Positions 1 through 40,255 of a stretch of DNA of 40,255 nucleotides are shown here, one piece after another. The translations under genes and the position numbers were made by a program. The DNA is from Marivita hallyeonensis. GTDB taxonomy: Bacteria; Pseudomonadota; Alphaproteobacteria; Rhodobacterales; Rhodobacteraceae. How positions within the stretch are numbered: position 1 is the first letter of the stretch; each line of letters opens with the position of its first letter. A model generated the notes under the pieces. The model did not search any database. It was given only the letters and a program-made list of their open reading frames with translations, and was not told the origin of the DNA. The stretch spans positions 1-40,255 of the forward strand of contig NZ_FQXC01000012.1 of assembly GCF_900129875.1 (NCBI RefSeq), read 5' to 3'.

Positions 1-23
1 CCTAAAATATGAAGCTCTGACAT
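1..23 (-). CDS. 5' end of an unknown protein, cut by the window edge
   Basis: Only the first seven codons (M-S-E-L-H-I-L) lie in the window. The call rests on a very strong ribosome-binding site on the minus strand: AAGGAGGG at about 30-37, placed some six bases before an ATG at 23-21. Nothing can be said about function. The roughly 70 bases between this start and the brnA stop at 92 would have to hold its promoter, unless it is read through from brnTA. Confidence 0.45.
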
Positions 24-91
24 TGGTTTCCCTCCTTCTTTCTAAACCGAGTCCATTATGAAACGGCAGGAGGGGCATCCAATCCATCACA

Positions 92-352
92 TTATGGGCC
101 TAGTCCTGCGGCCTTTCTCAGAGCAGCGTTCATGCGGCTTTGCCAGCCGGGGCCGTCGGCTTTGAAGGCCTCGATCACGTCCGGGTCGAGGCGCAGGGTT
201 GTGGAGACTTTCGGGGTCAGCGCCTTGGGGCGACCTCGAGAGACCTTGGCTTTCGGAATGCGTTTGACCCAATAGTCTGAGGACATGTCCGGCAGGTCTT
301 CATCCGGGGTGTCCCCCAAGTATTGCTCCATATGTTCTTTGCTCGCGGCCAT
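92..352 (-). CDS. brnA: BrnA-type antitoxin
   Basis: 86-residue antitoxin of a type II toxin-antitoxin pair. The C-terminal half has the BrnA signature: a TTLRLDPDVIEAFKADG strand-helix followed by GWQSRMNAALRKAA, a ribbon-helix-helix DNA-binding fold. The N-terminal part (about residues 1-35) is acidic and would wrap the toxin. BrnA proteins neutralise BrnT and repress their own operon by binding a palindrome in the promoter. The gene follows brnT on the same strand. With the ATG at 352 the two overlap by 53 bases, long for this family, so the internal ATG at about 331 is a possible alternative start. The family call is secure; the exact start is not. Confidence 0.85.
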   Translation of the reverse strand: MAASKEHMEQYLGDTPDEDLPDMSSDYWVKRIPKAKVSRGRPKALTPKVSTTLRLDPDVIEAFKADGPGWQSRMNAALRKAAGLGP

Positions 353-584
353 TGGCTTTCCTCATGCTGATGATGCGTCGGGTCTCGTCACGCTCTGTCC
401 AGGCGACGATCACCATGCGGTTGCGCAGATACCCCACTGTGATGTGACGCGTTTCTCCGTAATCGCGGCGGTCATCTTCGAAGGTGATGCAAGCGCCTTC
501 GAACACGGCTTCCGCGTCAGCCATATCCAGACCGCGCATGTCCAGTGTTATCGCGCGCTTGGCCGGATCATAGCTGATCTTCAT
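300..584 (-). CDS. brnT: BrnT-type ribonuclease toxin
   Basis: 94-residue toxin of the BrnT family, a RelE-like fold that cleaves RNA and slows growth. Family marks visible are the N-terminal YDPAKRAI segment, FEGACITFEDDRRDYGE in the middle, RHITVGYLRNRMVIVAWTER, and the C-terminal RRIISMRKANGREQRTY, which carries the conserved arginines and the ANxREQ motif. Length is normal for the family. It is first in the operon, ahead of its antitoxin, as usual for brnTA. An inverted repeat sits immediately upstream (589-616) and probably serves as the BrnA operator. On a plasmid such a module would promote stable inheritance or stress dormancy. Confidence 0.85.
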   Translation of the reverse strand: MKISYDPAKRAITLDMRGLDMADAEAVFEGACITFEDDRRDYGETRHITVGYLRNRMVIVAWTERDETRRIISMRKANGREQRTYGAILGGHPG

Positions 585-588
585 TTAA

Positions 589-616
589 TGTTACTACAAA
601 AATTCATGTAGCAACA
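589..616 (-). promoter_or_regulatory. Inverted repeat before brnT, probable BrnA operator
   Basis: TGTTACTACA (589-598) and TGTAGCAACA (607-616) form a 10-bp inverted repeat with one mismatch around an 8-base spacer. It begins five bases upstream of the brnT start codon, where transcription should initiate. BrnA antitoxins autoregulate by binding such palindromes, so an operator is the natural reading. This is inferred from position and symmetry. Confidence 0.5.
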
Positions 617-657
617 GTCTGGTCGTGTTCAATGAAAACGGTGTTAAGGCGGGTGAC

Positions 658-699
658 GGCGCGTCGACGCGCCGTGTCGAAGCGTCTTCGAAGACGCTT
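658..699. repeat. Pair of perfect palindromes at the kdsA 3' end
   Basis: GGCGCGTCGACGCGCC (658-673) and AAGCGTCTTCGAAGACGCTT (680-699) are perfect palindromes. The second overlaps the kdsA stop codon (700-698). It resembles the two palindromes at 3309-3353 in length, ends and TTCGAA centre. They can form hairpins in RNA from either strand and lie between the kds operon end and the brnT promoter, so termination or transcript protection is plausible. No clear T-tract follows. Confidence 0.5.
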
Positions 700-1516
700 A
701 CCCTTTCACCACGCGATCGATCTGGCGCATCACGGACAGGAGCCCCTGCAACTGGTCGACGGGCACCATGTTGGGGCCGTCGCAGGGGGCGGTGTCGGGA
801 TCCTGGTGGGTCTCGATGAAGACCGCCGCGCAGCCGACGGCCACCGCGGCGCGGGCCAGTGGCGGCACGAATTCGCGCTGGCCGCCCGAGCTTGTCCCCT
901 GCCCGCCGGGCAGTTGCACCGAATGGGTGGCGTCGAAGACGACCGGGTAGCCGGTTTGGGCCATGATCGGCAGCGACCGCATGTCGGAGACCAGCATGTT
1001 GTAGCCGAAGCTGGCACCCCGTTCGCAGAGGAGGATGCGGTCATTGCCGGTGCTGGAGATCTTGGCGGCGACGTTTTCCATCTCCCAGGGCGCGAGGAAC
1101 TGGCCCTTCTTGACGTTGATCGCGGCGCCGGTTTCGCCTGCGGCGAGCAGAAGATCGGTCTGGCGCGACAGGAAGGCGGGGATCTGCAGCACGTCGACGA
1201 CTTCGGCCACGGGCGTGCATTGGTCGGGGCCGTGCACATCCGTCAGCACGGGCACGCCGAATTCCGCGCCGATCTTGGACAGGATCGTGAGGCCTTCCTC
1301 CATCCCCAGACCGCGCTTGCCGGACAGGGACGAGCGGTTGGCCTTGTCGTAGCTCGACTTGAAGATCCAGGGCGTGTCGGTGGCCTCGGCCGCGGCGGCA
1401 ATGTGCTCGGCCATCATCCGGGCGTGGTCGATGCTTTCGAGCTGGCACGGACCCGCGATCAGGGCGAAAGGGGCTGTGTTAGAGACGGATATCTCACCGA
1501 TTGAGACGGTTTTCAT
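698..1516 (-). CDS. kdsA: KdsA: 3-deoxy-8-phosphooctulonate synthase
   Basis: 272-residue cytoplasmic enzyme that condenses phosphoenolpyruvate with D-arabinose 5-phosphate to give Kdo-8-phosphate. It is recognised over its whole length: [12 protein letters not shown] near residue 16, [59 protein letters not shown], and the C-terminal [12 protein letters not shown] and FIETHQDP. The ATG at 1516 overlaps the kdsB stop by four bases (ATGA), which fixes the start. An open frame continues upstream through kdsB but is a shadow. It is the last gene of a minus-strand operon with kdsD and kdsB; the chromosome probably carries another copy for lipopolysaccharide, so this one would serve capsule or exopolysaccharide. 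Confidence 0.95.
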
Positions 1517-2298
1517 GCGATGCCTTCCTTGCTCAGGACCTCTTCGATGCGGGCCACATCGACCGGGTTGTTGAGTTCCCAGAACACCCGGCCCCGCGCC
1601 TCGACCGGGACACAGGTGATGGGCGTGCCGTTTTCGAGGAAGCGGAGCTGTTCGAGCCCTTCGGCGCGTTCCAGCGGGCCTTCGGGCCACTGTGCATAGG
1701 CCCGCAGCGCATGGGGTGTGTAGGCGTAGACGCCGACATGGTGCCAGACTTCCGGCGGGGTGCTCAGATCCCCGACGTAAGGCAGCACTTCCTTCGAGAA
1801 GTAGAGCGCGCTGTGGTCGGACCGCATGACAGCGGTCGTGCCCCCCACCCGGCCCTCGCGGCGGTCGGTCACGAAGTTCGACAGCGTGGCCCGGTCGCAT
1901 TTCAGGACGGGCGTGGCCATCTGCACCTCGCCGTCCATGGCGCTCACCAGCGCCTCGACGAACCAGTGCGGGGTGAGCGGCGCGTCGCCTTGCAGGTTCA
2001 CCACCACGTCCGGGTCGGTGTCCAGTTGCGCCAGCCCCTCGGCGCAGCGTTCGGTGCCGTTGCGGGCCTCAGACGAGGTCATCAGAACGTCCGCGCCGAA
2101 CCCGGTGGCGGCCTCGGCGATGCGGTCGTCATCGGTGAGCACATAGACCCTGTCTATGCGAGATACGCCTTGCGCCGCTTCCCAGGCGCGCTGGATCAGG
2201 GTCTTTTTCTCGCCGTTCACGCCGGTCAGTTCCACCAGCGGTTTGCCCGGGTAGCGCGAGGACGCGTAGCGGGCGGGGATGAAGATCACGGCACTCAT
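1513..2298 (-). CDS. kdsB: KdsB: CMP-Kdo synthetase
   Basis: 261-residue 3-deoxy-manno-octulosonate cytidylyltransferase, which activates Kdo with CTP to CMP-Kdo, the donor for Kdo transferases. Visible are the N-terminal nucleotide-binding [15 protein letters not shown], the [12 protein letters not shown] segment, NGTERCAE, and [14 protein letters not shown] (the usual VNxQGDxP site). Length is normal. It overlaps kdsD upstream and kdsA downstream by four bases each, so the three are almost certainly translated from one message. Kdo-8-phosphate phosphatase (kdsC) is not in the window and must be supplied elsewhere. Confidence 0.95.
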
Positions 2299-3245
2299 GC
2301 GACACCTGCTCGGAGAAGGTCATGGATGTGGATGAGCCCCACGAGCTGCCCCTGATTGGTCACCATCAGGGCGCTGATCTTGTGAGCGTTCATCTCGGCC
2401 AGCGCCTCGGTCAGAAGCGCGTCGGGGGTGATGGAGCGCGGGTTGGGCGTGGCGACGTCACCGGCGGTGCGGGTCGTCAGCCCGTCGAGATTGCGGCGCA
2501 AATCGCCATCGGTGATGACGCCTGTGAGCCGCCCCCCGTCCACCACGGCGGCAACGCCGAAGCCCTTCTGGCTCATCACCACCAGCGTTTCGCCCATGGG
2601 CGTGTCGGGGGTGACGGTCGGCAGCGCGTCGTCGCGATGCATCACCGCAGAGATCCGCAGAAGCTGCGCCCCCAGCGTGCCGCCGGGGTGGAAGGCGTGG
2701 TAGCTCTCGCGGTCGAAGCCGCGCGCCTCCATCAGCGCCACGGCCAGCGCATCGCCAAGCGCCATGGTCAGCGTGGTCGAGGTGGTGGGTGCCATCCGCA
2801 GCGCGCAGGCCTCGGGCGCGTCGGGCAGAAGGAGCAGATGATCGGCGGCGCGCGCGAGCGTGCTTCCTGCGCGCTTGGTCATGGCGATGAGCGGGATCTC
2901 GAACCGGGTGACATAGGCGATCATGTCGGCCAGTTCGCGGGTTTCGCCCGAGTTGGAAATCAGGATCACCGCGTCGTTGCGGGTGATCATGCCCAGATCA
3001 CCATGGCTGGCCTCGCCGGGATGCACCCCTTGCGCGGGCGTGCCGGTGGAGGCGAGCGTCGCGGCGATCTTGTTGGCCACATGGCCCGATTTGCCCATGC
3101 CCGAGACGATCACCCGTCCCGGGATACCAAGGATGCGCGACACCACCGCGTCGAAATCGGCGGGCAGATCTTCGGCCAGCCGCGTCAGCGCGGCGGCCTC
3201 GGTGGCCAGCACGGTGCGGGCGGTGTCGGAGGGGGTGTCAGTCAT
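2295..3245 (-). CDS. kpsF: KdsD/KpsF: arabinose-5-phosphate isomerase
   Basis: 316-residue isomerase converting ribulose 5-phosphate to arabinose 5-phosphate, the first committed step to Kdo. A SIS sugar-isomerase domain occupies about residues 30-170 (RVIVSGMGKSGHVANKIAAT, PGEASHGDLGM, LISNSGETRE). After the linker YHAFHPGGTLGAQL come two CBS domains (about 205-316). The start at 3245 (MTDTPSD) is chosen because the longer open frame upstream is low-complexity and crosses the palindromes at 3309-3353. The gene overlaps kdsB by four bases. KpsF is the usual name for the capsule-linked paralogue of KdsD; the sequence alone does not separate them. Confidence 0.92.
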   Translation of the reverse strand: MTDTPSDTARTVLATEAAALTRLAEDLPADFDAVVSRILGIPGRVIVSGMGKSGHVANKIAATLASTGTPAQGVHPGEASHGDLGMITRNDAVILISNSGETRELADMIAYVTRFEIPLIAMTKRAGSTLARAADHLLLLPDAPEACALRMAPTTSTTLTMALGDALAVALMEARGFDRESYHAFHPGGTLGAQLLRISAVMHRDDALPTVTPDTPMGETLVVMSQKGFGVAAVVDGGRLTGVITDGDLRRNLDGLTTRTAGDVATPNPRSITPDALLTEALAEMNAHKISALMVTNQGQLVGLIHIHDLLRAGVA

Positions 3246-3308
3246 GGCAGCCTGCGGCAGGGTTTCGGGCGCGGTGATAGCCGGTGGCGGGGGCGGTGTC
3301 CAACGCGG

Positions 3309-3353
3309 AAGGCGTTTCGAAACGCCTTTGATCAAGCGATTTCGAAATCGCTT
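3309..3353. repeat. Two tandem 20-bp perfect palindromes
   Basis: AAGGCGTTTCGAAACGCCTT (3309-3328) and AAGCGATTTCGAAATCGCTT (3334-3353) are both perfect and separated by five bases. They lie between the stop of the glycosyltransferase at 3361 and the start of kdsD at 3245. A third member of the same design closes the operon at 680-699. They could act as terminator/attenuator, RNA-processing hairpins or protein-binding sites. Confidence 0.6.
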
Positions 3354-3360
3354 GCCGATG

Positions 3361-4227
3361 CTAGACCTGTCGGGCGCGCCCTTCCGGGATGGCGGTGTCG
3401 ATGCCGCCCCAGAGCCCCCAGCGGCGGCGCAGCATGGCGATGGCGTCGGCGTCGAGCTCCATCCGGCCCTTCTCGGCCACCCGATGCCGGTAGAGTGCCG
3501 CGGTGCGGTCGGCGGCGGTTGTCTTGGGCTCCGGCAGGCCCGCAGCCAGCCAGATGCCGATCCCCTGCCGCGCCAGCGCGCCGGACAGCCAGACATCATC
3601 GACATGGAACGCCTCGGAAGGGATATCGAAGACCAGATCGTCAAAGAATTCGGGCCGGACCACAACGCCGCCATAGCCTTCGAACACATCGGCAAAGCCG
3701 GCCTGTGCGATGATCCGGCGCGGCGGTTTCTCGGCCAGCGTGACATTGGCCTGTCCCGACAGGATCTGTTTCAGGCGCTGGCTGCGATAGGTCATGTCCC
3801 AGGTGCGCGAGCGCCGTTCATGGCGGGGCTGCGCATGGGTGGCGCGCCGGGTGTGCCCGGCGATGTCCCAGCCCGCCAGTGCCACCGCGCGATCCGGGTA
3901 GCGATCCGCCTCGGCCAAGAGCCCCTGCGCCCAGCCGGGCCGGTAATCGCGGTCATCGTCGCAGAACAGAAGCCGCACATCCTGACCCCGGTAGCGCTGT
4001 GCCGCGCAGAGCACCTTGGTCGCCGGGCCGTAATCGGTGCGGCAGCGCCGGATGGTGACCCCCTCGGGTACGCTCGGCAGCGCCCCGTCCCAGTCGGGAA
4101 ACCGGTGGTAGATCTGCGGCAGGTAGAGCTCGACCCCGTCCACACCGGTCTGCGCCAGAAGCGACTCGAGCGTTGGACCAATCAGCCCAAAGCGCGGCGG
4201 AATAGAAGAGAGCGTAATCAGGGCCAT
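3361..4227 (-). CDS. Glycosyltransferase, GT-A-like
   Basis: 288-residue protein starting MALITLSSIPPRF. The N-terminal half has the GT-A look: ALITLSSIPPR, IGPTLESLLAQTGVDGVELYLPQIYHRF, TDYGPATK, and an acidic DDDRDY that may act as the metal/nucleotide-sugar DxD element (about residue 92). The C-terminal part carries YGGVVVRPEFFDD and EAFHVDDVWLSG, typical of transferases acting in polysaccharide synthesis. The ATG at 4227 is preferred over the open frame to 4284, which lacks family-like sequence. It lies second in a minus-strand run after the rhamnosyl-transferase-like gene and before kdsD. Donor and acceptor cannot be told. Confidence 0.7.
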   Translation of the reverse strand: MALITLSSIPPRFGLIGPTLESLLAQTGVDGVELYLPQIYHRFPDWDGALPSVPEGVTIRRCRTDYGPATKVLCAAQRYRGQDVRLLFCDDDRDYRPGWAQGLLAEADRYPDRAVALAGWDIAGHTRRATHAQPRHERRSRTWDMTYRSQRLKQILSGQANVTLAEKPPRRIIAQAGFADVFEGYGGVVVRPEFFDDLVFDIPSEAFHVDDVWLSGALARQGIGIWLAAGLPEPKTTAADRTAALYRHRVAEKGRMELDADAIAMLRRRWGLWGGIDTAIPEGRARQV

Positions 4228-4316
4228 CGAAAATACACGCGTGAACAACGCAATCTCAATAGGCGCAAGCGCCCCCGCGGGCAAGTCGGGGTGGCAAAGG
4301 AGCGCGCATGGCGGCG

Positions 4317-5240
4317 TCAGACGGCCTTGAGCCTTGGCCGTTTTGCCGACTTTTCCCGCACCAGTCCGGCCGCCTCTTCAACCCGGCGCACCAAGGTGTC
4401 TTTGCGAGCCTGTCCCTCTTCGTGGAGAAAGCCGAACCATTTCGACAGGATCGTCTCTGTATCGGCCTCTTTCAGTGGTGCGTGGGCGCGCTTGAAGCCA
4501 TGTTCCTCTGCGTTGATCGGGCGTGAATCGTGCCCGTCGATCTTGATCGACAGGAACCCCATGCCGGAATTGTCCACCACGGCCGGAAAGCGCCGCAGGA
4601 GCGCGGCATGACCGAAGGAGAAAATCGTGCGCTCCCCGTGTACCCGGATCGCCGTTCCCATGGAGTTGAACGGCAGGTTGGCCCGGTAGACATGCGTGGC
4701 GTTGTCGGCGGCATATGACGTCACCACCAGCCCGGTTGACCGGGAGTAGGACACCGGCATCACATCGCCCAGGCGCAGCATGTAGGCGCGCAGCTCTTTC
4801 ACATAGTCCTCCGAGAGGCAGTCGTCGTCGTCGATCCGGAACTGAACCAGCGGGCGCGACAGCCCGCTGTTGAGCCGTGTGATCTCGGGCATCAGCGCCT
4901 CATGCACCGAGGTGGCATCCGAGACCACGAGAAGCAGCCGGTCATCCGCCTCGCAGATCTTGTGCAGGCGTTTGAGATGTTTGGCGGGCATGATGTCGGA
5001 GGTCAGAACGATCAGGACGAAGTTCGGGTCTTTCTGTGCCTGAAGCGACGGCAGCAGGAAGGTTTCGAACAGGTGAAACCGCAGCGCCATCCGGGCATCA
5101 TCGTATAGCCGCTCGGCCTGTTCGAGACGGAGCAGGTCGATATCCGTGTCAGAGTCCAGATTGGCATAGGCGGCCCAATCGCCGTTGCCGCAGAAAGAGA
5201 ACCGGCAAATGCCGATCACGGGTTCCAGAAGGTAGTTCAC
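4317..5240 (-). CDS. Putative rhamnosyl transferase family protein
   Basis: 307-residue protein resembling the 'putative rhamnosyl transferase' family often found beside exopolysaccharide genes in roseobacters. Supporting segments are GICRFSFCGNGDW near the N-terminus, RLYDDARMALRFHLFETFLLPSLQAQ, VLTSDIMPAKHLKRL, and FRIDDDDCLSEDY, where DDDD probably binds the metal and nucleotide sugar. The C-terminal 30 residues are basic. It is first in the run leading to kdsDBA. A role in adding rhamnose fits the rml operon in the window, but the donor specificity is an inference from the family name. Confidence 0.65.
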   Translation of the reverse strand: MNYLLEPVIGICRFSFCGNGDWAAYANLDSDTDIDLLRLEQAERLYDDARMALRFHLFETFLLPSLQAQKDPNFVLIVLTSDIMPAKHLKRLHKICEADDRLLLVVSDATSVHEALMPEITRLNSGLSRPLVQFRIDDDDCLSEDYVKELRAYMLRLGDVMPVSYSRSTGLVVTSYAADNATHVYRANLPFNSMGTAIRVHGERTIFSFGHAALLRRFPAVVDNSGMGFLSIKIDGHDSRPINAEEHGFKRAHAPLKEADTETILSKWFGFLHEEGQARKDTLVRRVEEAAGLVREKSAKRPRLKAV

Positions 5241-5308
5241 TGCGCGCCTGCCTTATCTGTTTTGGCGGCAGGATACGCGGTTTCGGGTCGCTTAGAAGGC
5301 CGAACTGG

Positions 5309-5587
5309 TCAGGAAGACCGTTTCTTCTGCGCATCGACATAGGAGCGCAACACCGCGTGCATCCGGGTCAGATGACCCTTAGGGCCCTGGGACTTGAAAA
5401 AATCGAGGATGTCGGGATCCACCCGCAGGGTCACGGGCTGCTTGGTTTTGGGCGGCTCCGGCGTGGCGTCGTCCCAGAATCCGTCCGGCAGATCCAGTTC
5501 CGGCGCATCCTCGCGTGTCGGGCGCGTCTCACCGCGCGCCTTCATGGCGCGGATCTCGTCAAGGGAAGCTGTTTTTATACGTTTCAT
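5309..5587 (-). CDS. BrnA-type antitoxin, orphaned
   Basis: 92-residue protein with the BrnA layout: a charged N-terminal region (MKRIKTASLDEIRAMKARGE, then DLPDGFWDDA) and a C-terminal ribbon-helix-helix (PVTLRVDPDILDFFKSQG, HLTRMHAVLRSYV). The ATG at 5587 is chosen because the toxin frame ends at 5559, giving a 29-base overlap like other brnTA pairs. The longer open frame to 5707 only reads through the toxin gene out of frame. Its partner toxin upstream is interrupted by a stop, so this antitoxin appears to be without a functional toxin; it might still cross-regulate the intact pair at 92-584. Confidence 0.75.
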   Translation of the reverse strand: MKRIKTASLDEIRAMKARGETRPTREDAPELDLPDGFWDDATPEPPKTKQPVTLRVDPDILDFFKSQGPKGHLTRMHAVLRSYVDAQKKRSS

Positions 5588-5831
5588 AGTCTTTACGACC
5601 GCCTCTCCAGGCGGAGATGAGCCGGGTGTTCTCGCCACGCTCGGTATGGACGACCACATAGGGCACGTCATCCACCAGGCCGAGGGAGATGTATCTGATC
5701 TCGCCATAGTTGCGGCGATTATCCACCCGGGTGAGGGTTGGTCACTCGAAGATGAGGGCGGCTTCTAGGAGATCGACACCGTGTTTGTCATAATTCTGGT
5801 TTCGTTTGTCTTCGTTCCACTCGAAGGTCAT
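5559..5831 (-). pseudogene. brnT-type toxin gene with an in-frame stop
   Basis: Reading the minus strand from the ATG at 5831 gives a full BrnT-like protein of 90 codons with one internal TGA at 5744-5742 (codon 30). Before it: MTFEWNEDKRNQNYDKHGVD and LLEAALIFE. After it, in the same frame: PTLTRVDNRRNYGE, IRYISLGLVDDVPYVVVHTE, RGENTRLISAWRGGRKDYE. Intact relatives have FEGPTL at this place, so the TGA most likely replaces GGA by one base change. The rest of the frame is clean and keeps the conserved arginines. Translation would yield only 29 residues. A sequencing error cannot be excluded. Confidence 0.75.
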
Positions 5832-5976
5832 AGCTTAAGTCCTGTTGATGTGGGCGGATTGTGCTGCGGTCGAGAGCCATAGCGTTTCTTCCTCTTAAAT
5901 TTTGGCGCACGATAAATCGGCCCCATCAACGATCAATGCACAGGCCTGCGTGTTCTCCCTCACAGGCCAATGCAGA

Positions 5977-6005
5977 ATTTGTATGCACTAAATGTACATA
6001 CAAAT
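5977..6005. promoter_or_regulatory. Inverted repeat in the gmd upstream region
   Basis: ATTTGTATG (5977-5985) and CATACAAAT (5997-6005) form a perfect 9-bp inverted repeat around 11 bases. It lies in the 289-base gene-free stretch between the broken brnT and gmd, an AT-richer region that should hold the gmd promoter. The symmetry suggests an operator for a dimeric regulator. A related sequence (ATTTGTATC) occurs before the RelB antitoxin at 11956-11964. Confidence 0.4.
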
Positions 6006-6037
6006 CAAGTGCAAAATTCAGTTCTCGGAAATTTTCC

Positions 6038-6054
6038 TTACTCGCCGATTAACC
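6038..6054 (+). promoter_or_regulatory. CtrA-like box upstream of gmd
   Basis: TTACTCGCCGATTAACC fits the CtrA pattern TTAA-N7-TTAACC with one mismatch in the first half. It ends 66 bases before the gmd start and points toward it. A second weaker match (TTAA-N7-TTTA, 6055-6069) abuts it. CtrA is the alphaproteobacterial response regulator that in roseobacters controls motility and related traits. Assignment is by pattern only. Confidence 0.4.
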
Positions 6055-6111
6055 TTAACCCATTGTTTACCAGCCTCTGGGGATAACAGGCCAAATGCAA
6101 CCTATGCGTGA

Positions 6112-9636
<3,525 letters not shown>

Positions 9637-9640
<4 letters not shown>

Positions 9641-10467
9641 AAGGAGGGCTGCCCTTCCGAAGACGGCCCTCCTACGTGATCGGGGTCAGCTGGCCACGAT
9701 CGGGGCATCACCTTCTGGCCCGGCTTCTCAGGCTCTATTTCGGCCCAACCTTCACCTATTGCGGGTTTTACGGGCAGGCGGGATGCTGCGGAAAGGCGCC
9801 CTGCGCCCGGGCCGGCGAGATCCGGTATTCCAAGAACCACGATTTCGACGGCACGCTGCCGCAGGACCCGTCGCGCAGGTACCTGATCCAGACCCGCGCC
9901 TTCGCGCCGTCGGTGGTGTCCAACTTCGAGCTCTACCTGCGCGAGGGCGGTCGTGACGACGCGCAGAGCTTTGCCCGTTTCGCCAGCGCGCAGTTCGCGG
10001 CGTACCGGGCATTCCAGGGAAAATGGGTGACTTCGGCCTTCGGCCGCGCGCAAACGGTGATCCCCTACGAGGCGCTGATCCGCGATCCGGCCAGGGCGCT
10101 CAGCGCGGCCCTCGACGCGTTCGGGGAAACACCGCCCGACATGGCCCGCGTGCAGGCCGCCATCGCCCGGGTCGACGGGGAAGAGGTCGCGCATCGCCGC
10201 ATTCGCCCCCGCCCCGGCACCGGTGTCCATGCGCCCAGGGATGTGACGCAATTCCGCCATTACGATGCCCGGGTGTTCGGCTATCTGGACAAACTGAGAC
10301 TGACCCGGCAGGAGGTAATGGACGTGTTCCGCCGCCATCTGGACCGGGACGCCGCCGAGGACAACATGCTGGCCCTGCAGACCAACCCGTCGGTCGCGGA
10401 GGTCGAGCGGATGATCCTCGGCTCACCTGAATACGCTGCCCGGGGGCGCAAGCTGCGGGCGGTCTGA
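9637..10467 (+). CDS. Sulfotransferase-like protein
   Basis: 276-residue protein. Near the N-terminus YVIGVSWPRSGHHLLARLL matches the 5'-phosphosulfate-binding loop of sulfotransferases (PRSGxxxL). Later segments such as VIPYEALIRDPARALSAALD fit the nucleotide-3'-phosphate side of that fold. A cysteine-rich stretch (CGFYGQAGCCGKAPC, about 45-60) is unusual. It is coupled to the preceding glycosyltransferase by an ATGA overlap, so it probably sulfates the same glycan. The start at 9637 is fixed by this overlap; the longer open frame upstream is a shadow of the glycosyltransferase. Substrate unknown. Confidence 0.7.
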
Positions 10468-10489
10468 CCTGACCGGACGAGTGCCCTTT

Positions 10490-11917
10490 ATGACCAACCT
10501 TCCCCCCATCACCCCCGTCCTGCTCTGTGGCGGGTCCGGCACCCGGCTTTGGCCCTTGTCGCGCAAGAGCTACCCCAAGCAGTTCGCGCAGTTTCTGGGG
10601 GAAGAGAGCCTGTTTCAGGAGGCCGCCAAGCGTGTCTCGGGCGAAGGCTTCGCCGCGCCACTGGCGGTCACCGGCGACGGGTTCCGCTTCATCGTGGCCG
10701 AGCAGCTTGACCATTGCGGCATCCGGCCCGCGGGCATTCTCATCGAACCCGAGGGCCGCAACACCGCGCCCGCCGCTGCCGCCGCCGCGCTGCATCTGGC
10801 GGAAACCGATCCCGGCGCCCTGATGCTTCTGGTTCCGGCTGACCATGCCATTCCCGATCCGGATGCGTTCCGCGACGCCGTGATGACGGGTGCGCCTGCT
10901 GCTGCCCAGGGCCAGATCGTGACCTTCGGCATCCAGCCCACCCGGGCCGAAACCGGCTATGGCTGGCTGGAGGCGGGGCAGGACACCCATCCCGGCGTGA
11001 ATGCGCTGGAGCGCTTCATCGAAAAGCCCGATCCCGCCACGGCAGAGACGCTATTCGCCGACGACCGCTATCTCTGGAACGCAGGGCTGTTCCTGACCCG
11101 CGCCGATACGCTGATCGCGGCGTTCGAGGCACACGCGCCCGATATTCTCAAGGACACGCGCGCGGCGATGGATGCGGCGGAGCCCGATCTGGGCTTCCTG
11201 CGCATCGACCCCGCGCTCTGGGGGCAGGTGCGGTCCGAGAGCATCGACTATGCGGTGATGGAACAGGCGGCGAATGTGAGCGTCGTGCGCTTCGCCGGCG
11301 GCTGGTCGGATCTGGGCTCGTGGGAGGCCGTCTGGCAGGAAAGCCCGCAGGACGGCGATGGCAACGCGCTGGCGGGGCTTTCGACCGCGATCGACTGCGA
11401 AAACACGCTTCTCAGGTCCGAAAGCGACGAGATCGAGCTGGTGGGCATTGGCCTCAAGAACGTGGTTGCGGTAGCGATGCGCGACGCGGTTTTGGTGGCC
11501 GATATGTCCGACAGCCAGAGCGTGCGCCGCGCGGTCGATATGCTGAAAGAGCGTGATGCGAAACAGGCGGTGCAACTGCCCGTCGATTACCGCCCCTGGG
11601 GCTGGTTCGAGACGCTGATCCTCAAGGACCGCTTTCAGGTGAAGCGCATCCACGTGCATCCCGGCGCGGCCCTGTCGCTGCAAAGCCATGTGCACCGGTC
11701 AGAGCACTGGATCGTGGTGGCAGGCACCGCCAAGGTCACGGTCGATGACGAGGTGCGGCTGGTGAGCGAGAACCAGTCGGTCTACATCCCGCTCGGCGCC
11801 GTGCACCGGATGGACAACCCCGGCAAGGTGCCGATGGTGCTGATCGAGGTGCAGACCGGCACGTATCTGGGTGAGGACGACATCATCCGCTATGAGGACA
11901 TCTATTCGCGGAGGTGA
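10490..11917 (+). CDS. manC: Mannose-1-phosphate guanylyltransferase / mannose-6-phosphate isomerase
   Basis: 475-residue bifunctional enzyme supplying GDP-mannose. The nucleotidyltransferase domain starts PVLLCGGSGTRLWPLSRKSYPKQF (the GTP-binding signature) and includes the FIEKPDPATA and WNAGLFL motifs. The C-terminal cupin isomerase domain carries RPWGWFETL, LSLQSHVHRSEHW and YIPLGAVHRMDNPG, with the metal-binding histidines. Length is typical of the fused ManC/AlgA/CpsB type. The ATG at 10490 is preferred over the in-frame GTG at 10481 because GGACGA upstream is better spaced. It works with the phosphomannomutase at 12589 and with gmd, but a toxin-antitoxin pair separates it from the former. 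Confidence 0.95.
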   Translation: MTNLPPITPVLLCGGSGTRLWPLSRKSYPKQFAQFLGEESLFQEAAKRVSGEGFAAPLAVTGDGFRFIVAEQLDHCGIRPAGILIEPEGRNTAPAAAAAALHLAETDPGALMLLVPADHAIPDPDAFRDAVMTGAPAAAQGQIVTFGIQPTRAETGYGWLEAGQDTHPGVNALERFIEKPDPATAETLFADDRYLWNAGLFLTRADTLIAAFEAHAPDILKDTRAAMDAAEPDLGFLRIDPALWGQVRSESIDYAVMEQAANVSVVRFAGGWSDLGSWEAVWQESPQDGDGNALAGLSTAIDCENTLLRSESDEIELVGIGLKNVVAVAMRDAVLVADMSDSQSVRRAVDMLKERDAKQAVQLPVDYRPWGWFETLILKDRFQVKRIHVHPGAALSLQSHVHRSEHWIVVAGTAKVTVDDEVRLVSENQSVYIPLGAVHRMDNPGKVPMVLIEVQTGTYLGEDDIIRYEDIYSRR

Positions 11918-11958
11918 CTGAAAGACGTCGCTTTCAAGAAGCTTCTGAGCAGTTGATT

Positions 11959-11978
11959 TGTATCGCAAATGAGATACA
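11959..11978. promoter_or_regulatory. Inverted repeat before relB, probable autoregulatory operator
   Basis: TGTATC (11959-11964) and GATACA (11973-11978) are a perfect 6-bp inverted repeat with an 8-base spacer, about 30 bases before the antitoxin start. An overlapping ATTTG/CAAAT repeat adds symmetry. RelB-type antitoxins bind such sites to repress their own operon. Confidence 0.4.
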
Positions 11979-12010
11979 TCTGGTGAACGCATCTATGGAG
12001 GTTCATTTCG

Positions 12011-12310
12011 ATGCCTGCTCAGACATCCATGCTTCATGTCCGCGTCGATGACAGGCTCAAGGCGCAAGCGGCCGAAGCGCTGGCAGGCGTTGGCCTGACC
12101 TTATCTGATGCGGTGCGCATCCTCTTGACGCGCGTTGCCGCAGAGGGCGGTCTTCCTGCCGGTCTTACCACGGATCCGGACACATATGACGCTTGGTTTC
12201 GCGCCAAGGTTCAGGATGCGTTGGCCGACATGCGCCCTACTTTGCCCCAAGCACAGGTGATGCAGGATATTCAGGCGTTGATCGACGGGAAGCGCGGTGC
12301 CCGATCCTGA
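12011..12310 (+). CDS. RelB/DinJ-family antitoxin
   Basis: 99-residue antitoxin. The N-terminal MLHVRVDDRLKAQAAEALAG and the helix GLTLSDAVRILLTRVAAEGG are the ribbon-helix-helix DNA-binding fold of the RelB/DinJ family. The C-terminal half is the toxin-binding tail. A good ribosome-binding site (GGAGG near 11998) precedes the ATG. It overlaps the toxin gene by 14 bases. The pair is inserted between manC and the convergent phosphomannomutase gene, and its base composition is less GC-rich than its neighbours, which fits later acquisition. Confidence 0.88.
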   Translation: MPAQTSMLHVRVDDRLKAQAAEALAGVGLTLSDAVRILLTRVAAEGGLPAGLTTDPDTYDAWFRAKVQDALADMRPTLPQAQVMQDIQALIDGKRGARS

Positions 12311-12572
12311 ATGGAAGGCCACGGCTGTCGCAGATCTGTTAGCGATTGTTGACTACATCTCGGACCACAACCCGGAGGCGGCACAGTCTCTAAATAATGA
12401 GATAATGCGGAAAACCGCGCAACTTCCAGACAATCCCCATCTCTATCGTGCGGGCCGTATCGACGGAACGCGCGAGATGGTGGTGCACCCAAATTACATC
12501 GTCGTCTATCGCCCTGTGTCAGGAAACGTGACTATTCTACGTATTCTGCATGCTGCACAGCTCTGGCCATGA
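12297..12572 (+). CDS. RelE/ParE-superfamily toxin
   Basis: 91-residue protein starting at a GTG inside the end of the antitoxin gene. PEWKATAVADLLAIVDYISD and LPDNPHLYRAGRIDGTREMV are the usual first helices and core, and VHPNYIVVYRPVSG, VTILRILHAAQLWP is the C-terminal beta-sheet of the RelE/ParE fold. Members are either ribosome-dependent mRNA nucleases or gyrase poisons; the ParE-like ending (ILRILHAAQxWP) does not settle which. Length is normal and no lesion is seen. It ends 16 bases before the stop of the convergent phosphomannomutase gene. Confidence 0.88.
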   Translation: MPDPEWKATAVADLLAIVDYISDHNPEAAQSLNNEIMRKTAQLPDNPHLYRAGRIDGTREMVVHPNYIVVYRPVSGNVTILRILHAAQLWP

Positions 12573-12588
12573 TTGGCAGAGTTGGGAC

Positions 12589-13965
12589 TTACCCCACCCG
12601 CTTCGCCACCGCCGCGAGGGTCTCGCGCATCAAGGTCTCCGCCCGCTCCACACTGTCCGCCTCCGCATAACAGCGGAACTCCGGCGCGTTGCCGGACGGG
12701 CGCAGGTGGATCACCGTGTCGTCGGCGAAGGACAGGCGCAGCCCGTCGGTGAGATCGACCCCCGTCTCGGCGGCGCGGTTTGCGAAGAACGCGGCGCGCG
12801 CGTCCGTATCGTCGATCAGCGTCGTGATGAAGGCCCTCGATGCCTCGGTCGGGATCCCCGCGATGCGGTCTGCTGCGGTGAAACGGGGCGGCAGATCCGA
12901 GACTAAATCGCGCAAACTGACGCCCTTTGTCCTGGCCATCGCCAAGGGGGCCACGATGGGCAACAGGCAGTCGCGGGTCATCAGCTTTGTGATCACACCT
13001 GCGGGGCCTCGCGCGTCGAAGCCCAGAAGAAAGCCGCCATTGGCCTCGTATCCGACAACGCGGACCTGCGTCTCTTCCATCGCGGCGATCACGAAAGGCG
13101 AGCCGATCTTCGTACGGATCACGGCTGCAAACCCCAACTGATCGACCAGCGTGTTGGAGGACACCGGCGTACAAATTACCTCCGCCCCAAGGCTTTGCGC
13201 TGTCAGCGGCCCCAGCACATCGCCGGGCACCAGCGTGCCGGTCGCATCCACCACCATCGGCCGGTCGGCGTCGCCATCGGTGGAGACCAGCGCGTCGAGC
13301 CGGTGTTCGCGACACCAGGTTTCGAGCATGGCGCGCGTGTCTGCATCCACCGCCTCGGTATCGACGGGCACGAAGTGATCGGCGCGGGCAAGACGCACCA
13401 CCTCGGCCCCCATTCTGGACAGCGCGTCGACCAGCGCATCCCGCGCAACCGAGGAATGCTCGTAAACCCCGATGCGCAGCCCGCTCAGAGCACCCGTGCC
13501 AAAGGCCTGCACATAGCGCACAGCATAGGCGGGCAGTGCGCCCACTTCACGGATGTATGCGCCGTCTTCCGCCGTATCAGAGACTGTTCCGAGCGCCGCG
13601 CCAATTGCCTGCTCATCGGATTTCGCGATCTCTCCACCGGGCAGGTAGAATTTCAGCCCATTGCGGTCCGCCGGGATGTGGCTGCCCGTCACCATGATGG
13701 CCGCCTGCCCTGCCCCCATGGACGCGAGCGCCAAGGCCGGGGTCGGCAATACGCCGTGATCGATGGCGGTCAGCCCCATCCCCCGCACGGCGCCGATCAC
13801 CGCGGCTGCAATCTGAGGCGAGGACGTGCGCAGGTCCTGTCCCACATGCACCGCGCCGCCATGCGGGCAGGCGGTGAGGAAGGCGCGTGTGTAATCGGCG
13901 ACCAGATCGTCGGTCAGTTCCGTCACGAGGCCGCGCAGGCCGCTGGTGCCGAATTTGGGGGGCAT
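12589..13965 (-). CDS. manB: Phosphomannomutase (ManB/GlmM superfamily)
   Basis: 458-residue alpha-D-phosphohexomutase interconverting mannose 6-phosphate and mannose 1-phosphate, feeding manC. It begins PPKFGTSGLRGLV, contains the phosphoserine loop VTGSHIPADRNGLKFY (about residues 92-107), the metal loop DGDADRPMV, the sugar-binding YEANGG, and the phosphate-binding RPSGNAPEFRCY at the C-terminus. The ATG at 13965 is chosen for the start of the conserved fold and an AAGGA just upstream; the open frame to 14046 adds non-conserved residues. Substrate choice (mannose over glucose or glucosamine) is inferred from manC and gmd nearby. Confidence 0.85.
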   Translation of the reverse strand: MPPKFGTSGLRGLVTELTDDLVADYTRAFLTACPHGGAVHVGQDLRTSSPQIAAAVIGAVRGMGLTAIDHGVLPTPALALASMGAGQAAIMVTGSHIPADRNGLKFYLPGGEIAKSDEQAIGAALGTVSDTAEDGAYIREVGALPAYAVRYVQAFGTGALSGLRIGVYEHSSVARDALVDALSRMGAEVVRLARADHFVPVDTEAVDADTRAMLETWCREHRLDALVSTDGDADRPMVVDATGTLVPGDVLGPLTAQSLGAEVICTPVSSNTLVDQLGFAAVIRTKIGSPFVIAAMEETQVRVVGYEANGGFLLGFDARGPAGVITKLMTRDCLLPIVAPLAMARTKGVSLRDLVSDLPPRFTAADRIAGIPTEASRAFITTLIDDTDARAAFFANRAAETGVDLTDGLRLSFADDTVIHLRPSGNAPEFRCYAEADSVERAETLMRETLAAVAKRVG

Positions 13966-14085
13966 GGATGATCCTTTCCGGGTGTCTTTGGACCGTGGTA
14001 TGCCCTTGCGCGCCACCCCCGTGCAACCGCCTGAGGCCGATGTCACGTTTGCATATTTGGAAAAAGAAGAAGTCTGCGCGGTCCA

Positions 14086-14139
14086 CCCCGATTCAGGCCA
14101 CCTGTGCGAGCGCGGCTCTTGGTCAGACCTGAATCGGGG
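14086..14139. repeat. 12-bp perfect inverted repeat
   Basis: CCCCGATTCAGG (14086-14097) and CCTGAATCGGGG (14128-14139) are perfect complements with a 30-base loop. They sit inside the larger inverted repeat of 14047-14259. A stem-loop RNA or a regulator site is possible; no T-tract argues against a simple terminator. Confidence 0.45.
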
Positions 14140-14202
14140 CTTCTCCTTTTACGGTCATCGGCATGCCTGCCTGTGCCGCATACCCGAAATGGCGCGTTAA
14201 GG

Positions 14203-14219
14203 TTAATCGCCGGTTAAAC
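14203..14219 (+). promoter_or_regulatory. CtrA-like box upstream of the DUF2793 gene
   Basis: TTAATCGCCGGTTAAAC fits TTAA-N7-TTAA exactly and differs from the usual extension only in the last bases. It points toward the DUF2793 gene and ends 142 bases before it. Pattern match only. Confidence 0.45.
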
Positions 14220-14361
14220 GCCGCACGGTGCTGCTTCTTCTTTTCAAAAATATGCAAACACGCGGTTTGCCCCTTTGCGCAACGCACGCAGGGTTGAGAG
14301 TGCGTTTACCAAACCGCCCCTAGCGTCCGGCCCCAACTTTGATCGCTGAAAGGGCCTTGCC

Positions 14362-15438
14362 ATGTCACAGACCTCCACCCTCCTGTCGCTGCCCTATATC
14401 CAGCCGGCACAGGCGCAGAAACACGTCACCCATAACGAGGCGCTGCGGAGGCTCGATGCGCTGGTGCAGCTGTCGGTGGAGAGCCGGACGTTGGCCGAAC
14501 CGCCCGCAAACCCGGCGGATGGGGCGCGGTACATCGTGGCGTCCGGTGCGACGGGGGACTGGGCCGGGCAGGAGTTCGCGGTGGCGCTCAATGCGGGCGG
14601 CGGGTGGCTGTTCCTGACCCCGAATGTGGGCTGGCAGGCCTGGGTGGCGGATGAGGGAACGACCGTGACCTGGACCGGCAGCCTGTGGCAGGCCGGTGGC
14701 AGCGGAGCCCTGCCCGACCGTCTGGGGCTGGGCACGCCCGTCGACCCGGTGAGCCGCCTCAGCATCGCAGCCCCGGCCACCATGCTGAGCCATGAAGGGG
14801 ATGACCATCAGCTCAAGATCAACAAGGCGAGCGATGCGGATACGGCGAGCCTTCTCTTCCAGTCGAACTGGGTTGGCCACGCCGAGATGGGGCTGGCGGG
14901 GGATACGGCGTTTTCGATCAAGGTGAGCGACGGGACCAGCTGGACCACGGCGCTGTCCTTCGATCCAGTGACTGGCGCGGCCAGCGGCGCTGCGGTGAGC
15001 GCCGGGCCGGAGGAGAGCAATCCCGACGCGCTGGTGCGCGCGGGGGATGGATACCTCAAGGGCACAATCCTTGATGCGGTGGCGCAGGATGGGAACGGTG
15101 TACCAACGGGCGGAGTGATCGAGCGCGGCGCGAACGCCGATGGCGACTACGTGCGCTTCGCCGATGGGACGCAGATCTGCACGTCGGGGGATATTCCGAC
15201 CGGCGGGATCACCAACCCGACGGGCGCGCTCTTTCAGTCGAACCACCTCGCGTGGACCTTCCCCGCGCCATTTGCGCCGGGGGTGCCGCCGATCCTTGTG
15301 GGCGAGTCGGGCAATACCGGGGCCTGGCCGACCTTCGCGCCGCACGGGGTGCTGTCGACGGGGTTCAAGGCAACCTCGATCGTGTCGATCGGCGTGGGGC
15401 TGAACCTGCGGCTTTGTGCGATCGGGCGGTGGATTTAG
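14362..15438 (+). CDS. DUF2793 domain protein
   Basis: 358-residue protein. The N-terminal 105 residues (LSLPYIQPAQAQKHVTHNEA, LRRLDALVQLSVE, GARYIVASGATGDWAGQEFA, WLFLTPNVGWQAWV) are a clear DUF2793 domain, known from phage-tail-like and gene-transfer-agent proteins of Rhodobacterales. Residues 125-358 are glycine- and threonine-rich with beta-strand character, like tail-fibre or receptor-binding ends. No signal peptide is seen. No other phage gene is nearby, so it stands alone between phosphomannomutase and the rml operon. Here it may be a surface or carbohydrate-binding protein; that role is inference. Confidence 0.8.
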   Translation: MSQTSTLLSLPYIQPAQAQKHVTHNEALRRLDALVQLSVESRTLAEPPANPADGARYIVASGATGDWAGQEFAVALNAGGGWLFLTPNVGWQAWVADEGTTVTWTGSLWQAGGSGALPDRLGLGTPVDPVSRLSIAAPATMLSHEGDDHQLKINKASDADTASLLFQSNWVGHAEMGLAGDTAFSIKVSDGTSWTTALSFDPVTGAASGAAVSAGPEESNPDALVRAGDGYLKGTILDAVAQDGNGVPTGGVIERGANADGDYVRFADGTQICTSGDIPTGGITNPTGALFQSNHLAWTFPAPFAPGVPPILVGESGNTGAWPTFAPHGVLSTGFKATSIVSIGVGLNLRLCAIGRWI

Positions 15439-15476
15439 ACCCTCGCATGACGTGCCACCACAGCAGATGATCCGCG

Positions 15477-16391
15477 CTATTGCCCGGATGTGGCAATAAT
15501 TTCGACACGCCGGTTGGCTGCCTTCCCGGCCTCTGTCGTATTGTCTGACACGGGTTCGCTTTCTCCCGCTCCTCGCGCTGTTGCGGTGGCGTCTGCGAGG
15601 GCTGGCAAGCTCAGAAGGTACTCTCGGACGGCCGTAGCGCGGGCATTCGACAGCTCGAGATTATACTCAGCACTGCCGTCGGAATCGGTATGACCGGTGA
15701 TTTCGAAAGCACTGATGCCAGCCTGCGCAATCTCGTTGGCCAGATCGTTCAAGGCGGCCTGCGCATCGGGTTTGAGAACCGCGCTGTCGACAGAAAAAAG
15801 AACAGACCCGTCAAGGACGAACCGTGTCGCCGAACCAATCGCAGCAATGGCATCGATATCCGCTCCGGGAAATCTGCCGCGACAGTCCTCGCCATCGTCG
15901 ATCAGGCGGACAAAGCGATAGCTGGCTCCGGGGGTTGCGACGCCTGCGATGTCGACCTCGGACCGCCCTCCGGCAATGCCGCCGACATCGATCCAGGTGA
16001 TCCCGTCCTGCGAAATGGCCAGTTGCGTGCCTTCGACATCGGGACCGACTTCAAAGACATAAAGATCCGGGCCCTCGAGGTCGATCAGCGCGTTGTCGGT
16101 GAATTGCACATCCAGCATTCCGTTGCAGCCAAGGGTGGTAAAACTGCCGTCATTGTTGTTACCGACATAGGTCGGCGGACCCAGGGCAGCGTCAGGGTTG
16201 CGGGCGCTGGCGGTTGGTACGGCATCGCCGATTTCGAACGCCAGAACCGTGTCGGCAAATGACAAATCGCCTTGCGGCAGGACAACCTCTCCGCGTTTTC
16301 CGTCCGAATAGCTTTGCGGTGTTTGTGCAGAAAGCGTGGTGGTCAGAAGGACAGCACAGAGCAGCCCGCACCAAAAACCAAAAAACCGCAT
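15477..16391 (-). CDS. OmpA-family outer-membrane protein
   Basis: 304-residue exported protein. A signal peptide is clear (MRFFGFWCGLLCAVLLTTTL, cleavage near SAQ). Residues 190-304 are an OmpA C-terminal peptidoglycan-binding domain: FEITGHTDSDGSAEYNLELS, NARATAVREYL, and the final KAANRRVEI. The middle (about 40-180) holds a beta-rich region (LYVFEVGPDVEG, LAISQDGITWIDVGG) resembling extracellular binding domains, not assigned. The ATG at 16391 has a GGAGGGGG site just upstream; the longer frame reads through rmlA. It lies 37 bases after rmlA on the same strand and may be co-transcribed with the rhamnose operon. Confidence 0.85.
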   Translation of the reverse strand: MRFFGFWCGLLCAVLLTTTLSAQTPQSYSDGKRGEVVLPQGDLSFADTVLAFEIGDAVPTASARNPDAALGPPTYVGNNNDGSFTTLGCNGMLDVQFTDNALIDLEGPDLYVFEVGPDVEGTQLAISQDGITWIDVGGIAGGRSEVDIAGVATPGASYRFVRLIDDGEDCRGRFPGADIDAIAAIGSATRFVLDGSVLFSVDSAVLKPDAQAALNDLANEIAQAGISAFEITGHTDSDGSAEYNLELSNARATAVREYLLSLPALADATATARGAGESEPVSDNTTEAGKAANRRVEIIATSGQ

Positions 16392-16428
16392 ACCCCCTCC
16401 TGTGGCGACATGACCCTCGACATACCGT

Positions 16429-17304
16429 CTAGGTACCATCCAAAAGCCCCAGCAGATAGGCCCCATAGCCGTTCTTTCCGAACATCTCGGCGCGTTTGCG
16501 CAGATCGTCGGCGCTGAGCCAGCCCTGCTGATAGGCGATCTCGTCGGGGCTGCCGATCTGCTGGCCTTGCCGGTCAGACAGCGTGCGCACGAAGTTTCCG
16601 GCATCGAGCAGCGATCCATGGGTGCCGGTGTCGAGCCAGGCATAGCCACGGCCCATCAACTCCACACTCAACTGACCATCGGCGAGGTAGCTTTCCAGAA
16701 GGGATGTGATCTCCAACTCGCCGCGCGCGGAGGGTTGCACCTTGGCCGCCCGCGCGGGCGCTGTGCCGTCGAGGAAGTAGAGCCCGGTCACCGCGTAAGG
16801 GGACGGTGCCTTGGTCGGTTTCTCGATGATCTGCCGCACCGTGCCGTCGGGGGCAAAATCGACCACGCCGTAGCGTTCGGGGTCGGCCACGCGGTAGCCG
16901 AAGACGGTGCCGCCCTTTTGCGTGGCATCGGCGCTGGCCAAAACCTCCGGCAGGCCATGGCCGAAGAAGATGTTGTCGCCCAGCACCATCGCGCTTGGGT
17001 CTCCGTCAAGGAAGTCCTCGGCCAGCAGATAGGCCTGGGCCAGACCATCGGGCGAGGGCTGTTCGATCCAGGTAAAGCTCAGCCCCCATTGCGCCCCGTC
17101 GCCCAGAAGGCGCTGGAACTGGTCCTGATCCTGCGGCGTGGTGATGATCGCGATCTCGCGGATGCCCGCCAGCATCAGCACCGACAGCGGGTAGTAGATC
17201 ATCGGCTTGTCGTAGAGCGGCAGAAGCTGCTTCGACAGGCCCATGGTGATCGGGTAGAGCCGCGTGCCGGACCCGCCGGCAAGGATGATGCCTTTACGCT
17301 TCAC
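16429..17304 (-). CDS. rmlA: RmlA: glucose-1-phosphate thymidylyltransferase
   Basis: 291-residue enzyme making dTDP-glucose from dTTP and glucose 1-phosphate, first step to dTDP-L-rhamnose. Signature GIILAGGSGTRLYPITMGLS followed by KQLLPLYDKPMIYYPL at the N-terminus, LGDNIFFGHGLPE, FGYRVADPERYGVVDF and IIEKPTKAPSPYAV are all present. C-terminal AWLDTGTHGSLLDAGNFV is typical. Length matches the family. It is the last biosynthetic gene of the rmlCBDA set and overlaps rmlD by 11 bases. Confidence 0.96.
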   Translation of the reverse strand: MKRKGIILAGGSGTRLYPITMGLSKQLLPLYDKPMIYYPLSVLMLAGIREIAIITTPQDQDQFQRLLGDGAQWGLSFTWIEQPSPDGLAQAYLLAEDFLDGDPSAMVLGDNIFFGHGLPEVLASADATQKGGTVFGYRVADPERYGVVDFAPDGTVRQIIEKPTKAPSPYAVTGLYFLDGTAPARAAKVQPSARGELEITSLLESYLADGQLSVELMGRGYAWLDTGTHGSLLDAGNFVRTLSDRQGQQIGSPDEIAYQQGWLSADDLRKRAEMFGKNGYGAYLLGLLDGT

Positions 17305-18139
17305 TGGTTAACTCCTTCAGAACCCGGGACAGGCCACCCTGCCAGTCGGCAGGGGTAATCCCGAAATCCGACGTCAGTTTGGCGCAATCGAGCCGGGAAT
17401 TGAGCGGGCGGTGTGCGGGCGTCGGGTAGTCGCTGGACGGGATGCCGGTGACGGTCACGTCCTTGCCGGCCTGGGCGAAGATCTCGCGCGCGAACCCGGC
17501 CCAGCTGGTGTGCGGGGCGCCTGCATAGTGATAGGTGCCGCCCTCCGCGCCACCCCGCATGGCGTCCGCCAGCGTCAGCAACGTGGCGGCGATATCCGCC
17601 GCCGGGGTCGGGCCGCCGATCTGGTCCTCGACCACCGTCAGCGCATCGCGCGTTTCCGACAGCCGCAGCATCGTCTTCACGAAATTTGTCCCATGGGCCG
17701 AAAACACCCAGGCGGTGCGCAGGAGGATGTGCCTTGCGCCAGAGGCCCGCACCGCCTCTTCGCCCGCCAGTTTGGTGCGGCCATAGGCGTTTTGTGGCTG
17801 AACAGGGTCTGTTTCGCACCACGGCCTGTCGCCCGTCCCGTCAAAGACGTAGTCGGTCGAGACATGCAGGAGGGGGATGTCCAGATGTTTGCAGGTCCCC
17901 GCCATCGCCCCCGGTGCGGCGGCATTGATGGTCTGGGCGGTTGCCTCGTCTTCTTCGGCGCGGTCGACGGCGGTATAGGCGGCGGCGTTGATGACGACGT
18001 TTGGCTTGAGGTCCGCGATGATCGCGGCGCAGCCTTGCGGGTCCGACAGATCCGCCCGGTCGCGGCTCAGAGCCGTGACCTCGGCTTGCCGCTGCAGCTC
18101 GGTGGCGACCTGGCCGGTTTTGCCGAAGACGAGGATCAT
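17294..18139 (-). CDS. rmlD: RmlD: dTDP-4-dehydrorhamnose reductase
   Basis: 281-residue reductase giving dTDP-L-rhamnose with NAD(P)H. N-terminal ILVFGKTGQVATEL is the dinucleotide loop; VINAAAYTAVDRAEEDE, HVSTDYVFDGTGDRPW and the catalytic YGRTKLAGEEAV follow. The C-terminal RPLNSRLDCAKL is typical. It is separated from rmlB by 178 bases that hold hairpins (18248-18298), the only large gap in the operon. A 17-base segment of this gene (17801-17817) recurs as its reverse complement in the KpsE-like gene (27808-27824). Confidence 0.95.
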   Translation of the reverse strand: MILVFGKTGQVATELQRQAEVTALSRDRADLSDPQGCAAIIADLKPNVVINAAAYTAVDRAEEDEATAQTINAAAPGAMAGTCKHLDIPLLHVSTDYVFDGTGDRPWCETDPVQPQNAYGRTKLAGEEAVRASGARHILLRTAWVFSAHGTNFVKTMLRLSETRDALTVVEDQIGGPTPAADIAATLLTLADAMRGGAEGGTYHYAGAPHTSWAGFAREIFAQAGKDVTVTGIPSSDYPTPAHRPLNSRLDCAKLTSDFGITPADWQGGLSRVLKELTSEA

Positions 18140-18247
18140 GGGGTCGCCAAAATCGCAAGGATCGCAGCCGATCCCGAGGGCGGGCTTGCCAGTAATGCCA
18201 ACGTGACCTCAACGGTCTTACCGCAACATGGATTGCCGCCTTGGAGA

Positions 18248-18298
18248 AATCGCACCCGCCCTGGGGGGCGGGGTCGGGTGCGATTCGACCTTCGGTCG
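18248..18298 (-). terminator. Two hairpins between rmlB and rmlD
   Basis: AATCGCACCCG (18248-18258) pairs with CGGGTGCGATT (18275-18285), an 11-bp stem with a 16-base GC-rich loop. Immediately next to it CGACC-TTC-GGTCG (18286-18298) forms a second, tight hairpin. They begin about 20 bases past the rmlB stop on the minus strand. With no T-tract they may be a partial terminator, an attenuator or an mRNA-stability element that lowers rmlDA relative to repA-rmlCB. Confidence 0.45.
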
Positions 18299-18317
18299 GG
18301 GAGCTGCGGAGCAAACC

Positions 18318-19358
18318 TCACGCCTTCACCCCCAAACGCTGGCCAACCCCATCGCGGTCCTGCAGCGCCTGCCACCAATCGCGGTTGTCGAGATACCAGC
18401 GCACCGTGCGCCGCAGCCCTTCCTCCAGGGTCACAGACGGGCGCCAGCCCAGCTCGTCGCGCATGCGCTTGGGGTCAATCGCATAGCGCAGGTCATGCCC
18501 GGGGCGGTCGGTGACAAACGTAATCAGCCGATCATGCGGTGCGCCCTCTGGCACCATCTCGTCCATCAGCGCGCAAATCATGCGGACCAGGTCGATATTC
18601 CGCGCTTCATTCTCGCCGCCGATATTGTAGGACCGGCCCACCTGCCCCCGCTGCACCACCGTCAGCAAAGCATCGGCATGATCCTCCACATAAAGCCAAT
18701 CGCGCACATTCTCGCCTGCGCCGTAAACCGGGATCGGCTTGCCCGCCAAGGCGTTCAGGATCACCACCGGGATCAGCTTTTCCGGAAAATGATACGGCCC
18801 GTAATTGTTCGAACAGTTCGACAGCACCACCGGCAGCCCATAGGTGTGATGCCATGCCCGCACGAGATGATCGGAGGACGCCTTGGACGCCGAATAGGGC
18901 GAGCGCGGATCGTAGGGCGTCGTCTCAGAAAACTGGCCCTCCGCGCCCAGAGAGCCGAAGACCTCATCGGTCGAGATATGGTGGAACCGGAACGCCTCTG
19001 ACCGGCCCTTTCCTTCCCAATACCCCCGTGCCGCCTGCAGCAAGGTGTAGGTCCCGATCACATTCGTCTCGATAAACGCCCCCGGCCCGTCGATGGACCG
19101 GTCGACATGAGACTCCGCTGCCAGATGCATCACCGCGTCCGGCGCATGGTCGGCAAACACAGTCTCTAACAGGGCCGCATCGCGGATATCGCCCTGCACA
19201 AAGCGATACCCGGGCGCATCCGCCACAGAGGCCACATTGTCGAGACAGGCCGCATAGGTCAGCGCATCGAGGTTGACCACCGCGTGCCCCTGCCCGATCG
19301 CCTGCCGCACCACGGCAGAGCCAATGAACCCCGCTCCGCCTGTCACCAAAAGCTTCAC
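18318..19358 (-). CDS. rmlB: RmlB: dTDP-glucose 4,6-dehydratase
   Basis: 346-residue dehydratase forming dTDP-4-keto-6-deoxyglucose. [17 protein letters not shown] at residue 5 binds NAD. The dehydratase triad is visible as STDEVFG (Thr130, Asp131, Glu132) and the catalytic YSASK (Tyr155, Lys159). [17 protein letters not shown] and [13 protein letters not shown] are diagnostic of RmlB. It overlaps rmlC by four bases. Product goes to rmlC next to it. Confidence 0.97.
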
Positions 19359-19918
19359 GTCTTACTCCACTCAAACGGGCTGTCGATATCCGCCAAGGCA
19401 GGCGCGTCTGCATCCTTCTCCGACAGGATCGGGTCCCCTGTCAGACCCCAGTCAATCCCGACGCTGTCCCAGCGCACGGCCCCTTCGGCCTCGGGCGCAT
19501 AGTAGCCGGTGCATTTGTAGACAATCTCGGTGTCAGGCGCCCGCGTCACAAACCCATGGGCAAACCCCTCCGGCACCCAAAGCTGCCGCCCGTTCTCGGC
19601 CGTCAGGTCAACGCCCACCCAGGACCCATAGGTCGGAGACCCGCGCCTTATGTCGACCGCCACATCCCAGAGCGCCCCGCGCCCGCAGCGCACCAGCTTG
19701 CCCTGCCCCTTGGGCGGGGCCTGGTAGTGCAGCCCGCGAATGGTGCCGACCTCGGCCGAGAGCGAATGGTTGTCCTGCACGAACTCCGGCATGATCCCCG
19801 CCACCTCGCGCAGGCGGGCCTTGTTCCAGGTCTCGGCAAAAAAACCCCGGTCATCCCCGAACCGCCGGGGCGTCAGGATCAAAAGCCCCTCGAGGGCGGT
19901 TTTCTCGACCGTCAACAT
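19355..19918 (-). CDS. rmlC: RmlC: dTDP-4-dehydrorhamnose 3,5-epimerase
   Basis: 187-residue cupin epimerase. The active-site region [19 protein letters not shown] carries His64 and Lys74; [12 protein letters not shown] and [12 protein letters not shown] are family marks, and [11 protein letters not shown] closes the fold. The start codon at 19918 shares its A with the repA stop (TGATG), so repA and rmlC are likely translationally coupled and carried on one mRNA. The rml operon therefore has no obvious promoter of its own before rmlC. Confidence 0.96.
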
Positions 19919-20916
19919 CAGCCGTCCTTCTGCGTCTTCACCCAGGCAAGGAACGCGGCATCGGGGTTTTTCAACCGCACCCGCCCCGTGTCATCCCACC
20001 ATGTCAGCCAGCGCGCCTGCAACCCGTAGACATCTGCCCCCGGCTTCAGCGCTTTCGCCATCTCCAGCGTGTCCTCCGATAAAATCGGGGCCTCAATCGG
20101 GCGCGGTTTGGTCCGCCGCGTGACAACAAGCACATCACCCTCGCGTTCGCTCAGGGAATAGTCCGGCAAATGGTCCGTCGCGATCATCTTGCGCACCGCC
20201 GCCCGGAACACCCGTACCGGCGCGGCAGAGCCCGCCTTGAGATGCAGCACCGGGATCGAGATCGCCCATTCCGCCTGCCGCCCGCAATGCTTGCGCGCCA
20301 ATTCGTAGACCCGCCGCTCCAGCGGTTTCCTGAGCCGGAAGTAATCCCGGCTTAGCGTCAGCACCGAGCGCGCGCAGACCGCGCGGTAGAGCCAGTCCGA
20401 GAGCGTCACCGTCACGCTGATCATCCGCCCGCCTTTCGACCGGCGCAGGATCTCCCAGCTCTCGATCAACCCGAAGCCCCGCGTCGCCTCGACCCCTCCG
20501 GTCTCCAGGTTCGTGGTGATCCGCGTCCCCGCCAGCCGCTCGAACCCCTCACGCAGACGGGCATAGCTGTCGCCCCCGGTATCCCGGTTCGTCGCCACCA
20601 GAAGATCATGCGCCTTGAGCGTCAGGGTCCGGCTCACGGCCCGACCCGCGTTCATCGCCGCCACCAGCTGGCTGATGCAATAGATCAGGATATCCTTGTC
20701 ATGGATCGTCGCCCGCCCCTTCACCGACGGCGTGACCTGCACCTCCACCCCGTTATGGGCGTAGCTCAGCACCCGGGTGTCGGGCCGCGTCGACAGCGAA
20801 AAGATCGGATGCTCCATGCTGGCCAGATCATCCTTGGGCGAGACCCCGAAGAGGTCACACACGAAGAAATCGCCCGTCGGGTGCCGGTCGGGCAAAAGCC
20901 CCTCTGTCCCTGCCAT
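19918..20916 (-). CDS. repA: RepA-type plasmid replication initiator
   Basis: 332-residue protein of the replication initiator protein A family used by roseobacter RepA-type replicons. Characteristic stretches are FSLSTRPDTRVLSYAHNG, DKDILIYCISQLVAAMNAG, LKAHDLLVATNRDTGGDSY, LREGFERLAGTRITTNLETGG and LRKPLERRVYELARKHCG, a winged-helix initiator core. It would bind the iterons at 21044-21109, about 130 bases upstream of its start, and open the origin. parA and parB are divergent on the other side of the origin. Fusion of the replication gene to the rhamnose operon by a one-base overlap is notable. The subgroup (RepA-I in the biofilm plasmids) is inferred from the rml context. Confidence 0.9.
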   Translation of the reverse strand: MAGTEGLLPDRHPTGDFFVCDLFGVSPKDDLASMEHPIFSLSTRPDTRVLSYAHNGVEVQVTPSVKGRATIHDKDILIYCISQLVAAMNAGRAVSRTLTLKAHDLLVATNRDTGGDSYARLREGFERLAGTRITTNLETGGVEATRGFGLIESWEILRRSKGGRMISVTVTLSDWLYRAVCARSVLTLSRDYFRLRKPLERRVYELARKHCGRQAEWAISIPVLHLKAGSAAPVRVFRAAVRKMIATDHLPDYSLSEREGDVLVVTRRTKPRPIEAPILSEDTLEMAKALKPGADVYGLQARWLTWWDDTGRVRLKNPDAAFLAWVKTQKDG

Positions 20917-21005
20917 AGGGTGCGCCTGTTCCTGCTCTGCTCGTATCCCGCGGTCCGCTTATCTGCCGACTCGGTATCGGGGTTTCAGTGACACCCAGCG
21001 TAAAG

Positions 21006-21109
21006 TTATCCACAGACCCCGTCCACGATTCTTGAGACAACAGCGTCGGATTGGAGTCGCCCGGTCGGAGGTTCGGAGTCACCCTTTCGGGGGTTCAGAG
21101 TCGCTACGC
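21006..21109. other. Probable replication origin: DnaA box and three 22-bp iterons
   Basis: TTATCCACA at 21006-21014 is a perfect DnaA box. It is followed by three imperfect direct repeats with an exact 22-base period: CGTCGGATTGGAGTCGCC.. (21044-21065), CGGAGGTTCGGAGTCACC.. (21066-21087) and CGGGGGTTCAGAGTCGCT.. (21088-21109). The shared core is GAGTCRC at 21054, 21076 and 21098. An AT-rich stretch (TGTTTTTTCCTTTTATTGG, about 21121-21139) lies next to them. The whole sits in the 455-base gene-free region between repA and parA, which is where RepA-type replicons keep their origin. Confidence 0.75.
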
Positions 21110-21297
21110 TTCGATCAAGTGCTGTTTTTTCCTTTTATTGGAACGGGATAGCGAGATCGAACTTGGACCGTAACGGATAACTAACGATACTTAACAAGCA
21201 CCGATATCCAGTCGCACATCGCTCCAAAGGCCCCCACTTCGATACCAACCCTTTGGATTTGCAAAGAAAAGCCACTCGTGTTGCGGTTTTTCTTCCA

Positions 21298-21337
21298 TGT
21301 GCGCGGTTTTCTGGTAGTCTGGCGAAAAGAGCGCACA
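21298..21337. promoter_or_regulatory. Inverted repeat before parA
   Basis: TGTGCGC (21298-21304) and GCGCACA (21331-21337) are perfect 7-bp complements, with partial pairing inward (GGTTTTC/GAAAAG). The site lies 35 bases before the parA start. ParA proteins of this size commonly repress their own operon through an operator near the promoter; that is the inference. Confidence 0.3.
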
Positions 21338-21371
21338 CGCAGAGGTGCGGATCAGGCGACAAGAGCAGCAG

Positions 21372-22760
21372 ATGACACCGGATCAGGCCCTTCCTCCGTA
21401 TTTTAACATCCATCCCGACGACGCGTTAGGCGCTTTGGGCGCCCCCACCACCACACAGGATTTCGCCCGCATCGCCAAGGCCTGCGAAGCCGGGCGTCAG
21501 GATCTCGCCAGCCGTGGCCTGGAAGACAACGGCCAGCGCACCCTGCGCCTTTTCTCCACCTGGGAAATCACCCGCTACCTGATCCCCGTCGCCACCGGCC
21601 ATTTCCGCCGCGTGCTCAAACAGAACCCCGACCTGCCGCAAGGCCGCAGCGAAACCTCCGGAGGCGCCAAGTGGTTCACTTTTGACGAGGTGCTGCGCCT
21701 GCGCGCCCATTTCGCCGCCGAAGGATCGAAGACCAAGGAATACCTCCCCTACCGCCCCGCCGGTCAGCCCGCCAAACTGGTGGCGGTTGCGAACTTCAAA
21801 GGTGGCGTCGGCAAGACCTCGACCGCCGCGCATCTCGCCATGTCCGCCGCCCTCGACGGCTACAAGGTGCTGGTGATCGACCTGGATTCCCAGGGCTCCA
21901 TGAGCTCGATCTTCGGCGGCAAGGTCCAGGACGAATGGCAAACCGTCTTCCCGCTGCTCGCCCGCCACTACGCGCGCCACCTGCAGGGGGACAACCAGCG
22001 CCGCCTCGATCGGGGCGAGGCCCCCACCCCGCTCGACGACACTCTGTCGGATGCGCTCAAGACCGACGCGCACAGCCTCATCCAGAAAACCCACTGGCCC
22101 AATATCGATCTCATCGGCGCGCAGCTGAACCTCTACTGGGCCGAGTTCCAGATCCCCGTCTGGCGCATGGCCGCGCGGGGCTGGAAGCTCTGGGATGCGC
22201 TCACAGACAGCCTCGATCAGGACGGCATCCTCGATCAGTACGACGTGGTCTTTCTCGACACCCCCCCGGCGCTTGGCTATCTCACCATCAACGGGCTTGC
22301 GGCCGCCGATATCCTGCTGGTCCCCTTGGGCGCCTCCTTCCTCGAATTCGACTCGACGGGCCGCTTCTTCGACATGCTGCATTCCACCTTCGGCTCCATC
22401 GAAGAGGCGGAAAACATGGCCGCCCGCGCGCTTGGCCGCGAAGGTCTGTCCTTCCAATGGGACGCGGTGCGTGCGGTGGTCACCCGGTTCGACCCCAGCC
22501 AGCAGGCCGAACTTGCGGCTCTGATGCAGGCCTATCTCGGCCCCACGCTCTCGCCCCACCGGCAGGGCTTCACCGCGTTGATCGGTCAGGCCGGCGAACA
22601 GGTGCAGGGCATCTACGAGGCCGATTACCGCGATTTCAACCGCGAGACCTATGTGCGCGGCCGCGAAACCTTCGATGCCACCTACGCCGCCTTCAAACAG
22701 CTGCTCATCGGCAGCTGGCACCGCGACGTGCAGGCCACCAATGCCCATGCCGCGGAGTGA
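21372..22760 (+). CDS. parA: ParA partition ATPase
   Basis: 462-residue ParA, large form with an N-terminal extension of about 135 residues that includes a likely helix-turn-helix (TWEITRYLIPVATGHFRRVL). The deviant Walker A is AVANFKGGVGKTSTAAHLAM, followed by KVLVIDLDSQGSMSS. Walker B-like VVFLDTPPALGYLTINGL follows near residue 290. It moves plasmid copies apart with ParB bound at centromere sites. The ATG at 21372 is preferred to the in-frame GTG at 21345; neither has a strong ribosome-binding site. It is transcribed away from repA across the origin. A 143-base gap with a hairpin separates it from parB. Confidence 0.92.
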   Translation: MTPDQALPPYFNIHPDDALGALGAPTTTQDFARIAKACEAGRQDLASRGLEDNGQRTLRLFSTWEITRYLIPVATGHFRRVLKQNPDLPQGRSETSGGAKWFTFDEVLRLRAHFAAEGSKTKEYLPYRPAGQPAKLVAVANFKGGVGKTSTAAHLAMSAALDGYKVLVIDLDSQGSMSSIFGGKVQDEWQTVFPLLARHYARHLQGDNQRRLDRGEAPTPLDDTLSDALKTDAHSLIQKTHWPNIDLIGAQLNLYWAEFQIPVWRMAARGWKLWDALTDSLDQDGILDQYDVVFLDTPPALGYLTINGLAAADILLVPLGASFLEFDSTGRFFDMLHSTFGSIEEAENMAARALGREGLSFQWDAVRAVVTRFDPSQQAELAALMQAYLGPTLSPHRQGFTALIGQAGEQVQGIYEADYRDFNRETYVRGRETFDATYAAFKQLLIGSWHRDVQATNAHAAE

Positions 22761-22814
22761 GCCCATGTTCGCAGCGAAACGCCCCTGCTTCATCTTGCCC
22801 GTAAACTCCGGGGT

Positions 22815-22831
22815 TTGGGGCAGCGCCCCAA
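22815..22831. repeat. Hairpin between parA and parB
   Basis: TTGGGGC-AGC-GCCCCAA is a perfect 7-bp stem with a 3-base loop, 55 bases after the parA stop. Such GC hairpins recur in Rhodobacterales intergenic regions. It may reduce read-through into parB or be a repeat remnant. Nothing else was recognised in the 143-base gap apart from the parB ribosome-binding site. Confidence 0.4.
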
Positions 22832-22903
22832 TCCACCGCGCGCCACATGCACCGAACCTTTACCAAACGCGCAAAGCCTCCCACCCGGAAAAAGGAGGTC
22901 GCC

Positions 22904-23929
22904 ATGGCCAAGCGTAAACGCCTGACACCCGCCAACCCGGCCTATCTCGACACGCCCGCGCCCGAGACGAAGTCGATGTTCCAGACCCCCCGCGCCGCGC
23001 CCATCGCCGATGTGGCGCGCGACGCCTCCAGCACCGCGGCGCTGAACGAGATGGCCGACACGCTGGCCCGCGCCCGCGAGGATGGCCGCATGGTGGTGGA
23101 GCTGCCGCTCGACCAGATCGACATGGACCATCTCGTGCGCGACCGTCTCGTCGTGGAAGAGGCCGAGATGCGCACGCTCAAGACGTCGCTCAGGTCGCGC
23201 GGCCAGCAGACCCCGATCGAGGTCGTGGCGCTTGGGGGGGACCGCTATGGCCTGATCTCGGGCTGGCGGCGCTGTCATGCGCTGGCGCAGATCGCCGAGG
23301 AAGACCGTGATGACGCACCCACCGTGCTCGCGCTTCTGCGCAAGCCGGAAGAGGCCGCCGAGGCCTATCTCGCCATGGTCGAGGAAAACGAGATCCGCGT
23401 CGATCTCAGCTATTTCGAACGCGCCCGCATCGTGGCGAAGGCGGTCGAAGAGGGTGTTTTCGCAATGGAGCGCACCGCGCTGCAGGATCTCTTCCGCTCG
23501 GCGTCGCGCGCCAAACGGTCGAAGATCGGCAGCTTTCTTCCGGTCGTGCGCGCGCTCGACGGGCATCTGCGCTTCCCGCATGTGCTGAGCGAACGGCTGG
23601 GGCTGAGCCTGGCGCAGGCGCTGAACGACGATCCGGAGTTTGCCCAAAGCCTGCACGCCGCGCTGGCGCAGGCCGATGCCGACAGCGCAGAGGCCGAGAC
23701 CGCGGTGCTGACCAAGGCGCTGGCCCGTCAGGATCAGTCTCTAAAAGGCACATCAGAGACGAAATCAAAGGCATCCGGACCCGCGTTTCGCGACGAAACC
23801 ATCGGCGCGTTCACCTTGCGCCGTCACGCGGATGGCACCCTGTCGATCCTCGGAGCTTCCTGGCCCAAACGCATGGAATCGGACCTCAAGATGCTGCTCA
23901 AGGCCGCATCGGATCGTGTCGAAAAATAG
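22904..23929 (+). CDS. parB: ParB partition protein
   Basis: 341-residue centromere-binding protein. The ParB/Srx domain runs from about residue 65 (VELPLDQIDMDHLVRD, RGQQTPIEVVALGGDRYGLI, SGWRRCHAL, a variant of the GERRxRA box) through VEENEIRVDLSYFERARIV. The central helix-turn-helix follows (ALQDLFRSASRAKRSKI), and the C-terminal 50 residues (GAFTLRRHADGTLSILGA) form the dimer domain. AAGGAGG eight bases upstream fixes the ATG at 22904 and rules out the longer frame to 22847. The stop codon touches a compound palindrome (23929-23982) that is a candidate binding site. A degenerate version of the same palindrome lies inside the gene at 23785-23799. Confidence 0.92.
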   Translation: MAKRKRLTPANPAYLDTPAPETKSMFQTPRAAPIADVARDASSTAALNEMADTLARAREDGRMVVELPLDQIDMDHLVRDRLVVEEAEMRTLKTSLRSRGQQTPIEVVALGGDRYGLISGWRRCHALAQIAEEDRDDAPTVLALLRKPEEAAEAYLAMVEENEIRVDLSYFERARIVAKAVEEGVFAMERTALQDLFRSASRAKRSKIGSFLPVVRALDGHLRFPHVLSERLGLSLAQALNDDPEFAQSLHAALAQADADSAEAETAVLTKALARQDQSLKGTSETKSKASGPAFRDETIGAFTLRRHADGTLSILGASWPKRMESDLKMLLKAASDRVEK

Positions 23930-23982
23930 GTCCGCTTCGGCCCTAATGTTTCGCGCGCGAAACAATGGGTCCGGTCCGGACC
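23929..23982. promoter_or_regulatory. Three-palindrome element at the parB end, candidate parS
   Basis: A perfect 18-bp palindrome TGTTTCGCGCGCGAAACA (23947-23964) is flanked, three bases away on each side, by GGTCCGCTTCGGCCC (23929-23943) and GGTCCGGTCCGGACC (23968-23982), both palindromic around a 3-base or 1-base centre. The middle element resembles chromosomal parS (TGTTTCACGTGAAACA). A second copy with identical spacing is at 26473-26526 in reverse orientation. ParB binding is inferred; the outer palindromes could also act as terminator hairpins for parB. Confidence 0.6.
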
Positions 23983-24049
23983 TAATTCGGGGGCCCGGAG
24001 GCGTTGTCGCCTCCGCGGGTTTCCGTCCACGGAAACCACTCTCCCCCGG

Positions 24050-24066
24050 TTAAGCCCGCGTTAACC
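24050..24066 (+). promoter_or_regulatory. CtrA-like box upstream of the GT2+GT4 gene
   Basis: TTAAGCCCGCGTTAACC is a perfect TTAA-N7-TTAACC match. It points toward the glycosyltransferase gene and ends 52 bases before its start, a spacing suited to activation at the promoter. A further TTAA follows six bases later. Confidence 0.5.
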
Positions 24067-24118
24067 GTCTTTAAGCCATCCTTTCCGCCGTTCTGACGTC
24101 CGGAAAAGGGGTGTGCCC

Positions 24119-26452
24119 ATGTTCCTTCGCCTGCGGCCCCTCTATCGCCGCTATGTCCTGCACCATTTGCGGGTGCCCTTGGGCGCGGTCCGCTTTGTCG
24201 GCCATCCCGAGATGACGCTCTGGCTGCGGCAGGGGCGGGTCTGTATCGATGCGGGCGATGTGGTGCTCGAACACGGTGGCGCGCGGTCGGAAACCGGGTC
24301 CCTGCCCTTTGCGCCCGGGGCCGAGACGCGCGTTTCGCTGCGAAAACAACCGCTCGAGGCCGAGATCCTGCCCGCCCTGCCCCTGCCCCGCCTGATCCGG
24401 GCGCATGCCGCGCTCTGGCCCCGGCTGTGCCTGCGCGCGCTGAAGGTGCTGCCGCTTTTGCCACGGTCCCGCGATCCGCATATCCGCGCCCGGGCGGTGC
24501 GGCGGCTGGGCCTTGCCTCCGATCCGCCTGCCCCACCCCTGCACCTGCCGCCGGAGCGGGCGTCGCTCCGGTCGCTGGCCACGCCCATCGCCCTGATCCT
24601 GCCGGTGCACAATGCGACCCATCACGTCACCCGCTGTCTTGCCCGGATCGATCGTACGACCGATCTGCTCTGGCAGCTTGTGATCGTCGAGGACGGCTCT
24701 ACCGATCCCAGCCTGCGCCCGATGCTGGAGCGCTGGGTCGCCGCGCGGCAGAGTGCGACGCTGATCCGCCATGACCGCCCGAAAGGCTTCGCCGGATCGG
24801 TCAACGCCGCGCTCGATCAGCTTGGCGGGTTCGATGGGCCGGTGGTGCTCCTCAACTCCGATATCACGCTGCCAGACGGCTGGGCCTCGCGCCTTGTCGC
24901 GCCGATTCTGGCCGACGGGCTGGTGGCCAGCGTCACACCGCTCTCCAACGAGGGCGAACTGATGTCGGTGCCGCATATGAGCACCGGTGTTGCGCTGCGA
25001 AACGGGGAGGTCGACGCGGTGGATGCGGCGCTGGCCCCTTACGCGCGGCACAGCTGCCTGCCCGCCCTGCCCACCGGCACCGGCTTCTGCATGGCGCTGT
25101 CTCCGCATTGGCTGGCCGAGGTGCCGCGCTTCGACGAAAGCTTCGGGCGCGGCTACGGCGAAGAGGTGGACTGGTGCCAGCGCACCCGCGCCTTGGGCGG
25201 TCAACATGTGTGCCAGACCGGGCTGTTCGTCGGCCATGTCGGCGCCGCGAGTTTCGGCCGCCGCGCGCGTCAGGACCTGCGGGTCCGTGCGGGCCGCATC
25301 CTGTCGCAGCGCTGGCCGAGATTCGACACTGATGTGGCCCAAACCCTGTCCTGTGACCCGCTGGCCGGTGACCGTCTGCGCGCCGGACTGATCTGGGCCA
25401 AGATCCGGTGCAAGGGTGCGCTCCTGCCCGTCTACCTCGCCCACAGCCTTGGCGGCGGGACGGAGCGCTGGCTGGCGCAGCGGCTGGCGTCGCATGACCT
25501 GGCCGTGGTGCTGCGGGTCGGCGGCCCGCTGCGCTGGCAGCTTGAACTGCACAGCCCTGCCGGGGTGACACGGGGCGCGACTGACCGGTTCGCCGATATC
25601 CTGCAGCTGATCCGTCTGGGTGGTCCGCGGGATGTCGCGTATGTCTGCGGGGTCGGTGATCCGGCGCCCGAAGGGTTGCCGTTCCGTCTGCTTGATCTGT
25701 GCGCCGGAGGGCAGGGGCTCGAGATCCTGTTCCACGATTACTTCCCCGTGAATCGCGATTACACGTTTCGCAGCGAAGCGGAGGCGGACTGGCAGGCGCT
25801 CTGGCGTCCGGCGCTCGACCGGGCGGAGCATCTGACGGTGTTCTCCGAGGCGTCGCGCCATATCGTGGCCGCGTGTCATCCCGACCTTGCCCACAAGATC
25901 CGCCTGCGCCCGCACGGGCCGCTTGGTCCGGTGCCGCCGCTGACCCCGGCCCCGGCGGGACGTCCGGTGATCGGTGTGCCGGGCAATCTCAACGCGCAGA
26001 AGGGTGCGCAGGTGGTGACCGATCTGGCGCGGGTCTTTGCCCGCACCGGGGAGGCGCGGATTGTCGTGCTGGGAGAGGTGGCGCCCGATTGCGCCTTGCC
26101 CCGTTCGGTGACGGTGCTGGGTGGCTACCGGCTCGATGACCTGCCGCATCTGGTGGCGCGGCACGGGATCGGTGGCTGGCTGATCCCGTCGCTCTGGCCC
26201 GAGACCTTTTCCTATGTCACGCAGGAATCGCTGGCGACCGGGTTGCCCTGTCTCGGCTTCGATCTGGGCGGGCAGGGCGACGCGCTGCGGGCGGCGGAGA
26301 ACGGGCAGGTCGTTGCGCTGCGAAAAGATGGCAGTGCCGATCTCGACCGGCTTCTGGCGGCGCTGCGCGGATTGCCGGATTGGCCGGCGATACGGGAAGA
26401 TACAGGCTCTGTTTCGCCGCGACCCCTGTTCTGGAGGCGGGCGGGCGCGTGA
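24119..26452 (+). CDS. Two-module glycosyltransferase (GT2 + GT4-like)
   Basis: 777-residue protein. After about 150 residues with no recognised domain comes a GT2 module (about 155-390): IALILPVHNATHHVTRCL, LVIVEDGSTDPSLRPML, GFAGSVNAALDQ, LLNSDITLPDGW (the DxD-type metal site) and FGRGYGEEVDWCQR. The second half is GT4-like: VIGVPGNLNAQKGAQVV near 615 and PSLWPETFSYVTQESLATG near 690, the donor-binding end. It could add two sugars in turn, as in capsule polymerases. The ATG at 24119 is preferred over a GTG six bases earlier because of spacing to AAAAGGGG. The gene is bracketed by the two inverted parS-like elements. Sugar specificity unknown. Confidence 0.8.
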   Translation: MFLRLRPLYRRYVLHHLRVPLGAVRFVGHPEMTLWLRQGRVCIDAGDVVLEHGGARSETGSLPFAPGAETRVSLRKQPLEAEILPALPLPRLIRAHAALWPRLCLRALKVLPLLPRSRDPHIRARAVRRLGLASDPPAPPLHLPPERASLRSLATPIALILPVHNATHHVTRCLARIDRTTDLLWQLVIVEDGSTDPSLRPMLERWVAARQSATLIRHDRPKGFAGSVNAALDQLGGFDGPVVLLNSDITLPDGWASRLVAPILADGLVASVTPLSNEGELMSVPHMSTGVALRNGEVDAVDAALAPYARHSCLPALPTGTGFCMALSPHWLAEVPRFDESFGRGYGEEVDWCQRTRALGGQHVCQTGLFVGHVGAASFGRRARQDLRVRAGRILSQRWPRFDTDVAQTLSCDPLAGDRLRAGLIWAKIRCKGALLPVYLAHSLGGGTERWLAQRLASHDLAVVLRVGGPLRWQLELHSPAGVTRGATDRFADILQLIRLGGPRDVAYVCGVGDPAPEGLPFRLLDLCAGGQGLEILFHDYFPVNRDYTFRSEAEADWQALWRPALDRAEHLTVFSEASRHIVAACHPDLAHKIRLRPHGPLGPVPPLTPAPAGRPVIGVPGNLNAQKGAQVVTDLARVFARTGEARIVVLGEVAPDCALPRSVTVLGGYRLDDLPHLVARHGIGGWLIPSLWPETFSYVTQESLATGLPCLGFDLGGQGDALRAAENGQVVALRKDGSADLDRLLAALRGLPDWPAIREDTGSVSPRPLFWRRAGA

Positions 26453-26472
26453 CGGTTCGGGGGACCAAATTA

Positions 26473-26526
26473 GGTCCGGATCGGTCCTATTGTTTCGCAC
26501 GCGAAACATTGGGTCCGTTTCGGACC
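26473..26526. promoter_or_regulatory. Second three-palindrome element, inverted copy
   Basis: The central TGTTTCGCACGCGAAACA (26491-26508) is flanked three bases away by GGTCCGGATCGGTCC (26473-26487) and GGTCCGTTTCGGACC (26512-26526). Read on the other strand, the whole 54-base block matches the copy at 23929-23982 in order and spacing. It lies between the convergent ends of the glycosyltransferase (26452) and the ABC permease (26542). Candidate ParB site, possibly combined with a bidirectional terminator. Confidence 0.6.
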
Positions 26527-26541
26527 TATTTCTCGGGCGGG

Positions 26542-27345
26542 TCACAGATCGCTCAGAATGTCCCTGTGCCAACGCAGGAGCCCGATCCCCGCCAGCAGCG
26601 CCGCACCCAGCCCCAGCGCCAGAACGTAAGGCACGCTCACGTAACCGGCGTCATAGCCCGGATACAGCCCGCGCCGCACGAGGCCGACGATGTGGATCAG
26701 CGGGTTCCACCCCAACAGATCCCGCCAGGGCAGGGGGACGGCCTCGAACACGAAGAACACGCCCGAGATCAGGAACATCGGGCGCATGGCGATGGCCCAG
26801 ATCCGCTGCCAGAGCGGCAGAAGGCCGATCAGAAGGCAGTTGAGCATCCCCGTCCCGAGGCTCAGCACCATGAGACACCCCGCGGCCTGCGCCAGCGTGG
26901 CGATATCCGGTGTCGCGCGTGTTTCGCTGAGAAACAGGATGCCGCCCAGAAGCAGTGCCGCGACGGCGATCTGCGTGCCCGCCGCCAAGAGGAACCGCGC
27001 CAAAATCGCGTCCATCACGCCAACGGCGGGGTAGGCGAACAAAGGTCGCGAGAAGGTCAGCGCCTGCGCCAGCTTGTTCGTGATATCGGAAAACGCGAGG
27101 AAGGGCAGAAGCCCGGTGGCGTAGAAGAGCGGGAAACTGGTGCCGAGCGACGGGGCCTGAAAGCCGATGGCAAAGATCGCCGACAAAAGCGCAATGCCGA
27201 ACAGCGGCTCTGCCACGGCCCAGAGATATCCCCCCGGGACCCGGCCATGGCTTGTCGCCATTTCGCGCAGCATCAACGCACACACCGCGCGCCACAGGGT
27301 GGGTCGCGCGGTGTGGCGGCTCAAGCGTGCGGGTGGGTCGGTCAT
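26542..27345 (-). CDS. Polysaccharide export ABC permease (KpsM-like)
   Basis: 267-residue inner-membrane protein of the ABC-2 family. Six hydrophobic segments are evident: YLWAVAEPLFGIALLSAIFAIG, FPLFYATGLLPFLAF, FLLAAGTQIAVAALLLGGIL, AAGCLMVLSLGTGMLNCLLIG, AMRPMFLISGVFFVFEAV and VLALGLGAALLAGIGLLRW. REMATSHGRVPGGYLWAVAEP near the N-terminus is the coupling helix typical of KpsM/RkpT/CtrC exporters. It would form the channel with the KpsT-like ATPase at 28607. It is transcribed opposite to the KpsE and KpsT genes with only 47 bases between starts, an unusual split. Confidence 0.85.
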   Translation of the reverse strand: MTDPPARLSRHTARPTLWRAVCALMLREMATSHGRVPGGYLWAVAEPLFGIALLSAIFAIGFQAPSLGTSFPLFYATGLLPFLAFSDITNKLAQALTFSRPLFAYPAVGVMDAILARFLLAAGTQIAVAALLLGGILFLSETRATPDIATLAQAAGCLMVLSLGTGMLNCLLIGLLPLWQRIWAIAMRPMFLISGVFFVFEAVPLPWRDLLGWNPLIHIVGLVRRGLYPGYDAGYVSVPYVLALGLGAALLAGIGLLRWHRDILSDL

Positions 27346-27392
27346 GGGAGTGTCCGATCAAGGGAAACACGCTATGCGGGAAAATCTACTTA

Positions 27393-28610
27393 ATGACTCT
27401 CGTAAAATCAATCCCATCTGACCCGACCGCCCCGTTCCACGGCACGTCTGACCCGGTCCTGCCGGTCACCCGCCTGCCCGCGCCATCCGCCCGCTGGCGC
27501 ATGCGTCACGTGGCGTTGCTGCTCTCGGGTCTTGTCTGCGTGCTGCTGCCCGTGCTTCTGAGCGCCTGGTATCTCTGGGCCCGCGCGGCGGACCAGTACG
27601 CGTCGGAAGCGGGCTTTGCCGTGCGCCGCGAAGAGACCGGCGCGGCGGTGGAGATGCTGGGCGGTCTGGCGGGCCTGTCGGGGGCCAGTTCGCGCGACAC
27701 CGATATCCTGTACGAGTATCTCGGCTCGCGCCGGCTGGTGGCGGAACTGGAGGCCGGTCTTGGCCTGTCGGCGCTTTGGTCGATACCGGGCACAAAGGCG
27801 TTTCGTGGCGAAACAGACCCTGTTTTTGCCTTCGATGCCGACGGATCTCTGGAGGCGTTGCATGCCTATTGGCCGCGCCGGGTGCAGGTGTCCTATGACA
27901 GTCTTGCCGGGTTGATCGAGCTGCGCGTGACCGCCTTTGCGCCGGACGACGCGCAGCGGATCGCGGACGGGATCGTCGCGCGGGCCACCGCGCTCATCAA
28001 CGAGATGAGCGATGTGGCGCAGGCCGATGCGGTGCGCGATGCGGCGGCGGAGCTTGAGGCGGCGGAGACCCGGCTGCGCCTCGCGCGGGCCGAGGTGACG
28101 CTGTTCCGCAACCGCCATCAGCTGGTCGATCCGGCGATGGACCTGCAGGCGCAGGCGGGGCTTCTGGGCACGTTGCAGGCGCAACTGGCCGAGGCGCTGA
28201 TTGCGCTTGATCTGTTGCGCGAGGCGACCCGCGCCGATGACCCGCGGCTGGAACAGGGCGCGCGCCGGGTGGCGGTGATCGAGGCGCGGATCGCGGCGGA
28301 ACGGGCCAAGCTGGGGCTGGAAGGGGACGGCGCGGCCTTTGCCGATGTGGTGGGCGCCTACGAGGCGCTGGTGGCCGATCGCGATTTCGCCGAACGCGCC
28401 TATGCGGCGGCGCGCGGGGCCTATGATCTGGCCCAGGCCGAAGCGCGGCGGCAGAGCCGTTACCTTGCCGCATGGCAGGCGCCCACCCTGCCCGAGACGG
28501 CGGAATACCCGCAGCGCGCGCGCCTGTTGGCACTGGTGGCAGGGTTCGCAGCGCTGCTTTGGGCGCTGGCGGCGCTGTCGGTCTACGCGGCGCTGGACCG
28601 GCGCGGATGA
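27393..28610 (+). CDS. Capsule export inner-membrane protein (KpsE-like)
   Basis: 405-residue polysaccharide co-polymerase-like protein spanning the periplasm. A transmembrane segment near the N-terminus (HVALLLSGLVCVLLPVLLSA, about residues 37-56) and one at the C-terminus (LLALVAGFAALLWALAALSV) bracket a periplasmic domain. That domain includes YASEAGFAVRREE, a KpsE/RkpR mark, and long coiled-coil helices (AELEAAETRLRLARAEVTLF and on). It would join the ABC exporter to an outer-membrane channel. It overlaps the kpsT-like gene by four bases. A shorter start at 27499 is possible. A degenerate copy of the parS-like palindrome lies inside at 27800-27814. Confidence 0.82.
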   Translation: MTLVKSIPSDPTAPFHGTSDPVLPVTRLPAPSARWRMRHVALLLSGLVCVLLPVLLSAWYLWARAADQYASEAGFAVRREETGAAVEMLGGLAGLSGASSRDTDILYEYLGSRRLVAELEAGLGLSALWSIPGTKAFRGETDPVFAFDADGSLEALHAYWPRRVQVSYDSLAGLIELRVTAFAPDDAQRIADGIVARATALINEMSDVAQADAVRDAAAELEAAETRLRLARAEVTLFRNRHQLVDPAMDLQAQAGLLGTLQAQLAEALIALDLLREATRADDPRLEQGARRVAVIEARIAAERAKLGLEGDGAAFADVVGAYEALVADRDFAERAYAAARGAYDLAQAEARRQSRYLAAWQAPTLPETAEYPQRARLLALVAGFAALLWALAALSVYAALDRRG

Positions 28611-29311
28611 TCGTCTTGCAGGACGTCTGGAAACGCTTTCCCGGCGGGGCGCCGGTGGCGCAGGGTGTCTCGGCGGTGTTCCCAAGGGGGCGGGCCACCG
28701 CGCTTCTGGGGGCCAACGGGGCGGGCAAGTCGTCGCTTCTGGCGATGATCGCGGGCACGCTGCGCCCGGATGCGGGCCGGGTGGTGCGACAGGGCACGGT
28801 GTCCTGGCCCGTGGGGTTCGCGGGCGCGTTCCATCCCGATCTGACCGGCGCGCAGAACACGCGCTTCGTGGCGCGGGTCTATGGCGTGGACAGCGGCGCG
28901 CTTCTGTCCTTCGTGCGCGACGTGTCGGGGCTCGACCGGGCGATGGGTCAGCCGGTCCGGCGCTATTCCTCGGGCATGCGGGCGCGGCTGGGCTTTGCGC
29001 TGTCGATGGGCATTCCCTTCGACATGTATCTGGTGGACGAGGTCACGGCGGTGGGCGACGCCGCGTTTCGCCGCGAAACATCGGCGCTTCTGCGCGCGCG
29101 GCTGGGGCAGGCGGGCGCGGTGGTGGTGAGCCACGCGCCCGCACAGCTGCGCGAGATCTGTACGGCGGGGGCAGTGCTCCGGGAGGGACGGCTCGAGATG
29201 TTCGACGATCTCGACGTGGCGCTTGCGGTGTATCAGGCGGGTGTCAGCCCGGCATCTACCCCGCCAGCCACAGGGCGAGCCGGTCGCGGGGCCATTGGCG
29301 GTAGGCGCTGA
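28607..29311 (+). CDS. Polysaccharide export ABC ATPase (KpsT-like)
   Basis: 234-residue ATPase energising glycan export. Walker A GANGAGKSSLL (about residues 36-46), ABC signature YSSGMRARLGFALS, Walker B MYLVDEVTAVGD, and a switch histidine in VVVSHAPAQLRE are all present. The short size and GAFHPDLTGAQNTRFVAR, VYGV are typical of KpsT/Wzt-type exporters without a carbohydrate-binding tail. The start at 28607 is set by an ATGA overlap with the KpsE-like gene. Its last 56 bases overlap the end of the convergent GT2 gene, so the final residues (PPATGRAGRGAIGGRR) may be a recent extension. Confidence 0.9.
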   Translation: MIVLQDVWKRFPGGAPVAQGVSAVFPRGRATALLGANGAGKSSLLAMIAGTLRPDAGRVVRQGTVSWPVGFAGAFHPDLTGAQNTRFVARVYGVDSGALLSFVRDVSGLDRAMGQPVRRYSSGMRARLGFALSMGIPFDMYLVDEVTAVGDAAFRRETSALLRARLGQAGAVVVSHAPAQLREICTAGAVLREGRLEMFDDLDVALAVYQAGVSPASTPPATGRAGRGAIGGRR

Positions 29312-30143
29312 GGGCGCGCAAGCGGGAGCCCGGAGGAAGCGGCAGGAGAGGCTGCAGGATGGTCTGCGTCTTTGGGGTGAGATGGCCGATATGTGGCTCT
29401 AACGCTGCCAGATTCGCATTTACCCAGTCGCGATAGGTGCCGTCCATCAACCTGAGCACACGCCACAGCGCGGCGCGGGATCCGACGCGTGGACCAAGCT
29501 GGTTGCTGGCATGGGCGCGGTAGAGAATGCCGGGATAGGTGTCGTGCAGGATCCGCATCTCTGCCCCGGTCAGGATCAGGTAGAGCCACCAGTCCCAGAA
29601 GGGCACCTTGACCGGTCCAATCTGCCGGGCAAAGCGGGTGGCGGCGGCATCGAGGATCAACCCGCTGCCCGGCGTCAGACATTCCACCAGCGCGTTGCGG
29701 AAGCCCGGGGTGCGGTGCAGCCGGTGCGGGATCAGGCGCGGGGTGCGCCCGGCGCGCAGCACCATCCGCCGCGCGACATAAGCCTGGCCGGGGCCGGGTT
29801 CACGCACCAGCGCAGTCAGTCCGCGGGTCAGATGGGTGGGCAGCCAGAGATCGTCCTGATCGGCAAAGGCGACCGGGCCGGGGGGCAGATCGGGATGGCA
29901 GAGCAGGCTCAGGTAATTGGCGGTCAGGCCGCGCTGCGGACCGGGCAGAAGCAGCACCGGATTGGGCTGGGTTTCGGCGAAGGCCCGGATCTGGCACCGG
30001 GTGGCGTCCGAGGAGCCGTCATCGCTGACCCAGAGGGACCAGTCGGCATGATCCTGCGCGCTCAGGCTTGCCAGTTGCTGGGGCAGATAGGCGGCCCCGT
30101 TCCGGGTGCCCATGAGCACGGTGATATGGGGCAGGGTGGCCAT
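29256..30143 (-). CDS. Glycosyltransferase family 2
   Basis: 295-residue GT2 enzyme. HITVLMGTRNGAAYLPQQLA starts the fold, WSLWVSDDGSSDATR binds nucleotide, and FADQDDLWLPTHL contains the metal-binding DxD; this FADQDDxW form is common in rhamnosyltransferases of the RgpF/RfbN type, so a dTDP-rhamnose donor is plausible. GSGLILDAAATRFA and FWDWWLYLILTGAE follow as usual. The start MATLPHITV at 30143 is preferred over the open frame to 30212. The 3' end runs 56 bases into the kpsT-like gene on the other strand. Confidence 0.82.
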   Translation of the reverse strand: MATLPHITVLMGTRNGAAYLPQQLASLSAQDHADWSLWVSDDGSSDATRCQIRAFAETQPNPVLLLPGPQRGLTANYLSLLCHPDLPPGPVAFADQDDLWLPTHLTRGLTALVREPGPGQAYVARRMVLRAGRTPRLIPHRLHRTPGFRNALVECLTPGSGLILDAAATRFARQIGPVKVPFWDWWLYLILTGAEMRILHDTYPGILYRAHASNQLGPRVGSRAALWRVLRLMDGTYRDWVNANLAALEPHIGHLTPKTQTILQPLLPLPPGSRLRALSAYRQWPRDRLALWLAG

Positions 30144-30365
30144 GGGGAGAGGATGGGTGTTTCTCCTCGAATTACAACCTTGGGTAGAGTGCTTTGCCGC
30201 GCCCCGCGACAAAAATTCGCTCTGCCGCCCGAGGGTCTGCGCCGTGCGGGCGTCAGCAAGGTTTTACCGGCGGTGCTTGAGGCAGTGGGTCTTCCGCTTT
30301 AGGGTCGCGTGCGGACCCCGCCGCGGGGCCGGTGATGCCACTCTGACCACAAAGGCCTGCGCCTG

Positions 30366-31097
30366 ATGGAGTTTCCTCCGATCTACATCCTCAGCCTCAA
30401 GGGCGCGCAGCGGTTCGCCCCGCTGGTGGAGGCGCTGGAGGCGCGTGGGCTGGACTACGAGATCTTCTGGGGCATCGACGGGCGCGAGCGTCTGCCCAAG
30501 GCGTATGAGCCGCGGGTGGACCGCGCCGGTGCGGAGGCGCGGATGGGGCGGCCGATGTCGGATGGCGAGTTCGCCTGCGCCCTGTCGCATCGCGGCATCT
30601 ACGAGCGCATCGCCGCCGGGGATGCGCCGTCCGCCATCGTTCTGGAGGACGATGCCGACCCGTCGCTGCCGTTCTTCGATCTGGGGCCGGCGCTGGTCAA
30701 TCCGCCCTGCGGGCTTTTGCTGTTCGACCACAAGAACACCTATGTGCGGGTGCGCGACCGGCTGATCCTGCCCGGTGGCGTGCAGGCCTTCCGCGTGGCG
30801 TTGCCGCCGTTTCTGGCGACCGGCTACATGGTGTCGCGCGAGGTTGCGGCGCATCTGGCGTTTCGCAACGGCCCCGTCGTGCAGCCCTCGGACTGGCCCG
30901 ATGCGATCCTGCAATTCGACAGCTACGCCTGTGACCCGCGTGTGATCACGCAACGCGGGCGCGCGGTGGGCACTTCGAGCCTCGAGGCGGGTCGGCGCAA
31001 GCACAGGCACCGGCGGCGGAAGAGCCTGCGGCGGTTGCTTTACAAGGCCTATTGGCGGCGCTGGATGACCAAGCGGCTGGCGCGGAAGTTGGCGTAG
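30366..31097 (+). CDS. Glycosyltransferase family 25
   Basis: 243-residue protein of the LPS/LOS glycosyltransferase family 25. IYILSLKGAQRFAPLVEALE at the start, FWGIDGRERL, then FACALSHRGIYERIAAGD and AIVLEDDADPSLPF are the standard family motifs; EDDAD is the metal site. The C-terminal 40 residues are strongly basic (RRKHRHRRRKSLRRLLYKAY), likely membrane-peripheral. It is divergent from the GT2 gene; the 222 bases between them hold the promoters but no recognised element. Followed by a hairpin at 31105-31123. Confidence 0.82.
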   Translation: MEFPPIYILSLKGAQRFAPLVEALEARGLDYEIFWGIDGRERLPKAYEPRVDRAGAEARMGRPMSDGEFACALSHRGIYERIAAGDAPSAIVLEDDADPSLPFFDLGPALVNPPCGLLLFDHKNTYVRVRDRLILPGGVQAFRVALPPFLATGYMVSREVAAHLAFRNGPVVQPSDWPDAILQFDSYACDPRVITQRGRAVGTSSLEAGRRKHRHRRRKSLRRLLYKAYWRRWMTKRLARKLA

Positions 31098-31104
31098 GGG
31101 TGCT

Positions 31105-31123
31105 GGTGGGTTGGAAACCCACC
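31105..31123. terminator. Hairpin after the GT25 gene
   Basis: GGTGGGTT-GGA-AACCCACC is a perfect 8-bp stem eight bases after the GT25 stop. Flanking GTAGGG and CCCTAC can extend it with a bulge. It fits a terminator, although no T-run follows, and resembles a GTAGGGTGGGTT block frequent in Rhodobacteraceae intergenic DNA. Confidence 0.45.
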
Positions 31124-31181
31124 CTACGGGTGCTTGCGTGAGTTCGGGGGGTTCTTGCCCGGCCCGATGCGCGCCGAAGGC

Positions 31182-31321
31182 GCCGGGCATCGCCAGACCG
31201 GCCCAGCGGGCTGGCGATTTGGCTGCCCTGCGCGCGACTTTCGATCTGCTTGCGGGTTTGGCTGGCATAAAGTGCTTTGTTCTGAGGGGGATCGCCATCC
31301 CCCGGTCTGGCGGTGCCCGGC
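31182..31321. repeat. 20-bp inverted repeat in the convergent gap
   Basis: GCCGGGCATCGCCAGACCGG (31182-31201) and CCGGTCTGGCGGTGCCCGGC (31302-31321) are complementary with one mismatch. A nested hairpin GGGGGAT-CGCC-ATCCCCC is at 31286-31303. The region lies between the ends of the convergent GT25 and GT4 genes (gap 31098-31326) and contains no gene I can support. Confidence 0.45.
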
Positions 31322-31326
31322 TTGCG

Positions 31327-33618
31327 CTATTCCGCCGCCTCCAGCTGAGCGGGGGCGCTTTCCAGGCGGAGAGAGCGGAGCAGTATTCCCAGGGGGCGCG
31401 GATCCGGCGATACGCCAAGCGCGTGCGGGCTGTAACAGGCGGGCAAGGTCAGATCGATCCGCACCGGGCCGGTGAAGCGGGGCAGGGGGAGGACCCAGTC
31501 AAAGCTTGGATCCCCGCCCTGGGGGCGGGTGTCGCTCCAGCGGGCGCTGCGGCCGGTGGTCTCTTCGGTGGTCTCTACCGTGACGGTCTGTGCAGCCTGT
31601 GCCAGCGCCGCTTCGAGCAGGGAGGCGGCCCCCGACAGCCGGGTCACGGGATGATCCGCCGCGATCACCGTGCGCAGGGTGGCCTTGGGATCCGCCGTCC
31701 AGATCCCCGCAGGATCCGGCGGGTGGAAGCCTGAAAGCTGTAGGGCCTGTGCTTGCGGTTTCGCGGCGATCTGCACCAGATCCGCCTCTGGAGCGAGCGG
31801 CGGCAGGAGCGTCAGGCGCGGCCCGTCCGGGTCCTGCAGCAGCCGGTGGATGGCGGCCATGTCGGGATGGTTCATCACCGGATCCCCCCGCCCGTCGAGA
31901 TAGGTGAGCAGCGTCGCGCCGGTGCCGTTGCGCGCGGCCAGCCGGGTCAGCTGTGCCTGCGCGTCGGGGTTCGTGCGTTGGCCAAGCGCCTGCAGCGCCA
32001 TCGGCAGGGCGGTGTCGGATGGCAGGCACAGCAGCGCCGTCCAGAGCGCCGGGTCGGTGACCGGCAGCGCCAGATCCGAGATGTGGTGCCCGGTATCGCC
32101 CGGCGTGGCGCAGGCGCGGGCCAGAAGCTGACGCAAAAGCCCCAGCCGGCGGGTGGCGGGGAGCGGTCCGCCCTGTTGTAGCGCACGCGCGAAGGTTGCG
32201 GGGTCGGACACGGGCGTATTGAGCAGGTTCAGAGCCACATATTGGCCGATATCCCCGTCGGGATAGGCCCAGAGATCGGGTGGCAGCAGGCCGCGCCCTG
32301 CAAGGATGCCCGACATCAGGCCGCGCACCTGGATATAGGTGCTGTGCCAGTCGCCATCCTGCGTATCGGGCGACAGCGTGCGTGTCCGGATCGCGTCGGC
32401 CCGGCGGGCCAGACGGGCCTGCCCGGCATAGAGGAAGCTGGCCAGCTTGTCGGCGTAGACGGTCGCGCTGCGCTTGGTCATGTAGCGGGCAGCGGCGCGC
32501 CCGCGTTTTGTGATCACACTTGGATCCCGCGCGATCTCCTGCAGCGTTGCGGCCAGATCGCCTGCCGTGGCCCCGGTGGGCAGGTGCCAGCCGCAGGTGG
32601 CGGGCATCTCGGCGAAACAGCCGGAATTCTGCACGATCACGGGACGCCCGCTCGCCAGTTGCTCGGCCAGCGACAGCGACGCCCCTTCGGTGTTGGGGCG
32701 GCGCAGGTTGAGGAAGAGATCGGCCTCCTGCATGACGGCGCGGAAACCGGCCGCATCCGGGTCGGGTACGAGGCGCACATTTTTGTCCAGCCCCTGCGCA
32801 GCGACGCGGGTCTCCAGCCCCTGCATGTAGGCGGCATCGCCCGAATGGCCCGCGATGGTGACGCTGTAGCGGTCGGCCAGATCCGGCGCGCTGGCGAGCG
32901 CATCGATCAGCAGTTCCAGCCCCTTGGTCGGGCCGATATGGCCGGTTGCCGCCAGCCGCAGCCGGGTTCCCGGGCCGGGGCTGCGGTCCGGCGGGTCCAC
33001 CGGCACGTCGGGGCGCGGCATGAAAAGCGTTGTGGCCGATCCGGGGTAGCCGTCTCCCATCGCGGCGGCGGCAAAGTCGGAATGTGTGATCACACCTGTG
33101 GCCAGCCGCGCCAGCACGTCCGAAAGCGGCACCTGTGCCGCCCAGCTGCTTTCCCACGGCACGTAGGATACGGCCCTTGAGGCGCGCAGGACCCCGCTGG
33201 CCGAGAGGTAATCGAAGCCCGACGCGCCGGAGACCGCGTGGATCAGTGCGCCGAACCCCGGCGCGGGCGCGCGCCCGTCATGGTGCAGCCCCGCCAGCAT
33301 GTGCTGGTAGACATGGTCGTGCAGGACCACCGGCCCGGGATGCGCCATCAGCGCCCGCAGGATCAGCCCGTGGTGACGGTCGTTGTTGCCCAGATGGTAG
33401 AGCATCAGGTCGAAGAGCGCGGGCAGGTCCGAGGCCACCAGCGCGTCCGACAGGGGCAGGGTGGGGCAGGGCATCTCGAGCCGCTCCTCCGCCGGGCAGG
33501 GCGGGTGCAGCACCACCACCTCGAGCCCCTTGCGGCGGGTCAGCGCGCGCAGCACCGATTGCGCATAGGTGCCGACCCCGGTGCGCGCCGAGATCGGACA
33601 GACCCAGGCCAGCCGCAT
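31327..33618 (-). CDS. GT4 glycosyltransferase with long C-terminal extension
   Basis: 763-residue protein. Residues 1-400 are a GT4 enzyme: LAWVCPISARTGVGTYAQSV, VVLHDHVYQHMLAGLH, ATGHIGPTKGLELLIDALA (about 225-242), and FLNLRRPNTEGASLSLAEQ (302-320), the donor-binding region. Residues 400-763 have no recognised domain; they are rich in alanine, leucine and proline with probable helices, then a beta-rich end (FDWVLPLPRFTGPVRIDLTL). The start at 33618 shares a base with the stop of the upstream gene (TGATG), so the two are coupled. The longer open frame to 34302 is a shadow of that gene. Substrates unknown. Confidence 0.78.
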   Translation of the reverse strand: MRLAWVCPISARTGVGTYAQSVLRALTRRKGLEVVVLHPPCPAEERLEMPCPTLPLSDALVASDLPALFDLMLYHLGNNDRHHGLILRALMAHPGPVVLHDHVYQHMLAGLHHDGRAPAPGFGALIHAVSGASGFDYLSASGVLRASRAVSYVPWESSWAAQVPLSDVLARLATGVITHSDFAAAAMGDGYPGSATTLFMPRPDVPVDPPDRSPGPGTRLRLAATGHIGPTKGLELLIDALASAPDLADRYSVTIAGHSGDAAYMQGLETRVAAQGLDKNVRLVPDPDAAGFRAVMQEADLFLNLRRPNTEGASLSLAEQLASGRPVIVQNSGCFAEMPATCGWHLPTGATAGDLAATLQEIARDPSVITKRGRAAARYMTKRSATVYADKLASFLYAGQARLARRADAIRTRTLSPDTQDGDWHSTYIQVRGLMSGILAGRGLLPPDLWAYPDGDIGQYVALNLLNTPVSDPATFARALQQGGPLPATRRLGLLRQLLARACATPGDTGHHISDLALPVTDPALWTALLCLPSDTALPMALQALGQRTNPDAQAQLTRLAARNGTGATLLTYLDGRGDPVMNHPDMAAIHRLLQDPDGPRLTLLPPLAPEADLVQIAAKPQAQALQLSGFHPPDPAGIWTADPKATLRTVIAADHPVTRLSGAASLLEAALAQAAQTVTVETTEETTGRSARWSDTRPQGGDPSFDWVLPLPRFTGPVRIDLTLPACYSPHALGVSPDPRPLGILLRSLRLESAPAQLEAAE

Positions 33619-34607
33619 CAGGCGGCGTCCTGCGCGGGCAGGCCCGGTGCGGGCACCGCGTCGAGCACCGCGTCGAACCGGGCGTAATCGGCGGCGCGGG
33701 CCGCGGCGTTGGCGGCGGCAAAGCGGGCGATCTCGGGATTCTGGCGTTCGCCCGCGCTGCGGATGGCCTGCAGGCGGTCCAGCATCGCAGCGGCGCGCGC
33801 CTCCAGCTCTGACAGGTTGGGGGCGAGATCGCCGTAGGACCGCCCGGTACAGAGTGTGCGCAGGGTCTTGCCCGCGCCAAGGCCCGCCGCCGGAAGGATC
33901 AGCGTGTAGGCCCCCGACAGCAGGCTGTCGACCGGTGACAGCCCGGCCACCGCCCGCCCCGGGCCATAGCCCAGGTGCAGGTGCAGATCGGCGACCAGCC
34001 CCGGGCTTGTGGCGGTGGGGTCGTTGTCCTGCGTGACGACGCGCAGCGGCAGGTCGCGGGTGTGCAGGCTGCGGCGCAGCACCTCGGCCTGACCTGCCGG
34101 GGCGCCGTGATCGAAGATCAGCAGCCGGGGCGGTGTGTCCGGCGCCACCGTTGGCACCGGCACCTCGACCGGGAAGCGATCCGCAAGGGCAAGCGGGATC
34201 CAGGGCGCAAACCCCACCGACGCCGCCACATCCGCGCGATCGGTCAGGATCGCCCGTGTGTAGCCTTGCAGAACCAGAGGCAGCGTGCCCGCGGCGGACC
34301 ACGCGTCCGGGCCACCAAACGTCTCTAACTCTGCCGAAAGCGACTGCGTCAGCAGCAGCGTCACCGGGCCGTGCTGCAGCGCCCCGGGCAGGCCCAGGCC
34401 AAGCGAGGCGGTCGGTGGCGCATGCGGCCGGGGCGGCAGCGCGGCCAGGGTGAGCGTGTCCTGCACCGCGCGCGTCCCGGTCTGGCGTGGCACCGGCGGA
34501 AGCACGGTGTCGCCCCGCCGCTGCAGATGGGTGCGCAGGCTGTCCCCAAGGAGACGGCCCCGGAGAGAGAGCGCGTGGTGTCCGGGGTCAGGAACATGGA
34601 TCTGCAT
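33618..34607 (-). CDS. Unknown protein, possible divergent glycosyltransferase
   Basis: 329-residue protein I cannot assign. It starts MQIHVPDPGHHALSLRGRLL. LLIFDHGAPAGQAEVLRRSL (about residue 180), LHLGYGPGRAVAGL and SPVDSLLSGAYTLIL look like the second half of a GT-B glycosyltransferase, where a donor-binding loop precedes a helix. No membrane segment or signal peptide is seen. It is joined to the GT4 gene by TGATG, and a CtrA-like box lies 50 bases upstream on the same strand. A glycosyltransferase or an accessory subunit for the GT4 partner is the best guess. Confidence 0.6.
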   Translation of the reverse strand: MQIHVPDPGHHALSLRGRLLGDSLRTHLQRRGDTVLPPVPRQTGTRAVQDTLTLAALPPRPHAPPTASLGLGLPGALQHGPVTLLLTQSLSAELETFGGPDAWSAAGTLPLVLQGYTRAILTDRADVAASVGFAPWIPLALADRFPVEVPVPTVAPDTPPRLLIFDHGAPAGQAEVLRRSLHTRDLPLRVVTQDNDPTATSPGLVADLHLHLGYGPGRAVAGLSPVDSLLSGAYTLILPAAGLGAGKTLRTLCTGRSYGDLAPNLSELEARAAAMLDRLQAIRSAGERQNPEIARFAAANAAARAADYARFDAVLDAVPAPGLPAQDAA

Positions 34608-34657
34608 CGGGTGGGACTTTCGGGTCAGCGGCCATCCGGATCATTTGCCTTCATCAA

Positions 34658-34674
34658 GGTTAACGAAGGGTTAC
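34658..34674 (-). promoter_or_regulatory. CtrA-like box upstream of the unknown/GT4 operon
   Basis: On the minus strand GTAACCCTTCGTTAACC fits TTAA-N7-TTAACC with one mismatch in the first base. It points to the gene starting at 34607, 50 bases away. It also lies 64 bases upstream of the divergent GFA-family gene. Confidence 0.4.
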
Positions 34675-34737
34675 GGCGCTTTGCGATTTCCGTGCGGTGA
34701 TCTATCGAGGTGATGAAGCTGCAGGGGAGACGGGGAG

Positions 34738-35136
34738 ATGTCGGAGACGGTCGGAACGGTGCTGCGCGGCCACTGCCTGTGCGGGGCTTGCGCGTTCACG
34801 CTGACAGGGCCGCATAACTGGGTGGGCCATTGCCATTGCGAAAGCTGCCGCCGGGCAACGGCCTCGGCCATGACGACATGGATCGGGCAGGAGAACGGGC
34901 GCTGGCAGATGACCGGCGCGACGCTGCGGAGCCATCAAAGCAGCCCGGGCGTGGAGCGCGGTTTCTGCGGCACCTGCGGCTCGCCGCTCTATTTCCGGAC
35001 CGATCGCTATCCGAACGAGACGCATTTCTATGCGGCCCTTCTGGAGACCCCGGACGCGGTGGTCCCCGAAGCGCAGTATCACGCGGACGAACGGGTGGCT
35101 TGGGTGCATCTGGCGGGCGCGCTGCCCTGTCGGTGA
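34738..35136 (+). CDS. GFA/CENP-V family zinc protein
   Basis: 132-residue protein of the glutathione-dependent formaldehyde-activating enzyme (GFA) family. Zinc-binding cysteines are in place: GHCLCGACAF near residue 12, HCHCESCRRAT near 33, and RGFCGTCGSPLYF near 80. WVHLAGALP closes the fold. Most members are not real formaldehyde enzymes, so the activity is unknown. The ATG at 34738 follows AGGGGAGACGGGGAG. It stands alone between glycan genes and has no evident link to them. Confidence 0.85.
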   Translation: MSETVGTVLRGHCLCGACAFTLTGPHNWVGHCHCESCRRATASAMTTWIGQENGRWQMTGATLRSHQSSPGVERGFCGTCGSPLYFRTDRYPNETHFYAALLETPDAVVPEAQYHADERVAWVHLAGALPCR

Positions 35137-35143
35137 AAGGCGG

Positions 35144-35206
35144 CGGATGCGTCACCGCATCCGGGCGTTTCCGGTTCCGGAAACGGTTGGGAGGCCAGCC
35201 TCCCAA
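35144..35206. repeat. Array of three perfect hairpins with a recurring tail
   Basis: Three stems follow one another: CGGATGCG-TCAC-CGCATCCG (35144-35163), CGTTTCCGG-TT-CCGGAAACG (35166-35185) and TTGGGAGGC-CA-GCCTCCCAA (35187-35206). They start eight bases after the GFA stop. Next comes CCCTCCGAGGTATTTTTGAA (35208-35227), a block I recall as common in Rhodobacteraceae intergenic DNA. A REP-like extragenic palindrome that also ends transcription is likely. Confidence 0.6.
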
Positions 35207-35278
35207 ACCCTCCGAGGTATTTTTGAAACAGAGAAGACCCGGGGGCGGAGCCTCCCCCCAAATCGGGGAGTTTCAGAG

Positions 35279-35422
35279 GTGCGGGCGTTTTTCACACAGA
35301 TCGACCGCGATCAGAGACTGCATTGCCCCCTGGCGCGGGCGGTCGTCATTCTGGGGCGTGACGACGCCGCGCTGTGGTTCACACCCGTGGAGTTCGACCT
35401 GCATCTGGCGGACGAGCTTTGA
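35279..35422 (+). CDS. Possible small protein of 47 residues
   Basis: A GTG at 35279, preceded by GGGGAG eight bases upstream, opens a frame reading MRAFFTQIDRDQRLHCPLAR then AVVILGRDDAALWFTPVEFD and LHLADEL. The composition looks like a real protein (balanced hydrophobic and charged residues, no low complexity), in contrast with the shadow sequence earlier in the same frame. It ends just before the convergent sulfotransferase-like gene. I do not recognise the family, and no membrane segment is seen. Confidence 0.4.
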   Translation: MRAFFTQIDRDQRLHCPLARAVVILGRDDAALWFTPVEFDLHLADEL

Positions 35423-35425
35423 GGG

Positions 35426-36394
35426 TCAGTGGGGCCAGACGGGCAGGCGTCTTGCGTAGGGGAGGAAGGCTTTGCCGGTCTCTTCGGCGACCCGGGCGAT
35501 GAGGGACACCTCGGTTTGCAGGGTGTCGTGGTTGGGGCAGGGGTGGCCGTTGACCCGGTCCGGCACCGGGCCGAGGTCGAGGCCGCGGGCCTGCAGGGCG
35601 GCGCGGTCTTTGGCGAAGAGGTTCGAGACCAGCGCGGCGGTCTCCGGGCCGGTCTCGAACCGGCCGCGAAAACTCTCGGTCAGCTCTGCATAGGCGCCGA
35701 ATTCATCGGGGATCGGGTGGGCATGGGCCTCTTCGTAGGTCATCACGTGATTGAGCAGCCGCTTGAAGAACAGAAGGTTCCCCGAGATCGTCAGGTTGCT
35801 GTCGGCAGCGGGCATGGCAATACCGTCCACGCCGCCCATCTGCGCGAGGAAGTCCTGCCGGATATCGCCGCCCGGGAAGGCGTCGCGGCGGAACGGGCGC
35901 AGCGTGATGGCATCCGCGCCATAGACAGCCTCCCAGCGTTTGAGGAAGGTGTCGAAGGCCTGCGGAAAGAGGCGGATGTAGTCGTCGAAACTCGCGGTCA
36001 GGTTCCGTTCCTGCACCGCCTGCGCGTACCAGCTGGCAAGGTAGCTCAGGTGTTCGCGCAGGTAGAGAACGATGCGGGTCTGCCCCGGCGGAAAAAGCTG
36101 CGCGGCGGCCCGGGGCGGCACGTTGCGGAAGAAGAGCTCGGACGAGATCACGTAGGCCTTGGACGGGTCGGCGGTGGTTTTCGTGAACGCCCCGCGCCAG
36201 CCTTCGGGCAGCCCCCGCGTCGGATGCCCCGCCAGCGCATAGGCCAGCGCGTGATGGGCACAGTGCTGCAGGTGGAAATCCGGGTAGACCCAGCCCGCGC
36301 GGTCGAGGGCGGGCGCATTGTCTACCAACATGCGCTGGATCGACGAGGTGCCGGTCTTGTTGGCGCCGATGTGCAGAAGAAAGCGCGGTTTCAT
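35426..36394 (-). CDS. Sulfotransferase-like protein
   Basis: 322-residue protein starting MKPRFLLHIGANKTGTSSIQ, where GANKTGTSS is the phosphosulfate-binding loop of the bacterial sulfotransferase family. AYVISSELFF, RIVLYLREHLSYLASWYAQA and FKRLLNHVMTYEEA follow as in related exopolysaccharide-linked proteins. In-frame ATGs at 36400 and 36406 are equally possible; no clear ribosome-binding site decides. With the protein at 9637 it is the second sulfotransferase-like gene in the window. Substrate unknown; a glycan hydroxyl is likely. Confidence 0.72.
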   Translation of the reverse strand: MKPRFLLHIGANKTGTSSIQRMLVDNAPALDRAGWVYPDFHLQHCAHHALAYALAGHPTRGLPEGWRGAFTKTTADPSKAYVISSELFFRNVPPRAAAQLFPPGQTRIVLYLREHLSYLASWYAQAVQERNLTASFDDYIRLFPQAFDTFLKRWEAVYGADAITLRPFRRDAFPGGDIRQDFLAQMGGVDGIAMPAADSNLTISGNLLFFKRLLNHVMTYEEAHAHPIPDEFGAYAELTESFRGRFETGPETAALVSNLFAKDRAALQARGLDLGPVPDRVNGHPCPNHDTLQTEVSLIARVAEETGKAFLPYARRLPVWPH

Positions 36395-36534
36395 GCGCAT
36401 CAGCATATCGATCGGCGACAGCCCGCGCACTTCGCTGGATCTGGCGATGACATGCGCCTCACGTTTTCGCCAGACGCGCATCCGCTGTTGCATCGCGACC
36501 GTAGCCCTTGTGACAGCAACAGGGAGACGACCTC

Positions 36535-38466
36535 ATGAACATTGTCGATATTGCCGCCGGATCGGATGATTTCAACATTCTGGTGGGCGCGCTGAACGCC
36601 GCGGACTTGACCAGCACGGTGCGTGACGCCACCGACATCACCGTCTTTGCCCCCACCGATGCCGCCTTCACCCGGCTGGCCGTGGATCTGGGGTTTGACG
36701 GGGACACGGCGGACGAGACCGCGGTTCTGGGCTTCATCGCACAAACGCTCGAGACGATTGACCCCAATGACGATCTGGTGCCGCTTCTGAACGAAGTGTT
36801 GCTGTATCACGTGTCGGCTGGGGTACAGACAGAGGCACAGATCAACGCCAGCAGCAGCATTTCCACGTTGTTTGACGGGGCCACCATCACGCCGTCGGCT
36901 GGTGCGCTGGTGGACGGGGAACCCGATTTCATCGACCCGGTGGTTGTGGCCCCCGATATTGCGGCGGATAATGGCATCATTCAGGGCATCGACCGGGTGC
37001 TGGTGCCGATCAATGTCCTGGACAACGATGTCGATACCATCACCGAGATCGTTGCAGGCAGCGGTGATTTCGATACCAATCCGGGGGATTTTGACCTTTT
37101 GCTGAACGCGCTGACGGCGGCGGGTCTGACTGCGGCGCTGGACAATCCCGACAGCAATCTCACCGCTTTCGCGCCCAACGACGCGGCATTCCTCGCCGCT
37201 GCGCAGGAGCTTGGCTTTCAGGGCACCGATGAGGCTGCGGCCTTTGACTACATCGTGCAGGCGGTGACCCTTCTGAGCCGGGGTGGAGATCCGGTACCGC
37301 TTTTGACCGACATTCTGCTCTATCACGTGGCGCCGGGGGCGCTCGACGCGGAGGCGGTGCTGGGATCGACCACGATCGAGACGCTGCTCGGGGCTGATTT
37401 GACGGTTGACGGCACCAGCCTTGTCGATGCGGAACCCGACCTGCCCAACGCCAATATCATCGCCACCGACATCACCGCCGCAAACGGCTTTGTGCATGTG
37501 ATCGACGGGGTATTGATCCCGGCGGATCTGTTGCCCTCGAACGGGTCGGATGACAATGTGGCGTTTCTGATCGGGGATGACACCAGTGAGGTCTTCACGC
37601 TGGGAGATAACGATGATTTCGTCGATGCCGGAGCGGGAGATGACACCATCACCGGCGATGATGGCAGCGACGTGATTCTCGGCGGGGCAGGGACCGATAC
37701 AGCTGTGATCGAGGGGGATTTCAACGATTTCAACTTCGTCTTTTCACGCGACGGGGTCGATGCGACCGACAAGACCGATGTGTCGAGTGGCACCGATTTC
37801 CTCAATGGCGTGGAATTCGTGGCGTTGGATGATGGCACGCTCAACCTCAGTGTCATTGACGGCGCGGCACAGCTTGATGCCGACCAGCTGCAGTTGCTGG
37901 CTGAGCTTTACGTCGCCTATTTCGACCGTGCCCCGGATGCCGGTGGATTGCTCTTCTGGGGCACGTCCTTGAACAATGGCGTGACCCTGCAAGAGATCGC
38001 GAAGCTGTTCTTTGACCAGCCCGAGACGCAGGAAAAGATGCCACCCAACCTGACGGCGGCCGAATTTGTCGACCTGGCCTACCAGAACTTCCTCGAACGC
38101 GAGCCGGACGAAGCAGGCAAGACATTCTGGGTGAGCAATCTGGAGGCGGGCAATGTCTCACGCCCCGAATTCATGCTGGCGCTGATCGAAGGCGCGCGGG
38201 CGGATACCGGGTCTCCGGACGATGTCCGCACGATCGAGGACAAGGGCGACATCGGCGTGTCCTTTGCGCTTATCAACGGCCTGAACGATGTCGAGGATGC
38301 CGAGGATGTGATGGACGCCTATACGCTTGATGATCGCGATGCGGGTCTGGCGCAGGCGCAGGCGCTGATCGCCGACGCGGCGGCGGATGCAAATGGGACA
38401 GATGGCGATACCTCTTTCACTTTCCAGCTTGTTGGCGTGATCGACGACCCGTTTGCGGTGGCGTGA
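36535..38466 (+). CDS. Fasciclin / RTX-like / DUF4214 surface protein
   Basis: 643-residue acidic protein. Two fasciclin (FAS1) domains come first (about 1-158 and 165-355), each with TVFAPTDAAF or TAFAPNDAAF and LYHVSAG or LYHVAPG. Then a calcium-binding repeat region at about 355-400 (DDFVDAGAGDDTITGDDGSD, VILGGAGTDTAV), followed by a DUF4214 domain near 445-545 (LYVAYFDRAPDAGGLLFWG, YQNFLEREPDEAGKTFWV). There is no N-terminal signal peptide; the RTX-like repeats suggest type I secretion. FAS1 domains mediate adhesion, so a biofilm adhesin is likely. AGGGAGACGACC precedes the ATG. No type I exporter is in the window. Confidence 0.88.
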   Translation: MNIVDIAAGSDDFNILVGALNAADLTSTVRDATDITVFAPTDAAFTRLAVDLGFDGDTADETAVLGFIAQTLETIDPNDDLVPLLNEVLLYHVSAGVQTEAQINASSSISTLFDGATITPSAGALVDGEPDFIDPVVVAPDIAADNGIIQGIDRVLVPINVLDNDVDTITEIVAGSGDFDTNPGDFDLLLNALTAAGLTAALDNPDSNLTAFAPNDAAFLAAAQELGFQGTDEAAAFDYIVQAVTLLSRGGDPVPLLTDILLYHVAPGALDAEAVLGSTTIETLLGADLTVDGTSLVDAEPDLPNANIIATDITAANGFVHVIDGVLIPADLLPSNGSDDNVAFLIGDDTSEVFTLGDNDDFVDAGAGDDTITGDDGSDVILGGAGTDTAVIEGDFNDFNFVFSRDGVDATDKTDVSSGTDFLNGVEFVALDDGTLNLSVIDGAAQLDADQLQLLAELYVAYFDRAPDAGGLLFWGTSLNNGVTLQEIAKLFFDQPETQEKMPPNLTAAEFVDLAYQNFLEREPDEAGKTFWVSNLEAGNVSRPEFMLALIEGARADTGSPDDVRTIEDKGDIGVSFALINGLNDVEDAEDVMDAYTLDDRDAGLAQAQALIADAAADANGTDGDTSFTFQLVGVIDDPFAVA

Positions 38467-38473
38467 GACGGTT

Positions 38474-38497
38474 GGGGTGCGTGTTTTGGCACGCCCC
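38474..38497 (+). terminator. Weak hairpin after the fasciclin gene
   Basis: GGGG(TG)CGTG and CACGCCCC pair around TTTTGG with a two-base bulge, eight bases after the stop. It is the only terminator candidate between this gene and the agmatinase-like gene. No T-run follows. Confidence 0.3.
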
Positions 38498-38572
38498 CTA
38501 CAGGCTCCGAGTGTTCGGGGCCGGGTTTCGCCGCTAGGGTGGCTGTGATCCATCCACAAAAAGGCCCACGCC

Positions 38573-39547
38573 ATGTCAGACCCCTACCAGACCTCGATGA
38601 TGGAGAACCTCTACTGGTGGGGGATCCCGACGCTGTTTCGCTGTCCCAACGAAGGCCCCGAGGGGGCGGATATCGCCCTTGTCGGTGTGCCGCATTCGAC
38701 GGGCAACGGTACCACCGAGCGCGATCAGCATCTGGGGCCGCGGGCCTTGCGCAATGTCTCGAGCGTTCAGCGGCGGGTGCATGGAGGCTTCGGGATCGAC
38801 CCGTGGTCGGCGGCCAGAATTGTCGATGTGGGCGATGTGCCTCTGCCACGGGCCAATGACAACGAGGCCTGCATCGCGGACATCACCGCGTTTTACGAAC
38901 GGATCGACGCGGCGGGGGCGCGGCCGGTGTCGGTTGGGGGCGACCATTCGATCACAGGGGGCATCGTGCAGGCGCTGGGGCGCGGCAAGATCGCGGGTGG
39001 GGAGCCGATCAGTTTCCTGCATCTCGACGCGCATACGGATGTGTTCACCAAGGTGGACCATTTCCTTGGCGCGAAGAAGTCCGCGGCGCATTGGGGGGCG
39101 TATCTGGCGGATCAGGGTCAGGTGGACCCGACCACCTCGATGCAGATCGGGCTCAGGGGCCATCCCCGCACGCTCGACTGGCTGCAGCCGTCTTATGACT
39201 ATGGCTACAATGTCGTCACCATGAAGGAGTTTCGCCAGCGGGGTCTCGCGGATGTGGTGGCGCAGGCGCGCGAGGTGCTGGCGGGGCGGCCCGTCTATAT
39301 CACCTTCGATCTCGACTGCCTCGACCCGACCGTCGCGCCGGGGGTGTCGAACCTCGAACCCGGGGAGAAGGGCTTCGATATCGACGAGGCGGTGGGCCTC
39401 CTGCACGCCGCGCGGGGGCTGAACATCGTCGGCGGTGACGTGGTCTGCATGATGCCCACCAAGGACAGCCGCAACCAGATCACCGCGCTCACGGCGGCGG
39501 CGGTGATGTTCGAGATGATTGCGATGATCGCGGAGGACAAAAGGTAA
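38573..39547 (+). CDS. speB: Agmatinase-family ureohydrolase
   Basis: 324-residue manganese ureohydrolase. The metal-binding motifs are intact: SVGGDHSITGGIVQALG (about residue 120), FLHLDAHTDVF (about 150) and ITFDLDCLDPTVAPG (about 245). The family includes agmatinase, guanidinobutyrase and related enzymes that remove urea from guanidino compounds; roseobacter agmatinases of this length usually yield putrescine. The substrate is not proven here. It stands alone, not in an operon with polyamine genes. Putrescine and spermidine levels influence biofilm formation in several bacteria, which may explain its place beside glycan genes. Confidence 0.85.
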   Translation: MSDPYQTSMMENLYWWGIPTLFRCPNEGPEGADIALVGVPHSTGNGTTERDQHLGPRALRNVSSVQRRVHGGFGIDPWSAARIVDVGDVPLPRANDNEACIADITAFYERIDAAGARPVSVGGDHSITGGIVQALGRGKIAGGEPISFLHLDAHTDVFTKVDHFLGAKKSAAHWGAYLADQGQVDPTTSMQIGLRGHPRTLDWLQPSYDYGYNVVTMKEFRQRGLADVVAQAREVLAGRPVYITFDLDCLDPTVAPGVSNLEPGEKGFDIDEAVGLLHAARGLNIVGGDVVCMMPTKDSRNQITALTAAAVMFEMIAMIAEDKR

Positions 39548-39641
39548 GGAATTGCTGTAATGGCAAACGGGGAGAGACGGTCTACACTCGGCCGGCTTTC
39601 ATCCCACAGTGAGAGTAGCAGAAGAGTAGAGAGTGCGCCGC

Positions 39642-40097
39642 ATGTCCCAGGATTCCGCCGCAGAAGAGATCGCGGATGAGTTGCTGTTCAAGACGGGCAA
39701 GGCGCTCATCAACGGGGATTTCGACGGCTTTGGTGCCTGTTTCGGCGTGCCGCATGTGATCGAGACGTCCGAGGGCCGCCGGGTGATCAAGGACATGGAG
39801 GCCCTGCGTGCCGTCTTCGATGAGGTCCGACGCTACCACCGGGACGCGGGCGTGATCGACGTGGTGCGCACCATCGTCGAGGCGCGGTTTCTGGATGCCG
39901 ACACGATCGGCTCGACCCATGTCGCCCGGCCCATCCAGCGCAATGTCGAGACCCCGCGCAAACCCTACCCGGTCTACTCGATCATCCGCCGGCACGGGCA
40001 TCTCGACTGGAAAGTTGTCTCGAGCATCTACGCCATCCTCGACAGCGACGAACACAACGCCATCCTCACAGCCCCGCCGTCGAAGGGGACGGAGTAG
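39642..40097 (+). CDS. NTF2/SnoaL-like small protein
   Basis: 151-residue protein with a fold typical of nuclear transport factor 2-like (SnoaL) proteins: an N-terminal helix (ELLFKTGKALINGDFDGFGA), a segment FGVPHVIETSEGRRVIKDME, and a C-terminal sheet (SIIRRHGHLDWKVVSSIYAI). Members bind small molecules or act as isomerases, often without known role. The ATG at 39642 is chosen over a GTG nine bases upstream. It lies 94 bases after the agmatinase-like gene on the same strand, with no hairpin between, so co-transcription is possible. Confidence 0.6.
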   Translation: MSQDSAAEEIADELLFKTGKALINGDFDGFGACFGVPHVIETSEGRRVIKDMEALRAVFDEVRRYHRDAGVIDVVRTIVEARFLDADTIGSTHVARPIQRNVETPRKPYPVYSIIRRHGHLDWKVVSSIYAILDSDEHNAILTAPPSKGTE

Positions 40098-40185
40098 TCA
40101 GGGTTTTGACAGGGGTAAGGCATTGGTTTTCTGCAGTTGGGCGACGTGACAAAAACGACCGATACCGGTGAAAAACTCCGCCTGA

Positions 40186-40255
40186 TCAGATGAGGCCATG
40201 TATCTTAGCGAACGGGTCCCAGTCTTTGTCCTCGTGCCAATCATACTCGCTCCAC
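40186..40255 (-). CDS. 3' end of an unknown protein, cut by the window edge
   Basis: The minus strand from the right edge reads WSEYDWHEDKDWDPFAKIHG then LI and a TGA at 40188-40186. The aromatic and acidic composition suggests a real C-terminus rather than noise. The 88 bases between this stop and the NTF2-like gene hold no recognised element. Function cannot be given. Confidence 0.35.
   Translation of the reverse strand, partial: WSEYDWHEDKDWDPFAKIHGLI

Follow-up and report, generated by a model that had tools for sequence, protein, structure and literature searches.

The plasmid analyzed here, a RepA-type replicon of Marivita hallyeonensis, carries two composite palindromic blocks within a stretch of 40,255 nucleotides (contig NZ_FQXC01000012.1; hereafter the window). 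From sequence comparison, we consider it probable that the 18-bp core of the block is the parS of the adjacent ParB and that the block as a whole is the plasmid copy of a chromosome-wide element with a putative resident reader. The genes concerned are as follows:

19918..20916, minus strand: repA, replication initiator (PF10134, E 2e-97)
21372..22760, plus strand: parA, RepA/SopA-like partition ATPase
22847..23929, plus strand: parB, ParB/RepB/Noc-like protein (the gene caller favors start 22904)
24119..26452, plus strand: two-domain glycosyltransferase (PF00535, PF00534), between both composites, with one-base-spacer (N1) sites in its coding sequence

RepA-I replicons of roseobacters likewise combine a PF10134 RepA with parAB. 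The window ParB gave no Pfam match at E 0.001 and scored with the RepB model TIGR03454 (E 1e-18), yet under the curated cut-off of that model and also under that of TIGR00180. Its AlphaFold model (pLDDT 78.9) matched Noc (E 9e-8), ParB and KorB (8qa9) with low whole-chain TM-scores; with ParB called through these structure matches, the ParA ATPase gene adjoins a ParB/RepB-family gene, as in plasmid ParABS systems.

The first-pass annotation had reported two 54-nt three-palindrome blocks with 3-base spacers, the first beginning at the parB stop, and both are present in the sequence. Composite copy 1 (23929-23982) reads GGTCCGCTTCGGCCC-TAA-TGTTTCGCGCGCGAAACA-ATG-GGTCCGGTCCGGACC and shares base 23929 with the parB stop codon TAG (23927-23929), whereas copy 2 (26473-26526) reads GGTCCGGATCGGTCC-TAT-TGTTTCGCACGCGAAACA-TTG-GGTCCGTTTCGGACC; every arm lies 3 bases from its core. 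The same annotation had called them inverted copies, a description that carries no meaning because the whole block is a near-palindrome: counted by eye, the copies agree at 46 of 54 positions when compared directly and at 45 of 54 when one of them is inverted. The components, listed without strand, are:

23927..23984: composite copy 1 at the parB stop codon (18-bp core with an A arm on either side)
23929..23943: left arm of copy 1, type A (GGTCC-N5-GGACC), one base changed
23947..23964: core TGTTTCGCGCGCGAAACA, predicted parS of the plasmid ParB clade
23968..23982: right arm of copy 1, type A, perfect
26471..26528: composite copy 2, between the convergent glycosyltransferase and ABC permease genes
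26473..26487: left arm of copy 2, type A, one base changed
26491..26508: core of copy 2, TGTTTCGCACGCGAAACA
26512..26526: right arm of copy 2, type A, perfect

The core has the general form TGTTTCGC-RY-GCGAAACA. At up to three mismatches, the pattern TGTTTCGC-N2-GCGAAACA matched the window twice, both times exactly, against 0.19 matches expected, and two of 100 shuffled sequences reached two matches. The extended arm TAGGTCCG-N3-CGGACCTA, at the same tolerance, gave four matches against 0.12 expected, a count reached by none of 100 shuffles. The short arm GGTCCG-N3-CGGACC alone, at up to two mismatches, stayed at chance level (10 against 6.28 expected, equaled by 14 of 100 shuffles).

The motif GTTTCGC-N2-GCGAAAC was then sought near parB in related replicons, the check proposed with the first-pass annotation. 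It was found in 26 of 28 loci of the ParB clade, fetched by ParB similarity and searched within the stretch retrieved around parB, against 1 of 62 control loci (Fisher 3e-19), of which 31 have any ParB match, some hold no ParB and a few repeat one place (e.g. L033/L303). The 19 clade loci that came from the search for relatives, and were thus chosen independently of cores, were positive in 18 cases, and the nine from genomes chosen for having cores in eight; six of the 28 are Marivita loci and hence close relatives. Four further loci fetched via the core itself (L182, L185, L196, L214) are omitted from this count, which would become 30 of 32 with them, and L013 was left out of the ParB alignment owing to a stop within its frame. 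Concerning the two misses, the core of L258 lies past the limit of the retrieved stretch, some 1.5 kb from parB, and L014 has a site with one mismatch. In one genome (G031), the 3' end of parB is accompanied by five cores in a span of 500 bp.

The site also changes with ParB. Two-base-spacer sites lie beside 26 of the 28 ParBs scoring above 170 bits, with both-sided outer variants of the site at L267 and L261. Four ParBs at 37-39% identity (L025, L026, L268, L269) have one-base-spacer sites with at most one mismatch, and three at 39-40% (L024, L270, L275) showed no such site. ParBs below about 130 bits had no exact site, and most of the more distant ParBs lacked the core. As in plasmid parS sites, therefore, the palindrome is kept next to related parB genes and shifts as they diverge, which supports a role of the 18-bp core as parS for this clade, whose ParB would bind it. 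The first-pass reading of the blocks as unusual, composite ParB sites thereby gains support for the core, and the interpretation overall is supported only in part.

A second parS-like set accompanies the cores. Between 22766 and 29079, ten N1 sites of the form GTTTCGC-N-GCGAAAC occur at up to two mismatches, against 0.23 expected; this array overlaps the neighboring genes and is codon-conserved, with related plasmids compared as independent. Again without strand, its members are:

22766..22780: N1 site, two mismatches, near the parA stop
23785..23799: N1 site GTTTCGCGACGAAAC, within parB
24332..24346: N1 site GTTTCGCTGCGAAAA
24989..25003: N1 site GTTGCGCTGCGAAAC
25765..25779: N1 site GTTTCGCAGCGAAGC
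26312..26326: N1 site, two mismatches
26411..26425: N1 site, two mismatches
26921..26935: N1 site GTTTCGCTGAGAAAC
27800..27814: N1 site GTTTCGTGGCGAAAC
29065..29079: N1 site GTTTCGCCGCGAAAC, perfect

Neither this array nor the genome-wide dispersal of the element appears in the first-pass annotation.

The core is not confined to plasmids. This genome holds 17 cores, 14 of them off its two RepA plasmids, and all 17 Marivita genomes hold 9-17 each; 11 of the 17 are without a close ParB, yet carry 9-14 perfect cores apiece. Plasmid and chromosomal copies have the same core, whose conservation is all-or-none: the genus contains 206 perfect copies and 16 near-misses, with 14 matches for a reversed-pattern control. 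Fourteen of the 17 sites of this genome group with sites of other species by their flanking genes, which we take, from their translations, to include priA, holC, lpd, rlmE and ftsK/lolA. Among 102 sites from 15 genomes, none lies inside a gene call, 64 have their center at most 60 bp after a stop codon, 42 lie between convergent genes and 11 between divergent genes, the calls being those of our own simple codon-usage caller, with which some divergent-gene cases may be wrong. In 18 of 77 sites, the site itself supplies the TAG stop of its neighbor. The first-pass annotation had regarded scatter of the block on chromosomes, far from any parB, as evidence against its proposal; such scatter is what we observed, and it leaves the parS role unrefuted while making the composite more than a plasmid parS.

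The places occupied differ between genera, since the holC gene end bears a site in five Marivita species and none in the network-bearing genera G131 and G294. Across other genera, 29 of 30 genomes yielded the holC locus and none had the element there; 27 of these 29 loci came from genomes chosen for having no exact core, so for those 27 the result shows only the absence of an altered palindrome of this kind at that place. Along three chromosomes of other genera, 34 sites showed no preference for origin or terminus (KS p 0.90 against a uniform distribution, with the origin placed at the parS cluster); a macrodomain role is thus not indicated, and matS-like terminus sites were rejected as an explanation for want of domain enrichment. 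In several genera (e.g. G017), the plasmid site is present without a chromosomal network.

The arms were analyzed in 77 of the 206 genus cores. In all 77, a type A arm stands at fixed spacing on one side or both (AA 32, AB 33, AO 12). The GG and CC bases of type A arms are kept in 94-99%, and T and A, which a stem would pair with each other, in 55% and 83%, so that the T-A pair is broken in many arms. GGTCC and GGTCA arms are lineage-specific, and plasmid and chromosomal copies have them in common in three of four lineages tested. In these three, the arm profile of the plasmid's own host scored best for 12 of 12, 1 of 1 and 2 of 2 plasmid sites; in G205, the plasmid sites lack the chromosomal arms (0 of 2). 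This comparison used six loci for G148 and assumed the contigs compared to be chromosomal. Where the host has no network, as in G017, the plasmid sites lack arms, suggesting that ParB does not need them.

These observations bear on several other accounts of the element. The block could be a plasmid parS and nothing else, with chromosomal copies bound by plasmid ParB as hitch-hiking tethers, or as decoys titrating the ParB of incoming plasmids, and no resident reader. The identity of plasmid and chromosomal cores fits this account, as does the occurrence of a clade ParB, by profile search, in 8 of 9 other genera with at least four cores against 1 of 9 without cores (G107, with a variant site); some of the genera with cores may owe a share of them, or even every one, to plasmids. 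We nevertheless regard it as unlikely, given that the 11 Marivita genomes without a close ParB keep perfect cores with no decayed copies above background, that G294, outside the genus, has five cores and also no clade ParB, and that the mean number of cores after subtraction of known plasmid copies, a hand count, is 11.0 with the plasmid and 11.5 without it; the armless plasmid sites of network-free hosts point the same way. That the sites are bidirectional transcription terminators sharing sequence by chance would suit their position after stop codons and between convergent genes, and a perfect arm can fold into a hairpin of 6 bp with a loop of 3 nt; a terminator pattern fits 23968-23982 on the minus strand. 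A scan of 22700-27500 for a GC stem followed by a T tract was at chance, however (4 against 3.0 expected, one of the four being an arm), no Rfam family matched the window, and the core is invariant with an R-Y center in the listed sites, which a hairpin loop would not require. Together with the frequent loss of the arm T-A pair, this makes terminators improbable, and the earlier suggestion of a parS fused with terminator hairpins found no support.

A REP/BIME- or MITE-like repeat that moved or duplicated and so spread in the ancestor of the genus would likewise be dispersed, intergenic and palindromic, with lineage-specific arms common to the copies of one genome, places varying between genera and stop codons supplied to neighbors. 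The copy number is low and steady across the 17 genomes, however, the sites are shared between species by flanking genes rather than variable as such repeats are, this strict orthology within the genus speaks against recent movement, decaying copies do not exceed background, and no transposase was noticed on reading the gene calls near the sites of this genome; we thus hold such an origin to be very improbable. Least probable of all appears an ordinary regulon in which a resident transcription factor uses the sites as operators: strict palindromes flanked by half-sites about two helical turns off resemble cooperative dimer binding (arm start +3), but just 11 of 102 sites lie between divergent genes, and the flanking genes read as unrelated housekeeping functions. 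An integration site was also considered and rejected; L048/L049 form a 416-bp direct repeat around a 39.6-kb island without an integrase noticed in the gene calls, and the island is therefore read as the product of homologous recombination.

Comparison with described systems places the core near several of them. It shares the outer hexamers TGTTTC and GAAACA with the chromosomal ParABS parS TGTTTCACGTGAAACA, but it spans 18 bp, with two bases added in the center and A replaced by G, and its copies are scattered instead of clustered at the origin. The true chromosomal parS lies elsewhere, as three perfect TGTTTCACGTGAAACA copies at C13:485829-488022, close to the chromosomal parB, and the core was accordingly rejected as a Spo0J-type parS. 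The KorB operators of RK2 are TTTAGC-S-GCTAAA, and KorB is also a global repressor. Their odd-spaced layout and spread over several kilobases resemble the N1 sites (TTTCGC-N-GCGAAA), whereas the main core has a two-base spacer. Noc, SlmA and matS sites are some tens of strict palindromes dispersed over the chromosome, as here, and Noc, which the ParB model matches, is a ParB relative; the present sites differ in being intergenic, in carrying arms and in lacking origin or terminus bias, and no Noc-like paralogue was found in G016.

RepABC palindromes are described as cis anchors that diagnose compatibility groups in Rhodobacterales in the available parts of PMC9426580 and PMC3910702; the RepABC-11 palindrome TTTACCG/CGGTAAA given there (PMC3910702) differs from the core, and the present replicon is of the RepA type. 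The same site adjoins parB on a likely D. shibae contig of 152,970 bp, and the accessible text of PMC9426580 calls the 153-kb D. shibae chromid RepA-I. ZapT of Caulobacter was rejected as an analogue, since its ten sites, as far as the available part of PMC7188993 describes them, are ter-biased, mostly in ORFs and without a consensus motif. Within the non-subscription literature, an exact-string search returned no paper with the motif, and a topic search of titles and abstract beginnings nothing on it; the available parts of PMC3910702, PMC4511512 and PMC9426580 give no parS for RepA-type plasmids.

A ParB paralogue was considered as the chromosomal reader, and the genomes searched yielded no candidate. 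The ParB-clade profile found nothing in five plasmid-free Marivita genomes, and in G016, which is among these five, TIGR00180 recovered the chromosomal ParB and otherwise just two weak partial matches. No DNA-binding candidate was noticed among the 25 most shared families listed as neighbors of the sites across genera. C18, another plasmid contig of this genome, carries beside repA a core flanked by a single A arm; no match to the window ParB or ParA was found in 40.0 of its 42.5 kb, and a genome-wide ParB search gave none on C18.

In summary, we propose that the 18-bp core serves as a centromere-like site for the ParB encoded alongside, and that plasmid segregation would rely on ParB and ParA acting through these cores and through the N1 array over neighboring genes. 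The arm-core-arm block would be the plasmid's copy of an element found at about ten intergenic chromosomal places in the host genus, where core and arms may also be bound by a putative resident DNA-binding factor, present in plasmid-free species as well, that marks chromosome and plasmids; the plasmid may gain from joint handling with the chromosome, through tethering or shared placement. More broadly, and more tentatively, roseobacter chromosomes might each carry a genome-wide network of about ten centromere-like sites, identical 18-bp palindromes flanked by lineage-specific arms and recognized by an undescribed kind of resident protein, with RepA-type plasmids having adopted the core as parS together with the arms of their host, so that the shared marking would leave the plasmid tethered or co-handled.

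The core also makes the partition site of this RepA-type plasmid family recognizable by a simple sequence signature, one absent from the papers searched. The case bears on how low-copy plasmids fit into cells with several replicons, of which roseobacters may have many. A sequence that serves as the probable centromere of a plasmid recurs here on chromosomes, at places shared between species and with all-or-none conservation, whether or not the plasmid is present. This suggests a DNA-marking system common to plasmid and chromosome, with a putative chromosomal reader, and offers a ready test case for plasmid-chromosome coupling.

The draft genome of Marivita hallyeonensis comprises 4.19 Mb in 20 contigs, and the window is the whole of one of these, C17 (40,255 bp). 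It encodes a RepA replication protein (PF10134, E 2e-97), together with ParA and a ParB/RepB-like protein. Genes resembling a dTDP-rhamnose operon (16429-19918; rmlA, rmlD, rmlB and rmlC, named by eye) adjoin repA, an arrangement shared with published roseobacter biofilm plasmids. We confirmed that the two 54-nt composites described in the first-pass annotation exist, each consisting of an 18-bp palindromic core with a two-base spacer and a palindromic arm on either side. The copies had also been called inverted; since each is near-palindromic over its whole length, this orientation is meaningless.

23929-23982: composite copy 1, beginning, as had been described, at the parB stop codon
26473-26526: composite copy 2, between the convergent ends of the glycosyltransferase and ABC permease genes

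Loci were retrieved through ParB similarity, as stretches flanked by at most 1.5 kb. The motif GTTTCGC-N2-GCGAAAC was present at 26 of 28 loci whose ParB scored at least 170 bits against that of the window (clade loci), versus 1 of 62 comparison loci, 31 of which had any ParB match and which included chromosomal ParB and RepB loci. The full form, TGTTTCGC-RY-GCGAAACA, was found at 23/28 and 0/62, respectively. The shorter motif occurred at 18 of the 19 clade loci from the search for relatives and at 8 of the 9 from genomes picked for carrying cores. At one of the two misses (L258) the core lies about 1.5 kb past parB, beyond the retrieved stretch, and the other (L014) has two core copies with one mismatch. 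The site type tracks ParB divergence: variants in the outer bases on both sides (AGTTTCGC, GGTTTCGC) accompany two ParBs of 49% and 44% identity, and four ParBs at 37-39% identity are accompanied by sites with a one-base spacer (N1 sites, up to one mismatch). No N1 sites at that tolerance were found with three ParBs at 39-40% identity (L024, L270 and L275), and no exact site was found with ParBs under about 130 bits.

Clustering by parB was also observed. At the 3' end of parB in G031 (likely Rubricella aquisinus), a stretch of about 500 bp contains five cores (L204 2502-3002, L013), one of which may overlap the end of the gene; the parB match carries one in-frame TGA in the assembly. Next to parB of Tritonibacter horizontis (L347 2634-2692), a pair of cores, 41 bp apart, is interleaved with arms of the GGTCAG type in a small array. 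Both cores of another genome, G017, are armless and on the contig carrying parB, so that ParB alone suffices to explain them there. The AlphaFold model of the window ParB (pLDDT 78.9) gave Foldseek E-value matches to Noc, ParB and KorB structures, with whole-chain TM-scores of just 0.2-0.3. The core is very probably the parS of this plasmid family.

N1 sites also form an array within the window, overlapping parB, the glycosyltransferase and the ABC transporter genes. Allowing up to two mismatches, GTTTCGC-N-GCGAAAC occurs 10 times in 22766-29079 against 0.23 expected; with up to one mismatch there are 11 places genome-wide, 7 of them in this array. In a codon comparison of five genes between the window and six related plasmid loci (five from Marivita and one from G279), codons overlapping N1 sites were identical in 203/223 same-residue comparisons versus 5074/8364 elsewhere in those genes (nominal Fisher 6e-24, the sequences being related and the comparisons thus not independent), indicating that the sites are conserved at the DNA level within genes. 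We read them as additional predicted ParB sites with a one-base spacer. The sole perfect N1 sites of the genome outside the window, C13:685338 and C13:692850 (L055), lie 7.5 kb apart and bracket a chromosomal core at 687224.

The element is chromosome-wide and common to plasmid and chromosome. The genome of M. hallyeonensis holds 17 cores, distributed over the RepA plasmids C17 (2) and C18 (1), four contigs of 0.68-1.1 Mb each (C9, 5; C10, 2; C11, 3; C13, 3) and the 85-kb C19 (1). Every one of its six perfect GGTCCG-N3-CGGACC arms lies next to a core. The chromosomal parS, TGTTTCACGTGAAACA, is separate from the cores and occurs three times on C13, close to the chromosomal parB. Cores were present in 17/17 Marivita genomes (9-17 per genome) and, with one genome taken per genus of the wider family, at least one core was found in 56/248. 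Among the matches listed (at least 80 rows with named genomes), most titles naming a genus belong, by reading, to Rhodobacteraceae; a few titles name other groups, and these records may be mis-binned contigs, while several name no family. A broad set of 123 fetched loci, eight of them viral_contigs records, contained 145 sites: 35 lay within 3 kb of a clade parB, 5 were near repA, 2 near parA and 103 near none of the three. Seven loci of Leisingera/Phaeobacter type (L315, L316, L325, L339, L350, L362 and L425) have the element at one common position, between betB-like and nicotinate phosphoribosyltransferase-like genes (named by eye).

With gene positions taken from our own simple gene caller, none of 102 sites in 15 genomes fell within a called gene; flanking genes were codirectional at 47, convergent at 42, divergent at 11 and undecided at 2, and the core centre lay at most 60 bp past a stop codon at 64. 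In the broader and more distant set, 17/145 sites fell within calls from the same caller. When flanking genes were compared across six Marivita genomes, one of which contributed a single site, 14 of the 17 M. hallyeonensis sites belonged to groups common to other species, namely the pair in the window and 12 of the 14 located outside the plasmids. Two direct repeats of 416 bp (97% identical; C10:227738 and C10:267310, L436-L438) each consist of an ntrX-like gene end and a composite element; the 39.6 kb between them hold, by eye, many transporter and metabolic genes, and no integrase was noticed.

Plasmid sites have host-matched arms in three of four lineages. With type A defined as GGNCC-N5-GGNCC (up to 4 mismatches over 12 fixed positions) and type B as GGTCA-N7-TGACC (up to 5), the 154 arms at 77 fetched sites, of 206 in Marivita, comprised 109 A, 33 B and 12 other arms, and no site lacked an A arm (AA 32, AB 33, A with other 12). 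Several other roseobacters have, by eye, B-type arms at sites, and G051 (likely D. shibae) has arms quite unlike these yet conserved across the 12 that were fetched of its 14 chromosomal copies. Plasmid sites carried the arms of their own host in Marivita (12/12), G051 (1/1) and G148 (2/2), but in G205 at 0/2, and the plasmid sites of G279, whose ParB is 76% identical to that of the window, have Marivita-type arms.

The first-pass annotation had considered a parS fused with terminator hairpins, but a terminator scan gave matches at chance level, and no RNA family matched in the window. For an origin- or terminus-related site, no positional bias was detected over 34 sites on three chromosomes of other genera (KS p 0.90). 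An exact-string search of the open-access literature for the core motif found no paper, and topic searches showed nothing on it in the entries listed; the literature covered included passages of PMC3910702, PMC4511512, PMC7188993, PMC7901474 and PMC9426580.

A close ParB is encoded in 6 of the 17 Marivita genomes, and the other 11 keep 9-14 perfect cores each; these are drafts, two at 87% completeness, so that a plasmid may occasionally have been missed. The clade ParB profile had no match in five plasmid-free Marivita genomes, and a TIGR00180 search of one plasmid-free species (G016) returned nothing beyond the chromosomal ParB, apart from two weak partial matches. Across the 17 genomes, 206 perfect cores compare with 222 matches at two mismatches allowed, and the 16 near-misses with 14 from a reversed-pattern control, indicating essentially no decaying copies. 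We infer that something resident probably keeps these sites constant, and a resident reader other than ParB is likely to exist. The second plasmid, C18 (42,460 bp), carries a single core next to repA (L124 15475-15492), one arm of which is type A, and, by eye, encodes a small ParF-like ATPase; a search of 40.0 of its 42.5 kb gave no match to the window ParB or ParA. This would fit plasmids carrying the element on behalf of a host system and not just of their own ParB. A role of the element in tethering or co-handling is a tentative possibility.
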